A stretch of 64,000 bases of DNA from Pseudomonas sp. CFII64. GTDB lineage: Bacteria > Pseudomonadota > Gammaproteobacteria > Pseudomonadales > Pseudomonadaceae. The position numbers were made by a program, and so were the translations under genes. Location: the NCBI RefSeq assembly GCF_000416235.1, contig NZ_ATLO01000051.1, positions 248,001 through 312,000 on the forward strand. The letters are read 5' to 3'. Numbering within the stretch: the first letter of the stretch is position 1; each line of letters opens with the position of its first letter. Positions 1 through 64,000 of the stretch are shown here, piece after piece. The notes beneath the pieces were generated by a model. The model saw nothing but the letters and a program-made list of their open reading frames with translations, was not told where the DNA came from and ran no database searches.

Positions 1-836
1 AAGCCGATGGTGCCGACGAAGGCCACCGGGAACGAGGCAAGCAGGCTGACCATGATCAATGTTTGAAAACGCAGGCTGCGCACGTTGATGCCGAAGCTGG
101 CGGCCTTGTCATCGCCCAGGCGCAGGGCGGTCAGGGCCCAGGCGCGCTTGGCGAAGATTGGCACGGTGATCAGAATCACCAGGCAGATCACCCCGAGTTT
201 GGGCCAGGTGGCTTTGGTCAGGCTGCCCATGGTCCAGAACACCACGGCCGCCACGGCCTGCTCGGTGGCAAAAAACTGCACCAGCGCCAGCAACGCATTG
301 AAGGTGAACACCAGGGCAATGCCGAGCAGCACGATGGTTTCGGCGGTGACACCTCGGCGCATGCTCAGGAAGTGGATCAGCAACGCCGAGAGCATGGCCA
401 TGATGAAGGCGTTCACCGGCACCATGTACTGCGCCGCCAGCGGGAACAGTGCCACGCCAAACGCCAGGCCCATGGCCGCGCCGAAACTGGCCGCAGCGGA
501 GATGCCCAGGGTGAACGGGCTGGCCAGCGGATTATTGAGGATCGTCTGCATCTGCGCGCCGGCCAGCGACAACGCCGCGCCAACCGCCACAGCCATCAGC
601 GCTACCGGCAGACGGATGTCCCACATCACCACCCGGACTTGCGCCGAAGCGCTGTCCGGCGAAAACAGGGCGCCCAACACTTCGGTGAGGCTGTAGTTCG
701 CCGGCCCAAGGGCCAGATCCAGCAGCACACTGCCTAGCAACAGCACCACGAGCCCACCCAGAATCAGACGTTTACGCAGCACCAGGTGACGATAGGTTTC
801 CCGTTGAACTACCAATGCTCCGTCCAATGCGCTCAT
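1..836 (-). CDS. FecCD-family iron(III)-siderophore ABC permease, 3' part outside window
   Basis: Inner-membrane permease of a ferric-siderophore importer. The gene starts at 836 and is still open at base 1, giving about 278 codons of a family that is usually 330-350 residues. The translation shows hydrophobic helices and the FecCD signature region (DIRLPVALMAVAVGAALSLA, then Q-x-x-LNNPLASP and LGISAAASFGAA). Its ATG overlaps the stop of the upstream binding-protein gene by 4 bp, so the two are translationally coupled. The ATPase gene of the system is expected beyond the left edge. The family call is secure; the substrate is inferred from the neighbouring receptor and binding protein. Confidence 0.9.
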   Translation of the reverse strand, partial: MSALDGALVVQRETYRHLVLRKRLILGGLVVLLLGSVLLDLALGPANYSLTEVLGALFSPDSASAQVRVVMWDIRLPVALMAVAVGAALSLAGAQMQTILNNPLASPFTLGISAAASFGAAMGLAFGVALFPLAAQYMVPVNAFIMAMLSALLIHFLSMRRGVTAETIVLLGIALVFTFNALLALVQFFATEQAVAAVVFWTMGSLTKATWPKLGVICLVILITVPIFAKRAWALTALRLGDDKAASFGINVRSLRFQTLIMVSLLASFPVAFVGTIG

Positions 837-2020
837 GGTTTGAGCTCCGGTTCAGGCAGGCTGACGAAGTAGCCCGGTTCGTAGGGCACAGGTAGAAACC
901 GCTCATGCAATTCACGAAATGCGGCATCCGGATCCAGCTCGGCAAACAGCGTCGGGTGAAACCATTTCGCCAATTGCTGGATGGCGACGAACTGATACGG
1001 GCTGTTATAGAACTGATGCCAGATCGCATGAAAAGCCTGATTATCCTGAGCTTTGATGCCCGCATAAGCAGGCCGCTGGGTGTACCACGCCAGTTTGTGT
1101 CTGGCTTGGGTCATGTCCGCGCCGGGGCCGACACCGATCCAGCGACCACCCGGCGCAAAGGCTTCCCAGTTGGCGCTGGTGACAACGACGTGGTCAGGAT
1201 TGGCGACAATGACTTGCTCGGGGTTCAACTGGCCGAAGGTGGTGGGAATGATGTGTTTGGCGATGTTGTTGCCACCGGCCATTTCCACGAACAGGCCAAA
1301 ATTCTCGTTGCCGAAACTCAGGCAGCAATCATCGGTGTAGCCGCCAATACGCTCGATGAACACGTTGGGGCGAGCAGGGCGCTGCGCTTCGATGACATCG
1401 GTAACACGCCGGATTTGCTGGTTGCGAAAATCAATGAACGCCTCGGCTCGCGCCTGCTTGCCGAACAGCTGGCCGAACAGACGCATGGTCGGCTCGGTGT
1501 TCTGCATCGGGTTATTGCGAAAGTCGACGTAAACCACCGGGATTCCCAAAGCGTCCAGCTTCTCGATGTAGCGCGCGTCTTCCGTGGCGTGCCGGGCTTC
1601 GATATTGAGGATGATCACGTCCGGCCGTTGGGAGATCGCCTGCTCAATGTCGAAGGTGCCGTCTTCAAATCCGCCAAAGGTCGGGATTTTGGCGATAGCG
1701 GGAAATTTGCGCAGGTAGGCGCCGTAGGTGTCTGGATCGGACTGGATCAAGTCCTTGCGCCAGCCGACGATGCGCTCGATGGGGTTTTCCGTATCCAGCG
1801 CCGCGACCAGATACAACTGGCGACCCTCACCGAGGATGACGCGCCTGACCGGAAGGTGGACCTTGACCTTGCGCCCGAGCAGATCGGTCACTGTGCTTAG
1901 CGCCGGATCCTGCGCGGCGGCAAGCGCACTGCGCGGCGCCACGGAAAGCAACGACAAGCCCAGCAATCCCGCGAACAGCAGCGCAGCGAGCGTTTGACTG
2001 CGACGAAAAACGGTAACCAT
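833..2020 (-). CDS. Iron-siderophore ABC transporter periplasmic binding protein (FecB/BtuF-like)
   Basis: Periplasmic protein of about 395 residues that would hand a ferric chelate to the adjacent FecCD permease. The chosen ATG at 2020 gives a Sec signal (MVTVFRRSQ, then a hydrophobic core ending in SALAAA); an in-frame reading further upstream has no signal and overlaps the spacer after the receptor gene. The mature protein has the class III binding-protein layout: TVTDLLGRKVKVHLPVRRVI at the start, then RPDVIIL and IPVVYVDFR in lobe 1. It lies 64 bp downstream of the receptor gene and overlaps the permease by 4 bp, so the three form an operon. There is no lipobox, so it should be a soluble periplasmic protein. 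Confidence 0.88.
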   Translation of the reverse strand: MVTVFRRSQTLAALLFAGLLGLSLLSVAPRSALAAAQDPALSTVTDLLGRKVKVHLPVRRVILGEGRQLYLVAALDTENPIERIVGWRKDLIQSDPDTYGAYLRKFPAIAKIPTFGGFEDGTFDIEQAISQRPDVIILNIEARHATEDARYIEKLDALGIPVVYVDFRNNPMQNTEPTMRLFGQLFGKQARAEAFIDFRNQQIRRVTDVIEAQRPARPNVFIERIGGYTDDCCLSFGNENFGLFVEMAGGNNIAKHIIPTTFGQLNPEQVIVANPDHVVVTSANWEAFAPGGRWIGVGPGADMTQARHKLAWYTQRPAYAGIKAQDNQAFHAIWHQFYNSPYQFVAIQQLAKWFHPTLFAELDPDAAFRELHERFLPVPYEPGYFVSLPEPELKP

Positions 2021-2084
2021 GGTGTATGCCTTTGCAGAAGCCAGGCCGGACCCCGGCGCATAACGCCGCCCCGGACCGGAAGTT

Positions 2085-4499
2085 TTAGAAATCAATGGTG
2101 GCCGACAGCAGCAGGGTGCGTGGCGAACCTTGGGAGAACGCGCCGTAGGAAGCCACGCCCGACCAGTACTCGCGGTCGAACACGTTCTGCACAGTGGCGC
2201 GGAAGGTAGTCGGTCGCTGGGCGATGCGGGTGGCGTAACGCGCGCCGACATCGAAGCGGGTCCAGGCCTCCAATTCTTGGGTATTGGCCTGGTTCACATA
2301 CTGGCTGCCGGTATAGATCGCACCGCTGGTCAACGTCAGACCCTCCACACCAGGGGCGTCCCACTCGGCCCAGAGATTGGCCTGAACTTGCGGCACGCCA
2401 ACCGGTTTATTGCCACGGTTGGCGGCAACGCTGGTTCTGGTCAATTCCCCGTCGAGTAATGTCACGCCACCCAGCAGGCGCGTACCGCTGGCAATTTCGC
2501 CAGACAGGTTCAGCTCCATGCCGCGATTGCGTTGCTGACCTTGAATCGAGAACGCCCCGGACGACAGCTCGCCACTCGGTTTCCTGATCTGAAACAGGGC
2601 CAGTGTGGCCATGAAACTGAGGTAGTCGACCTTGACCCCGACTTCCTGCTGCCGAGAAATATAAGGCGCAAAAATTTCACCCGCATTGGTGGCGGCGGAC
2701 GGCGCAATGTCGCCCTTGCTCATGCCTTCGATGTAGTTGTAATAGAACGAAACATGTTCCCAGGGTTTGGCGACGATACCGAACAGCGGTGTGACATCGC
2801 TTTTGTCGTAGGAAGTGGTGATCGATCCGGCTGCGTTGTAGTTGTCCGATTTGATGTTCTGCTTGCGCACGCCGACGGTCACTTGCAGAAGCTCGTTGAG
2901 CACCGACAGCGTGTCGGCGAGGGCTACGCCGGACAGTTCGCTCTCGGAAACTTTCGGCGTATCCGGTTTGCCGATGGCGGGTTCCAGGCGGTCGCTCGGG
3001 TGGTAAATATTCGAGAGGACGGCGGGGCCGGAAATGATGCCGCGGGACAACTCATCGCGATAACGGGTCACTTGCAGGACGCTGCTGTGGCTGACCGGTC
3101 CGGTGTCGAAACCCACGCGTACACCGGCATCAACGGTGTAACGCTGGACGTCGAATTTGTAATAACCGGGAATTGAAGACGTGTCACCGGCAGCGTTGAT
3201 GATGGTCGGGGTCTGATCGGACATGCGCTCGACCGCCGATTTGCCGCCGCCAGCGTGGGCGAATACGCTCAGTGCATCGCTGAACTCGTACTCGCCACCG
3301 AGCAGCGCTGATTTGTCCCGGGTTTCGGATCGGCCCCAGTCCTGGGACACGTTGGTACGGCCGTTGGCGGCCGATGGGATCGGCACACCGGACGCGATCA
3401 GAAACGGGCGGGACGCTGCGTCAAACTGCTCTTTCTGGCTGATCAGATCCAGCGTGGTGCGCAGGCGATCACCCTGATAATCCAGGGAGATAGCGCCGAT
3501 ACCGATATCTCGGGATTGCGCATCGATTGCGGTATCGCCTTGCTGGACGCTGCCATTGATCCTCACACCAAACCGGCGCTCCTCACCAAAGCGCCGACTG
3601 AGGTCCAGGTGGCCGCCGAGTTGCGAGTTCATGGCGTAGCGGGTAGTGAATCGGGTCAGGTCTTCATCGAGGGAACGCTTGGGAACCACGTTGATCACGC
3701 CGCCCACCGCGCTGTTGGGTGACATGCCATAAAGTAGCGCGCCTGGACCCTTGACCAGTTCGATACGCTCGGCGTATTCGGTGAACACCCGGTAATTGGA
3801 CGCCACACCGTATACGCCGTCGAACGCCAGTTCGCCGAGATTGCCTTCCCCCACCGGAAAGCCACGGATGAAGAACGAGTCGACGATCCCGCCGGCCTGT
3901 CCGGTGGAGCGCACTGAAGAATCGCGCTCCAGCACGTCGCCTACGGTGACCGCCTGTTGATCCTTGATCAGCGTTGAGGTGTAGCTGCTGACGCTGAAGG
4001 GCGCATCCATCACATCCTGGTTGCCGAGCATGCCCAGGCGTGCGCCGCGTGCAACCTGACCGCCCGAATAGGCTGGAGGCAGGCCGTTGCCGCGTCGGCC
4101 GACGCCATCGACGGTGATTTCCGGCAAGGCCACCTGACGGAGCACCAATGTGTAGCTGCCGTCACTGCGTGCAACCATTTCCACACCCGTGTCGGCCAGC
4201 AAGCGGGTCAGCGCTTCCTGTGTGGAGTAAGTGCCGGAAAGCCCGGGGCTGAGCAGCCCTTCGGTGATTGCCGGTTGAAACGACAGGGCAATGCCGGCAT
4301 CAACGGCAAAGCTCGACAGCGTTGCGCCGAGCGGGCCGGGAGCAATGTTGTAGGCACGGGCTGCGAATGTGTCCAGTTGCGTCGGCACGGCCGCCGAGGC
4401 GAACGATCCGCTGGCCGCGCTCAGCACAAGGCTGAGCAGCACCCCGCGCATAACGGGCTTGAGCGGACGATCTGGGCGCAGGGGCCGTGCGACGGGCAT
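2085..4499 (-). CDS. TonB-dependent siderophore receptor with STN signalling domain (receptor 1)
   Basis: Outer-membrane ferric-siderophore receptor, 804 residues. Order of parts: signal peptide (about 1-36, ending FASAA), an STN signalling domain (about 50-120, beginning near FAARAYNIAPGPLGATLSSF), plug domain (about 150-260, with STGQAGGIVDSFFIRGF and ELVKGPGALLYG), and a beta-barrel ending in the C-terminal Phe needed for outer-membrane assembly. An STN domain normally passes the ligand signal to a FecR-type anti-sigma factor, and such a gene lies directly upstream. It is a close paralogue of the receptor at 7640-9877, with long identical stretches in plug and barrel. A promoter-like element shared with that gene sits 45 bp before the start. 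The ligand is not known. Confidence 0.95.
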   Translation of the reverse strand: MPVARPLRPDRPLKPVMRGVLLSLVLSAASGSFASAAVPTQLDTFAARAYNIAPGPLGATLSSFAVDAGIALSFQPAITEGLLSPGLSGTYSTQEALTRLLADTGVEMVARSDGSYTLVLRQVALPEITVDGVGRRGNGLPPAYSGGQVARGARLGMLGNQDVMDAPFSVSSYTSTLIKDQQAVTVGDVLERDSSVRSTGQAGGIVDSFFIRGFPVGEGNLGELAFDGVYGVASNYRVFTEYAERIELVKGPGALLYGMSPNSAVGGVINVVPKRSLDEDLTRFTTRYAMNSQLGGHLDLSRRFGEERRFGVRINGSVQQGDTAIDAQSRDIGIGAISLDYQGDRLRTTLDLISQKEQFDAASRPFLIASGVPIPSAANGRTNVSQDWGRSETRDKSALLGGEYEFSDALSVFAHAGGGKSAVERMSDQTPTIINAAGDTSSIPGYYKFDVQRYTVDAGVRVGFDTGPVSHSSVLQVTRYRDELSRGIISGPAVLSNIYHPSDRLEPAIGKPDTPKVSESELSGVALADTLSVLNELLQVTVGVRKQNIKSDNYNAAGSITTSYDKSDVTPLFGIVAKPWEHVSFYYNYIEGMSKGDIAPSAATNAGEIFAPYISRQQEVGVKVDYLSFMATLALFQIRKPSGELSSGAFSIQGQQRNRGMELNLSGEIASGTRLLGGVTLLDGELTRTSVAANRGNKPVGVPQVQANLWAEWDAPGVEGLTLTSGAIYTGSQYVNQANTQELEAWTRFDVGARYATRIAQRPTTFRATVQNVFDREYWSGVASYGAFSQGSPRTLLLSATIDF

Positions 4500-4543
4500 G
4501 GATGGGTGAACCTATGGACGAGATGAAGTGGTTATTCCTTTCT

Positions 4544-4572
4544 TTGCCAGTCGAGATCAAAAAAAGTATCAC
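4544..4572 (-). promoter_or_regulatory. Promoter-like element shared by both receptor genes (copy A)
   Basis: Read on the minus strand, the element is GTGATAC, 11 bases, then TCGACTGGCAA, ending 44 bp before the ATG of receptor 1. The same two words with exactly the same 11-base spacing occur 45 bp before receptor 2. Farther upstream both copies also have an A-rich AAAANAAAT word at equal distance. FecI-type sigma factors usually drive the receptor gene from the fecR-receptor gap, so this is a good candidate for their promoter. Which part is -35 and which -10 is not resolved. Confidence 0.6.
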
Positions 4573-4599
4573 CTGCACCGGGATTTATTTTGCGTAAGG

Positions 4600-5577
4600 T
4601 CAAGCGGGAGAAAGTGTCACCCAGTAACCGCCCAAATGGCCGGTGACGAGCACGGGATAAGTCTGCACCAGCATATTCAGCGTGCGCTGCGTATCGCTGA
4701 TGGGAAAGGCCCCGGAAATGCGCAGCTGGGCAATGGCCGGATCGCAACGTACGAAACCTTTGCGATAGCGGGACAGTTCGGCGACGAAATCTGCCAGGCG
4801 CATCTTGTCGGCCATCAGCATGCCTTGTGTCCAGGCGCCCACGTTACGATCGGCCGGGTTCAGCGGGCCGAAGTTTTGTGCTGAAAACTCAGTGCGCTGG
4901 CCGGCGTTGACCATGAGCGGCGCTACCTGGCGACTGTCGGCCAATTCAACCCGAACGGCGCCGTCGAGAACCGCGAGATAGGTGCGCGACGCGAGTTCGC
5001 GAACGGTGAATCGCGTGCCCAATGCTTGCATGTGGCCTTGACGTGTACTGACCAGAAAGGGGCGTGGCAGCGAGGAAGTATCGGGCGCGGTCTGCACCAG
5101 AATTTCCCCTTCGCGCACATTGATCAGGCGCTGCCGGGTATCGAACAGTACGTCGATGGCGGTATCGGTATTGAGGGTGACGTGGGACCCGTCGGCCAGG
5201 GTCAATTCGCGGCGTTGGCCAACGGCGGTGCGGTAGTCGGCCGACCATTGTTGCGATTGCGCGAGTTTCCAGCTGCCCCAACCGGCCGGGACCACCGCCA
5301 GCAGGATCGCCAGCTTGCCGAGGAGCGCGCGACGTTCAGGGCTGCTCGGGCGATCCAGCGTCGACATTGCCAGCGAGGGCGGCAGCCCGCCGAGCTTGCT
5401 TTGCAGTAACTGCGCACGGGACCAGGCGCGGTTGCGCTCGGGGCTGCTGACTTTCCAGCACTCCCATTCGTCGCGTTCGGTGGCGCTGAGGTCGCGTTCA
5501 CTCAAACGCATCAGCCACTCGGCGGCCTCTTCGAGGATTTTCGGATCGAGCGGCAGCTCAGTGCGACGAGTGAGCAT
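4600..5577 (-). CDS. FecR-family anti-sigma factor / sigma regulator
   Basis: Inner-membrane regulator of 325 residues that passes the receptor signal to the cognate ECF sigma factor. Residues 10-60 carry the DUF4880-like cytoplasmic region (EEAAEWLMRLSERDLSATER and ERNRAWSRAQLL) that binds sigma. One membrane helix follows near 90-107 (LLGKLAILLAVVPAGWG), then the periplasmic FecR domain (RTAVGQRRELTLADGSHVTL; VREGEILVQT; ALGTRFTVR) that contacts the STN domain of the receptor. Its ATG follows the sigma-factor stop directly (TGAATG). Receptor 1 lies downstream. The order sigma, FecR, receptor is the classic fecIRA arrangement. Confidence 0.93.
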   Translation of the reverse strand: MLTRRTELPLDPKILEEAAEWLMRLSERDLSATERDEWECWKVSSPERNRAWSRAQLLQSKLGGLPPSLAMSTLDRPSSPERRALLGKLAILLAVVPAGWGSWKLAQSQQWSADYRTAVGQRRELTLADGSHVTLNTDTAIDVLFDTRQRLINVREGEILVQTAPDTSSLPRPFLVSTRQGHMQALGTRFTVRELASRTYLAVLDGAVRVELADSRQVAPLMVNAGQRTEFSAQNFGPLNPADRNVGAWTQGMLMADKMRLADFVAELSRYRKGFVRCDPAIAQLRISGAFPISDTQRTLNMLVQTYPVLVTGHLGGYWVTLSPA

Positions 5578-6093
5578 TCATTCCACCAGCATCAGGCACT
5601 GAACGAAGGCCTGCTTCATGTAGCGCTTGACCGTGATCAGGGAAACATTCAGCTGTTCGGCGATGTCGTCGTATTTCAGGCCGCCGATCTGCGACAACAG
5701 GAACGCGCGCTTGACCAGCGGCGGCAGCGTGTCGAGCATGGCGTCGATTTCGTGCAGGGTTTCCAGCACCATGAAGCGCAATTCGGGTGAAGGCACTTCT
5801 GGGGCTGGCAAATACGTGAGCGCCTCCAGGTAAGCGCGTTCCAGGGCCTTGCGCTGATACCAATTGATGAGAATGCCCTTGGCCACGCAGCTCAGGTACG
5901 CCCGGGGCTGATCAATAGCGGTGACCTGGGAGGCGAGTATGCGGGTGAAAGTGTCTTGCGCCAGATCCGCCGCGTCCATGGCGTTGCCCAGTTTTTTCTT
6001 CAGCGTGGCGTACAACCAGCCGTGATGACCGGCGTACAGCGCCTCGATCACACGCAGATGATTGTCGTTGTTGGTGGGCAGGGTTTCGCTCAT
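5578..6093 (-). CDS. FecI-like ECF sigma-70 factor
   Basis: Extracytoplasmic-function sigma factor of 171 residues in the iron-starvation group. Region 2 is seen at about 20-85 (LYATLKKKLGNAMDAADLAQDTFTRIL, then RAYLSCVAKGILINWYQR) and region 4 at about 110-165 (LPPLVKRAFLLSQIGGLKYDDIAEQLNVSLITVKRYMKQAF). It is transcribed with the FecR gene with no gap. A Fur-box-like sequence lies 17-35 bp upstream of the start, so iron starvation should switch it on. The likely targets are the two receptor genes that share a promoter-like element. Confidence 0.94.
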   Translation of the reverse strand: MSETLPTNNDNHLRVIEALYAGHHGWLYATLKKKLGNAMDAADLAQDTFTRILASQVTAIDQPRAYLSCVAKGILINWYQRKALERAYLEALTYLPAPEVPSPELRFMVLETLHEIDAMLDTLPPLVKRAFLLSQIGGLKYDDIAEQLNVSLITVKRYMKQAFVQCLMLVE

Positions 6094-6109
6094 GGCAGCA
6101 GGTTTTGTA

Positions 6110-6128
6110 ATTGAGAAGTATTCCCAAT
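6110..6128 (-). promoter_or_regulatory. Fur-box-like operator before the FecI sigma gene
   Basis: The 19 bases on the plus strand read ATTGAGAAGTATTCCCAAT. Against the dyad AATGAGAATNATTCTCATT, 14 of 18 defined positions agree. The site sits 17-35 bp upstream of the sigma-factor ATG, where Fur would block transcription when iron is plentiful. The call rests on a match counted by eye plus gene context. Confidence 0.5.
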
Positions 6129-6162
6129 GCTAATGGACAACGAGCCTGTGACGCAAGCGGGA

Positions 6163-7410
6163 TCAATCCCCGGGCGGGGCGTGCTCGGCTTGCTGGCTCT
6201 CAGGCCGGTAACGCAACGCGATGACCGGGATCAGCACCAGCACATAAGCCAGGCAAACGAACAGGTAGGTGTACTGCAAACCGTAGGTCTGGCTGAGCAA
6301 GCCTCCCGCCGAAATACCCGCGATCGAAGCGAATTGCGCGGTGCCTTGGGCAATCCCCAGCACGTGACCTTGTCGCGAGCTGTCGGCAGCTTTCGAAATC
6401 AGGGCCATCAGCACCGGCGTCGTAGCCCCCAGCAGTACTCCCCAGATGAAGTACACGACGACAAATACAATGGCGTTGCGAGTGACGCCCGCAATCGCGG
6501 TCAACGCGATACAACCCAGCACGATGTAGGTGATGCGATGCAGGGTGTCCTGTTGAGAACGGTGCTCGAAGTAGCGTGACCATGCCGTGGCCGACAGAAT
6601 GAAACCCAGTGCCAGCAAGCCGTAGCACAGGCCGACCACTGAGTTGCTGACCTCGAAGACCGAGCTGACGTACAGCGAGAATGACGTCTGCGGCAGCATC
6701 CGCGCCAACAGCAAAATGCCCATGACGCACAGCAAAGGCAGCAACGGTGATCGTTGCCAGATGCTGCCATTGTCGCCAGCCCGGATTGAGGTATCGATGC
6801 CCGGATTCGTCTTCTTCATCGGCGGCACATCCGGCAATGTCACGGCCGCCACCACAGTGCAAATTGCGCACAGTACTGAGGCGATGATATTGATCCAGAA
6901 AAACGTCGCATGATCGAGGATCAGCCCCCCGAGCACCGCACCGAGCAGTGAGCCAACATTGGTCGAGATCTGCAGGATCGCAAACAGCCGCGCCCGCCGC
7001 GCAGGTGCTTCGATACTGACACCGTAAGCCTGTGCCGGGGCGATGTAACCGGCGAAAGCGCCTTGCAGAAAACGCAGGATCAGAATGACCCAGATGTCGC
7101 CGGACAACGCCAGCCCGAGCTGGGTCAAGGACAACCCGGCCAGGGCGCGGATCATCATCAATTTGTGCCCGTAACGATCACCGATCCGGCCCCAGAACGC
7201 ACTGGTCAGCATGATGCCCAGCATTGGCCCGACGTACACGGCAACGCTGGCGAAGCTGAAAAACGACTCCGAGGACGTCATCCCGCGCAGATGGACCGGC
7301 CAGAACGGTCCGCTCATTTCCATCGCGCCCATGGAGATCAGCTGGATCGTGAACAGAAGATAAATCAGGATCCTCACATTCGAACCCTGGATGGCACCTG
7401 CATGGGGCAT
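6163..7410 (-). CDS. MFS transporter, probable siderophore-related export or uptake
   Basis: Inner-membrane major facilitator of 415 residues with about 12 hydrophobic helices. The MFS loop 2-3 motif is clear (AFWGRIGDRYGHKLMM, about 73-88), and helix 4 begins RFLQGAFAGYIAPAQAYG. A cytoplasmic charged loop (about 200-225, DVPPMKKTNPG) separates the two halves. The gene lies between the sigma-factor gene (same strand) and receptor 2 (opposite strand), which suggests a role in moving a siderophore or its iron complex across the inner membrane. MFS proteins of this size in siderophore loci can be exporters or importers; sequence alone does not decide. Confidence 0.85.
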   Translation of the reverse strand: MPHAGAIQGSNVRILIYLLFTIQLISMGAMEMSGPFWPVHLRGMTSSESFFSFASVAVYVGPMLGIMLTSAFWGRIGDRYGHKLMMIRALAGLSLTQLGLALSGDIWVILILRFLQGAFAGYIAPAQAYGVSIEAPARRARLFAILQISTNVGSLLGAVLGGLILDHATFFWINIIASVLCAICTVVAAVTLPDVPPMKKTNPGIDTSIRAGDNGSIWQRSPLLPLLCVMGILLLARMLPQTSFSLYVSSVFEVSNSVVGLCYGLLALGFILSATAWSRYFEHRSQQDTLHRITYIVLGCIALTAIAGVTRNAIVFVVVYFIWGVLLGATTPVLMALISKAADSSRQGHVLGIAQGTAQFASIAGISAGGLLSQTYGLQYTYLFVCLAYVLVLIPVIALRYRPESQQAEHAPPGD

Positions 7411-7565
7411 AAGTCAGTCTCGGTGATAAAACGCCAGATTCGGTTATCGCCAAATTCGCGGATCGGCAGACTACGCGCTTTACCATCTCGGGAAAACAGC
7501 ACGCTGGAGTTTTGCCGAAGCCCGGAAGCACGTTGCTGCGAGGTTCAAAAAAAATTCTCAGGAGG

Positions 7566-7594
7566 GTGATACTTTTCCGCAGGTCGACTGGCAA
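7566..7594 (+). promoter_or_regulatory. Promoter-like element shared by both receptor genes (copy B)
   Basis: GTGATAC at 7566-7572, 11 bases, then TCGACTGGCAA at 7584-7594, ending 45 bp before the ATG of receptor 2. Words and spacing are identical to copy A before receptor 1 on the opposite strand. A weaker Fur-like dyad (AATAGGAGTGATTACCATT, 7593-7611; 13 of 18 positions) overlaps its right end, but part of that is also conserved near copy A and may be leader sequence. Confidence 0.6.
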
Positions 7595-7639
7595 TAGGAG
7601 TGATTACCATTTTCTTCTGTCGAAAAGGAACCTTACGCC

Positions 7640-9877
7640 ATGTCTGTTGCAAGTCGCCCTTGCGGTGAGTGCGCGCTCTCACTCGCGATTCGTACCGCCA
7701 CGCTGAGTTTCGTTCTGGCCGCAGCCAGCACCCATGCCTGGGCTGCAGCCCCCGAGCAGGAGGCTGACGGGAAGAAGAGTCCGGGCAGTTCGGCGGGTTC
7801 GCTGACTGACAACAATGCGCAGGGCCTCACCCTCGACGAGACCACAATTACCGCCACTTCCAGCAGTCCTGGCGCGCTTCCCCCAGTGCTCGCCGGCGGT
7901 CAGGTTGCTCGCGGCGCCCGCTTGGGCATGATGGGCAACAAGGATGTGATGGACACGCCGTTCAGCGTGACCAGTTACACCGCCAAGACAATGGCCGACC
8001 TGCAAACGGTGACCGTGGCTGACGCCCTGCAACGCGATCCTTCGGTGCGCTCCACCGGTCAGACTGGCGGCATTGTCGACTCTTTCTTCATCCGGGGTTT
8101 TGCCATCGGCGAAGGCAACATTGGTGAACTGGCCTACGACGGCGTGTATGGCGTGGCGCCCAATTACCGGGTGTTTACTGAATACGCTGAGCGCGTCGAA
8201 GTGCTCAAGGGGCCGGGTGCCCTGATGTACGGCATTTCGCCAAACAGCGGTGTCGGCGGGGTGATCAATATCGTTCCCAAGCGTCCGCTGGACGTCGACC
8301 TGACCCGTTTTACCGGCAGTTACGCGTCCGACTCCGAGGTGGGCGGTCATCTGGATGTCAGCCGTCGATTTGGTCCGGAAAACCGTTTCGGCGTGCGTTT
8401 CAACGCCGGTCTTCAGGGCGGTGACACTGCCGTTGATGATCAAGAGCGGGCGCTCAATATCGGTGCTATCGCGCTCGATTACCAAGGTGAACGGTTGCGT
8501 TTGAACCTGGATTTCATCAGCCAGAAGGAAAGCTTTGACGGCGCCTCGCGGCCATTCACCATTGCGCCCGGCGTGGATGTTCCGTCAGCCCCCAATGGCC
8601 GTACCAACGTGTCCCAGGATTGGGGTTGGTCGGACACCAAAGAGCAGTCGGCGTTGCTGGGCGGCGAATATGACCTGACCGACTCGGTCACGGTATTTGC
8701 CCATGCCGGTGGCGGCAGGTCAGACGTCAAGCGCAAGTCCGATCAGGTGCCAAGAATTCTCAACAGCGCGGGCGATACCAGCAACATTCCGGGGTATTAC
8801 AAATTCAACGTTGATCGCTCGACCGCCGATGTGGGGATGCGCGGAGTGTTCGCCACCGGCCCTGTGACCCACACCACCACGCTGATGGCGACCCGTTATC
8901 AGGATGAGTTGTCCCGGGGTATCACCAACGGCACGGAAATCCGCTCGAACATGTACCACCCGGTGGACGTGCCCAAGCAATCCATCAGCGCGCCCAAAGT
9001 ACTGCGTATCTCTGAATCGGAGTTGTCCGGCGTGGCGTTGACCGACACCTTGTCAGTGCTTGATGACCGGGTGCAATTGACGCTGGGCGTGCGTCGGCAA
9101 GACATCGAGTCGCGCAACTACAACGCGGCGGGTTCGGTCAGCTCCCGCTATAAAGACAGCGCCACCACCCCGCTGGTTGGTGTCGTGGTCAAGCCCTGGG
9201 AAGACGTGTCGCTTTACTACAACTACGTCGAGGGCTTGAGTAAAGGTGATGTGGCGCCGGGCACGGCGGCCAACGCTGGCGTGACCTTCGCGCCTTATGA
9301 ATCCAAGCAGCACGAGGTCGGCGTCAAGTATGAACACGGCACCTTCATGACCACGCTGGCGCTGTTCCAGATCGAGAAGCCCAGCGGTGAAATCGGCGCT
9401 GGCAATGTCTTCTCGGTGCAGGCTGAACAACGCAACCGTGGCGTGGAACTGAGCATGTTTGGTGAAGTTGCGCCAGGCACGCGCTTGATGGGTGGCGTGA
9501 CCCTGCTCGACGGCAAACTGACGGATTCTGCCACCGCCGCGAACCGGGGCAACAAACCCGTGGGTGTGCCTGACGTCCAGGCCAATCTTTGGGCGGAATG
9601 GGATACGCCATGGCTGGAAGGCTTTACCCTCACCAGCGGCGCGATCTACACCGCCAGCCAATATGTCAATCAGGCCAACACCCAGGAGCTGGACGCCTGG
9701 ACTCGCTTCGATGCAGGCGCGCGTTATGCCACCAAAATCGAAGGTCGACCCACCACGTTCCGGGCCACGGTGCAGAACGTGTTTGATCGTGAGTATTGGT
9801 CGGGCGTCGCTTCGTATGGAGCGTTCTCCCCAGGCTATCCGCGCACCTTGCAACTCTCGGCGACGGTGGATTTCTGA
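7640..9877 (+). CDS. TonB-dependent siderophore receptor without STN domain (receptor 2)
   Basis: Outer-membrane receptor of 745 residues. The signal peptide (about 1-36, ending HAWAA) is followed by a short linker, then the TonB-box/plug region with STGQTGGIVDSFFIRGFAIG and EVLKGPGALMYGISPNSG, and a 22-strand-type barrel ending LSATVDF with a terminal Phe. It aligns with receptor 1 from plug to C-terminus with very high identity by eye. It lacks the STN domain, so it should transport but not signal. The ATG at 7640 has AAAGGAA 9-15 bp upstream. It is convergent with the xyl operon and divergent from the MFS gene. Gene duplication followed by loss or gain of the STN segment is the likely history. 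Confidence 0.94.
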   Translation: MSVASRPCGECALSLAIRTATLSFVLAAASTHAWAAAPEQEADGKKSPGSSAGSLTDNNAQGLTLDETTITATSSSPGALPPVLAGGQVARGARLGMMGNKDVMDTPFSVTSYTAKTMADLQTVTVADALQRDPSVRSTGQTGGIVDSFFIRGFAIGEGNIGELAYDGVYGVAPNYRVFTEYAERVEVLKGPGALMYGISPNSGVGGVINIVPKRPLDVDLTRFTGSYASDSEVGGHLDVSRRFGPENRFGVRFNAGLQGGDTAVDDQERALNIGAIALDYQGERLRLNLDFISQKESFDGASRPFTIAPGVDVPSAPNGRTNVSQDWGWSDTKEQSALLGGEYDLTDSVTVFAHAGGGRSDVKRKSDQVPRILNSAGDTSNIPGYYKFNVDRSTADVGMRGVFATGPVTHTTTLMATRYQDELSRGITNGTEIRSNMYHPVDVPKQSISAPKVLRISESELSGVALTDTLSVLDDRVQLTLGVRRQDIESRNYNAAGSVSSRYKDSATTPLVGVVVKPWEDVSLYYNYVEGLSKGDVAPGTAANAGVTFAPYESKQHEVGVKYEHGTFMTTLALFQIEKPSGEIGAGNVFSVQAEQRNRGVELSMFGEVAPGTRLMGGVTLLDGKLTDSATAANRGNKPVGVPDVQANLWAEWDTPWLEGFTLTSGAIYTASQYVNQANTQELDAWTRFDAGARYATKIEGRPTTFRATVQNVFDREYWSGVASYGAFSPGYPRTLQLSATVDF

Positions 9878-9946
9878 GGAACCGGGGAGGGTGGTCAACG
9901 CAACGTCGGCCACCTGACCCGCACATCCCTCTGAATTCGGTCGGGC

Positions 9947-11083
9947 TCAACGGCGCCCGGTCCGGGTGCTCACATCTACCCACACGGCCAGCACCAGAAT
10001 GCTGCCCTTGACGATCATCTGCCAGTAGCTGTCCACGTCGAGCATGGACATGCCGTTGTCCAGGCTGGTGATGACCAATGCGCCGAGCAAAGCGCCATAA
10101 ACGGTGCCCGAACCGCCGCGCATGGAGGTGCCGCCGATGAAACAGGCGGCGATGGCGTCGAGTTCGCCCATGTTGCCGGCTGAGGGTGAGCCTGCCGCCA
10201 GGCGGGCGGTGTTGACCACGCCAGCGAGGGCACACATCACGCCCATGATGCCGAAGATCCACAGTTTCACAGCCTGCACATTGATGCCGGACAGGCGCGT
10301 GGCTTCCATGTTGCTGCCCACCGAGTAAACGCGGCGTCCGAACACCGTCTGGCTGGTCACGTAGCTGAACACGCCGAGCAGAACCAGCAGCAGCAGGACT
10401 GGAACCGGAATGCCGTCGTAACTGTTGAGGGTGTAGACGAATCCGGCCAGCACCGCGCCGATCAACGCCACGCGCAACACGTCACGGACCAGTGAATGAG
10501 CCGCCAGGCCATGCAGGGCACGATTGCGGCGCTGTTTCCAGGTCAGGAATAGCGTCAAGGCGAAAAGCAACACACCGAGCCCGGCCCCAACCGTGTGCGG
10601 CAGATAACCCTGGCCGATATAGACCAGTTCCGGCGAAACCGGCGCAATGGTCGTGCCGCCAGTAACCCCCAGGAGAATCCCGCGAAAGGCCAGCATGCCG
10701 CCCAGGCCGACAATGAACGACGGGATGCGCAGATAGGCCGTCATGTAGCCATTACCCAAACCAATCACCAGGCCGCACAAGGCCACCAGGCTCAGGTTCG
10801 CCAGCAGCGGAATGTGATAGACCACGTCGAGAATCGCCGCCAGCCCACCCAATAGGCCAAGCAAGGAACCCACCGACAGATCGATTTCACCGCTGATGAT
10901 CACCAACACCATGCCGCAGGCGAGAATCCCGGTGATGGACATTTGCCGCAGCAAGTTGGAGAGGTTGCGCGGGGTCAGAAACCCGCCGTCGGTTTGCCAG
11001 CTGAAGAACAGCCAGATCACCGCCACGGCGATCACCAGCGCGAGCATTTTGTAGCGGCTGAACAACTGCTTGACCTGATTCAT
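9947..11083 (-). CDS. xylH: Xylose ABC transporter permease XylH
   Basis: Inner-membrane permease of 378 residues in the BPD_transp_2 (ribose/xylose) family, with about 10-11 helices. Characteristic stretches are GILACGMVLVIISGEIDLSVGS (about 53-74), GLGGMLAFRGI and, near the end, AIAACFIGGTSMRGGSGTVYGALLGAL. It directly follows xylG (stop and start adjacent at 11084/11083). With XylF and XylG it would import D-xylose. It is the last gene of the operon and meets receptor 2 end to end across 69 bp. Confidence 0.93.
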   Translation of the reverse strand: MNQVKQLFSRYKMLALVIAVAVIWLFFSWQTDGGFLTPRNLSNLLRQMSITGILACGMVLVIISGEIDLSVGSLLGLLGGLAAILDVVYHIPLLANLSLVALCGLVIGLGNGYMTAYLRIPSFIVGLGGMLAFRGILLGVTGGTTIAPVSPELVYIGQGYLPHTVGAGLGVLLFALTLFLTWKQRRNRALHGLAAHSLVRDVLRVALIGAVLAGFVYTLNSYDGIPVPVLLLLVLLGVFSYVTSQTVFGRRVYSVGSNMEATRLSGINVQAVKLWIFGIMGVMCALAGVVNTARLAAGSPSAGNMGELDAIAACFIGGTSMRGGSGTVYGALLGALVITSLDNGMSMLDVDSYWQMIVKGSILVLAVWVDVSTRTGRR

Positions 11084-12640
11084 CTACGCGGACTTCCGAT
11101 TATTATTGTTAGAGGTATCGGGATTGCTGAGCGCGGCGGCGAGTACCTGTTCCTGGCTGAGTTCGTGGTTGATGAAGTCGCCGCGTAGCTGACCTTCGCC
11201 GATCACCAGCACACGGTCGGAAACCCCCAATACCTCCGCGAGTTCCGAGGACACCATGATGATCGACACGCCTTCGGCCGCCAGCGCGCCCATCAGCTTG
11301 TAGATCTCGTATTTGGCACCGACATCCACACCTCGGGTGGGCTCATCCAGAATCAGCACCCGGGGCTTGGTCAGGAGCATCTTCGCCAGCACGGCTTTCT
11401 GCTGGTTGCCGCCGGACAGGCTGGTGATTGGCAGGAACGGACTCGCGGTCTTGAGATGCATGCGCGAGATTTCCTTATCGATGCTGCCCAGTTCGGCTTC
11501 AGCGTCGATGCGGGTCATTTTTGCGAAGGTGTTCAGGACCGCCAAGGTGATGTTCTGACCGACGCCCAGGTCCGGAATGATGCCTTGACGCTTGCGATCT
11601 TCGGGGACCATGCCCAGCCCGGCACGGATTGACTTAAGAGGCGTGCGCGTATCGATCCGCTGGCCTTCCAGCCAGACTTCACCTTCGTAGCGGCCGGGGT
11701 AGGCGCCGAACAGCGCCGACACCAGTTCCGTGCGACCGGCGCCGACCAGCCCGGCGATCCCGAGAATTTCCCCGCGTTTGAGCACGAACGAAATATCGTT
11801 AACCCGTTTGCGCCTGGGGTTGTCGACGTCATAGCAGGTGACATGGCGCGCTTCGAAAATAACTTCGCCGATGTCATGGGGTTCGGTGGGGTAGAGATTG
11901 CTCATTTCCCGTCCGACCATCTGGGTGATGATCTTCGGGATATCCATGTCCGCCATGGCGGTCGTCGCGATGTGTTTGCCGTCGCGAATGACCGAAATGG
12001 TGTCGCACACGGCTGCCACTTCATCGAGTTTATGGGAGATATAGACGCACGCAACACCCTTGGTCTTGAGGTCGCGAATGATATCCAGCAGCACCTCGAT
12101 TTCTGAACGGGTCAGAGCCGATGAGGGCTCATCGAGGATCAGCAGGCGCGCTTGCTTGTTCAGCGCCTTGGCGATCTCCACCAGTTGCTGATAGCCGCCG
12201 CCGTACTGTGAAACCGGCAGCGACACGTTCATGTCCGGCACTTTGAGTTCCCGCATCAGGGCTTCGGCCCGGTGGATCATCGCCGGGTAGTTCATGCGCC
12301 CGCCGGGCAGCGTCAGTTCGTGGCCCATGAAGATGTTTTCAGCCACTGACAAGTCGGGCACCAACGTCAGTTCCTGGTGAATGATGACGATCCCGGCGGC
12401 CTCGGTTTCGCTGATGGATTGCGCCTTCAGCGGCTGACCGTCCCAGAGAATTTCACCCTCCCAGGTGCCGTAGGGGTAGACCGCCGACAAGACCTTCATC
12501 AGCGTGGATTTGCCGGCGCCATTCTCGCCGCACAGGCCGACGCATTCCCCCGGCTTGATCTTGATGTCGATGCCATTCAAGGCGTTGACACCGCCGAAGG
12601 TTTTGACGATGCCGTTCATTTGCAGCAGGTAGTCGGACAT
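11084..12640 (-). CDS. xylG: Xylose ABC transporter ATP-binding protein XylG
   Basis: Cytoplasmic ATPase of 518 residues with two fused nucleotide-binding domains, as usual for sugar importers of the RbsA/XylG group. The first domain has Walker [10 protein letters not shown] (about 39-47), a Q-loop region [21 protein letters not shown] and Walker [13 protein letters not shown]. The second has the degenerate Walker [10 protein letters not shown], the signature LSGGNQQK and [13 protein letters not shown]. It lies between xylF (99 bp upstream, with a REP-like palindrome in the gap) and xylH. Confidence 0.95.
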
Positions 12641-12671
12641 GGCAAGTGCTCATAAAAAGGGCAGACACCTA

Positions 12672-12698
12672 TGTGGGAGCGAGCTCGCTCGCTCCACA
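12672..12698. repeat. REP-like palindrome in the xylF-xylG gap
   Basis: TGTGGGAGC, then GAGCTCGCTC, then GCTCCACA forms a hairpin and matches the GTGGGAGC...GCTCCCAC core of repetitive extragenic palindromes common in fluorescent pseudomonads. It lies in the 99-bp spacer between xylF and xylG and could stabilise the 3' end of xylF mRNA, giving more binding protein than ATPase. Confidence 0.65.
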
Positions 12699-12739
12699 GT
12701 TGTTTTACCTGACTGGTTGCATGACCCCAGAGTCGCAGA

Positions 12740-13741
12740 TCACTGCCCGGCAATCTGTGCCTTGGTATAAAAGCCGTCCTTTTCCAGCAGGTCGATGTTG
12801 TCCTTGGTCAACGGGATTGGGGTGAGCAGGATGGTGTCGACCTTTTTGCTGCCATTGTCGTATTGCGAGCTGAAAGTGGGCTTCTCGTTACGCGCCAGTT
12901 GCACCGAGAGTTTGGCGGCTTCCGAGGCGATCAGTTTCAGCGGTTTGTAGACAGTCATGGTCTGGGTGCCATCGATGACCCGCTTGACTGCCGCCAGGTC
13001 TGCGTCCTGGCCTGAGATCGGCACCTTGCCGGCCAGCTTCTGCGCGGCCAGAGCCTGAATGGCGCCGCCTGCGGTGGCGTCATTGGAGGCGACAATGCCG
13101 TCGATCTTGTTGTTGTTCCGGGTCAGGGCATTTTCAACAATGCTCAAGGCTTCAGTGGCGTTCCATTCCTTCACCCACTGTTGGCCGACGATCTTGATAT
13201 CTCCCTTGTCGATGGCCGGTTGCAGCACTTTCATCTGCCCTTCGCGCAGGACCTTGGCGTTGTTGTCGGTGGGGGCGCCGCCGAGCAGGAAATAGTTGCC
13301 TTTAGGCGCGGCTTTGAGCACCCCGGCGGCCTGCATCTCGCCGACCTTTTCGTTGTCGAAGGAAATGTAGGCGTCAATATCGGCATTCAGGATCAGGCGG
13401 TCGTAGGACACCACCTTGATCCCGGCCTTCTTGGCTTCGGCAACGGCATTGGTCAGTACCGTGGCGTTGAACGGCACGATGACGATTACATCGACGCCAC
13501 GGGAGATCAGGTTTTCGATCTGGGAAATCTGCTTCTGCTCGTTGGCATCAGCCGATTGGACGAAAACCTTGGCGTCCATTTTTTCCGCCGCCGCGACGAA
13601 GTAGTCGCGGTCTCGTGACCAACGTTCCAGACGCAGGTCATCGATGGAAAAGCCGATCTTCGGATGGGCAGGATCGGCCATGACCGGAAGCGCTAGCAGG
13701 GCAAGTGCGCCAGCGAGTAACGTGAGTTTTACTTTTTTCAT
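12740..13741 (-). CDS. xylF: D-xylose periplasmic binding protein XylF
   Basis: Periplasmic sugar-binding protein of 333 residues. The ATG at 13741 gives a clean Sec signal (MKKVKLTLLAGALALLALPVMA). The mature part begins HPKIGFSIDDLRLERW, typical of XylF, and keeps the two-lobe Peripla_BP_4 pattern (NLISRGVDVIVIVPFNATVL; DGIVASNDATAGGAIQAL; VPISGQDADLAAVKRV). An in-frame reading extends farther upstream into the xylA gene but carries no signal peptide and was rejected. Xylose bound here would be passed to XylGH. Confidence 0.94.
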   Translation of the reverse strand: MKKVKLTLLAGALALLALPVMADPAHPKIGFSIDDLRLERWSRDRDYFVAAAEKMDAKVFVQSADANEQKQISQIENLISRGVDVIVIVPFNATVLTNAVAEAKKAGIKVVSYDRLILNADIDAYISFDNEKVGEMQAAGVLKAAPKGNYFLLGGAPTDNNAKVLREGQMKVLQPAIDKGDIKIVGQQWVKEWNATEALSIVENALTRNNNKIDGIVASNDATAGGAIQALAAQKLAGKVPISGQDADLAAVKRVIDGTQTMTVYKPLKLIASEAAKLSVQLARNEKPTFSSQYDNGSKKVDTILLTPIPLTKDNIDLLEKDGFYTKAQIAGQ

Positions 13742-13910
13742 TGGGGTGCGTCCTTTTATTGTTGTTTGAAGACACTTCCTGACGATGAACACGGTGCCGG
13801 TAGAACTGTAGAGAGTCGCCGGCCGCCGCGAGCACAGATTTGTCGCGAGAATGTAACCGCGTGGTTGCGGCTGCGGACTCACGGCCAGCGGCTGTAGGGT
13901 TTGTCGACTG

Positions 13911-15227
13911 TCAGGGGTAGATAAACCGGTTGACCACACCTTCGAGCATTTCCTGCCGACCGCTGACCGCCTGGGGATCCAGTTCGTTGGCAAAGGCATG
14001 TTCGGCCAGCGATCCGAGGCTGAACTCACCCGCCAGCACCGCCTGACCAAACGGCTGCTGCCAACCGGCGTAGCGCTTATCCTTGAATTGCTGGAGCTGA
14101 TCGTTCTCCACCATGGACGCTGCGCGCTCCAGTGCCAGGGCGAGGACATCCATCGCGGCGACGTGGCCATGGAACAGATCGACCTCGTCTACGCTCTGGC
14201 GCCGGACCTTGGAATCGAAGTTGAACCCGCCATGGGTGAAGCCACCGGCTTTGAGAATTTCGTAAGTGGCAAGGGTCATCTCCTCGACGCTGTTGGGGAA
14301 TTGGTCGGTGTCCCAACCGTTCTGTGGATCGCCGCGATTGGCGTCGATGCTGCCGAAGATCCCCAATGAGACGGCCGTCGCGATCTCGTGATGGAAGCTG
14401 TGCCCGGCCAGGGTTGCGTGGTTGGCCTCGATATTGACCTTGATTTCGTTTTCCAGACCGAACTGCTGCAGGAAGCCGAAAACCGTGGCGCTGTCGTAGT
14501 CATACTGATGCTTGGTCGGCTCCTGGGGCTTGGGTTCGATCAGCAGGTCGCCTTTGAAACCGATTTTGTGCTTGTGCTCGACCACCATGCCCATGAAGCG
14601 GCCAAGTTGTTCGCGTTCACGTTTCAGATCGGTATTGAGTAGGGTTTCGTACCCTTCACGGCCGCCCCACAGCACGTAGTTAGCGCCTTTGAGACGCTGA
14701 GTGGCGTTCATCGCGCTGCACACCTGGGCGGCGGCGCAGGCGAACACTTGCGGGTCCGGGTTGCTGGCTGCACCGGCGGCAAAGCGCGGGTTGCTGAAGC
14801 AGTTGGCGGTCCCCCACAGCAATTTGATCCCGGTTTGGTCCTGATGGCGCTCCAGGTGGTCGATCATCTGCGCAAAGTTGTTGCGATACTCTTTCAACGA
14901 GTGGCCTTCGGGGGCGACATCGGTGTCGTGGAAGCTGTAGTAGTCGATGCCCAGTTTGGAGAAGAATTCGAAAGCCGCTTCGGCCTTGCCGATGGCCAGT
15001 TCCATGGGTTCCCCGGCGTGTTGCCACGGCCGCTTGAACGCGCCGACACCAAACATGTCAGCCCCCGGCCAGACGAAGGTGTGCCAGTAGCAGGCAGCCA
15101 TGCGCAGGTGCTCGCGCATGGGTTTGCCGAGGACGAACTTGTTGGCGTCGTAATGGCGGAAGGCAAGGGGCGAGTCGCTGGCTGGGCCTTCATAGAGAAT
15201 CTTGTCGACAGCGGGGAAGTACGGCAT
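13911..15227 (-). CDS. xylA: Xylose isomerase XylA
   Basis: Converts D-xylose to D-xylulose in the cytoplasm; 438 residues, the usual length for the longer (class II) isomerases. Family landmarks are [13 protein letters not shown] (about 48-60), [13 protein letters not shown] with the active-site His-Asp pair, [16 protein letters not shown] with the metal-binding Glu and Lys, and the [12 protein letters not shown] region. First gene of the xylAFGH operon, divergent from xylR. No xylulokinase gene follows, so xylulose phosphorylation must be encoded elsewhere. Confidence 0.97.
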
Positions 15228-15293
15228 GGCTGGTTCCTTATTGTTCTTGGCGGTGTCCCGATACTAACGCTGGCGCTATGGGGGCAGATTATG

Positions 15294-15320
15294 AAAATCG
15301 TCAACGCGCAGTTCGATTTT
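15294..15320. promoter_or_regulatory. Inverted repeat in the xylA-xylR gap, candidate XylR site
   Basis: AAAATCG (15294-15300) and CGATTTT (15314-15320) form a perfect 7-bp inverted repeat with a 13-base spacer, in the 152-bp region between the divergent xylA and xylR starts. Its placement suits control of both genes by XylR, but no known consensus was matched. Confidence 0.35.
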
Positions 15321-15379
15321 GCGTATTGAGATTCGTGGTTGGCACGCCTAGTCTGTGTTGATCGGCCCAGGTAAAAACA

Positions 15380-16567
15380 ATGAAAACCGTACCTCCCGTT
15401 CACCGCATTGCGCTGTTGTTCAACGGCAGCAAGATCTACGATCGCGGCATCATCAGCGGCATCGGCAACTACTTGAGCAGTACCCGCGCGTCCTGGGACC
15501 TGTTCCTTGAGGAGGATTTTCTCTGCCGGTTGAAAGGCATCGAGCGCTGGCAGGGCGACGGGATCATTGCCGACTTCGACGACCCGCTGATCGGCGAGGC
15601 GCTGGCCGGGATCAAGTTGCCGGTCGTCGCGGTAGGCGGGTCTTATCTGGATGAGCGCGCCTATCCGAAAGGCATTCCCTATGTCGCCACCGATAATTAC
15701 GCGCTGATGAAGTTGGCGTACGAACACCTGATCCAGGCGGGCCTGACGCGTTTTGCCTGCTTCAGCCTGCCTGAAGCGCAAGCCAATCGCTGGGCGCAGG
15801 AACGGGAAACAGCCTTTCGCCGATTGCTGCAGCGCGATGGCTTGCCCGTCGAGGTCTATCGCGGCATGGGCACCAGCGCACCGCTATGGGACAGCGCGGT
15901 GGAACAGCAGATCGCCTGGCTGCAAAGCCTGCCCAAACCCATCGGCATCATCGCCGTCAGTGACGCCCGCGCCCGGCAGTTGCTGCAAGCCTGCCTGACC
16001 GCCGGGATAGCGGTGCCGGAGCAGGTGGCGTTGATCGGCATCGACAACGACCCACTGACCCGCAGCCTGACGCGGGTGCCGCTGAGCTCAGTGATTCAAG
16101 GCACCGAAACCATGGGCCGAACCGCTGCGCGCCTACTGCATCAGATGCTGCATGGCATGCCGTCCACCGGCACGCAGGTTCTGATTCCGCCGGACGCAAT
16201 CAACGTGCAGACCTCAAGCCTGCATCAACCGCTGGGTAATCCCTATGTGATGCAGGCGCTGCTTTTCATCCGCCAGTACGCTTGCCAGGGCATCAAGACC
16301 GCGCAGGTGGCGGGCTATGTCGGCGTGTCGCGTTCATCGCTGGAGTCGCACTTTCGCAAGGTGCGAGGCTGTAGCGTGCACGACGAAATTCTGCGTTTCA
16401 AACTGGCAGCGGCCGCCGACGGACTGGAAAACACGAACTCGGCGATTGCCGATATCGCCCAGAATTGCGGCTTCAAATCGGCGCAATACCTGCACACGGT
16501 GTTCCGTCGTGAATTCGGCTGTACCCCACGCGAGTATCAGCAGAGCACTACTGCGGCGATCCTGTGA
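15380..16567 (+). CDS. xylR: XylR-type AraC-family activator of xylose genes
   Basis: Regulator of 395 residues. The N-terminal part (about 1-275) is a LacI/periplasmic-binding-like sugar sensor (HRIALLFNGSKIYDRGIISGIGNY; ALIGIDNDPLTRSLTRVPLSSV). The C-terminal 100 residues form an AraC double helix-turn-helix (KTAQVAGYVGVSRSSLESHFRK; IADIAQNCGFKSAQYLHTVFRREFGCTPREY). This combination is that of E. coli XylR. It is divergent from xylA, which it should activate with xylose bound. Confidence 0.92.
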   Translation: MKTVPPVHRIALLFNGSKIYDRGIISGIGNYLSSTRASWDLFLEEDFLCRLKGIERWQGDGIIADFDDPLIGEALAGIKLPVVAVGGSYLDERAYPKGIPYVATDNYALMKLAYEHLIQAGLTRFACFSLPEAQANRWAQERETAFRRLLQRDGLPVEVYRGMGTSAPLWDSAVEQQIAWLQSLPKPIGIIAVSDARARQLLQACLTAGIAVPEQVALIGIDNDPLTRSLTRVPLSSVIQGTETMGRTAARLLHQMLHGMPSTGTQVLIPPDAINVQTSSLHQPLGNPYVMQALLFIRQYACQGIKTAQVAGYVGVSRSSLESHFRKVRGCSVHDEILRFKLAAAADGLENTNSAIADIAQNCGFKSAQYLHTVFRREFGCTPREYQQSTTAAIL

Positions 16568-16589
16568 CAGTGCAACCTGAGGTCTGGAG

Positions 16590-17489
16590 CTATCGGTCCG
16601 CATTGATAAAGTCGATAAACGCCCGCAAGGGGGAGGGTAGATAGCGGCGTCCAGGGTAATAGAGAAACGGTCCGGTAAAGCTTTGCCACCAGGGTTCCAG
16701 CACCGGTTCCAGCGCGCCACTGGCCAGATAAGGCTCAAGCCAGCCCTCGAACAGGTAGACAATACCCAGCCCGTCAACCGCCGCTTGAACGATCAAGTCT
16801 ACGCCACCTCCCACCCTGACAATCAACGGCCCGGTTGGATCTACGCTGATGATTTCGCCCTCACGTTCGTATTCCCAGAGCGGCGTCGCGCCACTGGGGA
16901 ATCGGCCTCGCAGGCAGGCGTGGTTCAGCAGGTCGCGTGGGTGCTGCGGTCGACCGCTGGCGTTGAGGTAAGCAGGGGAGGCCGCCGTTGCGCAACGTTG
17001 AAAGCGTGGGCCAATGGGGACCGCAATCATGTCCTGCTCAAGGCGTTCATCGTAACGAATGCCCGCATCACACCCGGCCGCCAGCATGTCGACAAAGCTT
17101 TCATCAATCATCACTTCCAGACGGATGTCGGGATAAGTCTGCAGGAAGGGGGTAATGATCGATGGCAGGACCAGCCTCGCGACGCTGGCAGGGACGTTGA
17201 GCTTCAGTGTGCCCGATGGGCGATCGCGAAAGTCGTTGACTACATCCAGAGCCGACTCGACCTCACCTAATGCGGGCACGATACGCTCCATCAGTCTGGC
17301 GCCAGCCTCGGTCGGTGCGACACTGCGGGTGGTCCGATTGAGCAAGCGTACGCCAAGCCTGGCTTCAAGGTGGCGTACGGCGTCGCTCAAACTGGAGGCC
17401 GATTTGCCGCTCGCCCTGGCGCCTTCGCGAAAGCCTTTGGCGTTCACTACGGCGACAAACGCCAGCAAATCTTGAATGTTGCTTTCCAT
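16590..17489 (-). CDS. LysR-family transcriptional regulator
   Basis: DNA-binding regulator of 299 residues. The winged helix-turn-helix lies at about 4-62 (LLAFVAVVNAKGFREGARASGKSASSLSDAVRHLEARLGVRLLNRTTRSVAPTEAG, here split in two readable parts), followed by the effector domain (SGTLKLNVPASVARLVLP; YPDIRLEVMIDESFVDMLAAGCDAGIRYDERL). It is of the CrgA/AaeR-like subgroup. It is divergent from the PdxI-like reductase gene 100 bp away, which is its likeliest target. The effector is unknown. Confidence 0.9.
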   Translation of the reverse strand: MESNIQDLLAFVAVVNAKGFREGARASGKSASSLSDAVRHLEARLGVRLLNRTTRSVAPTEAGARLMERIVPALGEVESALDVVNDFRDRPSGTLKLNVPASVARLVLPSIITPFLQTYPDIRLEVMIDESFVDMLAAGCDAGIRYDERLEQDMIAVPIGPRFQRCATAASPAYLNASGRPQHPRDLLNHACLRGRFPSGATPLWEYEREGEIISVDPTGPLIVRVGGGVDLIVQAAVDGLGIVYLFEGWLEPYLASGALEPVLEPWWQSFTGPFLYYPGRRYLPSPLRAFIDFINADR

Positions 17490-17589
17490 TGTTCTCTCAG
17501 CCGTACAACCCGTGCCGATTGCACCCCATTACCAATGAAGTGGTCAATGCCTATAGTGCGTCTCACAAACTTTGATTGAGGTGGACAAA

Positions 17590-18453
17590 ATGAGCGATGT
17601 TGCCAAAGCAGGTTCCTTCCAGTTGGGCGATCGGTCGGTCAATCGCATGGGCTACGGTGCGATGCAGTTGGCCGGTCCTCATGTTTTTGGTCCTCCGAAA
17701 GACCCGAAAGCGGCGATTGCCGTACTGCGTGAAGCCCTGGCGGCGGGCGTCAATCACATTGATACCGCCGATTTCTACGGTCCGCACATCACCAACCAGC
17801 TGATCCGCGAAGCATTGCACCCTTACCCTGAAAACCTGGTGATCGTGACCAAGGTCGGCGCGTTGCGCGGTGCCGATGGCTCGTGGAATCCGGCACAGAG
17901 CCCCGCCGAATTGACCCAGGCCGTGCATGACAACCTGCGCAATCTCGGCGTGGAGGTACTGGATGTAGTGAATCTTCGGGCAATGGGTAATGTGCAAGCG
18001 CCGGCCGAAGGCTCTATCGAAGAGGCGTTTACCACCCTGGCCGAATTGCAGCGTCAGGGGCTCATTCGCCACTTGGGCGTCAGCAATGTCACGGCAGCGC
18101 AGATCAAGCAGGCGCAGGGGATCGCCGAGATCGTCTGTGTGCAGAACCACTACAACTTGTCGCACCGGGAAGACGAAGCGCTCATCGCTGAGCTAAGTCT
18201 GCAAGACATTGCTTATGTGCCGTTCTTCCCGCTGGGTGGATTCACTCCGCTGCAGTCGAGCGTGCTCTCAGATGTGGCAGCGCGAATGCAGGCGTCTCCT
18301 CTGTGCGTGGCGCTGGCGTGGTTGCTGCAACGTGCGCCTAATATTCTGTTGATTCCCGGGACGTCCTCGGTGGCCCACCTTCGAGAGAATATCGGCGCGA
18401 GTGAGCGGGTCATCGCGCCTGACATGCTGGCTGAACTGGACGCGCTGGGATAA
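17590..18453 (+). CDS. pdxI: Aldo-keto reductase, PdxI/YdbC-like pyridoxal reductase
   Basis: NADPH-dependent reductase of 287 residues. The sequence closely follows the E. coli PdxI (YdbC) pattern: VNRMGYGAMQLAGPHVFGPP at the start, GVNHIDTADFYGPHITNQLI with catalytic Asp and Tyr, IVTKVG with the Lys, and LDVVNLRAMG where other aldo-keto reductases have His. The nearly verbatim AYVPFFPLGGFTPLQSSVLS and IPGTSSVAHLRENI support the assignment. PdxI reduces pyridoxal to pyridoxine in vitamin B6 salvage. The ATG at 17590 has GAGGTGG just upstream and is preferred over an in-frame TTG at 17572. Divergent LysR regulator next door. Confidence 0.78.
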   Translation: MSDVAKAGSFQLGDRSVNRMGYGAMQLAGPHVFGPPKDPKAAIAVLREALAAGVNHIDTADFYGPHITNQLIREALHPYPENLVIVTKVGALRGADGSWNPAQSPAELTQAVHDNLRNLGVEVLDVVNLRAMGNVQAPAEGSIEEAFTTLAELQRQGLIRHLGVSNVTAAQIKQAQGIAEIVCVQNHYNLSHREDEALIAELSLQDIAYVPFFPLGGFTPLQSSVLSDVAARMQASPLCVALAWLLQRAPNILLIPGTSSVAHLRENIGASERVIAPDMLAELDALG

Positions 18454-18491
18454 AGGCGCGGCGACTTCAGGCGACATCAAAGTCTCGCCGG

Positions 18492-19334
18492 TCAAAGCCC
18501 GAGAAGAACCGCGCCTACGGCAACGACCACGCAAGCGCCCCATCGCCTGGCGCTCACGGCCTCGCTCAGAAACACCCGCCCAATCAGCGCCGCGAAGACC
18601 ACGCTGGTCTCGCGTAACGCTGATACCGCCCCCATCGCACCTGACTGCAACGCCCAGATGACAATGCCGTAAGCGGCGAGTGACACCAGCCCGCCAATCA
18701 CCGAGGAGCCAACGGCAATGGGCGTTGTGCGCAGCGGATTCAATAGCGCGGCGGGCCCTCGCATCGCGACGAACAAGACCGGCATCAGCCAATAGAACAT
18801 GAACATCCACACGGTGTAGGCCAGCGCCTGGCCGTCAGATAACCGCACGCCGATGCCGTCGATCACTGTGTACAGCGCGATCATCACCCCGGTAGTCAGC
18901 GCGGCCAGTAAATTGGAGCGTGATACGTGACGACCCTGAAGCGCGAGCATGAGGATGCCGCCGGAGATCAGCGCAATGCCCAAAACATGCAACGGGCTGA
19001 TTGCTTCCTGGGCGAAAAGCGCCGCGCCCAACGTGACGAGTAAAGGCGAGGAGCCTCGCGCGATGGGATAGGCCACCGCCAGATCGTTACTTTGATAAGA
19101 GCGCACCAGGCTCATGTTGTAGATGATATGCACCAGGCCCGAGGCGACGATGTAAGGCCATGCGGCTTGAGCCGGGAAGGGCAGGAACAGCGCCGCCAGC
19201 GTTGATACCAGGGCAATAGCGATACTCATCCAGGTCATGGACAGATATCGGTCGCTGTTGCCATGCAACATCGCGTTCCAGCCTGCGTGGAGAATTGCCG
19301 CAAGCAGGACGAGGCCGCCGGTGTAACTGAGCAT
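18492..19334 (-). CDS. DMT-superfamily (EamA) transporter
   Basis: Inner-membrane protein of 280 residues with about 10 helices in two EamA repeats (AILHAGWNAMLHGNSDRYLSMT; then VSRSNLLAALTTGVMIALYT starting repeat 2). The end of each repeat has the family pattern (SPLLVTLGAALFAQEAISPLHVLG and ETSVVFAALIGRVFLSEAV). Such proteins export amino acids or other metabolites. It is divergent from a GcvA-like LysR gene 114 bp away, its likely regulator, and meets the pdxI-like gene end to end. Confidence 0.88.
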   Translation of the reverse strand: MLSYTGGLVLLAAILHAGWNAMLHGNSDRYLSMTWMSIAIALVSTLAALFLPFPAQAAWPYIVASGLVHIIYNMSLVRSYQSNDLAVAYPIARGSSPLLVTLGAALFAQEAISPLHVLGIALISGGILMLALQGRHVSRSNLLAALTTGVMIALYTVIDGIGVRLSDGQALAYTVWMFMFYWLMPVLFVAMRGPAALLNPLRTTPIAVGSSVIGGLVSLAAYGIVIWALQSGAMGAVSALRETSVVFAALIGRVFLSEAVSARRWGACVVVAVGAVLLGL

Positions 19335-19448
19335 GGGGTTTTTCCATAACGTGGGGGGATGAAATTGCTGTAATCAGCAAAATATCTCTCTTGGAGTACG
19401 CTGACAAACCAGATAAATTGCCCGTTCACGTTAGTAGAACTATTTCGA

Positions 19449-20342
19449 ATGAAGCGAAAATTGCCTCCTCTCAATGCATTGCGGGCCTTCGAGGCTGCTG
19501 GCCGACTGGGCAGCTTCAAGGACGCAGCCGCAGAGTTGCATGTGACTCACGGCGCGGTAAGCCAAAGCGTGCGGCTGCTTGAGCAGTGGCTCGGTGCGTC
19601 GTTGTTTGAGCGACACAATCGCCGCGTGGTGCTGACTTCGGCAGCCAAGACCTACCTTGGCGAAATTGGGCCGCTGTTCGACCAGCTGTCCCAGGCAACG
19701 CTAACATTTGGCTTCGCCGAGACAACCGCCCGAACGCTGTCGGTGAACGCGCCCGCGACGTTCACCTTGCGTTGGCTGGTGCCCCGCCTGGAGAAATTCC
19801 GCGCCGAGCATCCCAACGTGGACGTCAAAGTCGAGACGTCGAACAAACTGGTTGAGAGTCTGAAAGACCCCTATGACGTGGTTATTCGCGGCGGTCCGGA
19901 CACGCTTTATGGCTACGCGACGCGACCTTTTCTCTACGAAGAACGGCTACCAGTATGCAGTCCGGCGCTGTTGCAGCGGCTGCCACTTCGCGTGCCCGAC
20001 GATCTGCGTCAGCACACATTGCTGCATACATCGAGCCTGCCGAGGCTTTGGCCGGATTGGTTGGCGAGCGCACACGTCTCTACGCTCAAACCGAGTGCCA
20101 CTGTGGTGTTCGATCATTTTTTCCTGACGTTGCAGGCGGCTATCGACGGACTGGGTGTCGCGATGGGGCCGACGGCATTGATATCCGGCGATCTCGCCGC
20201 TGGCCGGCTGATCATGCCGTTCACCAACCCGCGTCTGCCGTCGCGCAGCTACTGCGCATACATTCCGACTAGCAAATCAGAAGATGACGCAGTCGCGCTG
20301 TTCTGTGCCTGGCTTGAGCGCGAGGGATTGCGCGCTAGTTAA
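19449..20342 (+). CDS. LysR-family regulator, GcvA-like
   Basis: Regulator of 297 residues. The helix-turn-helix is typical of the GcvA group (PPLNALRAFEAAGRLGSFKD, then AAAELHVTHGAVSQSVRLLE), followed by SVNAPATFTLRWLVPRLEKF, a standard GcvA-type opening of the effector domain. It probably controls the divergent DMT exporter. Its last 8 bp overlap the last 8 bp of the convergent LysR gene on the other strand. Confidence 0.9.
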   Translation: MKRKLPPLNALRAFEAAGRLGSFKDAAAELHVTHGAVSQSVRLLEQWLGASLFERHNRRVVLTSAAKTYLGEIGPLFDQLSQATLTFGFAETTARTLSVNAPATFTLRWLVPRLEKFRAEHPNVDVKVETSNKLVESLKDPYDVVIRGGPDTLYGYATRPFLYEERLPVCSPALLQRLPLRVPDDLRQHTLLHTSSLPRLWPDWLASAHVSTLKPSATVVFDHFFLTLQAAIDGLGVAMGPTALISGDLAAGRLIMPFTNPRLPSRSYCAYIPTSKSEDDAVALFCAWLEREGLRAS

Positions 20343-21234
20343 CGTCCCCGAACGCCTCCCGGTAAAACGCTTTTAACGTCTCGACAAACTCTTCGGCCAG
20401 TCGGGTTCTGGCCTGCGCAATGGGCCAGATAACGTAGGTGGGAAACAGAATGTCCGGTCTGAACGGTCGGACCACCACATCGCGGTGTAGGTAATCCCTG
20501 GCCACCAGTGGATGGGCGAGGGTGATTCCCATGCCCAGCGCCACCATTTCGCAGTTGATTGCGCTGTATTGCGCCTCTACCGCCATGATCCGCTCGACGC
20601 CTGCCTGCTCGAATAAACCGTCCACCAACGACCGCGTGCCGTCGCCATGGCACAACGAAACAAATGCCTCACCTTCGAGATCGGTAAACGTGATTTCGGC
20701 CCGCTGCGCCAGGCGATGAGCGCTGGGCAACACGCAGACTGCGGGGATTTCAGTCAGCAGCTCGATCTGGTGACTGCTGACATCGCCGGGATGAACGACG
20801 ATACCGATGTCGCAGTATTGCGATTTGACCCATTGCTCCACCGTCGGTGATGAGTTGACGTGCAGGGATACGGTGAGTTCGGGCCTTGAGTCAGTGAAAG
20901 TCTTGAGCACGCGGGGAATCACGCTCAAGCCGTTCGACGGCACGGCCGCGACCCGCAAACGGCCGGTGCCGAGGTTGCGAATGTTCTTTGCCGAAAGCTT
21001 GAGGCTGTCCAGGCCAACGAACGCTCGCTCCACTTCCTGGAAGAATGCCTGGCCTTCCTGAGTCGGGATCAAGCGCACGCCAGCGCGCTTGAACAGCGTC
21101 AGCCCGGTGCTCAGTTCCAGCTGGGAAATCAACCGGCTGACATTGGGCTGCGAGGTGTACAAAACCTCCGCCGCCGCCGTCATCGAGCCCAACCGCATCA
21201 CACTGCGGAACGCTTCTATCTGCCTGAGGTTCAT
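20335..21234 (-). CDS. LysR-family regulator of the adjacent flavoprotein operon
   Basis: Regulator of 299 residues, start set at the ATG at 21234 because the helix-turn-helix begins there (MNLRQIEAFRSVMRLGSMTA, then AEVLYTSQPNVSRLISQLEL); an in-frame upstream extension of 68 codons has no domain. The effector domain shows LSVIPRVLKTFTDSRPELTV and CDIGIVVHPGDVSSHQIELL. It resembles OccR/NocR-type regulators, which sense opines or related amino acids. It is divergent from the ABC transporter/oxidase operon that starts at 21457, with an inverted repeat in the gap, so it very likely controls that operon. Confidence 0.9.
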   Translation of the reverse strand: MNLRQIEAFRSVMRLGSMTAAAEVLYTSQPNVSRLISQLELSTGLTLFKRAGVRLIPTQEGQAFFQEVERAFVGLDSLKLSAKNIRNLGTGRLRVAAVPSNGLSVIPRVLKTFTDSRPELTVSLHVNSSPTVEQWVKSQYCDIGIVVHPGDVSSHQIELLTEIPAVCVLPSAHRLAQRAEITFTDLEGEAFVSLCHGDGTRSLVDGLFEQAGVERIMAVEAQYSAINCEMVALGMGITLAHPLVARDYLHRDVVVRPFRPDILFPTYVIWPIAQARTRLAEEFVETLKAFYREAFGDVN

Positions 21235-21248
21235 GCTGGCCCTCCATA

Positions 21249-21285
21249 TCAAATATGAATAACTAACCCTTATATCCGTATTTGA
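21249..21285. promoter_or_regulatory. AT-rich inverted repeat between LysR gene and operon
   Basis: TCAAATA (21249-21255) and TATTTGA (21279-21285) form an inverted repeat 15-51 bp upstream of the LysR gene start, in an AT-rich stretch that also contains two CATAT words. Divergent LysR regulators usually bind such a site to control both genes. A second palindrome, GCATGCA-GCC-TGCATGC at 21371-21387, lies nearer the operon. Confidence 0.4.
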
Positions 21286-21456
21286 CCATATGAATGGGCT
21301 GTCGCAATACTCAAAACCAGCAACCCCATAGCGCACATGAAGATGCGCCACCCGGGATGGATCTCCGGGAGCATGCAGCCTGCATGCATGACTTCGGTCT
21401 TGGCCGAAGCAACTGACGCATTGTTCGATCTGCCCCATGCACTTCGGAGATAGTCT

Positions 21457-22533
21457 GTGAATAGTCTTAATTCATCCCCAGCAGCACAGCCGTTTTGTTC
21501 GTTGAACCGTCTTTGTATTGCCGTCGCCGTCGGCCTCATCGGGCTTGGCAGCAACGCCGCTTTCGCTGAAACGACGCTGTACGTCGCCGGTGTCGGCGGC
21601 TCTACGGAGCAGATGTACAAGACCAAAGTCATTCCCGCCTTCGAAAAACAGCACAACGTCAAAGTCATCTACGTCGCCGGCAACTCCACGGAAACCCTGG
21701 CCAAACTGCAAGCGCAGAAAGGTCGGCAGCAGATCAACGTGGCGATGATGGACGACGGCCCGATGTATCAGGCATTGCAGATGGGCTTGTGCGGGAAACT
21801 CAGCGATGCGCCGGTTTATAAAGATCTTTATCCCCTGGCACGTCTGAGCCCGGAAGCTACCGGCATCGGCGTGGTCGCCACCGGCATTGGCTACAACGAG
21901 GATGCGTTCAAGAAGCGCGGCTGGACCCCGCCGGACTCCTGGGAAAACCTGACCGACCCGCGCTACAAGCAATTGCTCGGCATGCCACCGGTGACCAATA
22001 CCTACGGTTTGCACACCTTGGTGGAAATGGCCCGGCTGCGCGGTGGAGGCGAGAAAAATATCGATCCTGGCTTCAAGGCGCTCAAGGACGAGATCGGTCC
22101 CAACGTGCTGGCCTGGGTTTCGGCTCCGGGTGAAATGGACGGCATGATGCAGAACGGCGATGTGGTCATGGCCGTGTATGGCAGCGGTCGTGCCGTGGCC
22201 TTGCAGAGCACCGGTTTTCCATTGAAGTTTATTTACCCGAAGGAAGGCGGCATCGCCTTGCAGGTCGCTGCTTGCGGCGTGACACCCAATGCCCAGCCGG
22301 AACTGTCCCAGGCGTTCATCCAGTACGTCTTGTCGCCTGAAGTGCAGACGATCCAGGCCAAAGAAAACGGTTTTGCACCGGTCAACCAGACCGTCACGCT
22401 TGCGCCTGAGATTGCCGCACGCATGCCGTATGGGCCGGAGAAGGTCAACGCGTTGATCAAGGTCGATTGGGACACGATCAATCAGCAGCGCAGCGAGTGG
22501 ACCACGCGCTGGAATCGCACCGTCGAGCGCTAG
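21457..22533 (+). CDS. Polyamine-type ABC transporter periplasmic binding protein
   Basis: Periplasmic protein of 358 residues (PotD/AfuA-like family 1 fold). A GTG start at 21457 with CGGAGA upstream gives a signal peptide ending SNAAFA. Mature features: TLYVAGVGGSTEQMYKTKVI, EKQHNVKVIYVAGNSTETLA, GIGVVATGIGYNEDAFKKRGWTPPDSWENL and QNGDVVMAVYGSGRAVALQS. First gene of an operon with its ATPase, two permeases and a set of flavoproteins. It should bring in the amine or opine-like substrate that the downstream oxidases act on; the ligand cannot be read from sequence. Confidence 0.88.
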   Translation: MNSLNSSPAAQPFCSLNRLCIAVAVGLIGLGSNAAFAETTLYVAGVGGSTEQMYKTKVIPAFEKQHNVKVIYVAGNSTETLAKLQAQKGRQQINVAMMDDGPMYQALQMGLCGKLSDAPVYKDLYPLARLSPEATGIGVVATGIGYNEDAFKKRGWTPPDSWENLTDPRYKQLLGMPPVTNTYGLHTLVEMARLRGGGEKNIDPGFKALKDEIGPNVLAWVSAPGEMDGMMQNGDVVMAVYGSGRAVALQSTGFPLKFIYPKEGGIALQVAACGVTPNAQPELSQAFIQYVLSPEVQTIQAKENGFAPVNQTVTLAPEIAARMPYGPEKVNALIKVDWDTINQQRSEWTTRWNRTVER

Positions 22534-22591
22534 CCTTCACGGCGGTTGCGACTTTCCCGAAACCTTTCTGGAGACGCAGGCTCATGCCTGC

Positions 22592-23677
22592 GTGGCAAGC
22601 CCTATGGCATTTCTCACACTCGAAGGTATCGTCAAGACCTACGGCAATTTCAGGGCCATTGATGGTTTGAACCTGGAAGTCCGGCACGGCGAATTCATCG
22701 CCTTGCTCGGCCCGTCCGGCTGCGGCAAGACCACCACACTGCAATCGATCGCCGGTTTCGTGCAGCCCACCGAAGGGCGCATCGTGCTGGATGGTCGCGA
22801 CATCACTCATGTGCGCCCTGAGCAGCGCGGGCTGGGCATCGTCTTTCAAAGTTACGCGCTGTTTCCGCACATGACAGTGGCGCAAAACATCAGCTTTGGT
22901 CTGGAGATGCGCGGCGTGCCGAAAAGCGAACGCGCCAAACGGGTCAATGAGGCGCTGGATCTGGTGCGTCTTGGCGGCCTCGGCGAGCGTTACCCCAAAG
23001 CGTTATCCGGCGGACAACGGCAACGGGTGGCGATTGCCCGTGCGCTGGCGATCCGTCCCAATCTGTTGTTGCTCGACGAACCCATGTCCAACCTTGACGC
23101 AAAACTGCGCGAAGAGATGCACATCGAGCTGCGGGCGATTCAGCGCGACCTGGGCATCACCACGATTCTGGTGACCCATGATCAGGTCGAAGCCATGACC
23201 ATGAGCGACCGCATCGCGGTCATGCAAAAAGGCCGTATCGTGCAGATCGACACGCCGTTCGAGGCCTATGAACGTCCTCATTCGCCGTTCGCATCCGCGT
23301 TTCTCGGCAAGACCAACGCCTTTGCGGGTGCGGTGCAATTGCGCAACGAGCGTTGCTGTGAAGTGCAAGTCAGGGACACGCTGCTGCATGTGCCCCACGA
23401 AGACCGTTCGCTGGGCAACGACGTCAATGTCTACATTCGCCCGGAGAAAATTCGCCTGACCGCCGTGGGCAATGGTCGTTTGACCGGGCGTGTTCGGCTG
23501 AGGGTGTTTTTGGGCAATCTGTGGCTGATTGCGGTCGATAGCCATCTTGGGTTGGTCCACATGACGCAACCCAACCTCGGCATTCCGCCGCCCGATGAAG
23601 GCCACGAGGTCGGCCTGGACTGGTCCGATGACGACCTGCGCCTGCTGGATCGGGAGGTCGCCCATGGCCAGGTATGA
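22592..23677 (+). CDS. ABC transporter ATP-binding protein, PotA-like
   Basis: Cytoplasmic ATPase of 361 residues (357 if the ATG at 22604 is used instead of the GTG at 22592). Walker A GPSGCGKTT, Q-loop VFQSYALFPHMTVAQNI, signature LSGGQRQR and Walker B LLLLDEPMSNLDAKLREEM are complete. After about residue 240 a C-terminal TOBE_2 domain follows (YIRPEKIRLTAVGNGRLTGR), as in polyamine and iron(III) importers. Overlaps the next permease gene by 14 bp. Confidence 0.94.
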   Translation: MASPMAFLTLEGIVKTYGNFRAIDGLNLEVRHGEFIALLGPSGCGKTTTLQSIAGFVQPTEGRIVLDGRDITHVRPEQRGLGIVFQSYALFPHMTVAQNISFGLEMRGVPKSERAKRVNEALDLVRLGGLGERYPKALSGGQRQRVAIARALAIRPNLLLLDEPMSNLDAKLREEMHIELRAIQRDLGITTILVTHDQVEAMTMSDRIAVMQKGRIVQIDTPFEAYERPHSPFASAFLGKTNAFAGAVQLRNERCCEVQVRDTLLHVPHEDRSLGNDVNVYIRPEKIRLTAVGNGRLTGRVRLRVFLGNLWLIAVDSHLGLVHMTQPNLGIPPPDEGHEVGLDWSDDDLRLLDREVAHGQV

Positions 23678-24536
23678 TGCCGAACACGTCGGCATTGCCC
23701 CGTGGCTGCTCAGCGGCCCGGCATTGCTGGTGTTTATCGCACTCTTGCTGGCGCCGTTGCTGCTCACGGCCGTGCTGTCGCTGAATCTGTTCAGCGACAC
23801 TGCAGGCGTGGTTCCGGGCTACAGCCTGGGCAACTACATCGAAGTGTTCAACGACGGCTACTTTCACGAGATATTCCTGCGCACTGGCGGCATGGCGCTG
23901 GCGGTGACCGTGCTCTGTGTGCTGCTGGGTGTGCCGGAAACCATCATCATTGCGCGCATGGCGCCGCGCTGGCGTTCGTTGTTCCTGCTGGTGGTGCTCG
24001 GCCCGTTATTGATCTCGGTGGTGGTGCGCACACTGGGATGGGCGATCCTGTTGGGCAACAACGGCCTGATCAACGACGCCTTGCAGGCGCTGGGCATTAC
24101 CGATCAGCCCGTCAAGATGCTGTTTACCCAGGTCGGCGTGATTATCGCCCTGACGCACGTACTGGTGCCGTTCATGGTGATCGCCGTATGGGCGACCTTG
24201 CAGCGTCTGGACCTGCAGGTCGAGTGGGCGGGATTGTCGCTGGGTGCCTCTCGGCTGACGGTGTTCCGACGGATCATCCTGCCGCAGATCATGCCCGGCA
24301 TTCTGTCCGGTTCGATCATCGTCTTCGCCCTGGCCGCATCGGCTTTCGCCACCCCGGCGATCATCGGCGGTCGGCGCCTGAAAGTGGTCGCGACGGCGGC
24401 CTATGACGAATTTCTCGGCACCCTCAACTGGCCACTCGGCGCTGCCATCGCGATGCTTTTGCTGGTAGCGAATCTGATCATCATTCTGGGTTGCAGCAAG
24501 CTGGCCGAGCGCCGCTTCAAGCAAGTCTTCGAGTAG
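23664..24536 (+). CDS. ABC transporter permease, PotB-like
   Basis: Inner-membrane permease of 290 residues. The ATG at 23664, with GGGAGG upstream, begins MARYDAEHVGIAPWLLSGPA; an in-frame upstream start would overlap the ATPase gene deeply. Six helices are expected, with the EAA loop late in the protein (WAGLSLGASRLTVFRRIILPQIMPGI, of which GASRL-x5-ILPQ is the core). Partners are the ATPase before it and the second permease 6 bp after it. Confidence 0.92.
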   Translation: MARYDAEHVGIAPWLLSGPALLVFIALLLAPLLLTAVLSLNLFSDTAGVVPGYSLGNYIEVFNDGYFHEIFLRTGGMALAVTVLCVLLGVPETIIIARMAPRWRSLFLLVVLGPLLISVVVRTLGWAILLGNNGLINDALQALGITDQPVKMLFTQVGVIIALTHVLVPFMVIAVWATLQRLDLQVEWAGLSLGASRLTVFRRIILPQIMPGILSGSIIVFALAASAFATPAIIGGRRLKVVATAAYDEFLGTLNWPLGAAIAMLLLVANLIIILGCSKLAERRFKQVFE

Positions 24537-24542
24537 GCCGCC

Positions 24543-25340
24543 ATGCACAAGAACGGATTTTTCTCGCAGCTTTATCACGTGTGCTTCGTCAGCTTCATCG
24601 TCGCGCCCTTGCTGGTGGTCATGGCGATGGCCTTTACCGACAAGGGTTACTTGTCGCTACCCACTGACGGTCTGTCGTTGCGTTGGTTCCGGGCGTTGCT
24701 GGAAAACCAGGAAATGCTCGACGCCTTCACGCTGTCGATCAAGCTGGGCCTGGCTTCGGCGACCATTGCGGCGTTGCTGGCGATTCCTGCGGCATTGGCA
24801 ATCAGTCGTTACGAATTCCCCGGACGCGGCGCGTTGACCGGATTTCTGTTGTCGCCGTTGATGATTCCGTCGGTGGTGCTGGGGATCGCGTTTCTACGCT
24901 TTTTCTCCCTGGCGCAGATTGGTGGATCGTTCTGGGCACTGACCCTGACCCACGTGATCGTGGTCCTGCCGTATGCACTGCGCCTGACACTGGCGTCGAC
25001 CATCGGCCTTGAGCGCGATATCGAACAGGCGGCGTTATCGCTGGGCGCCAGTCGCTGGACCGCATTCTACCGGGTGGTACTGCCACGCATCCGCACCGGT
25101 GTAATCGGCGGCTGGATGCTGGCGTTCATCCAGAGTTTCGACGAATTGACCATGACCGTATTCGTCGCCACGCCGGGCACCACGACCTTGCCGGTGGCGA
25201 TGTACAACCAGATTTCCCAGACCATTGATCCACTGATCACTGCCGTTTCCACGGTGCTGATCGTTGGCACCTTGCTGCTGATGCTGGTGCTCGATCGCAT
25301 GGTGGGCCTGGATCGGGTGTTGATTGGAGAGGGCAAATGA
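24543..25340 (+). CDS. ABC transporter permease, PotC-like
   Basis: Inner-membrane permease of 265 residues and second half of the membrane channel. The EAA loop reads QAALSLGASRWTAFYRVVLP, followed by the helix GVIGGWMLAFIQSFDELTMT, which is characteristic of PotC-type permeases. Its last 4 bp overlap the next gene, a flavoprotein oxidase, so uptake and oxidation genes are translationally coupled. Confidence 0.92.
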   Translation: MHKNGFFSQLYHVCFVSFIVAPLLVVMAMAFTDKGYLSLPTDGLSLRWFRALLENQEMLDAFTLSIKLGLASATIAALLAIPAALAISRYEFPGRGALTGFLLSPLMIPSVVLGIAFLRFFSLAQIGGSFWALTLTHVIVVLPYALRLTLASTIGLERDIEQAALSLGASRWTAFYRVVLPRIRTGVIGGWMLAFIQSFDELTMTVFVATPGTTTLPVAMYNQISQTIDPLITAVSTVLIVGTLLLMLVLDRMVGLDRVLIGEGK

Positions 25341-26479
25341 GTCAGGACATCAATAGCGTCACGCAGTCCGACGTGATTGTGATCGGCGGCGGGCTGGTGG
25401 GGACGGCGGTGGCTTACGGGCTGGCGCGCAGCGGCGCCGATACGGTGGTGCTGGATCAGGGCGACGACGCGTTTCGCGCATCGCGCGGCAATTTCGGTCT
25501 GGTCTGGGTGCAGGGTAAAGGCCACGACCTGCCGGACTATTCACGCTGGACCCGTTCATCGGCGACGCGCTGGCCGGCCCTGGCACAAACGCTGCTGGAA
25601 GACAGCGGCGTCGATGTGCAACTGCGGCAGCCGGGCGGATTTCACATGTGTTTCAGTGACGAAGAAATGCTGGAGCGGCAGTCGCGGTTGCAAACCCTGC
25701 AGGATGCGTTGGGTGATTATCCGTATCAGATGCTTGATGCCGCGGAGCTCAAGGCTCGTTTGCCATTGATTGGTCCGGCGGTGATTGGCGCCAGCTACAC
25801 GCCACAGGACGGGCACGTCAATCCGTTGAAATTGTTGCGCGCATTGCACTCCTCGGCTCAGGCCAAAGGCGCGCGGTTGCATGGCGGCGTGCAGGTCGAC
25901 CGCATTGACTGCGCGCCAGGCGAGTTCCGTGTCACCGCAGGGCAACGGCGCTTTATCGCGCCGCGCATCGTCTTGGCGGCTGGCCTCGGCAATCCGGGTC
26001 TGGCGAGGCAAGTCGGCCTGCACGCGCCGGTTGCGCCCAATCGCGGTCAGGTGCTGATCAGCGAACGTGTCCGGCCATTTCTCGATTACCCGACCATCAA
26101 CGTGCGCCAGACCGACGAAGGCACGGTGCAGCTGGGCGATTCGATGGAGGAGGTCGGTTTCGATGACGGCACCTCCACTGAGGTGCTGGCCGCTATCGCC
26201 AGACGCGGTGTATCGACGTTTCCGCTGCTGCGCGACGTGCGCCTGATTCGCGCCTGGGGCGCATTGCGGGTCATGAGCCCGGACGGTTTTCCCATCTATC
26301 AACAATCTGCCGCGCATCCGGGCGCGTTCGTGGTCACGTGCCACAGCGGCGTGACGCTGGCGGCGGCTCACGCGTTGCGCATTGCGCCGTGGATCATGGG
26401 CGGTGCGCAACCCGAGGAGCTGGCGGTGTTTAGCGGCGAGCGTTTTCTAACTGACAAGGTGTTTTCCCATGCGCACTGA
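25337..26479 (+). CDS. FAD-dependent oxidoreductase, DAO family (oxidase subunit B-like)
   Basis: Flavoenzyme of 380 residues. The N-terminal dinucleotide-binding motif is DVIVIGGGLVGTAVAYGLAR (about 13-32), with FAD-contact segment ASRGNFGLVWVQGKG. The C-terminal part (WGALRVMSPDGFPIYQQS; VVTCHSGVTLAAAHALRIAP) is that of glycine/D-amino-acid oxidases. In opine oxidases, hydroxyproline dehydrogenases and HCN synthase, a protein like this works with a small [2Fe-2S] protein and a second FAD protein; both follow directly here. It should oxidise a secondary or D-amino compound to an imine. Confidence 0.88.
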   Translation: MSQDINSVTQSDVIVIGGGLVGTAVAYGLARSGADTVVLDQGDDAFRASRGNFGLVWVQGKGHDLPDYSRWTRSSATRWPALAQTLLEDSGVDVQLRQPGGFHMCFSDEEMLERQSRLQTLQDALGDYPYQMLDAAELKARLPLIGPAVIGASYTPQDGHVNPLKLLRALHSSAQAKGARLHGGVQVDRIDCAPGEFRVTAGQRRFIAPRIVLAAGLGNPGLARQVGLHAPVAPNRGQVLISERVRPFLDYPTINVRQTDEGTVQLGDSMEEVGFDDGTSTEVLAAIARRGVSTFPLLRDVRLIRAWGALRVMSPDGFPIYQQSAAHPGAFVVTCHSGVTLAAAHALRIAPWIMGGAQPEELAVFSGERFLTDKVFSHAH

Positions 26480-26822
26480 TCCGCTGTTTCAACCCGTTGC
26501 AAGCGAGGTCCGGGCGACGCGCACAGTGAGCCTGACCTTCAACGAGCAAACCTTGACCGTACCGGCTGGCACCAGTGTTGCGGCGGCATTGCTGATGTCC
26601 GGCGTCAATCGTTTTCGTGCGACCCCGGTCAGCGAAGCACCGCGTGCGCCGTATTGCATGATGGGCGTGTGTTTCGAGTGCCTGGTGGATATCGATGGCG
26701 TGCCCAATCGGCAAAGTTGCCTGATCGAGGTGGCTGAAGGCATGCGTATTCGCTCACAGGAAGGCGCCCGGGACCTGATTTTTCAGGCGACAAATGTCGA
26801 CCTCATGGAGGTGCAGTCATGA
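26469..26822 (+). CDS. Small [2Fe-2S] protein, HcnA/OoxC-like subunit
   Basis: Ferredoxin-like subunit of 117 residues, residues 20-105 forming a Fer2_4 domain (VSLTFNEQTLTVPAGTSVAA). Iron-sulfur ligands are visible as Cys63, Cys68, Cys71 and Cys84 (PYCMMGVCFECLVDIDG and RQSC). It overlaps the upstream oxidase gene by 11 bp and the following FAD gene by 4 bp. It would carry electrons between the two flavin subunits. Confidence 0.9.
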   Translation: MRTDPLFQPVASEVRATRTVSLTFNEQTLTVPAGTSVAAALLMSGVNRFRATPVSEAPRAPYCMMGVCFECLVDIDGVPNRQSCLIEVAEGMRIRSQEGARDLIFQATNVDLMEVQS

Positions 26823-28195
26823 ACCCCGAAACTGTTGATGTGGTGGTCATTGGTGCGGGCGCGGCCGGCATGAGCGGCGCCGTGGCACTTGCCAATTTGG
26901 GTCTTGGCGTGGTCTTGCTGGACGAGCAGGGCAGTCCGGGCGGGCAGATTTATCGCGGCATCACGCTGGCGCCGTTGTCACGTAGGGACATGCTTGGCCC
27001 GGATTACGCGCACGGCAATCAACTGGCCCAGGCGTTGGCATCATCGACGGTGCGCTACGAGAAGGGCGCGGCGGTGTGGCAGGTCACCCGGGATCATCAG
27101 GTCAGTTACCTGCGCGACGGCCGCCTGCACACGCTGAACGCCAAGGCCGTGTTGCTCGCCACAGGCGCCATGGAACGGCCGTTTCCGATTCCCGGCTGGA
27201 CGCTGCCGGGAGTGATGAGCGCTGGCGCGGCGCAGATTCTGTTGAAAAGTTCGGGGCTGGCGCCCAGCGAACCGGTGGTGCTGGCGGGCTGCGGACCGCT
27301 GTTGTACCTGCTTGGCTGGCAATACTTGCGCGCCGGTGTGCCGATCAAGGCATTGGTCGATACCACCCGACCGGAGGATTACTGGCGCGCACGGCGCCAT
27401 CTGTTTGCTGCTCTGCGCGCCTGGCCGTATCTGCGCAAAGGGCTGGAATTGATGCGTAGCCTGCGCGTGGCGGGCATCGCTCACTACACGGGTGCTGAAC
27501 AACTGGCGATTGAGGGCGAGGAGACCGTGACGGCGCTGACGTTCACCGCTGGCGGGAAATCCGTGCGCATTGCCAGCCGTTGTGTACTGCTGCATCAAGG
27601 CGTGGTGCCCAACATTCAGTTCAGCCAATCGCTGCGCGCCGGGCATGAATGGGACACCGACCAATTGTGTTTCAGCCCGGTGGTCGACGCTTGGGGCGAG
27701 TTGGATGTACCGAGGGTTTATGTCGCCGGAGACGGTGCGGGCATCGGGGGCGCTCAGGCCGCGGCTGTACAAGGGCAACTGGCGGCGCTCGGGATTGCTG
27801 CGCAACTGGCGACCATCAGCACGGCGCAACGTGATCAACAGGCCGCACCGCTGCGCGCCAGGCTGGAGAGCAATCTCAGAATCCGGCCGTTTCTCGACGC
27901 GCTCTATCAACCGAAAGAACAAAATCGGATACCGGCGGACGACGTTATGGTCTGTCGCTGTGAAGAGGTCACCGCCGGGGATCTGCGCGGCTTCGTTGCC
28001 TTGGGCTGCGCTGGGCCGAATCAGGCAAAATCCTTTGGCCGCTGCGGCATGGGGCCGTGTCAGGGCCGGATGTGCGGCCTGACCGTGACTGAAGTCATCG
28101 CCAAGGCGCGCGGCGTGTCGGCAGCCGAAGTCGGTTACTACCGCATTCGCCCGCCGATCAAGCCCATCACCTTGGGGGAATTGGCCGGTGAGTGA
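26819..28195 (+). CDS. FAD/NAD(P)-binding oxidoreductase with BFD-type [2Fe-2S] domain (subunit A-like)
   Basis: Flavoprotein of 458 residues. GAGAAGMSGAVALANLG (about 11-27) binds FAD; VLLATGAMERPFPIPGWTLP is the ATG motif; PVVLAGCGPLLYLLGWQYL is the second dinucleotide fold; VYVAGDGAGIGGAQAAAVQG is the late FAD motif. The C-terminus holds a BFD-like [2Fe-2S] domain with Cys379, Cys381, Cys409 and Cys414. This layout is that of HcnB, OoxA/NoxA and hydroxyproline dehydrogenase subunits. Overlaps both neighbours. Confidence 0.9.
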   Translation: MNPETVDVVVIGAGAAGMSGAVALANLGLGVVLLDEQGSPGGQIYRGITLAPLSRRDMLGPDYAHGNQLAQALASSTVRYEKGAAVWQVTRDHQVSYLRDGRLHTLNAKAVLLATGAMERPFPIPGWTLPGVMSAGAAQILLKSSGLAPSEPVVLAGCGPLLYLLGWQYLRAGVPIKALVDTTRPEDYWRARRHLFAALRAWPYLRKGLELMRSLRVAGIAHYTGAEQLAIEGEETVTALTFTAGGKSVRIASRCVLLHQGVVPNIQFSQSLRAGHEWDTDQLCFSPVVDAWGELDVPRVYVAGDGAGIGGAQAAAVQGQLAALGIAAQLATISTAQRDQQAAPLRARLESNLRIRPFLDALYQPKEQNRIPADDVMVCRCEEVTAGDLRGFVALGCAGPNQAKSFGRCGMGPCQGRMCGLTVTEVIAKARGVSAAEVGYYRIRPPIKPITLGELAGE

Positions 28196-29369
28196 GTCAA
28201 GCCGTCGTCAGGGCGACGTACTGGTCATCGGCGGCGGCATTCACGGGCTGAGCACCGCATTTCATCTGGCTCAACGGGGCGTCAAGGTGACGGTTCTGGA
28301 AGCTGAGTATTGCGGTCGTCACGCGTCCGGAGTAAACGCCGGTGGCGTACGCACTTTAGGCCGCCACGCGCCTGAAATTCCTTTGGCGCTTTCGTCCCGG
28401 GATCTTTGGCATGAACTCAAGCAGGTGCTGGGCGACGATGGCGGCTTCGTGCCCAGCGGCCAGTTGAAGCTGGCGGAAAACCCGTCTGAGCTGGAGGAAT
28501 GCAGGCAACGTGTCGAGCAGTTGCAGGCCTTGGGCTTCACTCATGAAGTGCTGATTGATCAGCAGCAAGTGTTCGACATCATTCCTACCGTGGCCCGACA
28601 CGTCGTCGGCGGCATCTGGGTCAAGGACGACGGCTATGCAGTGCCTTACAAGACCGTGACGGCCTTTCGGCTAGCGGCAGAGAAGCTCGGCGTTCAGGTA
28701 CATGAGAACTGTGCGGCGCTGCGTATCGAACAGACTGGCACTCAGTGGCAAGTCACCACGGCGAAGGCTGTGTTCAGTGCCGAACAGCTGGTGGTCACCG
28801 CCGGTGCCTGGGCGGGCGAGTTGGCAGCCCAGGTGGGCGAAGCGGTGCCGGTTCATCCGGAAGGCCTGATGTTGATGGTCACGCACCGGGTCGCGCCGTT
28901 CTGCGCGCCGGTATTGGGAGCAACGGGCAGGTCGCTGTCGTTCAAGCAATTCGCCAACGGCACGGTGGTGATCGGCGGCAAGCTGATTGGCGCGCTGGAT
29001 TTCCCCGCGCGCCACGGCGAAGTCGATATGACCCGGCTCGGCACCAGCGCGCGCACGGTCACCGATCTGTTCCCGCATCTCAAACACTTGGGCGTCAATC
29101 GCGTCTGGGCGGGTGTCGAAGCGTTCACGGCCGATGACTTGCCGGTGATTGGCGCCAGTCGCAAGGCCAGCAACCTGAGCTATTCGTTCGGCTTCTGCGG
29201 CAGTGGCTTTCAGATGGGCCCCGGCACAGGCAGGCGTCTGGCCCAACAAATTATGGGCGAACACTCCGACATCACTCTCGATGCTTTCGCCATCGACCGT
29301 TTTGACAAAGCAGCGGCAATGACGCCGCTGATACCTCTGCAATCCGCTTCAACCATCCCGCAACATTGA
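28188..29369 (+). CDS. Second FAD-dependent DAO-family oxidoreductase
   Basis: Flavoenzyme of 393 residues overlapping the previous gene by 8 bp. FAD motif LVIGGGIHGLSTAFHLAQRG (about 11-30), then RHASGVNAGGVRTLGRHAPE. The late part has VNRVWAGVEAFTADDLPVIG and GFCGSGFQMGPGTGR, typical of sarcosine/glycine-oxidase relatives and HcnC-like subunits. The operon thus carries two different DAO enzymes, either alternative catalytic subunits or two successive oxidation steps. Confidence 0.88.
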   Translation: MSESSRRQGDVLVIGGGIHGLSTAFHLAQRGVKVTVLEAEYCGRHASGVNAGGVRTLGRHAPEIPLALSSRDLWHELKQVLGDDGGFVPSGQLKLAENPSELEECRQRVEQLQALGFTHEVLIDQQQVFDIIPTVARHVVGGIWVKDDGYAVPYKTVTAFRLAAEKLGVQVHENCAALRIEQTGTQWQVTTAKAVFSAEQLVVTAGAWAGELAAQVGEAVPVHPEGLMLMVTHRVAPFCAPVLGATGRSLSFKQFANGTVVIGGKLIGALDFPARHGEVDMTRLGTSARTVTDLFPHLKHLGVNRVWAGVEAFTADDLPVIGASRKASNLSYSFGFCGSGFQMGPGTGRRLAQQIMGEHSDITLDAFAIDRFDKAAAMTPLIPLQSASTIPQH

Positions 29370-29378
29370 GGAGTTCAC

Positions 29379-29732
29379 ATGCTGGAAATTACACGCATCG
29401 AAACCAATCAGCGCATGAGCCGCGTCGTTCAATGCAACGGCTTCACCTTTCTCGGCGGCCAGACCGCCACCGACCGCACCCTGGACATCAAAGGCCAGAC
29501 CGCGCAGGTGCTGGAGAAGATCGACAACTTCCTCGCCAAGGCTGGACTGGATAAAACCCGTATTCTCAGCGCGCAGGTCTGGCTGTCGGACATCGAGGCC
29601 AACTTTGCCGGAATGAATGAAGTCTGGGACGCTTGGGCACCGCAAGGTCATGCGCCTGCTCGGGCAACCGTGGAGTCGCGTCTGGCGGCTCCTGATTTGC
29701 TGGTGGAAATTACCGTGGTTGCGGCGGGCTGA
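29379..29732 (+). CDS. RidA-family enamine/imine deaminase
   Basis: Protein of 117 residues of the YjgF/YER057c/UK114 family. Seen are CNGFTFLGGQTATDRTLDIK, the central ILSAQVWLSDIEANFAGMNE and the catalytic-arginine segment ARATVESRLAAPDLLVEITV. RidA proteins hydrolyse reactive imines and enamines. It lies 9 bp after the second oxidase and would remove the imine made by the flavoproteins. Last gene of the operon; a long stem follows at 29750-29791. Confidence 0.92.
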   Translation: MLEITRIETNQRMSRVVQCNGFTFLGGQTATDRTLDIKGQTAQVLEKIDNFLAKAGLDKTRILSAQVWLSDIEANFAGMNEVWDAWAPQGHAPARATVESRLAAPDLLVEITVVAAG

Positions 29733-29749
29733 TTCGCAAGCCGCACTTC

Positions 29750-29791
29750 CCAAAACCTCGTTCGGTCATTTGTGCCGATTCGAGGTTTTGG
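29750..29791 (+). terminator. Stem-loop after the oxidase-RidA operon
   Basis: CCAAAACCTCG (29750-29760) pairs perfectly with CGAGGTTTTGG (29781-29791), an 11-bp stem with a 20-base loop, 18 bp after the RidA stop. There is no clear U-run, so it may be a transcript-end stabiliser rather than an intrinsic terminator. Confidence 0.4.
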
Positions 29792-30159
29792 TCTGCACCG
29801 TTACGCTGTCTGCTCATTCAGTTGCCCTGACCAGCGTTGCAGGGCAGGGCGGTCACGTAGTCGCCGTGGCCGAGAATTTGAGCTCGATTGTTACGCCAGA
29901 AGCAACGGTGTTTATCGTCCAGTAAGCAGGGCAAATTGTCGCAGGAACCCATTTTTTTGATATCGTTGCAAAACTAACCAGTTAGTTAATAGTTTTGCGC
30001 GTCCCGCCAGCGCGTCGTCCTGACGTGACTTTCCAACGATGCCACCCATACTTGAATCGTCTTCCAGCGGTTTTTTCAGCCAGATGGGCACTCAGCGGCC
30101 TCGCTTCAAAACTATTGACCTTCTCCTTAAACGTTCATGCGTCAACAGGATCATGCAAC
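29792..30159. other. Leader region before glucose dehydrogenase with a strong dyad
   Basis: The 427-bp space between the RidA and gcd genes holds no convincing gene. After the stem-loop it contains AACTAAC-CA-GTTAGTT at 29972-29987, a perfect 7-bp dyad, flanked by CAAAACT (29969-29975) and AGTTTTG (29991-29997), which form a second, wider inverted repeat. This resembles the operator of a TetR-type repressor. An open reading continues upstream from gcd to 29995 but has no domain and no ribosome site. Confidence 0.45.
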
Positions 30160-32583
30160 ATGACTAACTCACAATCTCCGGCGTCTTTCAGCCGCTGGCC
30201 CATCTGGATCGTCGCCCTGGGCGTGCTGGTATTTGGTCTGCTCTTCGCGGCAGGTGGCGGATACCTCGCCAAGCTGGGTGGCAGTTGGTACTTCCTGCTC
30301 GCCGGTCTCGGTTTAATCATTTGCGCTGTGTTGCTGTTCAAACAACGTCTTCTGGGTGCCTGGCTGTTTGCGGCGCTAATGGTCCTGACGGTTATCTGGG
30401 CGCTGGTGGATGCCGGTCTGAATTTCTGGCCGCTGGTTTCGCGTTTGTTTGCCTTGGGCGTGCTGAGTCTGCTGGTCGCGCTGATCTACCCGACGCTACG
30501 CAAGGCTAACGGTCTGGCCAGTGGTCGCGGTGGCTACGTGCTAAGCGGCGTGCTGGCAATCGCCATGGTTGCCGGATTCTGGGGTATGTTCGTCCCGCAC
30601 AATCCGGTGTCGGCCAATGGCGATGGTCCTGGCCTGACCAAAGTCGATCCTGCCAATGCTCAGAAAAACTGGGCGCATTACGGCAATGACGAAGGCGGTG
30701 GCCGCTTCGCCGCGCTGGACCAGATCAATCGTGACAACGTCTCGAAACTGGTGCCAGCCTGGACTTATCAGACCGGCGATATCGCAGTCAGTGATGGCAA
30801 TGGCGCGGAAGATCAAATGACGCCGTTGCAAGTGGGTGACAAGGTATTTATCTGCACCCCGCACAACAACCTCATCGCGCTGGACGCCGACACTGGCAAA
30901 GAACTGTGGAAAAACCAGATCAACGCCAAATCGGCGGTCTGGCAGCGTTGCCGGGGTCTTGCTTATTTCGACGCCACCGCAGCAGTCGCCCAACCCGCCG
31001 ATGGCAGCATGCCGGCCAAGGCTGTTGCCGTGCCGAACGGAGCGAACTGCCAACGCCGCCTGCTGACCAACACCATCGACGCACGCTTGATTGCCGTGGA
31101 TGCGGACACGGGCGCGTTCTGCCAGGGCTTCGGCACCAACGGACAGGTGGACCTGAAAACCGGACTGGGCAACGTCCCGGATTCCTACTACCAGCTTTCG
31201 TCGCCGCCGCTGATGGCCGGGACGACCGTGGTAGTTGGCGGCCGAGTCGCCGATAACGTTCAGACGGATATGCCTGGTGGCGTGATCCGTGGATTCGACG
31301 TTGTCACCGGCGAAATGCGCTGGGCGTTCGATCCGGGTAATCCTGACGACAAGCAAGCGCCAACTGCCGACCGCACTTACGTGCGCAGCACGCCGAATAG
31401 TTGGGCGCCTATGTCCTACGACCCGGCGATGAACACCATCTTTCTGCCGATGGGCAGTTCCTCCACCGATATTTATGGTGCGGAGCGCACTGCACTGAAC
31501 CACAAGTACGGCGCATCCGTACTGGCGCTTAACGCGACGACGGGTGAAGAAAAATGGGTCTATCAGACGGTTCACAATGACCTGTGGGACTTCGACCTGC
31601 CCATGCAGCCAAGTCTGATCGACTTCACCAAAGCAGACGGCACTAAGGTTCCGGCTGTTGTGATTGGCACCAAGGCCGGGCAAATCTTCGTGCTGGATCG
31701 TGCCACCGGCAAGCCGTTGACCCAAGTTGAAGACATCCCGGTCAAAGCCTCTGATATCCCGAACGAGCCATACTCGCTAACGCAACCATTGTCAGTCGGC
31801 ATGCCGCAGATTGGTGCGCAACACCTGACCGAATCGGACATGTGGGGCGCTACGCCTTTCGATCAACTGCTGTGCCGGATCTCGTTCAAGAAAATGCGCT
31901 ACGACGGGCTTTACACCGCGCCAGGCACCGACGTTTCCTTGAGCTTTCCCGGATCGCTGGGCGGGATGAACTGGGGCAGCATCTCGACTGATCCAGTCCA
32001 CGGCTTCATTTTCGTCAACGACATGCGCCTGGGTCTGTGGAATCAGATGGTGCCGCAGCAAAAAAATGCATTGGCTTCCTCCGGCGGCGAAGCGCTGAAC
32101 ACCGGCATGGGCGCGGTGCCCCTCAAAGGCACGCCGTATGCCGTGAACAAGAACCGCTTCCTTTCGGTGGCCGGGATTCCTTGTCAGGCGCCGCCTTTCG
32201 GCACCCTGACCGCCATCGATATGAAGACCCAGAAAGTCGTCTGGCAAGTGCCGGTTGGCACGGTTCAGGACACCGGCCCGATGGGTATCAAAATGCACCT
32301 GCCGTTGCCTATCGGCATGCCGACCCTGGGTGGCACGCTTTCAACTCAAGGCGGTCTGATATTTATCGCCGGCACCCAGGACTACTACCTGCGCGCCTTC
32401 AACTCCGCCAATGGAGAAGAAGCCTGGAAAGCGCGTTTGCCAGTCGGCAGCCAAGGTGGCCCCATGACGTTCGTCTCGCCCAAAACCGGCAAGCAATACG
32501 TTGTAATCACCGCAGGCGGGGCACGCCAGTCGCAGGATCGCGGCGATTACGTCATCGCCTACGCGTTGCCCGAAGGCAAGTAA
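30160..32583 (+). CDS. gcd: Membrane-bound PQQ-dependent glucose dehydrogenase
   Basis: Oxidises glucose (and other aldoses) to the lactone in the periplasm and passes electrons to ubiquinone; 807 residues, normal length. The start at 30160 has AGGA 9 bp upstream and gives the usual N-terminal membrane part with five helices (about 12-145). The periplasmic PQQ propeller follows, with repeated tryptophan-docking motifs (NAQKNWAHYGNDEGGGRFAA; LIALDADTGKELWKNQ; VTGEMRWAFDPGNPDD; NGEEAWKARLPVGSQGGPMT). It stands alone between the oxidase operon and the tRNA gene. Product gluconate feeds the Entner-Doudoroff route; xylose could also be a side substrate. Confidence 0.96.
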   Translation: MTNSQSPASFSRWPIWIVALGVLVFGLLFAAGGGYLAKLGGSWYFLLAGLGLIICAVLLFKQRLLGAWLFAALMVLTVIWALVDAGLNFWPLVSRLFALGVLSLLVALIYPTLRKANGLASGRGGYVLSGVLAIAMVAGFWGMFVPHNPVSANGDGPGLTKVDPANAQKNWAHYGNDEGGGRFAALDQINRDNVSKLVPAWTYQTGDIAVSDGNGAEDQMTPLQVGDKVFICTPHNNLIALDADTGKELWKNQINAKSAVWQRCRGLAYFDATAAVAQPADGSMPAKAVAVPNGANCQRRLLTNTIDARLIAVDADTGAFCQGFGTNGQVDLKTGLGNVPDSYYQLSSPPLMAGTTVVVGGRVADNVQTDMPGGVIRGFDVVTGEMRWAFDPGNPDDKQAPTADRTYVRSTPNSWAPMSYDPAMNTIFLPMGSSSTDIYGAERTALNHKYGASVLALNATTGEEKWVYQTVHNDLWDFDLPMQPSLIDFTKADGTKVPAVVIGTKAGQIFVLDRATGKPLTQVEDIPVKASDIPNEPYSLTQPLSVGMPQIGAQHLTESDMWGATPFDQLLCRISFKKMRYDGLYTAPGTDVSLSFPGSLGGMNWGSISTDPVHGFIFVNDMRLGLWNQMVPQQKNALASSGGEALNTGMGAVPLKGTPYAVNKNRFLSVAGIPCQAPPFGTLTAIDMKTQKVVWQVPVGTVQDTGPMGIKMHLPLPIGMPTLGGTLSTQGGLIFIAGTQDYYLRAFNSANGEEAWKARLPVGSQGGPMTFVSPKTGKQYVVITAGGARQSQDRGDYVIAYALPEGK

Positions 32584-32588
32584 CCTGA

Positions 32589-32623
32589 AACCCGCAATCG
32601 GCACAGCAGGTCGATTGCGGGTT
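32589..32623 (+). terminator. Hairpin after gcd
   Basis: AACCCGCAATCG (32589-32600) pairs with CGATTGCGGGTT (32612-32623), a 12-bp perfect stem with an 11-base loop, 5 bp after the gcd stop. The following bases are not T-rich, so it is a terminator-like hairpin. Confidence 0.6.
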
Positions 32624-32836
32624 ATTCCCGACCCACTCCATCACCTTTGAAGCTGACTTGCATTTTTTTCATGGCATTCCTTGACATGCCCGCCGAACAA
32701 GTACAGAATTGCGTCCATTCCTGATTCAGGAATACGAAAAACCCTATAGATTTCAAAGGGTTGGACGCCAGTAGCTAGCTCTGGTTTCCGGACAAGTTTA
32801 TATGCATTGAATGCTTGTTAAGCACTTGATGTTTGA

Positions 32837-32910
32837 GGCCGAGTAGCAAAATGGTTATGCCGCGGATTGCAAATCCGCTTACGCCGGTTCGATTCCGACC
32901 TCGGCCTCCA
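32837..32910 (+). tRNA. tRNA-Cys (anticodon GCA)
   Basis: Complete 74-nt cloverleaf: acceptor stem GGCCGAG with CTCGGCC, anticodon arm GCGGA-TTGCAAA-TCCGC with anticodon GCA at 32869-32871, T arm with GGTTCGATTCC, discriminator T and encoded CCA at 32908-32910. The gene is followed by an intrinsic terminator and then by the DarT-like module, so it may mark an insertion hotspot. Confidence 0.97.
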
Positions 32911-32920
32911 CTATTAAAAG

Positions 32921-32952
32921 CCCCGAAGACTCACGTCTTCGGGGTTTTTTTT
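32921..32952 (+). terminator. Intrinsic terminator of tRNA-Cys
   Basis: CCCCGAAGAC (32921-32930), loop TCAC, GTCTTCGGGG (32935-32944), then eight T residues. A textbook Rho-independent terminator 10 bp after the tRNA. Confidence 0.9.
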
Positions 32953-33128
32953 GGGGCTTTGGAAAGGCGGTAGGCAACTAAACTCCGCCCGCAGACTCAT
33001 AGGTCCGTTACCTGGCGCAGCAAGCGCGAAGGTTGGATGGTCGCGATCGGTCACCGCATACAGCCTGCGTCTGGCAGTTGGCTTTACCCTCTGGATAATT
33101 AAACGGCGCTGCCTTCAGGAAGCCATGG

Positions 33129-34742
33129 ATGACGATTCTTTATTTTCAGATAGTTATAATTTTTACCCTTTATATCGCGAGTCTCATAGGCAAAAAATCA
33201 CTGGTTGTTGCATGCGCGGCGTGGACACTATTCACGCTGGCGACCGTGTTTTTTTCGGGTCTTATCCTGCTGCAGTTGATCACGATATGGACGTGCTACG
33301 CGTTCTTCAAGCCAGCAGGCCGCAACACTGAGACAGCCCGCCCGAGCAAAGCCAAGAGCGGTGAGACCACTGTTTTAAGCCCTTTGCAGCCTGTTTCAAG
33401 CGCAGGGCGGCCGGTTTCCAAACTTTTCGAAATCCCGCCCCCGGTCGGTGCTGTTCAGCGCAAGCTCGACTCGGTGAATAATGCTCTCACGAGTTTTACT
33501 GACTCTGTCTCCTTGAGCATGACGGTCAACAGCGCGACTCAAGCGCTGCAACATACAGTGTTCACTGAAAAGCTCGGCATTGAACATGCTTTGCAACGCG
33601 CACAAACTGTGCTCAAGTTGCGGGCGTGGCGCGAGGAGCGTGGTGAGGAAGACTGGGCTCACTTTCAGGAAGCTCATGCCCGGTTTAGCAAATTACTCAA
33701 ACCGCCAACTGATGTTTCTGTAGCAAAACCGTCGCCTGGGTGGCAGTTTCCAGACTTTACTATTGCCCCCGGTCCTGACGATGCGGACCTGACTAATACC
33801 CTTGCCATCGCAGCCAAAATACGTTCGTTGCAAAGCGAACGAGATGATTTTCTGCGCGATATGGTTCGTCAGATCTGGAATAACGAACCACTGCGCATCG
33901 CACTGCAGGATGAACTCAATAAGGTGGGCGGCGCGCAGACCTGGGGCAGCCTGTGCCGGATTGCTGCCGAAAAAAACAAATCATCCGCACGTCTGTCGTT
34001 CGGTGCTTTGTTACGCACGATTACCACTCAGGCCACCGGCTCGTTACCGCCTGAGTCTGCCATTGACGAGGCTTTAACTCCGCGCTCGATACTCACATCC
34101 GCAGCCGAGATAGAAGCCCGAGTGAAAGCTCTGGAACTTCCTTATCTGGTTCATTTCACCCGTGTCGAAAACTTACCCTCGATCATGCAGCTTGGGTTGT
34201 GTTCAATCACCACGCTCACTGAGGCTGATGTCGGTTTCACGGCTAATGATCGCTTGCGTCTGGAAGGTCGCCCCGATGCGGTTTGCCTGTCGGTCAGTTA
34301 CCCAAACGAAAAGATGTTCGCCCATTACCGCTGGAAGGCTCCTGAACAAGCTTGGGTTGTGCTGGTCATTGATCGCAGTGTGCTCTGGACCCTGAACGTC
34401 GCGTTCTGCAATCACAATGCCGCTGACCATCGTATTCGCCAACAACCCCTCGACGACCTCAAGACCGTGTCGGCCTTCGACAATCTGTTTAACCCCGTGC
34501 AGGGCTTACCGTCTCGCGAAGAAAGCAAGCTGCTGGCTTTCGATCCCACCGACGTTCAAGCTGAAGTTTTAGCGTTTGATACTGTGTCGCCAGATTTGAT
34601 CAAGGGAGTGGTGTTCAGTGATGCGAGCAGCCAGCACAACTTCCGGCACTGCATCGGGGACCGACGTAACCTCGTTAATTCTGAAGGTCGTGGTTTTCTC
34701 GGCGCTCGCTCTTATGCCCGTAAACGCGGATGGACTTACTGA
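33129..34742 (+). CDS. darT: Membrane-anchored DarT-like ADP-ribosyltransferase toxin
   Basis: Protein of 537 residues. The C-terminal 200 residues match the DarT (DUF4433) fold: opening LVHFTRVENLPSIMQLGL with His342, then RLRLEGRPDAVCLSVSYPN near 375-393, and VQAEVLAFDTVSPDLIKGVV with Glu479, the likely catalytic glutamate. DarT enzymes attach ADP-ribose from NAD+ to DNA bases. The N-terminus is unusual: two or three membrane helices (about 3-61), then about 275 residues of helical and linker sequence with no recognised domain. The start has AGGA 8 bp upstream. Base composition is visibly richer in A+T than in neighbours. It overlaps the partner gene by one base. The family assignment is from memory of motifs. 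Confidence 0.75.
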   Translation: MTILYFQIVIIFTLYIASLIGKKSLVVACAAWTLFTLATVFFSGLILLQLITIWTCYAFFKPAGRNTETARPSKAKSGETTVLSPLQPVSSAGRPVSKLFEIPPPVGAVQRKLDSVNNALTSFTDSVSLSMTVNSATQALQHTVFTEKLGIEHALQRAQTVLKLRAWREERGEEDWAHFQEAHARFSKLLKPPTDVSVAKPSPGWQFPDFTIAPGPDDADLTNTLAIAAKIRSLQSERDDFLRDMVRQIWNNEPLRIALQDELNKVGGAQTWGSLCRIAAEKNKSSARLSFGALLRTITTQATGSLPPESAIDEALTPRSILTSAAEIEARVKALELPYLVHFTRVENLPSIMQLGLCSITTLTEADVGFTANDRLRLEGRPDAVCLSVSYPNEKMFAHYRWKAPEQAWVVLVIDRSVLWTLNVAFCNHNAADHRIRQQPLDDLKTVSAFDNLFNPVQGLPSREESKLLAFDPTDVQAEVLAFDTVSPDLIKGVVFSDASSQHNFRHCIGDRRNLVNSEGRGFLGARSYARKRGWTY

Positions 34743-35443
34743 TGGCTAGCAGACCGGTTTTTATTCCGAACCCCGATGGGCAAGCGCCCGTGATCACACA
34801 CACCGTTGACTTTGAATGGTTTGCGGGTCTCTCCGTGACGCAGAAACAAAAATCCATCAAGGCCCTGCATCAGGCCGCACGCGAGTTAACGGGCGTTGAT
34901 CGTGTGCTGGAAGTGTCGACCAAATCGGCGGAACCACTCGGAGTGGCGCTGAGTGCCTTTAACCTTTCTTTTGCGATGTCGATGCTTGAGCATCCTGTAA
35001 GTGTTGAATGCGCCTTCCAGGGCAGCAAAGTGTTCGAGGACGGCGGCCCTTTTACCGAGATTTACCGGTTCACGTCTCGTGATGCCAAGCGTGACGAGCG
35101 CTTGCGTACCTCCGGGAGGCTCACAGGCTTTAACTTCGTGGGTACGGACTGGCCGCTGGAGCCGCAGACTGCATTCTATGACTGGTTGTATATCAGCGCG
35201 CTGAAGGGTCGCAAGGATCTATCGGAACAACTGGCAGACTATTCTGCGTTCACCGATATCGAGTTCAGCCCGCAAAAATCCATCAACTGCCAAGCCTATG
35301 CCCTGGCGCTGTTCGTCTCTTTGCAGAAAAGAAACTGTCTGGAGCCGGTCACTTCGTCACCAGCGGCGTTTCTGGATTTTCTGCAGTCCCGACCCGTGGT
35401 GAGCGCGCGCCAGGATGACCTTTCGCAGGGGCGGCTGTTCTAG
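34742..35443 (+). CDS. NADAR-family antitoxin partner of the DarT-like toxin
   Basis: Protein of 233 residues from the ATG at 34742, which overlaps the toxin stop (TGATG); an in-frame ATG at 34730 would add four residues. The central region matches the DarT1-associated NADAR family (DUF6977): VECAFQGSKVFEDGGPFTEI, SRDAKRDERLRTSGRLTGFN, PLEPQTAFYDWLYISALKGR and FTDIEFSPQKSINCQAYALA. NADAR enzymes are reported to remove ADP-ribose from nucleobases, so this should reverse the toxin's DNA modification. Tight coupling to the toxin supports a toxin-antitoxin pair. It meets the GlxA-type gene end to end with no gap. Confidence 0.82.
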   Translation: MASRPVFIPNPDGQAPVITHTVDFEWFAGLSVTQKQKSIKALHQAARELTGVDRVLEVSTKSAEPLGVALSAFNLSFAMSMLEHPVSVECAFQGSKVFEDGGPFTEIYRFTSRDAKRDERLRTSGRLTGFNFVGTDWPLEPQTAFYDWLYISALKGRKDLSEQLADYSAFTDIEFSPQKSINCQAYALALFVSLQKRNCLEPVTSSPAAFLDFLQSRPVVSARQDDLSQGRLF

Positions 35444-36544
35444 TCAACGGTCGGGCTCTTTGGTTGACGCTTGCTGGGAAGGGGAAGCATCGCTCGCGAT
35501 ACGCTGTCGGCTACGCGCCTGGCTGGCGGTGTAGCCGAAATAATCCCGGAAGCACCGGCTGAAGTGATGGGAACTGATAAAACCGCAAGCCATGGCCACT
35601 TCCACGACCGAGGCATTGCCCTGCAATAACAGGCGACGTGCCCGTGTCAGGCGCAACTCCAGGTAGTGGCGACGTGGCGAGCTGTGAAGGAACGTCTGGA
35701 ATAGGCGCTCGATCTGCCGTCGAGACAAGTCCACATACCGCGCCAGTTCATCCAGCTCCAGCGGATCCTCCAGATTGTTTTCCATGAGCTCGATCAGGCT
35801 CGACAGTTGCGGCGGAAAGGCCGGATCCCGGCCGCCACGGGCCAAGGGCATGTCCTCGGCATAGGCGCCCCGATCGCAGCTGAGAATCGCCTCGATGCCC
35901 TTGACCAATTCGGCCCCTTGCTGGCGCCGAATGATCGCCAGCATCATCCCCAGCGCGCTATTGGCGCCCGCACAACTGACCAGGTCGCCGGTAATGACAA
36001 AAGGCTGAGGGCGCAGACGAACGCCGGGGCAGAGTTCGTGAAGGCTGGCCTGGCTTTCTGGATGCACGGTGCATTCGCGCTGGTCCAGCAGGCCTGCGTG
36101 GGCCAGTTGGAAGCAACCGTTCCACAGGCTACCGAGCAGTACGGATTGGCGACTGGCCTGCCGCAGTTTTTTGATCAGCGCCGGAGCAGGCGTCAAGGCG
36201 GTTCGCAATCCACCGCAGACGATCAGCATGTCGAGACCCGCCACGCTCAGCTTGTCGACGGGCAGGTCCGTCGCAATCGCTATGCCCAGATCACTGCGAA
36301 CCTGACCGCCTTTCAGGCTGTAGGTGTTGATTTCATAGCGTGGCGTCTGGCTCAGATAATTGGCCGTCACCAGCGCATCCAGTGAACCGGTGAAAGCCAT
36401 CATCGAAAAATGCTCCAGCACCACCACGGCAATTTTGCGACAGCCGTCTGCCTGCGGTCCTGAAGGGATGTCGGTGCGACCATAAGGCTGATTGATGCCT
36501 TTGAGGCTCATACCAAAATGTCGGCGGCTGTCGGCTGGGGCCAT
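35444..36544 (-). CDS. GlxA-family regulator (DJ-1/PfpI-like domain plus AraC HTH)
   Basis: Regulator of 366 residues. Residues about 38-210 form an amidotransferase-like domain (KIAVVVLEHFSMMAFTGSLD; LDMLIVCGGLRTAL; VLLGSLWNGCFQLAHAGLLD), and about 255-345 an AraC double helix-turn-helix (LELDELARYVDLSRRQIERL; VVEVAMACGFISSHHFSRCF). This is the family of CdhR, GbdR and ArgR, regulators of quaternary amine, carnitine and arginine catabolism. An in-frame ATG at 36511 is an alternative start. The adjacent amidohydrolase gene on the same strand, 122 bp upstream, could be a target. Confidence 0.9.
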   Translation of the reverse strand: MAPADSRRHFGMSLKGINQPYGRTDIPSGPQADGCRKIAVVVLEHFSMMAFTGSLDALVTANYLSQTPRYEINTYSLKGGQVRSDLGIAIATDLPVDKLSVAGLDMLIVCGGLRTALTPAPALIKKLRQASRQSVLLGSLWNGCFQLAHAGLLDQRECTVHPESQASLHELCPGVRLRPQPFVITGDLVSCAGANSALGMMLAIIRRQQGAELVKGIEAILSCDRGAYAEDMPLARGGRDPAFPPQLSSLIELMENNLEDPLELDELARYVDLSRRQIERLFQTFLHSSPRRHYLELRLTRARRLLLQGNASVVEVAMACGFISSHHFSRCFRDYFGYTASQARSRQRIASDASPSQQASTKEPDR

Positions 36545-36666
36545 GGGAACTCGGGCGCACAGAGGGAAAGCCGGAAAGGTAGCTGTTCACGGCTGGCAAT
36601 GCCAGCCCTGTGGCTGAACAGGTCTCCGCGCTTGCACAGCGCTCCATTTTTTACGCCCCATGGCGG

Positions 36667-37998
36667 TCAAAGAGTCTTGGCAGAGTGGCCGGCATAATTG
36701 AGCACGAACTGGACATGAGCCTTGACCCCGGTCGCCAGGGTTGCATCGTCCGCAGTGAAGTACGGGCTGTGATTGTTGGGTACTTTCTGCATATTCTGGT
36801 TTTCGGGCGTGGCACCGAGAAACACGAATAGCCCCGGCACCCGTTCCGCGTAGTAGGAAAAGTCCTCGCTCGGTGAGAGCGATGAATCCAGGCGCGCGAC
36901 CTTGCCCGGCGCGGCCAGCTCCAAAGCGGGCACCATAGCTTCAGTCAACGCGGGATTATTGGTGGTAACCGGCGCAATATTTACCAAAAGCAACTTGGCC
37001 TTGGTTTCATAGGCGCCAGCAATCCCATTCACCATCGCTGGCATTTTCTGCAGGATGGTGTCGCGAATCGAGGCGTCGTTGCTGCGAATCGTGCCAGTCA
37101 GCTCAACGCTTTCCGGGATGATATTGCTCGCCGAACCGGCATTGATAGTTCCGACGCTGATTACGCCCATGCCCTTGGTCATATCAATCCGTCGGCTGAT
37201 CAAGGTTTGCAGGCCGGCGATAATGCCTTGGCTGGCCATGATCGGGTCAACGCCGCTCCAGGGCGCAGATCCGTGGGTCTGCTGGCCGTTTAGGGTGATG
37301 CGGAATGCATCGCTGCTGTTAAGTGCGGTTCCGGATTTGTAGTACAGGTGGCCCGTCGGGTAACCGGCCATGACATGAACGCCGAATATGGCCTCCACCT
37401 TGGGCGAGTCCAGCGCGCCGTCGCGGATCATCGCCTTGGCGCCGATTACGGCGTCAGTCTCGAACTCGCCCACGTCAGCGGCACCTTCTTCAGCTGGCTG
37501 AAACAGAAAAACCACCGTGCCAGCGATTTTGTCGCGATGTTCGGCAAGCACCTTGGCTGCGCCGAGCAGCATCGCCGTGTGGGTGTCATGGCCACAGGCG
37601 TGCATGATCGGCACTGTTTTCCCGAGGCGAACACCCGTTGCGGTGCTGGCGAACGGCAAGCCGGTCATTTCGTTCACGGGAAGGGCGTCCATGTCGGCAC
37701 GCAAGGCTACTACCGGACCGGGCTTACCACCTTTGAGCACGCCGACCACGCCGGTCTTGCCAACGTTGCTCCTGACTTCCAGGCCAGAGTCCTTGAGCCG
37801 CTGGGCAACCAGTCTGGAAGTTTCGACTTCCATATTCCCCAGTTCAGGATTCTGGTGAATGGTGTGACGCAGCTCGATGACTTCCTGGTTGACCGACGCG
37901 ACCGCCGGGTCTACCCAGCTGAAATCGGAGGCCAGGCAAAGGCTTGTGGAAAAAGTACCCAGAAGGGCCAGGCCGACAGGTGATAGCGGGGCGCGCAT
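36667..37998 (-). CDS. Exported M20-family amidohydrolase
   Basis: Metal-dependent hydrolase of 443 residues cleaving N-acyl or N-carbamoyl amino acids or similar amides. The start at 37998, with GGAG upstream, gives a signal peptide (about 1-23, ending LCLA), so it acts in the periplasm; an in-frame ATG at 38031 lacks a ribosome site. Metal ligands and motifs: ALRADMDALPVNE, MHACGHDTHTAMLLGAAK, FLFQPAEEGAADVG and GVHVMAGYPTG. The dimerisation lid starts near TLNGQQTHGSAPW. Exported M20D proteins are less common than cytoplasmic ones. The substrate is unknown. Confidence 0.88.
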   Translation of the reverse strand: MRAPLSPVGLALLGTFSTSLCLASDFSWVDPAVASVNQEVIELRHTIHQNPELGNMEVETSRLVAQRLKDSGLEVRSNVGKTGVVGVLKGGKPGPVVALRADMDALPVNEMTGLPFASTATGVRLGKTVPIMHACGHDTHTAMLLGAAKVLAEHRDKIAGTVVFLFQPAEEGAADVGEFETDAVIGAKAMIRDGALDSPKVEAIFGVHVMAGYPTGHLYYKSGTALNSSDAFRITLNGQQTHGSAPWSGVDPIMASQGIIAGLQTLISRRIDMTKGMGVISVGTINAGSASNIIPESVELTGTIRSNDASIRDTILQKMPAMVNGIAGAYETKAKLLLVNIAPVTTNNPALTEAMVPALELAAPGKVARLDSSLSPSEDFSYYAERVPGLFVFLGATPENQNMQKVPNNHSPYFTADDATLATGVKAHVQFVLNYAGHSAKTL

Positions 37999-38160
37999 GA
38001 TCAATGTTCTCCAGTGCTTGTTATTACTCATAAGGAGTGATTTCGCAGGGCGCACAGGGTAGGGCGCAGCGCCAAGGGCGACAAGGCAGAGTGTCCGGTA
38101 ATCGCCCGGTTTGCGGCGATGCGCCGTTTGGAGTCTCCAGCGGCAGACGGCCTGAGAACG

Positions 38161-38188
38161 AAAAACGCCTGCTTCGAAGAAGCAGGCG
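38161..38188 (-). terminator. Intrinsic terminator after the SDR gene
   Basis: On the minus strand, CGCCTGCTTC, loop TTC, GAAGCAGGCG, then five T residues (plus-strand A at 38161-38165). It lies about 38 bp after the stop of the short-chain dehydrogenase gene. Confidence 0.8.
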
Positions 38189-38226
38189 TCAAGGTGTATC
38201 GTCTTATCTTGCGCGCACAGTTGGAA

Positions 38227-38967
38227 TTACCAGGTTCCAGCCGTGGAGCCGCCATCGACTACCACAACGCTGCCGCTGGTGAAGGACGAGTCGGTCAGGT
38301 ACATCACCGCATCCACCACATCTTTCGGGCTGCCGATGGTGCCGCTTGGCGACAATCCCTTGAGGAAGGCTTGAGTGCCTTCGTCCTGGTTGTGCAGCGG
38401 CGTGTTGATGATTCCCGGCGCAACGGCATTGACCTTGACGTTGAACGGCGCCAGTTCCAGAGCGAGACCGCGAGTGGCGTGGTTCAAACCGCCCTTGATC
38501 AGCACCGGCAGCAGCGCCGGGACCTTGATATTAGGCTGCATGGCGATGCTTGCGGTGATGGTCACAATGTGTCCGCTGCCGTTGGCGGACATGTGGGTCG
38601 CTGCAGCCTGAGACGGGTAGAAGAAGCCCATCAGGTTGGTGCCGACGATGGCATTGACGTCCGTCTCGGTGTAGTCACCGATGGCTTTGGGAATGAAGAT
38701 GCCAGCGTTGTTGATCAGGATGTCAACCTTGCCAAAAGCGGCGATGGCTCGCTCGAACAGGGCCTTGGCGGTTTCCGGTTGGGCGATGTCGCCGGCAACC
38801 AGCAAGAAATTTTCCGGGTTACCGAGTTTGGCTGCCGCCGTTTCAAGACGATTCAGGGTGCGAGCATTGCCGACGACGTTGTAGCCGCGCTGCAGATACG
38901 CCTCAGCAATGGCGAAACCCAGGCCGCTGGAAGCGCCGGTGACAATAACGGTTTGCGTGGTGTTCAT
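38227..38967 (-). CDS. Short-chain dehydrogenase/reductase
   Basis: NAD(P)-dependent oxidoreductase of 246 residues. TGASSGLGFAIAEAYLQRG (about 10-28) is the cofactor motif, followed by LINNAGIF. The usual Tyr-x-x-x-Lys motif is not obvious: the corresponding region reads IAMQPNIKVPALLPVLIKGG, with Lys but without the catalytic Tyr. GSVVVVDGGSTAG ends the protein. The enzyme may therefore be inactive or mechanistically altered. It is divergent from a LysR gene 122 bp away. Confidence 0.85.
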   Translation of the reverse strand: MNTTQTVIVTGASSGLGFAIAEAYLQRGYNVVGNARTLNRLETAAAKLGNPENFLLVAGDIAQPETAKALFERAIAAFGKVDILINNAGIFIPKAIGDYTETDVNAIVGTNLMGFFYPSQAAATHMSANGSGHIVTITASIAMQPNIKVPALLPVLIKGGLNHATRGLALELAPFNVKVNAVAPGIINTPLHNQDEGTQAFLKGLSPSGTIGSPKDVVDAVMYLTDSSFTSGSVVVVDGGSTAGTW

Positions 38968-39089
38968 GGTAAAGGCCTCTGGATGAGTGGACTCTTGTCC
39001 GATGAAGCCACTTTACTTTTGCGTCAGAGTCAGATAAATCGCCTGCTGAGCATTTGAATTGATACTTGATGTAATTAATAGGGGCTGAC

Positions 39090-39998
39090 ATGCCGCGACA
39101 TTTTGATGACGTGCAGTTGGGTAGCATTGAGCTGTTCTGTCTGGCCGTTGAGCACGAAAGTTTCACGGCGGCAGCCAACGCCGCTGGCGTCACTCCGGCG
39201 GCGGTCAGCAGATCGGTTTCGCGGCTGGAGGAGCGCCTGGCCGTTCGTTTGTTCGTACGAACCACCCGGCAGATACGCCTGACGGAAGGCGGACGCCTTT
39301 ATTACGCACAGTGTCGCCAGGCGCTGACCCAACTGGTCGATGCCGAGCGTGAAGTCAGCGGCCAGCAACAGGCGCCCTCAGGTGAAATCCGCATCAGCGC
39401 GCCCACGCCTTACGCACATTTTCGGCTGCTGCCGATGCTCGCTGAGTTTCGTCGTCTATACCCATTGGTGAAAGTCGCGGTACATGTGAGCAATCGCAAT
39501 ATCGACTTCGCCGAGGGCGGTTATGACCTGGCGGTTCGCGGTCGCGCTCCGGACGATTCAGGACTGATCGCACGCACCCTGGAGAACGCCGAGTTGGTGG
39601 TCGTCGCTTCGCCGGGGTATCTGACAGCATACGGAGTCCCTGAGTCGTTGGCAGACCTGCAAGCACATGACTGCATCCAGTTCGAACTGCCCAGCAGCGG
39701 CCGAAACCTGCCTTGGATGTTCATGGACAAGGGCAAGGCAATCAACGTACAGACGTCCGGCAATACAACGTGCCTGGAGGACTATCTCGCCAGTGTGACC
39801 ATGGCCAGGCATGGGGCGGGGATCGTGCAGACCTATCGGTTCACGGTGAAGGAAGACATCGAGCGCGGCGCATTGGTTGAATTACTCAGCGGACTGGGTG
39901 GCGCGACCCGGCCGTTCATGTTGCTGTATCCACACGTCAAGCATATGTCCCTGCGCGTCCGGACGCTGATCGACTTTCTCACGGCGCAGGCGGCTTAG
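39090..39998 (+). CDS. LysR-family regulator next to the SDR gene
   Basis: Regulator of 302 residues with an N-terminal helix-turn-helix (LFCLAVEHESFTAAANAAGV, then TPAAVSRSVSRLEERLAVRL) and effector domain opening GEIRISAPTPYAHFRLLPML. It belongs to the CrgA-like subgroup. Divergent from the SDR gene, its probable target. Confidence 0.9.
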   Translation: MPRHFDDVQLGSIELFCLAVEHESFTAAANAAGVTPAAVSRSVSRLEERLAVRLFVRTTRQIRLTEGGRLYYAQCRQALTQLVDAEREVSGQQQAPSGEIRISAPTPYAHFRLLPMLAEFRRLYPLVKVAVHVSNRNIDFAEGGYDLAVRGRAPDDSGLIARTLENAELVVVASPGYLTAYGVPESLADLQAHDCIQFELPSSGRNLPWMFMDKGKAINVQTSGNTTCLEDYLASVTMARHGAGIVQTYRFTVKEDIERGALVELLSGLGGATRPFMLLYPHVKHMSLRVRTLIDFLTAQAA

Positions 39999-40101
39999 TC
40001 GCCTGAGCTGCGTGCGATTTCCGCGCAGGGGCTTGCGGCAAAGTTTTTCTATCTGAATCGAACAGACCTACTGGTTTGTCGCGAGATGGAAGCCGAACGA
40101 C

Positions 40102-40232
40102 ATGAAATATTCCTCCGCCACAGAAGGTTTCAAGCTTGCTTACCAGCGGTCCGGGTCAGGTGATCCGGTTGTGTTGCTGGAGTTGTCAGCTCGCAGAGTT
40201 GACTCAACGAGCTGCGGCAATTCTCCCTGCGT
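40102..40232 (+). pseudogene. 5' remnant of an alpha/beta-hydrolase gene
   Basis: The first 30 codons (MKYSSATEGFKLAYQRSGSG, then DPVVLLEL) look exactly like the start of an alpha/beta-hydrolase up to the oxyanion strand, where LLHG would be expected. The frame then loses all similarity and runs into the 3' end of the convergent HD-domain gene. No nucleophile elbow or His follows. It is best read as a truncated remnant. Confidence 0.45.
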
Positions 40233-40874
40233 TCAAGCAGACCAGGCGGACCGGCGAATCACTTCGCAAAAATTGCCCGGAACGAACGACGGATCCTTGT
40301 CCGCGAGGACATTGGCCTTGACGTTGCCGAAGGTGGTGTCCGGCTTGTCTTTGATCCCGTCATAGAACGCCTGAATGATGTCTTCCTTGAACTGTGCGCT
40401 GCGCGGATAGGCCTTTACGACGGCTTCGCGCTCAGCGTCGCTGTACAGCGGATAAGTCAGGCCGAGCACATCCATTTCCACGCCTGCTGTGACCAATGCG
40501 ATCACCGGGTGCATATGCTCGGGAATGCCGGGTGTGGTGTGCAGCGCAATGGCTGTCCAGACCGTATCGATATCCTGCTGGCTGACCTGATAGCCCTTGA
40601 GAAAATCCCGCGCCGCGTCTGCGCCGTCCACTTCAAAGCGTTTGCAGGCACTGCTGCACTTATGAGTCAGCCCCATGTCGTGGAACATGCAGCCGGCGTA
40701 GAGCAATTCGGAGTCGAAGCTCAGCCCGCGCTTCTGGCCGGCCAGGGCGGCGAAGTAATAGACGCGGCTGGAGTGATTGAAGAGCAGCTCGGACTCGGTA
40801 TCGCGTACCAGTTCGGTAATCTGGCGCGCCATGGTGCTGTCCGGAATCTTGATGTCGCCAATAGTCAATGTCAT
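40233..40874 (-). CDS. HD-domain hydrolase, cyanamide-hydratase-like
   Basis: Metal-dependent hydrolase of 213 residues. Ligands of the HD superfamily are seen as His34 (LLFNHSSRVYYFA), His65-Asp66 (AGCMFHDMGLTH) and a later His112 (AIALHTTPGIPEHMHP). The pattern resembles fungal cyanamide hydratase and its bacterial relatives more than nucleotide phosphohydrolases. It is divergent from a GlxA-type regulator 118 bp away, its probable regulator. The substrate is not established. Confidence 0.8.
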   Translation of the reverse strand: MTLTIGDIKIPDSTMARQITELVRDTESELLFNHSSRVYYFAALAGQKRGLSFDSELLYAGCMFHDMGLTHKCSSACKRFEVDGADAARDFLKGYQVSQQDIDTVWTAIALHTTPGIPEHMHPVIALVTAGVEMDVLGLTYPLYSDAEREAVVKAYPRSAQFKEDIIQAFYDGIKDKPDTTFGNVKANVLADKDPSFVPGNFCEVIRRSAWSA

Positions 40875-40992
40875 GGGGTTCGTCCGTCTGTGTGGTTGGT
40901 GAGTCCAGTATTGAACGCTGGCGATATGGCTTCAAATGGCGCTAACATTCAAATCCTGCCATATCGCGCAGCTGACGGACGCGGAGCCCTTC

Positions 40993-41961
40993 ATGACGAA
41001 AACACGCACCATCGCCATTCTTGCGGTGCCCGGCGTTCAGTTGCTGGATGTCTCGGGGCCATTGGATGTGTTTGCCGAAGCCAATGCCCAGAGCGGTCGC
41101 GATTACTATCAACTGCAGATCTGGGCGTTGGAGGCGGGGCCGGTCCACAGTTCATCCGGAGCCCGTTTATTGCCTGATCAAGTTCTGGGCGACGAGTTGT
41201 CCGAGGTCGACACGCTGCTGGTGGCTGGCGCCCCTAATGCTCCCTACCTGATCCTGAAACCGAGCGTTATTCGCTGGCTACAGGACTCGGCACGCAGCGC
41301 CCGTCGTTATGGCTCAGTGTGTACGGGTGCCTTTGTGTTGGCGGCGGCTGGATTGCTGGAAGGCAAGCACGTCACGACCCACTGGATGCGCTCGGCGCTG
41401 TTGGCCGAGCGCTATCCCGATATCTGCGTGGAAGAAGATGCCCTGCATGTCCACGACGGCAAGGTGCATACCGCAGCGGGCGTTACAGCGGGCCTGGATA
41501 TGGCACTGGCGCTGGTCGAAGATGATTTGGGTCGTGACATCGCCAAGCAGGTCGCCAGCCAGCTGGTCATGTACTTCAAACGTCCCGGCGGGCAGTTGCA
41601 GTTCAGTCGGCGCGGCGAATCGTTGCCCACCGGGCGGGCCATGCTGCAGGAGCTGCAACGCTGGATCGCGGCCAATCCTGCTGACGATCACAGCATTTCA
41701 CGGCTGGCCGAACGGGTGAACCTCAGCCCACGGCATTTCGCTCGCTTGTTTCACGCCGAGGTGGGCATCACGCCAGCGGCCTGGGTCGAACAGGCGCGGG
41801 TCGCTGCGGCCAGAAAGCAGCTGGAGAGCGGGGTGGATGTGCCCAAACAGGTTGCGGCACAGTGCGGATTCGCCAACGCGGATACCTTGCGGCGCACGTT
41901 TACCCGGCACGTTGGCGTGACCCCCAGCGAATATCGCAAGCGTTTCGTCAGGGCGCTATGA
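40993..41961 (+). CDS. GlxA-family regulator (DJ-1/PfpI-like domain plus AraC HTH)
   Basis: Regulator of 322 residues from the ATG at 40993 (GGAG upstream). The DJ-1/PfpI part shows IAILAVPGVQLLDVSGPLDV, VDTLLVAGAPNAPYLI and RRYGSVCTGAFVLAAAGLLE with the nucleophile-elbow Cys. The C-terminal AraC domain has ISRLAERVNLSPRHFARLFH and VAAQCGFANADTLRRTFTRH. It probably controls the divergent HD-domain gene. Its 3' end overlaps the convergent HxlR gene by 14 bp. Confidence 0.9.
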   Translation: MTKTRTIAILAVPGVQLLDVSGPLDVFAEANAQSGRDYYQLQIWALEAGPVHSSSGARLLPDQVLGDELSEVDTLLVAGAPNAPYLILKPSVIRWLQDSARSARRYGSVCTGAFVLAAAGLLEGKHVTTHWMRSALLAERYPDICVEEDALHVHDGKVHTAAGVTAGLDMALALVEDDLGRDIAKQVASQLVMYFKRPGGQLQFSRRGESLPTGRAMLQELQRWIAANPADDHSISRLAERVNLSPRHFARLFHAEVGITPAAWVEQARVAAARKQLESGVDVPKQVAAQCGFANADTLRRTFTRHVGVTPSEYRKRFVRAL

Positions 41962-42382
41962 CGGGATTAGTCTGGCTGTCATAGGCCGTGCGAGCGCTGC
42001 GAAAAGCTTCCGCGTTTTCCACCACCCAGGTCCACAGGGGGATCATGTGCACCAGTAAACCCATGCCCAGCGCGGATAACTCATATTCGACGCGCGGCGG
42101 CACTTCGTGGTGATCGTGACGCACGATCAGACCGTCGCGTTCGAGCTGGCGAAGCGTGCGGGTGAGCATCCTTTGCGTCACGCCGTGCATGCGCCGTCCG
42201 ATCTCAGCGTGGCGTAATTTGCCTGCCACACCCAGGGTATGAACAACGCCCAGTGACCAGCGATTGCCTGCATGAGTCAGCACTTCGCGTTTCAGCCCGT
42301 CATCGTCAGCGCTCAAGGCGTCACACGCGGCTTGTGAGTGTCTTAATACTTCTGCGGTGTCCAATTGCCCTTGCGGTATCAC
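41948..42382 (-). CDS. HxlR-family transcriptional regulator
   Basis: Winged-helix regulator of 144 residues. The family pattern is GNRWSLGVVHTLGVAGKLRH, AEIGRRMHGVTQRMLTRTLR and QLERDGLIVRHDHHEVPPRV followed by EYELSALG. HxlR proteins often respond to electrophiles or redox state. It is divergent, 79 bp apart, from the NmrA-like reductase, the likely target. Confidence 0.92.
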   Translation of the reverse strand: MIPQGQLDTAEVLRHSQAACDALSADDDGLKREVLTHAGNRWSLGVVHTLGVAGKLRHAEIGRRMHGVTQRMLTRTLRQLERDGLIVRHDHHEVPPRVEYELSALGMGLLVHMIPLWTWVVENAEAFRSARTAYDSQTNPVIAP

Positions 42383-42461
42383 TGGTGTGCCTTCTTATAA
42401 GCCGTCTTCATGTGTGCCAGCATCACGCAGTGCCATCGTTGGTGCAAACAAATAACGGGAG

Positions 42462-43403
42462 ATGATGATGCAAGCGGTCACACGCACTACAGAGCGCGGG
42501 ATCCTCGTCCTCGGCGCGGGCGAATTGGGTATGGCGGTTCTTCGTCAACTGGCCAGATTGGCTGCGTTGGCGGGTGATACGCGGGTCTCGGTTTTGTTGC
42601 GTCCCTCGACGCTGGAGTCCAGCGCGCCAGGCAAGCAACAGGAAATTGATGAGCTGCGCTCGCTGGGTATCGAATTGCTGTCGGGCGATCTGGTGTCAGG
42701 CACGATTTGCGAACTCAGCACCTTGTTCCGTGGTTTTGACACCGTGGTCAGCTGCATTGGGTTTGCTGCGGGTAAAGGTACCCAAATCAAACTTGCGCGG
42801 GCGGCAATCGAAGCGGGTGTTCTGCGTTATGTGCCTTGGCAGTTTGGTGTCGACTATGACGTCATCGGTCGAGGCAGCGCCCAGGATCTGTTCGATGAGC
42901 AGCTGGACGTAAGGGATATCCTGCGCGGGCAAGATGCAACGCAATGGCTGATCATTTCCACCGGGATGTTCACCAGCTTCCTGTTCGAGCCGGTGTTCGG
43001 CGTGGTCAATCTCGCCGAAAACACGGTTCACGCCCTCGGCAGTTGGGACACTTGCGTCACTGTCACGACGCCCGAAGACATCGGCTTGCTTACGGCGCAA
43101 ATTCTGTTGGCGCAGCCACGATTGGCTAATCAGGTGATTTACACCGCCGGTGACACGCTGACGTATGGCGAGCTGGCAGACAAAATCGACAAGGTGCTCA
43201 AGCGCAACGTGCAACGGGTCGAGTGGCCTGTCGCGAAGTTGAATGCGGATCTGGCACTTGAGCCTGATGACGCAATCAGAAAATACCGGGCAGTCTTTGC
43301 GCAAGGCAAGGGCGTTGCGTGGGATCAAAGCTGCACGTTCAATGCCCGGCATGGCGTTGAAGTCATGGATGTGGAGCACTGGATGCGTTTGAACCTCGGA
43401 TGA
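42462..43403 (+). CDS. NmrA-like NAD(P)-binding reductase (aromatic alcohol reductase type)
   Basis: Oxidoreductase of 313 residues with a Rossmann fold. ILVLGAGELGMAVLRQLARL (about 15-34) is the cofactor loop, followed by VSCIGFAAGKGTQIKLARAA and RYVPWQFGVDYDVIGRGSAQ, typical of the isoflavone-reductase/NmrA group. Preceded by GGGAG and three consecutive ATG codons. Divergent HxlR regulator. The substrate is unknown; related enzymes reduce quinones or aromatic carbonyls. Confidence 0.85.
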   Translation: MMMQAVTRTTERGILVLGAGELGMAVLRQLARLAALAGDTRVSVLLRPSTLESSAPGKQQEIDELRSLGIELLSGDLVSGTICELSTLFRGFDTVVSCIGFAAGKGTQIKLARAAIEAGVLRYVPWQFGVDYDVIGRGSAQDLFDEQLDVRDILRGQDATQWLIISTGMFTSFLFEPVFGVVNLAENTVHALGSWDTCVTVTTPEDIGLLTAQILLAQPRLANQVIYTAGDTLTYGELADKIDKVLKRNVQRVEWPVAKLNADLALEPDDAIRKYRAVFAQGKGVAWDQSCTFNARHGVEVMDVEHWMRLNLG

Positions 43404-43421
43404 GGCGGCCCGATTTATTCA

Positions 43422-43454
43422 AATAAAAAAGCCGCTCTCAATGACAAGAGCGGC
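43422..43454. terminator. Bidirectional terminator between reductase and secreted-protein genes
   Basis: GCCGCTCT (43431-43438) pairs with AGAGCGGC (43447-43454). An A-run at 43425-43430 gives a U-run on the minus strand, so it terminates the gene at 43474-43866; it can also end the reductase transcript from the other side. Confidence 0.8.
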
Positions 43455-43473
43455 CTTGTGCCCGGGTTAGCGA

Positions 43474-43866
43474 TTACCAGCGGCCATCGCCCCGGTTATG
43501 GTCGAAGCCGCGGTCACGATCACGCCCCCTGTCACGACCATGATCATAACCATAACCACCGTTGTAATAGCCGCGAGGCGGTCGCGGATCGAAGCGGCGA
43601 TATTCAACGCGGGTGGCTACCGGTACGTAAGCCACTGGCTGGTATCGCGGCTGATACTGCGGCTGATATCGGGGCTGTGGTTGGTAGCCCTGGTATTGCG
43701 GACGGTAGTTATCGTGGTTTGAACCGCTGATCACAGTGGCCAGTATGGCGCCCACCGCAGCCCCGGCGATGACTGGCACGATCACATCGCGGCCGTTGGC
43801 GGATGCCGCACCCGCGGCAACCAGGCAACCGGACAGGATCAAGACTTTGGTTATCTTCGAAAACAT
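43474..43866 (-). CDS. Small exported low-complexity protein (Tyr/Gln/Pro and Arg/Gly/Asp rich)
   Basis: Protein of 130 residues with a signal peptide (about 1-23, ending AASA). A glycine-zipper-like hydrophobic stretch follows (VIVPVIAGAAVGAILATVIS, about 28-47). The rest has YQPQ/YQPR repeats (about 57-80) and a C-terminal Arg-Gly-Asp-rich tail with HGRDRGRDRDRG. It resembles glycine-zipper envelope proteins of pseudomonads with no assigned role. Confidence 0.8.
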   Translation of the reverse strand: MFSKITKVLILSGCLVAAGAASANGRDVIVPVIAGAAVGAILATVISGSNHDNYRPQYQGYQPQPRYQPQYQPRYQPVAYVPVATRVEYRRFDPRPPRGYYNGGYGYDHGRDRGRDRDRGFDHNRGDGRW

Positions 43867-44136
43867 GGTGTCTCCTCAGGCGGCATGTGTGGGTTCGCCA
43901 TGGATGTATGAAACACCCGTTTCGTGTAAACGGAGGTCTGGATTCGGTAAAGGTTGCGTAAAGCGCTGCCAGGGCAGCTGGATGGCAGTTCTCAAGGTTT
44001 GCGACACAAATGGCACGTGTGCAGGCTCCAAAAAGGATTGCTGCTTGTCACTATCTACCTCATCTTGATTCACCGGGTCGTATCAGTCGGCCGTGGGCAT
44101 ACCACGTGCACACGGGATTTCCCTGAGAGGTTCAAT

Positions 44137-44952
44137 ATGATGGGGCGTAGTTTGTGCAAATTCATCTCGATGCCAGCCATGCTGCTGATCCCCTGCATAG
44201 CCCTGAGTGAAAGTGCTTGTGATCACCTGACTGCAACCGGCAATGCCGAATATCCTCCCTACCTGTGGCGAGACCCACATAACCCTCAGCAACTCATAGG
44301 CGCAAACGCTGACTTGATCAAACACTTGGGCACGCTTTTAGGACTAAAAATCGAAGTCATATACGGCGGGCCATGGTCGCGAGCGCAGGAAGAGGTGAAA
44401 GCAGGTCGCATTGATATGCTGGCCGGATATTTTCTCACTGCAGATCGGGAGCGGACTTTGAACTTTGTGAGCCCACCGTTTCTTTTTACGTCCAATATGA
44501 TTTGGGTGAGGCAAAACGAAGACTTCCACTATCATCAATGGTCTGATTTGGCCGGACGCAGTGGTGGGACCTTGGTCAACAACAGCTTCGGTCAAGCGTT
44601 CGATGATTACGCTAAAGCAAACTTTTCGCTTGAGGCTGTGCCAACAGCCGGTCAGGCGTTCCAAAAGCTCGTACTCAAACGCAACGATTTTGTGATATTC
44701 GAGCAATTCCCTGGAATGGCGTTAGCTAAAAAGTTGGGGGTCGAGGCGGTCATAGAGGCTCTCGAGCCGCCGGTCAGTCGCGAGGGTCTTTATCTGGCGC
44801 TTTCAGCCAACTCTCGGTGCATTGATCAAACATTGCGAAAACAAATAAACGAACATATGCAGAAGATAGTTTCAAGTACGCTGCCTCAAGCGCTTGTAAC
44901 GTCGAATCTGGAGCTTTGGAACGCACAGCAACGCGAGGGGTTAAACCCGTAA
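44137..44952 (+). CDS. Periplasmic amino-acid-type binding protein (SBP_bac_3)
   Basis: Protein of 271 residues, start at the ATG at 44137 with GAGAGG upstream; a longer in-frame reading to 43954 has no signal. A signal peptide is followed by NAEYPPYLWRDPHNPQQLIG, ANADLIKHLGTLLGLKIEVI and RIDMLAGYFLTADRERTLNF, the family 3 binding fold. There are no permease or ATPase genes nearby, so it is more likely a sensor or orphan component. Codon use and base composition are somewhat less GC-rich than in neighbours. Confidence 0.85.
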   Translation: MMGRSLCKFISMPAMLLIPCIALSESACDHLTATGNAEYPPYLWRDPHNPQQLIGANADLIKHLGTLLGLKIEVIYGGPWSRAQEEVKAGRIDMLAGYFLTADRERTLNFVSPPFLFTSNMIWVRQNEDFHYHQWSDLAGRSGGTLVNNSFGQAFDDYAKANFSLEAVPTAGQAFQKLVLKRNDFVIFEQFPGMALAKKLGVEAVIEALEPPVSREGLYLALSANSRCIDQTLRKQINEHMQKIVSSTLPQALVTSNLELWNAQQREGLNP

Positions 44953-45015
44953 GTTGAGGCGGGTGCCAAAGGCCCGGAAGCGGAAACTGAAAATAGATGC
45001 ATCAGGCACAGTCGC

Positions 45016-45768
45016 TCACTTCGTGAGCTTTGACGGACGATCTTCATTCATTATTCGAACCACTGCCCCTGAGGCTTCGAGCTGCTCGAATGAGCGTCGG
45101 GCCTGGTCGACCATTTCGTCGGACGTGCCTCGACTGAACGCCATGTAGACCCTGGCGGGCTGCTCGTCGATCGAATAGATTTCCTCCAGCGAGTCAAAAT
45201 CTACCTGCGCGGCTTCACTGACCAGACGTGCTGAGGGCTCTGACATAGGGACCAGCTGGACTTGCTGATTGAGCAATTTTTGAAAGTTATCGCGATTATC
45301 GTTTGATATAACCAGGCGAGTGAACCCTTGCAGCTCCAGGAAAGTCTGCTTGGTATCGTTACGCACCACGCCGACACTGTAGCGTTTGGCATCTTCAAGG
45401 CTGTTCAGCGTGATACCGGTGCGCCCACGTAATTTGTAAAACTTGATCGAAACCCGGTGGATCTCGCCCACCCACTTGAACAACTCTTCGCGGATTGCGG
45501 TACGCGTCAAGGGGTAGATCAGGACGTTAGGCTCATGCAAAGCCTTTTCATAGGCCCGCGCCCATGGGTATAGCGAGAGGCTATAGTCAGTCAGCGCAGC
45601 GCCTCGTAAGGTCTCCTCGACAATGCGAGTACCCGGACCGACGATCTTGCCGTCACGAGGGTACGCGTACATAGAATCCTCGGTCACCACTTCAATCCCC
45701 TCGGCGTGGGATTGCAGGCCGACTAGCGCCAGGAACAAGCATGAGCAGAACGTCATACGAAAATGCAT
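45016..45768 (-). CDS. Periplasmic SBP_bac_3-like protein after the diguanylate cyclase
   Basis: Protein of 250 residues with signal peptide (ending LQSHA). It keeps the pattern YPWARAYEKALHEPNVLIYP, LTRTAIREELFKWVGEIHRV and ALNSLED-like spacing seen in its paralogue at 47134-47904. It lies 23 bp downstream of the GGDEF gene. Probably a ligand sensor working with the cyclase. Confidence 0.82.
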   Translation of the reverse strand: MHFRMTFCSCLFLALVGLQSHAEGIEVVTEDSMYAYPRDGKIVGPGTRIVEETLRGAALTDYSLSLYPWARAYEKALHEPNVLIYPLTRTAIREELFKWVGEIHRVSIKFYKLRGRTGITLNSLEDAKRYSVGVVRNDTKQTFLELQGFTRLVISNDNRDNFQKLLNQQVQLVPMSEPSARLVSEAAQVDFDSLEEIYSIDEQPARVYMAFSRGTSDEMVDQARRSFEQLEASGAVVRIMNEDRPSKLTK

Positions 45769-45791
45769 ACAGACCTCATGGCCACACTGGT

Positions 45792-47132
45792 TTATAAGGC
45801 GACGCGATTGCGCCCTTGAGATTTGGCCCGGTACAGCGCCTGATCGGCGCGTTGCAGCAATTGGTCGAAATGGTCCATGGTCTGGGGTTCGACCTCGGCG
45901 ACTCCGATACTCAAGGTCACAAAGGGAGACACCGCCGACGCACTATGTGGCAATTCTCGCGCAGCCAGGCTGGTGCGCAGTAGTTGGGCAGCCTTGTAGG
46001 CCTGTTTTGCATCGATGTTAGGCAGGACCACTACGAATTCCTCGCCGCCTACCCGGGCAGCCAGTTCGCCAGAGCGTCCGAAGACACTCCTCAGGGTTTC
46101 AGCAACCTGTTTCAGGCACTCGTCACCCAGCATGTGGCCGTAAGTGTCGTTGTAAAGTTTGAAGAAATCGACGTCGCACATGAGCACCGCCAGCGGTGTT
46201 TTGTGACGCATGGCGCGGCGAAACTCCACTTCCTTCAGTTCATCGAAATAGCGACGGTTGGCCAATCCTGTCAGCGGATCGTGACGGGACAGGGCTTCGA
46301 GAGACTGATTGGCGGCCTTCAATTGCGCGGTACGCGCTTCAACCAGTTCGGCCAAATGATCGCGGCTGGCGGCAATGGCCAATTCATCCGAATGCTGGCG
46401 TTCCAGGTGGGCGTGAAGATTGTCCTGAAGCTCATTCACTTGGGATTCGAGCAAGCCCAGTTCGTCCTGACGCCGCACTGAGCGCTGCAGCTTGAGGTGA
46501 TTCCCGAGCGTTTGGGGCGCGAGCCCACCCAGATGCCGCGCGATGTGTACGACGTGCACGGTCACCAATCGATTAAACATGGTCATGATCAACCCAGCCA
46601 GCAACAACGACTGGATCACTTGCGTAATAACGATGCTCCGCGCTTCGCCCCAAAGACGTGCCCAAAGCAAATCAGCATCGCCTTCGATAGTCAGCTCGCC
46701 GACAACTTCGTGTGCTCCCGCATAGGGCTGGGCAACGAGCTGGCGGTGCAGCATCGGCGCGGTGTCCGACGTGGCGTCGGTATAGCGACTGAGTTCAATG
46801 ACTTCAGGCGATTGACCGGGGCGCAGGATGCTCAGCACCACGCGCCCGACCGGCGCGGCGCTGGCGACGCTGGCGAGTTGCTTGTTCAGCGATTCGCGGT
46901 CCATTTCCCAGATGGCATGGGACAAGGTGTTCTGGAACACCTGATCAATCAGGATGAGTTCCGAATTCATCTCCTTCAGATTACTGTTCCAGGCCATCCA
47001 GGTGCGCAAAGAGACCATCGCCAAGGTAAAGATCAGACAAAATAAAAGCGTCGCCAGTACCAGGCGACGTCCTAACGAGCTGAACCTGTTGCCCTGAGAT
47101 TGTTGAACCGGACTCTCGAGATCGCCCTCCAT
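45792..47132 (-). CDS. Membrane diguanylate cyclase with periplasmic sensor
   Basis: Protein of 446 residues making c-di-GMP. A first helix (about 20-42, LVLATLLFCLIFTLAMVSLR) and a second (about 175-195) bracket a periplasmic region of about 130 residues. A linker with a coiled-coil run (LGLLESQVNELQDNLHAHLE) leads to the GGDEF domain (DPLTGLANRRYFDE onward) with an intact GGEEF at 362-366. No RxxD inhibitory site is seen just before it, so product inhibition may be absent. It sits between two binding-protein genes in one operon (1 bp and 23 bp gaps). Confidence 0.9.
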   Translation of the reverse strand: MEGDLESPVQQSQGNRFSSLGRRLVLATLLFCLIFTLAMVSLRTWMAWNSNLKEMNSELILIDQVFQNTLSHAIWEMDRESLNKQLASVASAAPVGRVVLSILRPGQSPEVIELSRYTDATSDTAPMLHRQLVAQPYAGAHEVVGELTIEGDADLLWARLWGEARSIVITQVIQSLLLAGLIMTMFNRLVTVHVVHIARHLGGLAPQTLGNHLKLQRSVRRQDELGLLESQVNELQDNLHAHLERQHSDELAIAASRDHLAELVEARTAQLKAANQSLEALSRHDPLTGLANRRYFDELKEVEFRRAMRHKTPLAVLMCDVDFFKLYNDTYGHMLGDECLKQVAETLRSVFGRSGELAARVGGEEFVVVLPNIDAKQAYKAAQLLRTSLAARELPHSASAVSPFVTLSIGVAEVEPQTMDHFDQLLQRADQALYRAKSQGRNRVAL

Positions 47133-47133
47133 G

Positions 47134-47904
47134 TCATAACCACTTGCGCATGATGGCGTCGTAAACGCCGTTGCGACGGATGGTCTCCAGGCCTGAACGA
47201 AATTTTTCTACCGTCTGGGCTGGCGTACCCCGGCTGAACGCCATGCTCAAGCCTTCCTGACTGGAGAGCGCAGGAAGTGGCAGGGAACGGATCAGCACCT
47301 TTTCCGGGTCTTCACCATTCTGGCGGGTCAGGTACAGCGCGTTGAGCTCGTTGGAGATCCAGAGTTCGACGTGATCGACCTTGAGCTTGCGGTAATTGTG
47401 TTCGTACCGGGTACTCGACTGCAGCTCCTCACCGATACGAAAACCTTTTGCAATCAGATATTGCTCGCCCACATCCTGATTGACCGTGGCGATTTGATGA
47501 CCACGAGCATCGTCCAGCGAGTTGAGTTTTATGGGCCGCTCAGCCAATGAATATATGTACCACTGGGTTGGCGCGATCGCCCCTACCCACTGAAAAAGCT
47601 CTTCGCGCGCAGGCGTGCGGGCAATTGAATAAATCAAGACATTGCTTTCATTGAGCGCCAGCTCGTACGCCCGCGCCCAGGGCATAGGTTGGATCGACGC
47701 TTGAATGCCAATCTCCTTGAGTACGGCCTGAACCACTTCGGTGCTCATGCCAGTCACCTGGCCATCCTGCGTCATGTTGTAGGGTGGCAACTCTTCCGTG
47801 ACGATCCGCAAAGCGGGCTCTGCGCAGGCGCTCGGCGAAAATTCGCTGGCAACCAGAAGCATGAGGGCGCTAAACATCAGCAGGCGGTTGAGCGGCGAAG
47901 CCAT
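47134..47904 (-). CDS. Periplasmic SBP_bac_3-like protein before the diguanylate cyclase
   Basis: Protein of 256 residues with a signal peptide (ending PSACA). RIVTEELPPYNMTQDGQVTG, MPWARAYELALNESNVLIYS and ARTPAREELFQWVGAIAPTQ show the family 3 fold. Its stop is one base before the cyclase start, so the two are co-translated. It may feed a ligand signal to the periplasmic region of the cyclase. Confidence 0.85.
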   Translation of the reverse strand: MASPLNRLLMFSALMLLVASEFSPSACAEPALRIVTEELPPYNMTQDGQVTGMSTEVVQAVLKEIGIQASIQPMPWARAYELALNESNVLIYSIARTPAREELFQWVGAIAPTQWYIYSLAERPIKLNSLDDARGHQIATVNQDVGEQYLIAKGFRIGEELQSSTRYEHNYRKLKVDHVELWISNELNALYLTRQNGEDPEKVLIRSLPLPALSSQEGLSMAFSRGTPAQTVEKFRSGLETIRRNGVYDAIMRKWL

Positions 47905-48083
47905 AGACGTTTACCCTGGTTTACTCAAAGAGGCGGACGAGGCCTGGAGCCGTCGACTTACTATCTATCGGCTGGGCTGGCGCGCGCTTGAGTTCAGCGA
48001 GGAAACCGCAATTGCATGGGTCTGGTTGGCAAGCGAGAAGCGGAGCTTTACTTGCTACATGCAAGCGATGCTAAGATCCGGCC

Positions 48084-48536
48084 ATGAAAACGACATCAAA
48101 GATAGACGTTCGGTCCCATTGCGCAGTGAATTACGGCGTGGAAATCTTCGGCGACCGGTGGTCGCTGTTGATCATTCGCGACATCGTTTTTGTCGGTAAG
48201 AAGACATATGGCGAGTTCCGGAAGTCGGAAGAGGGCATAGCGACCAATGTCCTCGCGTCGCGCCTGGTCTTCCTTGAGGCGCAAGGGATTCTCTTGCGGA
48301 CACCCAGCCCCGACGACGGACGCAAGGACTTCTACACCCTGACCGAGAAGGGGCTGGACCTCATTCCCGTCATGCTCAACATCATCCTCTGGAGTGCGAA
48401 GCACGATTCGGAGTCATATGTGCTGCGCCGCAAGGAGTTCGTCGCGCGATTGAGTCAAAACCCCATGCAGGTCGGCGAAGAGGTGAAGGCGCTGGTGCGC
48501 AACGGCGGCTGTATCTTTCCCGAGAGCAGCGAGTGA
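48084..48536 (+). CDS. HxlR-family transcriptional regulator
   Basis: Winged-helix regulator of 150 residues with the strong family signature CAVNYGVEIFGDRWSLLIIR, GEFRKSEEGIATNVLASRLV and DDGRKDFYTLTEKGLDLIPV. There is no obvious partner gene: it stands alone between the binding-protein cluster and the envelope operon. Confidence 0.92.
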   Translation: MKTTSKIDVRSHCAVNYGVEIFGDRWSLLIIRDIVFVGKKTYGEFRKSEEGIATNVLASRLVFLEAQGILLRTPSPDDGRKDFYTLTEKGLDLIPVMLNIILWSAKHDSESYVLRRKEFVARLSQNPMQVGEEVKALVRNGGCIFPESSE

Positions 48537-48595
48537 GCGGGACCGTCAGCGCGCGAACGAATGCACAGATGCCGTAAATATTTGCATTTGGCTCC

Positions 48596-50125
48596 TCAAC
48601 GTCCGTTAGGACTCCAGACGAAGCGGTAGACGGAAGCAGGGCTGGCCGGTCGGCATTGGCCGTTGTCGGCGCTAGCGCCCACGATGAACCAGTCGGCCCG
48701 GGACGTCCGGCCCAGCGGGACCGCCTTGTCCAGGATGAAGCATCTCGCCAGTTGCGCGCCAGGCACCAGTGCATAGGCGCTTGGGTGCGCTTGCAACCAG
48801 CCAGCTGCCTGTTCAATCGACACAGTGTGAGCGAAACCGAAATGCACCAGAGGCTGGCGTGCATAAAGCCAGTGACCTTCGCGCCAGTTGACCAGCACCA
48901 GGTCAGCACCTTGGGTCAGTTCGGCGGCTTGCTCCATCAGGCGCTGATGGGGATTGTCGCCCTCCATGAGCGGTTCAATGAACCCGCGGGCAAACCAGAG
49001 GCTGAACCAGGCCACCGTCGCGCCCAGGAAAACGCGCCGGGCCCAGGCGCGGTCGGCGAACCAGCGCCGCAATAGCCAGGGCACCAACGGCGCCGCGACC
49101 AGCACCAGGCCGGGCAAAGCCGGGTAGATGTAAATCTTGCGCTTGCCGCTGGAGAGACTGAAGAACAGCAGCACCAGCAACACCCAGCCAAGCAGCACCA
49201 GCACCCGGCCGTCGCGCTTGGCCAGCTGTCGACGCCAGGCCGGGACCAGCCATGGCAGCGCCAGCACCAGCGGTAACCAATATTGGGGGATGACCTTGAC
49301 GACGAAGTACCAGAATGGCTCGCGGTGGTCCCAGGCGCTGGCATAGCGATTGGCGGTCTGATGCAGGAGTATCTCGCGAAGATAGGCAAAACCTTCCGGC
49401 CCGCCGTCGCGCATGACCGAGATGACCATCGGCGCCAGCCAGAGGCAGCAGGCCAGCAGCACCACCAGCAGGCCAAGCGCCCAGCGAGCAGCCTGTCCGG
49501 GCATTGCCACCACGCCATGCCAACCCTTGCGCACGGCATATGCGTAGGGAATCAGCATCAGCGCCGGCACGAAGCCCACGCCCTTGCTGATGATGCCCAG
49601 GCCCATGGCCGCGCAACCCAGGTAGAACCAGTGCCAGGCCGGGCCCAGCAACAAGTGGCGGACCAGTCCATAGAAACCCAACGCGATCCACAGGCACAGG
49701 AAACTGTCGATCTGGCCGGTGCGCAAGATGCTGTAGGTCTGATAGGTGGCCAGGAACAGCAGGGCCGCCGCGCGTCCGGTGCGTCTGTTCCACAGACGGC
49801 TGCCCAGGTCGTAGAGCACTGCGGTGGCAGTGGCCGCCGACAGCAAACCCGGCAGATACAGAGCGATTTGCGGGCGGCCGGTCAGCCAGGTAAAGAACGC
49901 GACCGTCCACATGAACAGTGGCGGTTTGTCGGCGTAAATCTCTGCCGCCCGGTGGGGCACGAACCAGGAACCGGTCTGCAACATTTCCAGCGCGACGCCC
50001 AGAAAGCGCTCCTCATCGACATTCTGTGCCTGGCGCAGACCTAATCCGGCACCGATTAACAGCACAGCAAACGCGACCAGCAGCCATCCTTCGAGGCGAC
50101 GGGAAAGGGTAGGTCGCACCGTCAT
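48596..50125 (-). CDS. ArnT/PMT-family lipid-linked sugar transferase
   Basis: Integral membrane glycosyltransferase of 509 residues (GT83-like). The N-terminus has NVDEERFLGVALEMLQTGSW with the acidic DE pair, and HRAAEIYADKPPLFMWTVAF, the ArnT-type periplasmic-loop motif. About 12 helices follow, with SSGKRKIYIYPALPG in the middle. Such enzymes move a sugar from undecaprenyl phosphate to lipid A. Start at 50125 overlaps the LAB_N gene by 4 bp. Last gene of the five-gene envelope operon; the donor here would be a uronic acid, not Ara4N, because no arn synthesis genes are present. Confidence 0.88.
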   Translation of the reverse strand: MTVRPTLSRRLEGWLLVAFAVLLIGAGLGLRQAQNVDEERFLGVALEMLQTGSWFVPHRAAEIYADKPPLFMWTVAFFTWLTGRPQIALYLPGLLSAATATAVLYDLGSRLWNRRTGRAAALLFLATYQTYSILRTGQIDSFLCLWIALGFYGLVRHLLLGPAWHWFYLGCAAMGLGIISKGVGFVPALMLIPYAYAVRKGWHGVVAMPGQAARWALGLLVVLLACCLWLAPMVISVMRDGGPEGFAYLREILLHQTANRYASAWDHREPFWYFVVKVIPQYWLPLVLALPWLVPAWRRQLAKRDGRVLVLLGWVLLVLLFFSLSSGKRKIYIYPALPGLVLVAAPLVPWLLRRWFADRAWARRVFLGATVAWFSLWFARGFIEPLMEGDNPHQRLMEQAAELTQGADLVLVNWREGHWLYARQPLVHFGFAHTVSIEQAAGWLQAHPSAYALVPGAQLARCFILDKAVPLGRTSRADWFIVGASADNGQCRPASPASVYRFVWSPNGR

Positions 50126-50406
50126 GGCTCCTTGACTGACTTGGCTTGCTGGTTGATCAGCTGCAAATTGCGCAGGTACACCACCAGTCCGAAGGATTGG
50201 CCAGCGATGAACACCGGGTCCTGTCGATAGATGGCGTAAACCAGTAAAAGAGAGCTGCCCAGCATGCTCAGATACCAGAAGCCCACCGGGATGACGCTGC
50301 GCTTCTTGAATTCGCTGTACAGCCATTGCAGGACGAAGCGGCCGGTGAATACTGCCTGGCCGACAAAACCGAGGATCAGCCAGAGCGTTGCGCTATCGAG
50401 TCTCAT
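50122..50406 (-). CDS. LAB_N-domain small membrane protein
   Basis: Protein of 94 residues with three helices. The family pattern FTGRFVLQWLYSEFKKRSVI, then PVGFWYLSMLGSSLLLVYAI and GQSFGLVVYLRNLQLI is that of the LpxB N-terminal-like domain. These small proteins are found beside GT2/ArnT-type genes and resemble multidrug-transporter-like flippase subunits, so it could help move the lipid-linked sugar across the membrane. Overlaps both neighbours by 4 bp. Confidence 0.88.
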   Translation of the reverse strand: MRLDSATLWLILGFVGQAVFTGRFVLQWLYSEFKKRSVIPVGFWYLSMLGSSLLLVYAIYRQDPVFIAGQSFGLVVYLRNLQLINQQAKSVKEP

Positions 50407-51146
50407 GGGTTCAGTTCCTGAGGCAGACTGTTCAAGCGGGTGCGGCGGATCAGCCACCAGACGCCAAACAGGTCGAGAATGCCGACCAGCGCCCGGTCCA
50501 GATTGCCGTAATTGGACACACCGGCCTGGCGATGACGATGATTGACCGGATGGATCAACATGCGGCCGTTGTGGCGCTGGATCAGTGCCGGAATAAACCG
50601 GTGCATATGATCGAAATACGGCAGGCGCAGGAAAGCTTCACGCTCTATCAATTTGAGACCACAACCGGTATCCGGCGTGGAATCCTTGAGCAGTCGGCTG
50701 CGCAGACCATTGGCGAAGCGCGAGGCCCAACGCTTGCTGGCCGTGTCGCGACGGTTCACCCGGTGCCCGGCCACAAGCTGGATGGCATCGGCGCGTCCTG
50801 CGCGAGCGCGTACCAGTTGCACCATGCCGGGAATGTCAGCGGGATCGTTTTGGCCATCGCCGTCGAGGGTTGCCAGCCAAGTGCCCCGGGCAACTTGAGC
50901 CGCGCTGTAGATCGAGGTGCTTTGCCCCAGCGAGCGCTCGTTGCGCAGGACCCGCAGTTCCGGAAATCCGCCGTCCAGCAACCCACGCAGCACTCGCAAG
51001 GTGTCGTCGGTACTGCCGTCGTCGATCACCAGCACTTCATAGTGTTCCCCGGACAACGCGCTGCGAACCTCCGCCAGCAAGGTCGGCAGGTTGTCGGCTT
51101 CGTTCTTGGCGGGAATCACTACGGAAAGAAAAATCGGCACAGTCAT
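50403..51146 (-). CDS. GT2 polyprenyl-phosphate glycosyltransferase
   Basis: Cytoplasmic-side GT2 enzyme of 247 residues. SVVIPAKNEADNLPTLLAEV, VLVIDDGSTDDTLRVLRGLL and TLDGDGQNDPADIPGMVQLV are the classical DPM1/ArnC-type nucleotide-sugar and metal motifs. No C-terminal membrane helices are seen, unlike ArnC. It should load a sugar from a UDP donor onto undecaprenyl phosphate, with the UDP-uronate coming from the two upstream genes. Start at 51146; overlaps neighbours by 4 bp. Confidence 0.9.
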   Translation of the reverse strand: MTVPIFLSVVIPAKNEADNLPTLLAEVRSALSGEHYEVLVIDDGSTDDTLRVLRGLLDGGFPELRVLRNERSLGQSTSIYSAAQVARGTWLATLDGDGQNDPADIPGMVQLVRARAGRADAIQLVAGHRVNRRDTASKRWASRFANGLRSRLLKDSTPDTGCGLKLIEREAFLRLPYFDHMHRFIPALIQRHNGRMLIHPVNHRHRQAGVSNYGNLDRALVGILDLFGVWWLIRRTRLNSLPQELNP

Positions 51147-52153
51147 GGGTGTCCCTGTTGTGAAAATGGCAGACGGACCTGGATTTGATAATGCTCGCAG
51201 TACCAGGCGACGAAAGCGCAGACGCCGGCGTCGAGCGACACCTGCGGTTGAAAGTCGATCCATCGCGCCAGCGCGGAGACGTCGGCCCAGGTTTTCAGCG
51301 CATCGCCAGCCTGCATCGGCACGTTGCGGCGGTCTGCGCGCAAACCCAGCGCGGCTTCCAGGCAATCGACGAACTCCAGCAACGTGACCGGCTGCCCCCG
51401 GCCAATGTTGAAGAGTTGATGGGGCGGCGTGCTGTCGACAGCGACGGGAGGGCGCAGACGCAGGCGCAGAATGCTTTCGACAATGTCATCTATGTAGGTG
51501 AAGTCCCGCGCCATCTGCCCATGGTTGTAGAGTTCGATGGGCTCCCCGGCGAGCATCGCCCGGGTAAATTTGAACAGGGCCATGTCCGGACGACCCCAAG
51601 GGCCGTACACCGTGAAAAAGCGCAGGCCGCTGGCTGCCTGACCGTACAGGTGGGAATAGCTGTACGCGGTCAGTTCGTTGCAACGTTTACTGGCGGCATA
51701 CAGTGACAGTGGCCGGTCCACGGCATCCTCGATCTGAAACGGCATGCGCTCGTTGGCGCCGTAGACCGAGCTGCTGGAGGCGTAGATCAGATGCGCCGGT
51801 CGATGGTGCCGACAGGCTTCAAGCACATTGATGAAGCCGACCAGATTCGACTGCACGTAAGCGCCAGGATCCTCCAGCGAATAACGCACACCCGCCTGGG
51901 CCGCCAGGTGAATAACCTGTTTGAAACCGTGCCGCTCGAACAGGGTAGACAGACCGGCAAGGTCGGTGATGTCCAGACGCTGAAAAGTAAAACCCGGCAG
52001 GCACTGAAGCCTGGCCAGACGGGCTTGCTTGAGCTCAACGCTGTAGTAGGCGTTGAGGTTGTCGATGCCGACCACTTCAACGCCTTGCTCGCACAGCCGC
52101 CTGGCGACGTGGAATCCGATAAAACCGGCGGCGCCGGTCACCAGCACCGTCAC
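51143..52153 (-). CDS. UDP-glucuronate 4-epimerase-like NAD-dependent epimerase
   Basis: SDR-type epimerase of 336 residues. GAAGFIGFHVARRLCEQG binds NAD; SSSSVYG and YAASK give the catalytic Ser/Tyr/Lys triad; GPWGRPDMALFKFTRAMLAG and RDFTYIDDIVESILRL are diagnostic of UDP-glucuronate 4-epimerases rather than GalE. It should turn UDP-GlcA made by Ugd into UDP-GalA. Overlaps ugd and the GT2 gene by 4 bp each. Confidence 0.88.
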   Translation of the reverse strand: MTVLVTGAAGFIGFHVARRLCEQGVEVVGIDNLNAYYSVELKQARLARLQCLPGFTFQRLDITDLAGLSTLFERHGFKQVIHLAAQAGVRYSLEDPGAYVQSNLVGFINVLEACRHHRPAHLIYASSSSVYGANERMPFQIEDAVDRPLSLYAASKRCNELTAYSYSHLYGQAASGLRFFTVYGPWGRPDMALFKFTRAMLAGEPIELYNHGQMARDFTYIDDIVESILRLRLRPPVAVDSTPPHQLFNIGRGQPVTLLEFVDCLEAALGLRADRRNVPMQAGDALKTWADVSALARWIDFQPQVSLDAGVCAFVAWYCEHYQIQVRLPFSQQGHP

Positions 52154-53478
52154 GGCTGGGCCGCCTGCCCGCGACCAATGCCGTAGTAAGTCAGTCCGGC
52201 GTCACGCACCTGCATCGGATCGAAAAGGTTACGTCCGTCGAATACCACCCGGTCACGCAGCTGTTGACCGAGCCGATCCAGATCCAGCACCCGGTAATCC
52301 TGCCATTCGGTAATCACCACCAGCGCATCCGCGCCCTCCAGCGCGTCTTCCTTGCAATGCGCCAGGCTCAGATCGGTGCGCGAGCCATATTGTCGCTGGA
52401 TCGCCTGCATGGCTTGAGGGTCATGGGCCTGGACCTGCGCGTCGGCGGCCCACAGCGCTTCGAGCAAGGCAAGGCTGGAGGCCTCGCGGATGTCGTCGGT
52501 ATTTGGCTTGAAGGCGAGCCCCCAGACCGCGAAGACCTTGCCCTTTAGTGAACCTTGATAATGCGCGTGGATTTTCTCAAATAGACGGTGTTTCTGGCGG
52601 CGGTTGACCTTCTCTACCGCGCCGAGCAGAGACGCTTCCATGCCGTGCTCTTCGGCGGTCCTGAGCAGCGCGTGCAGATCCTTGGGAAAGCACGAGCCGC
52701 CGAAGCCGCATCCAGGGTAAATAAAGTCATAACCAATGCGCGGGTCGGCGCCAATGCCCAGCCGCACCTGTTCGATATCGGCGTCCAGACGTTCGGCCAG
52801 GTTGGCCATCTCATTGATGAAGGAGATCTTCGTCGCCAGCAGGCAGTTGGCGGCGTACTTGGTCAGCTCCGCGCTTCGGGCATCCATGACCACGAACTTC
52901 TCGCGGTTACGGCTGAATGGCTGGTAAAGCTCGCGCAAACGCTCCAGTGCCACCGGGCTCGCCCCGCCGACGATAATGCGGTCCGGGCGCAGGCAGTCGT
53001 TGACGGCAGAACCTTCCTTGAGGAATTCCGGGTTACTGATCACTTCGAAGCCTGCATCGCGTCGCAGGCTGACAGCGATCTCGCGGCGCATGCGGTCAAC
53101 GGTACCCACCGGCGACGTGGACTTGTTGACGATGATCCGCGCACCTTCGGCGTACCTGAGCAGCGAACGCAGCACGGTGAGCACCTGACTCAGGTCAGCG
53201 TGACCGTCGGCTTGCAGGGGCGTGCCCACCGCGATGAATACCAGCTCGGCAAAGCAACTGCCTTCGGCCTCGTCCGTGGTGAAATGCAGTCGTTTGCTGT
53301 CCAGTCCGTTACGCAGCAGTTGCGCCAGGCCAGGCTCGAAAATCGGACAGATGCCTTGGCGCAGGGCGTCAATTCGCTCCCGATCGACATCCACGCAGCA
53401 CACCGTGTGACCCACTTCGGCCAGGCAGGCCGCTTGGGTGAGGCCTACATAGCCCGTTCCGAACACTGTCACTTTCAT
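52150..53478 (-). CDS. ugd: UDP-glucose 6-dehydrogenase
   Basis: Oxidises UDP-glucose to UDP-glucuronate with NAD+; 442 residues. Motifs: FGTGYVGLTQAACLAEVGH at the N-terminus, SPVGTVD, NPEFLKEGSAVND, the Lys in ELTKYAANCLLATKISFINE, and the catalytic Cys in GCGFGGSCFPKD. First gene of the envelope operon. Upstream is a 206-bp gap shared with the Sia-type operon, containing a PmrA-box-like direct repeat. Confidence 0.96.
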   Translation of the reverse strand: MKVTVFGTGYVGLTQAACLAEVGHTVCCVDVDRERIDALRQGICPIFEPGLAQLLRNGLDSKRLHFTTDEAEGSCFAELVFIAVGTPLQADGHADLSQVLTVLRSLLRYAEGARIIVNKSTSPVGTVDRMRREIAVSLRRDAGFEVISNPEFLKEGSAVNDCLRPDRIIVGGASPVALERLRELYQPFSRNREKFVVMDARSAELTKYAANCLLATKISFINEMANLAERLDADIEQVRLGIGADPRIGYDFIYPGCGFGGSCFPKDLHALLRTAEEHGMEASLLGAVEKVNRRQKHRLFEKIHAHYQGSLKGKVFAVWGLAFKPNTDDIREASSLALLEALWAADAQVQAHDPQAMQAIQRQYGSRTDLSLAHCKEDALEGADALVVITEWQDYRVLDLDRLGQQLRDRVVFDGRNLFDPMQVRDAGLTYYGIGRGQAAQP

Positions 53479-53620
53479 CTGTCCTCTTTCCTCTGATCCA
53501 CAAAACGTCGCTTTTCTTTGGCGTGCCTGGCGGGTGTCTGACCGAGCGCTGCCAAATGAATGTCACAACGGTGTGAAGGAACGATGACGCCTTGAGCGGC
53601 CAGCAGAATGAAATTCGCGC

Positions 53621-53641
53621 TGTAATATCACTTTAATATCA
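53621..53641. promoter_or_regulatory. 11-bp-period direct repeat, PmrA-box-like, between ugd and the Sia-type operon
   Basis: TAATATCA occurs at 53623-53630 and again at 53634-53641, exactly one helical turn apart. Within it TGTAAT-N5-TTTAAT differs at one position from the YTTAAK-N5-YTTAAK box bound by PmrA in enterobacteria. The site is 143 bp upstream of ugd and 44 bp upstream of the phosphatase gene, so it could serve either. Confidence 0.35.
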
Positions 53642-53684
53642 GCGTGTCAGGATACGAGCTTTAGTCAGCCACGATGACGCAAGC

Positions 53685-54932
53685 ATGCAGGCAGAACAGT
53701 TCACATTCATGCGACCCACGCTGCCCAGAGATCATCGCTGTGCAGATGATTTGTGCAACGAGGTGCCCGGCATCGACTCGGACAGCACCAATATCAAGGT
53801 CATGGATACCTTCACTGCGCATCGCGAGATGGTGTGCCTGGCGGTGGTCGAAGGCGAGCGCCCCATTGGGCTGATCAATCGAAATATCTTCATGTCGCAG
53901 ATGAGCAAGCCGTTTCATCGCGAGTTGTATGACCGCAAGAGCTGCATTGCGTTTATGGACAAAGAGCCCTTGGTGGTCGACTCCCGGATGAGCATCGAAG
54001 AGCTGACCTTCAAGACGGTCGAGTATGGCGAAAAAGCCCTCGCCGACGGCTTCATCGTAACGCGTGAAGGCCGGTTCGCAGGTCTGGGCAATGGTTTGCA
54101 ACTGATGGCCGTGGTGGCCGCCATGCAAGCGGAAAAGAATCGTCAGATGATGCAAAGCATCGAGTACGCCAGCGTCATTCAACGGGCGATGCTCAGAGCT
54201 TCTCGCGACGCATTGGCCTCAACCCTGGATGACGCTGCGCTGTTGTGGGAACCGCGGGATGTGGTGGGTGGCGATTTCTATCATTTTTGTGCGTATCCCG
54301 AGGGCTGGTTCGGGGCGATTGCCGATTGCACAGGGCATGGCGTGCCGGGAGCCTTCATGACCTTGATTGCATCCTCGTCGCTTACCCAGGCGCTGGGGCA
54401 AATCGGGCCACGCAACCCTGCCGCGCTTTTGTCGGCCGTGAATCGCGGAGTGAAGGGGCTCCTGGGGCAGGTCGATGGTCTGGACGGTACACCGGAATCA
54501 GATGACGGGCTGGATGCGGCGTTTTTCTGGTTCGACAACGCCACGCAAGTACTGAGTTTCGCAGGTGCGCGCATGTCGTTGCACATACTGCATCCGGACT
54601 CGGAACAGCTTCAAACCCTGGCAGGTCAGCGAATGGGTGTTGGCTACGTCGATAGCGATTATGACTTTGAGTGGGTTCCCGCCACCGTGTCGATGTTACC
54701 TGGCAGCATTATTTTCATCGCCACCGATGGGCTGACCGATCAAATCGGCGGCGCTAAAGGAATCGCATTCGGCAAGCGCAAGGCGTTCGACACCATTCTG
54801 CAACATCGTGCCCAACCCTCGGCAGCCATCTGTGACGCTATAAAAAATACGCTGCTCAACTGGCAGGGCGAGCAAACCCGTCGGGATGACTTGACCCTAT
54901 TCTGTGCCCGCCTCAGGAATAAAAATGTTTAA
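53685..54932 (+). CDS. SpoIIE/PP2C-type phosphatase with N-terminal CBS-like input domain (SiaA-like role)
   Basis: Protein of 415 residues. Residues about 35-135 look like a CBS-type pair (REMVCLAVVEGERPIGLINR; ADGFIVTREGRFAGLGNGLQ), then a helix (about 140-172), then a PP2C phosphatase (about 185-412) with metal ligands in DVVGGDFYHF (Asp197), AIADCTGHGVPGAFM (Asp214), IFIATDGLTDQIGG and RRDDLTLF. It heads an operon with SiaB-, SiaC- and SiaD-like genes, so it should dephosphorylate the SiaC-like protein. Unlike Pseudomonas aeruginosa SiaA it has no membrane helices or HAMP domain. Confidence 0.85.
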   Translation: MQAEQFTFMRPTLPRDHRCADDLCNEVPGIDSDSTNIKVMDTFTAHREMVCLAVVEGERPIGLINRNIFMSQMSKPFHRELYDRKSCIAFMDKEPLVVDSRMSIEELTFKTVEYGEKALADGFIVTREGRFAGLGNGLQLMAVVAAMQAEKNRQMMQSIEYASVIQRAMLRASRDALASTLDDAALLWEPRDVVGGDFYHFCAYPEGWFGAIADCTGHGVPGAFMTLIASSSLTQALGQIGPRNPAALLSAVNRGVKGLLGQVDGLDGTPESDDGLDAAFFWFDNATQVLSFAGARMSLHILHPDSEQLQTLAGQRMGVGYVDSDYDFEWVPATVSMLPGSIIFIATDGLTDQIGGAKGIAFGKRKAFDTILQHRAQPSAAICDAIKNTLLNWQGEQTRRDDLTLFCARLRNKNV

Positions 54933-55494
54933 TTCATCGACCGCTCAGCTGGATGGTTCATTCTTCGAATTGGCCAGTCGGCAAAACGTGATTTTCTATC
55001 ACAAGGGCTATTTCTCTCATCACGTTGTTTCCGCAATGGCCGAGGTTGTGAAACTTCAGCTGGAGATCTCTGGTGTCAGCGGGCCAACACGCCGCAAGTT
55101 GTTTTCGTCGTTCGTCGAGCTGTCGCAGAATATTATTCATTATTCGTCCGACTCCCTTGGCGCGACTCATTCCGAGAATTCTGTTCTTCGCCAGGGTGCT
55201 GTCTGCATCAGTGCCGAAGGTGAGCGGCACCTGATGCTTTGCGCCAACCCCATTGCGACGACCGAGGTGGAACGGCTGCGAGAAAAACTGGAACCTTTGC
55301 GCAGCATGTCCCTTGAAGAAATCAAGGCCGCTTACAAGGTAACGCTGCGTTCCGAAACGCCTGCCGATAGCAAGGGCGCCGGGCTGGGCTTTCTGACCAT
55401 GGCGCGCGACGCAAGCGCACCTTTGGAGTTTGGCTTTCATGCGAGAGAGGACGATCCCGACACCACGTTGTTCTGCCTCAAAGCGATTATTTGA
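54925..55494 (+). CDS. siaB: SiaB-family protein kinase
   Basis: Kinase of 189 residues with a histidine-kinase-like ATPase fold. The N box is FSSFVELSQNIIHYSSDSLG and the G box DSKGAGLGFLTMARDAS. In the Sia system SiaB phosphorylates SiaC on a threonine. The ATG at 54925 has CAGGA upstream and overlaps the phosphatase gene by 8 bp; a GTG at 54904 is less likely. Confidence 0.88.
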   Translation: MFNSSTAQLDGSFFELASRQNVIFYHKGYFSHHVVSAMAEVVKLQLEISGVSGPTRRKLFSSFVELSQNIIHYSSDSLGATHSENSVLRQGAVCISAEGERHLMLCANPIATTEVERLREKLEPLRSMSLEEIKAAYKVTLRSETPADSKGAGLGFLTMARDASAPLEFGFHAREDDPDTTLFCLKAII

Positions 55495-55495
55495 A

Positions 55496-55900
55496 ATGAG
55501 TGGCCTATCTAGCATGGACAACTTCTACATCGAAGCAACCGCAACTTCGCCGGAAATCGATTTTCGTTTTGATCAGGATCTTCTTTCGATGAAGGGCGAG
55601 TCGTATCCGGAAAACGCTGCTGCATTTTACGCTCCGGTTTTACAGCAATTACGCGCTTTCCTGCTTGAACGAACCAGCGCGACAATCACCGTCAATATCG
55701 CGCTGGCCTATTTCAACAGTTCCAGCACCAAAATCCTGTTCAATATCTTTGATGCCCTGGATCAATCTGCCCAGGCCGGAAACCGCATTGAGGTGAACTG
55801 GTACCACGACGAAGAAGACGAAACGATTTTTGAATTCGGCGAAGAATTGAAGGCTGACTTCACGGCGGTCACCTTCAACGACCATCCAATCACCACTTGA
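55496..55900 (+). CDS. siaC: SiaC-family regulatory phosphoprotein (DUF1987)
   Basis: Protein of 134 residues (128 if the ATG at 55514 is used). GESYPENAAAFYAPVLQQL and ALAYFNSSSTKILFNIFDAL match the SiaC family; the threonine in the latter (Thr78 here) corresponds to the phosphorylated residue. Unphosphorylated SiaC binds and activates the cognate diguanylate cyclase. One base separates it from siaB, and it overlaps nothing downstream. Confidence 0.9.
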   Translation: MSGLSSMDNFYIEATATSPEIDFRFDQDLLSMKGESYPENAAAFYAPVLQQLRAFLLERTSATITVNIALAYFNSSSTKILFNIFDALDQSAQAGNRIEVNWYHDEEDETIFEFGEELKADFTAVTFNDHPITT

Positions 55901-55914
55901 TGAGGATGACGGTC

Positions 55915-56667
55915 ATGTCAGCTTCAGTCACACCCATTTGCGCTTCGAGTGACGCGATTCCTGACTTGTTCAAGAACGAGACAGATGCGCTCGACCATGC
56001 CCGTTCTATCCTGGCCGTGACCGATGCCGAGGCGGCGATCTACAAGCGATCACTGACTGATCTGGCCTCTCATTACGAACGACTGCTGCGCGAAATGCGA
56101 CGGTTGATCGGCAGAAGCGACCGTGCCGAGCGGGAAATGAATTTGCTCAATACGCAGTTGCAAACGCTGGCCGGTCAACTTGAATACCGCGCGACGCATG
56201 ACGCCCTGACCGGAATCCTGAATCGCGGGGCGATCATCGATCTGGCGGTTCAGGCCCTGCAAAAAAACGGTGCAGTACTGGTTGTGCTGGACATCGATCA
56301 CTTCAAGCACGTGAATGACGAGTTTGGTCATCCTGCCGGCGATGCGGTCATTCAGGGCATTGTCGAGTGCCTGCGCGAGGTAGTCGCAGACACCGGGAAA
56401 ATAGGGCGCGTCGGGGGCGAGGAGTTCACGGTCCTGATTAGCGGCGAAGACCTGGAGCGAGGCCTGGAACTGGCCGAAGCCATGCGTGATGCGATTGCCA
56501 GTCATGTATTTGCCGATCCGGTAAACCGGCAGATCACCGCAAGTTTTGGCGTCAGCGCGAGCACCTCGGGGACAACCTTTGATACCGCTTACGGCGCGGC
56601 TGACGCCGCGCTATACCGCGCCAAGCGTGGGGGACGAAATCGCGTGGAGCAAGCTGAAGCCTTATAA
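55915..56667 (+). CDS. siaD: SiaD-like soluble diguanylate cyclase
   Basis: Cytoplasmic enzyme of 250 residues making c-di-GMP. Residues about 30-95 form a helical stalk (HYERLLREMRRLIGRSDRAE), the expected SiaC-binding part, followed by a GGDEF domain (HDALTGILNRGAII) with GGEEF at 167-171. No RxxD inhibitory site is visible just before it. The start at 55915, with AGGA 8-9 bp upstream, is preferred among TTG 55897 and ATG 55900, 55906. Last gene of the Sia-type operon. Confidence 0.9.
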   Translation: MSASVTPICASSDAIPDLFKNETDALDHARSILAVTDAEAAIYKRSLTDLASHYERLLREMRRLIGRSDRAEREMNLLNTQLQTLAGQLEYRATHDALTGILNRGAIIDLAVQALQKNGAVLVVLDIDHFKHVNDEFGHPAGDAVIQGIVECLREVVADTGKIGRVGGEEFTVLISGEDLERGLELAEAMRDAIASHVFADPVNRQITASFGVSASTSGTTFDTAYGAADAALYRAKRGGRNRVEQAEAL

Positions 56668-56727
56668 GCGGCTCGGATTGGTTTCTGCCAATGTCATCTG
56701 GCGAAGGCGTGTTTCCCGGTATATCAA

Positions 56728-58350
56728 TCAGGCGCTCAGCTTTTTCCCTGGCACCGCCGCCAGCAGTTCCTGGGTATAGGCCGCCTTGGGGTTTTTAAAC
56801 ACTTCGTCGATCGTCCCTTGTTCAACTACCTTGCCATTGCGCAGGACCAACACGTGATGGGCAACATTGGCAACCACCGCCAGATCATGGGAAACGAGCA
56901 GGTAGGCCAGCCCCAGCTCGGCCTGCAATTCGGCCAACAGGTCGAGAATCTGCGCTTGAACCGAGACGTCCAACGCCGACACCGGCTCATCCAGGAGCAA
57001 CAGATCCGGTTGCAGTGATAACGCGCGAGCGATGGCGACGCGTTGGCGTTGCCCCCCGGAGAGTTCTCGAGGCAGTCGATCTAAAAATGTCGCTGGCAGA
57101 TGAACCCGTTCCATCAGCTTGCGGGCTGCTTGTTCAAGCGCTCGCCCCTTGAGTCGACCAAAGGACACCAGCGGCTCTATCACGCTCTCGAAAATAGTCA
57201 TGCGCGGGTCCAGCGCGGCGAACGGGTTCTGCTGCACCAGTTGCATGCGTTGACGAAGGGGGCGAAATTCGCGCCAACTGAGGTTGATAGTGTCTTGGCC
57301 ATCGAAGACGATGCGGCCTTCGGTTGGCTGCTCCAGTCCCAATGCGATACGCAACGCAGTGCTCTTGCCCGAGCCGGATTCACCGACGATGGCCACTGTC
57401 TGTCCGGGGTAAACCTCAAGACTGACATCCTGTAATGCCTGAAATGAACTCGGCTCGCCTTTGTGTCTGGGTAGCTGGAAGGTCTTGCTGATGCCCTCCA
57501 CGGACAAAAGCCGGGCGCCATTGGCGGCCGGGATTGGCGCTGGACGTGCGCGGGTGCTGAAGGCTGGCGCTGCTGCGATAAGCGCTCGGGTATAGGGCTG
57601 AGACGGGAACGCCAGGACCTGTGCCGGAGGACCTTGCTCGATAAGCTGACCGTCCTTCATCACCAACAGTCGATCGGCACGATCTGCGGCGACAGCGAGG
57701 TCGTGGGTGATGATCAACAATGATATGCCGCGCTCGGCCACCAGGTTCTGCAAGTGATCGAGGATTTTGCGTTGCACCGTCACGTCCAGAGCGCTGGTGG
57801 GTTCGTCGGCAATGATCAGCCGCGGATTGCCGGCCAGCGCGATAGCGATCAACACGCGCTGGCGCATACCACCGGACAGTTCGTGGGGATACTGACGCGC
57901 GCGCAGCAAGGGCTGGTCAAGCCCGACGCGTTTGAGCAGCTCGATGATGTCGGCGTCAACCGTGAGGTAACGTCGACCCTGCGCCTGAATCAGCGCCTCG
58001 CCGATCTGCTGGCCGATGCGCAATGTGGGGTTGAGCCCCACCATCGGATCCTGGGGCACGAGACTTACCGTGCGGCCACGCAGCCTTTGCCACTCACGCT
58101 CACTGGCGTGCGTGACGTCCTTGCCGTCGACGCGCAACTGTCCGCTAGCGATGCGCGCATTGCCCGGCAGCAGGCCCAGTAAAGCATTGGCCAGCGTGGA
58201 TTTGCCCGATCCGGATTCGCCGACGATGGCGAGGGTTTCGCCCCGCTGCACAGTGAACGACACACCACGCACTGCAGGCGTTGATTGACCGCCGGCACGA
58301 TACGACACCTGCAGATCGGTGACTTCAATGAGGGGCAGTGGGGATGTCAT
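56728..58350 (-). CDS. Fused dipeptide/nickel-type ABC ATPase (DppD-DppF/YejF-like)
   Basis: Cytoplasmic ATPase of 540 residues with two complete nucleotide-binding domains. Domain 1: GESGSGKST (about 43-51), LSGGMRQR and LIIADEPTSALDV. Domain 2: a second GESGSGKST, LSGGQRQR and LLLLDEPVSALDVSVQ. The oligopeptide-transporter C-terminal tails are partly present after each. Start at 58350 with overlap to the permease gene of 4 bp; an upstream extension to 58485 lies inside that gene. Last gene of the importer operon. Confidence 0.93.
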   Translation of the reverse strand: MTSPLPLIEVTDLQVSYRAGGQSTPAVRGVSFTVQRGETLAIVGESGSGKSTLANALLGLLPGNARIASGQLRVDGKDVTHASEREWQRLRGRTVSLVPQDPMVGLNPTLRIGQQIGEALIQAQGRRYLTVDADIIELLKRVGLDQPLLRARQYPHELSGGMRQRVLIAIALAGNPRLIIADEPTSALDVTVQRKILDHLQNLVAERGISLLIITHDLAVAADRADRLLVMKDGQLIEQGPPAQVLAFPSQPYTRALIAAAPAFSTRARPAPIPAANGARLLSVEGISKTFQLPRHKGEPSSFQALQDVSLEVYPGQTVAIVGESGSGKSTALRIALGLEQPTEGRIVFDGQDTINLSWREFRPLRQRMQLVQQNPFAALDPRMTIFESVIEPLVSFGRLKGRALEQAARKLMERVHLPATFLDRLPRELSGGQRQRVAIARALSLQPDLLLLDEPVSALDVSVQAQILDLLAELQAELGLAYLLVSHDLAVVANVAHHVLVLRNGKVVEQGTIDEVFKNPKAAYTQELLAAVPGKKLSA

Positions 58351-59252
58351 CGTGGGCTTTCCTCCAGCGTACGAGCGATATGGTTGACGCTGAACACCAC
58401 GGCCACCAGAAACAGGCCAGGCAGTAAAGGCACCCAGGGTGCGGTCATCAGAAAGGATCGGCCGTTGGCGATCAGCGTGCCCCATTCAGCCGCAGGCGGC
58501 GCGGCGCCAAAACCGAGGAAGCTCAAGCCTGCCGTGGCGAGAATTGCAGCGCCGAAATCCAGCGTCGCCAGAACCGCTACGGGCCCCCATGCATTGGGTA
58601 ACACGTGGCGCAGCAGGGTGCGGGTCCAGCTGGCGCCGCCGAGCCGGGCCGCCTCGACGTAGGGAAGGGTTTTGATTCGCAGCACTTCGGCCCGGGTCGT
58701 GCGCGCAAAGCCGGGCACGATGCCGACGCCTACGGCTATCGCGACGGGCACGGTGCCGAAACCAATGGCCGTCACGATGGCCAGAGCGAGAAGCAGGCCG
58801 GGCAGGGCCAACATCACGTCAATCAGGCGCATGAGCAGGGTGTCCAGACGCCCACCGGCAAAACCGGCCAGGATACCCAGCCCAAGACCGCCAACCAGAG
58901 CAATGCCCACTGCCAGCAGTGCGGCCGTGACCGACAGGCGTGATCCGTGGACCACCCGGCTGTACAGATCGCGGCCAAGTTCGTCGGTGCCAAACCAGTG
59001 AGCAGCACTCGGCGCTACCAGTTTGGCAGCGGGCGCCGTGGCATACGGATCGGCATGGCTTAGCAGCCCCGGGACGAGTGCAGACAGCAGCGCGAAAGCG
59101 ACGACAGCCAGGGCCAGCAGGAAGCCAGGGCGGCGCAGTAAAGGCGCCAAGGCAATGCGGGCCCGTTGCCAGCGGGTTCGCGGTCGCCAGACGGGGGCGG
59201 GGCTGAGTTGTGTGGGGAACGTCTCAATCAACATGTCTGTTGTAACAGCCAT
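58347..59252 (-). CDS. Dipeptide-type ABC permease, DppC-like
   Basis: Inner-membrane permease of 301 residues. After an N-terminal cytoplasmic tail, a helix precedes HWFGTDELGRDLYSRVVHGS, the DppC-type motif. The EAA loop reads YVEAARLGGASWTRTLLRHV. Start overlaps the previous permease stop by one base. Confidence 0.92.
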   Translation of the reverse strand: MAVTTDMLIETFPTQLSPAPVWRPRTRWQRARIALAPLLRRPGFLLALAVVAFALLSALVPGLLSHADPYATAPAAKLVAPSAAHWFGTDELGRDLYSRVVHGSRLSVTAALLAVGIALVGGLGLGILAGFAGGRLDTLLMRLIDVMLALPGLLLALAIVTAIGFGTVPVAIAVGVGIVPGFARTTRAEVLRIKTLPYVEAARLGGASWTRTLLRHVLPNAWGPVAVLATLDFGAAILATAGLSFLGFGAAPPAAEWGTLIANGRSFLMTAPWVPLLPGLFLVAVVFSVNHIARTLEESPR

Positions 59253-60202
59253 CAGGCAATCCTCGGCGTATGAGTGATGCGTGGATCAAGAAGGGGGTAG
59301 AGCAGGTCCACGACGAGGTTGACCACCACGAATGCCGCTGCCGCCACGCTGACGATGGCCAGCACCACAGGGATGTCCTGACGCAGGACTGCTTCCTGAG
59401 CCAGGCGGCCTATGCCGCTGCGCGCAAAGATGGTTTCCACCAACACGGCACCGGAGACGGTGTTGCCGACTTGCAAGCCGATCAAGGTGAGCAGCGGCAA
59501 GGCTGCGTTCTTGAAGGCGTGGCGTCGCTGCACTTGCGCTCGGCTCAGGCCTTTCGCGTAAGCGGTCGCAAGGTAGGGCTCATGACGGACACCCTGAAAA
59601 CCTCGGAGTAACACCTGGGCATAAACCGCAGCGCTGGGGATCGCCAAAGTGATTGCTGGCAACACCAGGCTGGACAGACCTTGGTTGCCAGTGGATGGCA
59701 GCCAGCCCAGGGTAAACGCGAACACCTGGATCAGCAGCAAGCCCATCCAGAAGACCGGTACGGAAAAGCCCAGTGACGGCACCCGCGCCAAGGCGGTTTG
59801 CAAGGGGCGCCAGCGCACATAGGCGGCCAGATAGCCCAGGCCGATACCGCCAGTCAACGACAACACGATGGCGACGCCCGCCAGCGCCAATGTTTGCGGC
59901 AACCGTTCCGCGAGCAGGCCGGCCACCGGACGGTTCAGTGCAATCGACTGACCAAAGTCACCGTGCACTGCGCCCAATACCAGACTGAGATACTGCTCAA
60001 GCACACTCTGATCGAGCCCGTAGTACGCGCGGGCCTTGGCAAGATCTGCGACTGAAAGTGAGTCGATCTCCACGCCCGACGCACTCAGCATGATCGAGAG
60101 TGGATCGCCCGGCAGCAGATACAGAATGAAATAGGCGACGGTATACGCCCCCCATAACACCAAAACAGCCTGACCGATTCGGCCGATCACATAGCGACTC
60201 AT
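59252..60202 (-). CDS. Dipeptide-type ABC permease, DppB-like
   Basis: Inner-membrane permease of 316 residues. Typical N-terminus (YVIGRIGQAVLVLWGAYTVA; FILYLLPGDP), then LEQYLSLVLGAVHGDFGQSI and the EAA loop region YLATAYAKGLSRAQVQRRHA. It overlaps the binding-protein gene by 4 bp. Confidence 0.92.
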   Translation of the reverse strand: MSRYVIGRIGQAVLVLWGAYTVAYFILYLLPGDPLSIMLSASGVEIDSLSVADLAKARAYYGLDQSVLEQYLSLVLGAVHGDFGQSIALNRPVAGLLAERLPQTLALAGVAIVLSLTGGIGLGYLAAYVRWRPLQTALARVPSLGFSVPVFWMGLLLIQVFAFTLGWLPSTGNQGLSSLVLPAITLAIPSAAVYAQVLLRGFQGVRHEPYLATAYAKGLSRAQVQRRHAFKNAALPLLTLIGLQVGNTVSGAVLVETIFARSGIGRLAQEAVLRQDIPVVLAIVSVAAAAFVVVNLVVDLLYPLLDPRITHTPRIA

Positions 60203-61911
60203 GGTTGTTTGAGCTCAATGTCGTTGAGCAGCGCGAAGCCTTCTGCAGTCCAGCGGAAGTTGTGGACCCGCTGGCTGGTCGCGGCTTGCCATACCCGCTC
60301 ATAGATCGGAAACGCCGAGGCCTCGTCAATGAGCAAATCCTGCAGCGCGCCGTAGGCCTGGGCCCGTTGCTCGCTGGACGTTGCCGTCATGCCGGTGTCA
60401 AACAGCGCCTGGGCCTTGGGCAGCGTTTGCGGGGAGTAAAGATTGGTCGCCACGGTGGAACTGTTGGCCGTTCGTGGATCAATGATGGTTTGCAGAATGA
60501 TCGGGTCGGCGCGCGTCATGTAGGTGGAAGTCAGGTCATAGTTGCCGGCGGCGTTCGCCGCTGCCCAATCGGCAGTGGTGAGCACATTGAGCTTGAGATC
60601 GATACCGACCTGGCGCAGCTGATCCTGGATCAGGACGTCGCCAGCGGTTTCCGCGACCTGAAGGTTGTAGGTCAGCTTGAGGCGCTTGCCGTTCTTGACT
60701 CGATACCCGTCCGCACCCGGCACCCAGCCAGCGTCATTCAACAGTTGACGTGCGCCGGCGGGATCGAAGGCGAGCTTGGCGCTCTGGCTTTTGAAAAATG
60801 GAGTGGTGGTGTCGTAGAGACTGCTGACCACCGGGAATTTCGCGCTATAAACCGTCGACGCATAGGTCTTGCGATCAATGGCTTTTTGCAGCGCCTGGCG
60901 TATCGCATTGTCACCGAGGAGGCGGTCGCCGCGAGTATTGGGAAACCAGTTCAGGGCCGGGCCAGGCAGTGAGCGGCTCTGGATGGTGGCTTTTTTCGAC
61001 TCGAACAGTTTGCTGTCCACTTCGGAAAAAGGTGCGCGTGGCCAGAGTATGTCGAGCTGGCCCTGCACAAACTGACCATTGCGCACGCTTTCCTCGGGAA
61101 TGTAGGTCACGTCAACCTTGTCCAGGTGCGCTTCACCCCGGTTCTGCGCGTTGGCTGAGGGCCAGGCGTAACCGGTCCGTTTGAGTAGACTCAGGCCAGA
61201 CTCCGGCGTGTAGTGATCGAGCACGAAGGGCCCGGTGCCGATAATTGCCCCAAGCGAGCGCTCCTTGGCAGTTTTTACGTAGCTTTCAGGGGCGAGGATC
61301 GCCAGGTTGGTGGTGGATGTGGCTTGCAGGAAGCCGGCATTCGGACGCGCAAGCACCAGTTTTACCGTGAAGTCGTCGACGACCTCGGCGTGGTCGTAGC
61401 CCGCGAGGTAAGTCGCACCAAAGGTGGCAGGCAGTTGCGCAGCGAAGGCCTTGTCGGAATCAAACGCAGTCTTCACCGCGTGGGCATCGAAGCGCGTGCC
61501 ATTGCTGAACGTAACGTCCTTGCGCAAGTGAAAGGTGTACTGCAAAGCGTCCGGGCTGATGTCCCATCCGGTCGCCAGCCAGGGAATGATCTTGCCGGTC
61601 TGCGGGTCCTGGTCGGTCAGGGACTCGGCAACGTTGCGCAGCACGACCCGATGCTCAAGCCAATAAACCTGGAAAGGATCCAGACTGACCAGCGTGGTGT
61701 TATCCCGAAAGAACGCGATTTTCAGTGTTCCATTGTTCGCGTTCTGGTCAGCCGAAGGCGAGCAGCCAATCAGGCTTGAGGAAATGGCCAGAATCGCGAG
61801 CCAGTGGTTGGGGAAGCCAAACAGCCGCTGCGCGCTGATTGCCGGGGAGCAAGGCTGCACGGGCAGGGTGGGTGCAACGTCGGAGGGGTAGGCCGGAGAA
61901 CGTGTGCTCAT
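60199..61911 (-). CDS. SBP_bac_5 solute-binding protein, probable lipoprotein
   Basis: Protein of 570 residues for the DppBC-type importer. A lipobox (ISSSLIGC, Cys50) ends a hydrophobic stretch, but the chosen start leaves an unusually long N-terminal tail of about 32 residues. The mature part shows ESLTDQDPQTGKIIPWLATG, WDISPDALQYTFHLRKDVTF and DNAIRQALQKAIDRKTYAST, the family 5 pattern. The substrate may be a peptide, an opine or a nickel-type chelate. First gene of the operon. Confidence 0.88.
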   Translation of the reverse strand: MSTRSPAYPSDVAPTLPVQPCSPAISAQRLFGFPNHWLAILAISSSLIGCSPSADQNANNGTLKIAFFRDNTTLVSLDPFQVYWLEHRVVLRNVAESLTDQDPQTGKIIPWLATGWDISPDALQYTFHLRKDVTFSNGTRFDAHAVKTAFDSDKAFAAQLPATFGATYLAGYDHAEVVDDFTVKLVLARPNAGFLQATSTTNLAILAPESYVKTAKERSLGAIIGTGPFVLDHYTPESGLSLLKRTGYAWPSANAQNRGEAHLDKVDVTYIPEESVRNGQFVQGQLDILWPRAPFSEVDSKLFESKKATIQSRSLPGPALNWFPNTRGDRLLGDNAIRQALQKAIDRKTYASTVYSAKFPVVSSLYDTTTPFFKSQSAKLAFDPAGARQLLNDAGWVPGADGYRVKNGKRLKLTYNLQVAETAGDVLIQDQLRQVGIDLKLNVLTTADWAAANAAGNYDLTSTYMTRADPIILQTIIDPRTANSSTVATNLYSPQTLPKAQALFDTGMTATSSEQRAQAYGALQDLLIDEASAFPIYERVWQAATSQRVHNFRWTAEGFALLNDIELKQP

Positions 61912-62168
61912 GGGCAGTCATCAGTCAGGTTTGAGGGCTGACACGGGAATGTCCCGGCAGATTTCCTAAGACCGTAATCTTATGACTGAGAGCTGTAAAA
62001 GGCTTTTTTGATCTAAGCTAATTATGTGTTTGTTGAATGAACCACTAGCATAAATATGCGCAAGGTTGAACTTGTGTCAGCGCTGTCGGCAGCCTGAGGG
62101 CCGGACTCGCGTCCAACCCTCCACATCTGGCAGTCCGGCCAGGTTTTATTCTGCCCGGTCTGGCCCAA

Positions 62169-63062
62169 TCACTTCAGCGTAATCGGTTGCGGCGGCTTCA
62201 CCGTGGTCCTGCGTCCCAGGATCACGGTGCCTACCACGCCAGCCGCAAATAGCCAGGTGATGGGTTCAATGTGCTCGCCGAACCACAGCGCCGAAAAGGC
62301 AATGGTGAAGAATATCTGCAGCAATTGCACCTGGCCGACCCTGGCGATCCCGCCCATGGCCAACCCGGCGTACCAGGCGAAGAAGCCGATGAATTGCGAG
62401 AACAAAGTGACGTAGCCGAACGCCCATAATGTTGGCGTACTGATGGGGCCTTGATGCTGGAATGCCAGGTACAACACGGGCCCCAGCAGTACCGGGAATG
62501 CCAGTACCAATGCCCAGCAGATTACCTGCCAGCCGCCCATCTCCCGCGCCAGTCTGCCACCTTCGGCATAACCCAGGCCGCCAAGGGCAATGGCGGCCAG
62601 CATCAGCAAGTCGCCGCTGCTGATGCTGCCGGCACCCTGAATCAACGCGTAGGTCAATACCAGCGCGCTTCCCAGCGCCGCGCAGGCCCAGAATGCTTTG
62701 GACGGACGCTCATGGGACAACCAGGCGGCGTACATCGCCACGATCAGCGGCTGCAGGCCGTTAACCAGTGCGCCGTGGGATGAGGGCAGCGTTTGCATGG
62801 CCCATGCCGAGAGCACCGGGAAACCGACGATGACTCCAAGGATGACAAAGAACAGACCTTTGACCTGCTTCCACGTCGGCCATTGTTCACGCCTCAACAG
62901 CAACAGCGCCGCGGCTGGAATCGCGGCCACCAACGCGCGGCCGAGGCCATTAAGCAGGGGGTGAATTTCCTCGACCACGATCCGGGTCATGGGCAGGGTC
63001 AAGCTGAAAATTATAACGCCCAGCAGGCCGAGGGCCATGCCAGTGTTATCACGGGAGGTCAT
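62169..63062 (-). CDS. DMT-superfamily (EamA) transporter
   Basis: Inner-membrane protein of 297 residues with ten helices in two EamA repeats (VVEEIHPLLNGLGRALVAAI near the start; SSGDLLMLAAIALGGLGYAE opening repeat 2; ALWFGEHIEPITWLFAAGVV near the end). A probable exporter of small metabolites. It is not close enough to its neighbours to be in an operon. The 257 bp between it and the binding-protein gene show no gene. Confidence 0.9.
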   Translation of the reverse strand: MTSRDNTGMALGLLGVIIFSLTLPMTRIVVEEIHPLLNGLGRALVAAIPAAALLLLRREQWPTWKQVKGLFFVILGVIVGFPVLSAWAMQTLPSSHGALVNGLQPLIVAMYAAWLSHERPSKAFWACAALGSALVLTYALIQGAGSISSGDLLMLAAIALGGLGYAEGGRLAREMGGWQVICWALVLAFPVLLGPVLYLAFQHQGPISTPTLWAFGYVTLFSQFIGFFAWYAGLAMGGIARVGQVQLLQIFFTIAFSALWFGEHIEPITWLFAAGVVGTVILGRRTTVKPPQPITLK

Positions 63063-63289
63063 AAAGGGCTCGTTGATCAGGTAATTCGGACGTCTATTTA
63101 GCCACAGCGCCCGGAGTGCGTAGCGTTACAGAGACCGGCAGAGTGAGCCATACACTTTGAGACGCTTCATGTTCGCTTTCCTCACCCGCTCCATCAGCAA
63201 CTCACTGTAGATCGACATGTGCACTGAAGGGGCATGGCTCCAGAAGCAGCAGGTATCGTCGAGGAAATGCATGGTAATGGGTTTGACCC

Positions 63290-63308
63290 TATCCCCCCAG
63301 GGGGGATA
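63290..63308. promoter_or_regulatory. RcnR/CsoR-type operator, perfect 19-bp palindrome
   Basis: TATCCCCCCAGGGGGGATA is a perfect palindrome with paired C- and G-tracts around a central A, the hallmark of sites bound by RcnR/CsoR-type tetrameric repressors. It lies 39 bp before the repressor gene start. Confidence 0.8.
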
Positions 63309-63347
63309 TAGTGGCGATCTGAATCATTCAGGCCAGAGGCCCAAATC

Positions 63348-63641
63348 ATGAGTGAGCACGACCACCCCCATGGCCACACGCACTTGTCCCATGAGGCGAT
63401 TATCAAGCGCCTGAAGCGGGCAGACGGGCATTTGCGCGGCATCATTGCCATGATTGAAGAAGGCCGCGAGTGTGTCGATATCGCTCAGCAGCTTCACGCA
63501 GTCGAGAAAGCGGTATGCCAAGCCAAACGCACGTTGATTCAGGATCACATCGATCACTGCCTTGAAGACACGGTAGGTTCACTCGCAAAAGGCGAGCGGG
63601 CACCGCTGGAAGCTTTCAAGCAAATCACCAAATACCTGTAG
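63348..63641 (+). CDS. rcnR: RcnR-like metal-sensing repressor (CsoR/RcnR family)
   Basis: All-helical repressor of 97 residues. It has an N-terminal His-rich sequence (MSEHDHPHGHTHLSHEAIIK), the Cys at about 43 (EEGRECVDIAQQLHAVEKAV) and His at about 67 (IQDHIDHCLED), the metal-ligand positions of RcnR. Nickel or cobalt binding should release it from the 19-bp palindrome upstream and allow the efflux gene that follows after 7 bp to be expressed. Confidence 0.88.
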   Translation: MSEHDHPHGHTHLSHEAIIKRLKRADGHLRGIIAMIEEGRECVDIAQQLHAVEKAVCQAKRTLIQDHIDHCLEDTVGSLAKGERAPLEAFKQITKYL

Positions 63642-63648
63642 GTCTGGC

Positions 63649-64000
63649 ATGCCGAACTTTGTCGAGCTGTTGCAGCAAGGTGGTTCGCACGCCTGGCTGT
63701 ATTTCCCCAGTGCCATCTTGCTGGGAGCGTTGCATGGGCTGGAGCCGGGGCACTCCAAAACCATGATGGCGGCCTTTATTGTGGCCATCCGGGGTTCCGT
63801 CAAGCAGGCAGTGCTATTGGGACTCGCAGCTACGCTGTCGCACACCGCTGTTGTCTGGTTGGTGGCCATTGGTGGGATGTATCTGGGCCAGGGTCTGGAT
63901 GCGGAAACTACAGAGCCTTACTTCCAGCTCGCATCTGCTGCGCTGATCATTGCCATTGCGCTCCGGATGCTGTGGCGCTCGTGGCGTGGTGAGCAGCTGT
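63649..64000 (+). CDS. rcnA: Nickel/cobalt efflux protein RcnA-like, cut by right edge
   Basis: The first 117 codons of an inner-membrane metal exporter. LLGALHGLEPGHSKTMMAAF (about 24-43) with the HG-x3-GHS motif and LLGLAATLSHTAVVWLVAIG with a second conserved His identify the NicO/RcnA family. Starts 7 bp after the repressor stop. The His-rich loop expected later is beyond the window. Confidence 0.9.
   Translation, partial: MPNFVELLQQGGSHAWLYFPSAILLGALHGLEPGHSKTMMAAFIVAIRGSVKQAVLLGLAATLSHTAVVWLVAIGGMYLGQGLDAETTEPYFQLASAALIIAIALRMLWRSWRGEQL

Follow-up and report, generated by a model that had tools for sequence, protein, structure and literature searches.

The window, that is, the whole 64,000-nt stretch of Pseudomonas sp. 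CFII64 DNA that was analysed, carries five adjacent genes and a short upstream element:

52150..53478, minus strand: ugd, UDP-glucose 6-dehydrogenase, 442 aa, ATG start (TIGR03026, 448 bits)
51143..52153, minus strand: predicted UDP-glucuronate 4-epimerase (UDP-GalA forming), 336 aa, GTG start (active-site motifs)
50403..51146, minus strand: GT2 of the ArnC type without the C-terminal membrane helices, 247 aa, ATG start (ArnC structure match)
50122..50406, minus strand: LAB_N protein with three membrane helices, candidate translocase, 94 aa, ATG start (PF07578, 2.9e-33)
48596..50125, minus strand: ArnT-like GT-C glycosyltransferase, 509 aa, ATG start (PF13231; match to ArnT 5ezm)
53556..53577, minus strand: upstream element, 22-bp core some 100 bp upstream of the start of ugd, common to the nine closest relatives

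Four successive 4-bp stop/start overlaps join all five genes, and Pfam assigned them to five families, one per gene. The ORF coordinates and Pfam thereby confirmed the gene order, strand, coordinates and overlaps of the original prediction. The same order from ugd to the ArnT-like gene was found again in P. triticifolii (L053) and P. cerasi (L062) at 81-89% identity, and Lysobacterales loci carry the epimerase/GT2/LAB_N trio with 51-53% (epimerase) and 54-58% (GT2) identity to the CFII64 proteins. Such retention of gene order across distance goes beyond chance. The operon GT2 was present in 93 of 398 Pseudomonas genomes, from which 100 loci were taken; within 4 kb of GT2, the radius used for all neighbourhoods, these loci contained the epimerase in 88 cases, LAB_N in 97 and the cognate ArnT-like gene in 92. 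No other ORF cluster occurred in more than 27 of the 100 loci, which ruled out shared neighbour genes beyond the operon. A wider set comprised the best 80 of 515 relatives; five loci (L053, L057, L058, L061 and L062) are common to both sets, so that the 180 loci represent 175 distinct ones. Recent acquisition judged from GC content was also set aside, the 62.0% of the operon against a mean of 59.2% (rank 5 of 119 windows; LAB_N 55.4%, GT-C 64.1%) not being decisive.

The 300 bp upstream of the cluster, examined at 88 loci, contained neither the exact 16-bp ColR consensus nor simple PmrA, PhoP and AlgU patterns. A ColR scan of the window with up to 2 mismatches gave 16 matches against 17.9 expected, and ColR control was rejected on both counts. 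P. putida PP0035-PP0033 (GtrA, ArnC-like, ArnT-like) has the same three-component layout but differs here: as described in PMC2689224 and PMC4074579, it uses GtrA where CFII64-type clusters have LAB_N, and it belongs to the ColR regulon, with LPS modification proposed as its function. The upstream element had one site per genome in seven of ten genomes; three genomes had an additional site that differed by 2-3 mismatches, and one of these three also gave two matches with the backward control pattern. A regulon for the element was therefore rejected.

The closest solved chains to Ugd were UDP-glucose dehydrogenases (2y0e, E 2e-137). Close second copies were found in the genome for neither ugd nor the epimerase (next best 35% and 31% identity, respectively). 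The ugd gene was located inside the operon in 24 of 43 genomes without arn and in 9 of 43 with it (Fisher p 0.0017, phylogeny not corrected for), which is what UDP-GlcA as the input would predict. In UGAepi, the substrate carboxylate is bound by Thr126/Ser127/Ser128 and the Thr178 main chain (PMC7984243). The epimerase motifs SSSSVYG and TVYGPWGRPDMA match this carboxylate site; in the alignment to 6zl6, SSSSVYG and TVYGP fall on it, with Ser in place of Thr126, a substitution also seen in 5u4q. Among 104 cluster epimerases (HMM score >400; 99 of these distinct loci), SSSSVYG was present in 104 and TVYGxWGRPDMA in 103, a stricter script pattern giving 102. The active site thus has the residues of a UDP-GlcA 4-epimerase, not those of GalE or of decarboxylases, and from these motifs an epimerase acting solely on UDP-Glc, the case named against the original prediction, appears unlikely. 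The best PDB match is named dTDP-glucose 4,6-dehydratase, which we counted against the best explanation. The transferred sugar might also be GlcA or another UDP-GlcA derivative, as 12 of the 100 Pseudomonas loci have no epimerase within 4 kb. We consider this improbable: the 88 other loci have an epimerase with UDP-GlcA 4-epimerase motifs, and of the 12, two are contig ends, four have the cognate GT-C, and in six the GT-C is a different, only distantly similar one (65-74 bits).

GT2 matched the ArnC structure 9hwj (E 1.7e-21, residues 7-216). Hydropathy gave no TM segment in GT2 versus two, both C-terminal, in E. coli ArnC; the lack of a membrane helix, like the LAB_N/DedA exchange described below, was absent from the original prediction. 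The sole PDB match of the GT-C protein up to E 0.1 was ArnT 5ezm (E 1.7e-9). We call it ArnT-like rather than ArnT, since it reached 88.6 bits with the ArnT model NF009784, below the equivalog cut-off of 567; a genome search with it as query found no second copy. Of the ArnT residues for the carrier and the lipid A phosphate (D55, R58, E84, K85, D158, K203, R270 and Y345, mapped by eye on the 5ezm alignment), 7/8 were identical, the sole change being E84 to D. The path first put forward, from UDP-Glc through UDP-GlcA and UDP-GalA to a polyprenyl-linked sugar and outer-side transfer, agrees with these sequence tests, and there is good support for the predicted part that runs from UDP-GalA via polyprenyl-P-GalA to transfer in the periplasm.

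Lipid A is only a presumed acceptor of the GalA. A distance of about 3.8 kb separates the GT2 gene from arnA in at least four genomes; this speaks for LPS as the target without favouring lipid A over core. The negative charge that the original prediction expected need not follow: GalA on a phosphate, where ArnT places its sugar, removes a monoester charge and adds a carboxylate, and the two roughly cancel. There is close to an even chance that the acceptor is instead another envelope glycan, such as the LPS core or O antigen. In rhizobia, Rgt enzymes decorate the core as well as lipid A with GalA. The ArnT-like protein falls far under the ArnT equivalog cut-off, and the loci have no conserved LPS gene neighbours. 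O antigen, moreover, is the target of GT-C members of three-component systems (PMC11127046). The ArnT ion pairs that orient the lipid A phosphate are nevertheless kept in the ArnT-like protein, and the proximity to arnA likewise speaks for lipid A. In P. syringae pv. phaseolicola, no Ara4N was found in the lipid A according to PMC8876380, a paper in which the term 'galacturonic acid' is absent. A limited literature search found no description of uronic-acid modification of Pseudomonas LPS, which the operon predicts, and no earlier description of such an operon.

ArnA (NF005998) was not found anywhere in the CFII64 genome, so the absence of Ara4N genes claimed at the outset holds for ArnA. This alone would fit an operon that takes the place of Ara4N decoration where arn has been lost. 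Across 398 Pseudomonas genomes, however, the operon GT2 and arn (scored as ArnA) were independent of each other (both 46, GT2 only 47, arn only 154, neither 151; Fisher p 0.91); the operon was accordingly rejected as an Ara4N substitute, a reading to which we give hardly any credence. The operon shares with ArnBCADTEF the Ugd input, an ArnC-type GT2 and an ArnT-type GT-C, and the two are neighbours in some genomes. They differ in ArnA, in the sugar, an aminopentose versus a uronic acid, and in having ArnE/ArnF versus LAB_N. Rhizobial RgtA-E take GalA from dodecaprenyl-P-GalA. The CFII64 operon shares with them the proposed donor chemistry and, by its Pfam match, the PF13231 family, and differs in operon organisation and LAB_N.

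By homology, a polyprenyl-P-sugar synthase and a GT-C lie in one operon, as in the three-component systems GtrA-GtrB-Gtr and Citrobacter Ribf, which likewise have a small transporter slot (PMC11127046). No SMR/GtrA or MATE flippase, the occupants of that slot in the systems described there, was found in the operon; the only remaining gene is the PF07578 LAB_N, and the slot in CFII64-type clusters holds LAB_N or VTT. Those systems also lack a UDP-GalA supply of their own, which the CFII64 operon brings, and their synthase, unlike the GT2, has membrane helices. Xanthomonas PXO_RS22260-70 is, by its description in PMC8306577, the same trio of epimerase, short ArnC-like protein and LAB_N, with an arnT unlinked to it, unlike the ArnT-like gene of CFII64; the authors considered a sugar other than Ara4N plausible and, in the part concerned, left the sugar and the LAB_N role unspecified. 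In our view the five genes make up a new version of the three-component glycosylation scheme, in which the function proposed for LAB_N can be tested.

The name LAB_N stands for 'lipid A biosynthesis N-terminal'. The AlphaFold2 model of LAB_N (pLDDT 92.9) has helices at 5-34, 41-61 and 64-92. In a search of the PDB with the LAB_N profile (hmmsearch), all six matches up to E 10 were SemiSWEETs (best E 0.0026), one of them being 4qnd, which we take to be a SemiSWEET, and the other five being so by name or title; MtN3_slv in turn matched LAB_N weakly in 13 of 39 proteins. Half size, three TM helices in the model and the existence of tandem-duplicated forms are as in SemiSWEET/PQ-loop proteins. LAB_N does not have the PQ dipeptide with which helix 1 ends in PQ-loop proteins, as Q27 is invariant and the Pro replaced; the motif has exceptions among these proteins (PMC3281891). 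An hhalign comparison with 20 SemiSWEETs was not significant (probability 3.6; a VTT control reached 12.3, and the top score among 100 column shuffles was 16.6), and Foldseek matches to SWEET folds, at E 0.14 or worse, were not significant. With VIA-align, the single LAB_N model matched designed helical toroids best (Z 9.8) and SemiSWEET 4x5m at Z 6.3 (55 residues superposed at 1.9 A). SWEET-like double-LAB_N proteins exist among relatives; that of locus L338, with 3+1+3 helices, lies between GT2 and GT-C, and its model (pLDDT 82.4) had PnuC as best VIA match (Z 11.8, 5.1 A over 159 residues).

A DedA/VTT gene occupies the place of LAB_N in some relatives, among them four Pseudomonadaceae operons that are otherwise the same. 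The two never occurred together within 4 kb of GT2 (0/180 loci, 175 distinct), and a genome-wide search found LAB_N above cut-off in 0/24 VTT-type genomes, VTT itself being scored within 4 kb of GT2. Seven of the loci later scored, all confirmed by Pfam, had served to build the VTT HMM; the other 15 of 22 wider loci and two Pseudomonas loci were assigned with this HMM only. On a quick GT2 tree of 98 rows (the 80 wider loci plus 18 of the 100 Pseudomonas loci, a nineteenth selected locus being dropped as too short), the fewest LAB_N/VTT changes were 7; for the VTT label, 3 were forced by well-supported branches. Outside Pseudomonadaceae, the VTT-type clusters had an epimerase within 4 kb in 0/20 cases. 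These clusters may therefore use another sugar, which leaves the four Pseudomonadaceae operons as the only strict cases of the exchange. The VTT partner belongs to the YdjX/YdjZ type (COG0398), which is not known to flip polyprenyl-P; none of the seven VTT proteins scanned received an NCBIfam name, and the VTT of locus L056 found no relative by sequence in the PDB up to E 10. The idea that the alternative downstream gene is PAP2/LpxE was rejected, as Pfam assigned ten proteins to VTT (5), L28 (2), DUF488 (1) or no family (2).

Members of the DedA/VTT fold are lipid scramblases or flippases (PMC10127716), and the occupation of the slot by a protein of this type suggests that LAB_N would translocate the lipid-linked uronate. 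The main rival is that LAB_N (or VTT) mainly anchors or activates the TM-less GT2, as DPM3 does for DPM1, with another protein flipping the lipid. GT2 indeed misses the two C-terminal TM helices of ArnC, it adjoins LAB_N in 28/29 further loci of a class-wide LAB_N search (the best-scoring of 46 genomes over the cut-off, so that the count leans to close relatives), and DPM2/DPM3 target DPM1 to the membrane (PMC4281381). Yet a swap for the unrelated DedA/VTT fold is not expected of an anchor, and the SWEET-like tandem duplication suggests a transporter. Among the 80 wider loci (best 80 of 515), 19 had neither protein within 4 kb, which counts against the translocase reading; LAB_N was found elsewhere in 11 of these genomes, and in the remaining eight it was not found, which argues against an anchor too. 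We judge anchoring as the main role rather unlikely.

With LAB_N as the translocase, Ugd would make UDP-GlcA and the epimerase then UDP-GalA, as the motifs strongly suggest; the TM-less ArnC-type GT2, going by its homology and probably docked by LAB_N, would load GalA onto polyprenyl phosphate at the cytoplasmic face. LAB_N, as a three-helix SemiSWEET/PQ-loop-like half-transporter working as a dimer, may carry either the lipid-linked GalA or the used carrier lipid to the other side of the membrane. In the weakest step, the ArnT-like GT-C would pass GalA to LPS, most likely at a lipid A or inner-core position. Taken as a whole, this self-supplying three-component periplasmic glycosylation, with LAB_N as translocase and GalA placed onto LPS, is on balance probable. 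In the three-component systems discussed in PMC11127046, flippases are assigned by context, and direct experimental evidence is not shown for those discussed. MPDU1, a PQ-loop protein, is needed to use monosaccharide-P-polyprenol in ER glycosylation (PMC4281381, PMC3281891), by a mechanism called unsolved in 2014 (PMC4281381). Somewhat more tentatively, the LAB_N family might comprise bacterial half-size PQ-loop translocases of polyprenyl-phosphate monosaccharides, exchangeable with COG0398-type DedA/VTT proteins and a counterpart of MPDU1, to which, as a full-length eukaryotic protein, the half-size LAB_N is likened by description, not sequence. If true, this would link LAB_N, a domain without a known biochemical role, to MPDU1, and the swap of LAB_N for VTT in the same operon provides a clean natural genetic test.

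Gene coordinates in the window bore out exactly the original prediction of a five-gene minus-strand operon with a 4 bp overlap at each successive junction; the Pfam families of the five genes are UDP-glucose dehydrogenase (ugd), NAD-dependent epimerase, GT2, LAB_N (PF07578) and PMT_2 (the ArnT-like GT-C). The host genome (6.41 Mb, 54 contigs), whose nearest named relatives by GT2 are Pseudomonas among the matches listed, carries one LAB_N copy and, in a search with the window protein, one ArnT-like gene. No second close Ugd or epimerase was found in it, the next proteins showing 35% and 31% identity, respectively. The predicted absence of Ara4N synthesis genes held for ArnA, with none found genome-wide.

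The window epimerase received no name from NCBIfam, the listed matches lying far under their cut-offs. Its closest solved chain was 5u4q (E 5.8e-123), deposited as dTDP-glucose 4,6-dehydratase, followed by the B. cereus UDP-GlcA 4-epimerase 6zl6 (E 3.5e-44). According to PMC7984243, the carboxylate is bound in the B. cereus enzyme by Thr126, Ser127, Ser128 and the main chain of Thr178, whereas decarboxylases carry Glu at position 128 and GalE relies on other residues. At the carboxylate-binding positions the window epimerase has S-S-S and T. SSSSVYG was present in all 104 cluster epimerases scoring >400 bits (99 distinct loci) and TVYGxWGRPDMA in 103, the exception (L198) reading TAYG. This retention of carboxylate-site residues in the window protein and its relatives argues strongly that the product is most likely UDP-GalA, and there is good reason to expect Und-P-GalA as the GT2 product.

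ArnT (5ezm, E 1.7e-9) was the only PDB sequence match of the window GT-C up to E 0.1. Section 3.5 of PMC8306577 gives eight carrier- and phosphate-binding residues of ArnT, seven of which are identical in the window GT-C and one substituted (E84 to D), as read by eye from the alignment with 5ezm. The ArnT equivalog model gave 88.6 bits, far under its cut-off of 567, so that by sequence the protein classes as ArnT-like, not ArnT.

We then considered 398 Pseudomonas genomes, of which 93 contained the operon GT2 (E ≤ 1e-40) and 200 ArnA (199 above the family cut-off). GT2 and arn occurred independently: 46 genomes had both, 47 had GT2 alone, 154 had arn alone and 151 lacked the two (Fisher p 0.91). 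Within 4 kb of the GT2 at 100 loci retrieved from the 93 genomes, LAB_N was found at 97, a VTT (DedA-family) protein at two, both at none and neither at one, a contig start; the epimerase was found at 88 and the cognate GT-C (>300 bits) at 92. Two of the 12 epimerase-less loci lie at contig ends, four have the cognate GT-C, and in the other six (L196, L206, L215, L220, L221 and L262) GT2 and LAB_N form a paralogous cluster whose GT-C is distant (65–74 bits); five of these six genomes also have an epimerase-type cluster, and the sugar of the paralogous clusters probably differs. Among 86 genomes having both epimerase and GT-C, ugd lay within the operon in 24/43 without arn versus 9/43 with arn (p 0.0017, uncorrected for phylogeny). 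GT2 stands ~3.8 kb from arnA in at least four genomes (G362, G145, G194 and G260). No other shared ORF cluster near GT2 occurred at more than 27 of the 100 loci, and the unit therefore appears to move as a module.

A second set, the best 80 of 515 relatives in named genomes, had LAB_N within 4 kb at 39 loci, VTT at 22, both at none and neither at 19 (Fisher 1e-8, uncorrected for phylogeny); over the two sets, 0/180 loci (175 distinct) had both. Pfam confirmed VTT (PF09335) in seven proteins, every HMM-called one submitted. The order ugd-epimerase-VTT-GT2-GT-C was found in P. boanensis (L056), Stutzerimonas (L059) and genomes G215 and G372, which thus carry the window-type operon with VTT in place of LAB_N. 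At the remaining 20 loci with VTT no epimerase lies within 4 kb of GT2, so a different sugar may be involved there. Whole-genome searches found PF07578 above cut-off in none of 24 VTT-type genomes, most of which carry no completeness value, and one sub-threshold match (G439, E 9e-4); of the 19 genomes with neither gene at the locus, 11 have LAB_N elsewhere and in eight none was found. A 98-row GT2 tree requires a minimum of seven LAB_N/VTT changes, at least three changes of the VTT label being forced by branches with SH-aLRT ≥95. Three VTT Pseudomonadaceae rows fell inside a 95% clade alongside LAB_N rows, and G372 split off separately at an unresolved fork. The forced changes and nested rows indicate that the exchange happened more than once. 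Compared with E. coli, the VTT proteins are of YdjX/YdjZ type (HMM E 6e-28 and 4e-26), YghB and YqaA giving no match to the VTT HMM. This type belongs to the COG0398 branch, described in PMC10127716 as possible lipid scramblases and unlikely Und-P flippases.

The window LAB_N was confidently modelled as three helices. A profile of 39 LAB_N proteins matched six PDB sequences up to E 10, every one a SemiSWEET (best E 0.0026, collinear over ~78 residues), and in Pfam MtN3_slv matched 13 of the 39 weakly (best 0.0027), the next families five. Foldseek placed SemiSWEET/SWEET in the first six rows for the window model, but at E 0.4 or worse, and hhalign gave no significant result for LAB_N. Double LAB_N proteins also exist, in which a linker helix connects the two domains in a SWEET-like 3+1+3 arrangement:

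L054, 11311-11958, minus strand: double LAB_N, on the opposite strand from the adjoining epimerase-GT2-GT-C genes
L338, 3340-4026, plus strand: double LAB_N between GT2 and GT-C, in a GT2-(LAB_N)2-GT-C operon

The L338 model (pLDDT 82.4) has 3+1+3 helices like SWEETs, with a short additional helix in the linker, and its top three Foldseek rows were SWEET 5ctg (E 0.14–0.65). VIA-align ranked PnuC, whose fold is SWEET-like, first (Z 11.8, 5.1 Å, 159 residues), followed by unrelated helical proteins from Z 9.5 downwards; KDELR, cystinosin, SemiSWEET and SWEET scored Z 6–8. The tool itself cautions that helical models may attain Z values of this order through arrangement alone. Because the Pro of PQ is missing, we class LAB_N as PQ-loop-like and not as a canonical member. 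At L267 (genome G451), two neighbouring LAB_N genes in different frames precede a GT-C, as if forming a heterodimer.

The genes, their order, the motifs and the LAB_N/VTT exchange are established by these results. They are most simply read as a three-component system of the kind described in PMC11127046, in which either LAB_N or VTT may occupy the transporter slot. That LAB_N acts as the translocase is moderately supported, at slightly better than even chances. The window GT2 matches the ArnC structure 9hwj (E 1.7e-21), ends ahead of ArnC's membrane helices and has no hydropathy TM segments versus two in ArnC; the main rival reading is that LAB_N anchors GT2, which may coexist with the translocase role. 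For the three-component system, we hold LPS as the acceptor with moderate confidence, and the chances for lipid A specifically are roughly balanced.

An upstream element, approximately GTCATCGTTYCTTAACACHTTTATGACATTYATYTTGC (a consensus drawn by eye from which individual members, the window copy included, deviate), is common to the window operon and the nine relatives closest to it:

Window 53556-53577 and upstream, minus strand: upstream element, ~100 bp before ugd

Its 22-bp core, with up to four mismatches, occurred in 11 of 88 upstream regions against an average of 0.05 in shuffles, and within those ten genomes the element is almost limited to this operon. It may hold a repeat spaced 11 bp (TTAACA N5 ATGACA in relatives). 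An HxlR-type regulator (Pfam; 48084-48536, plus strand) faces the operon's 3' end. A divergent plus-strand run (53685-56667) encodes a SpoIIE-type phosphatase (Pfam), two small proteins and a GGDEF-cyclase-looking protein, a layout that, by eye, presumably resembles SiaABCD.
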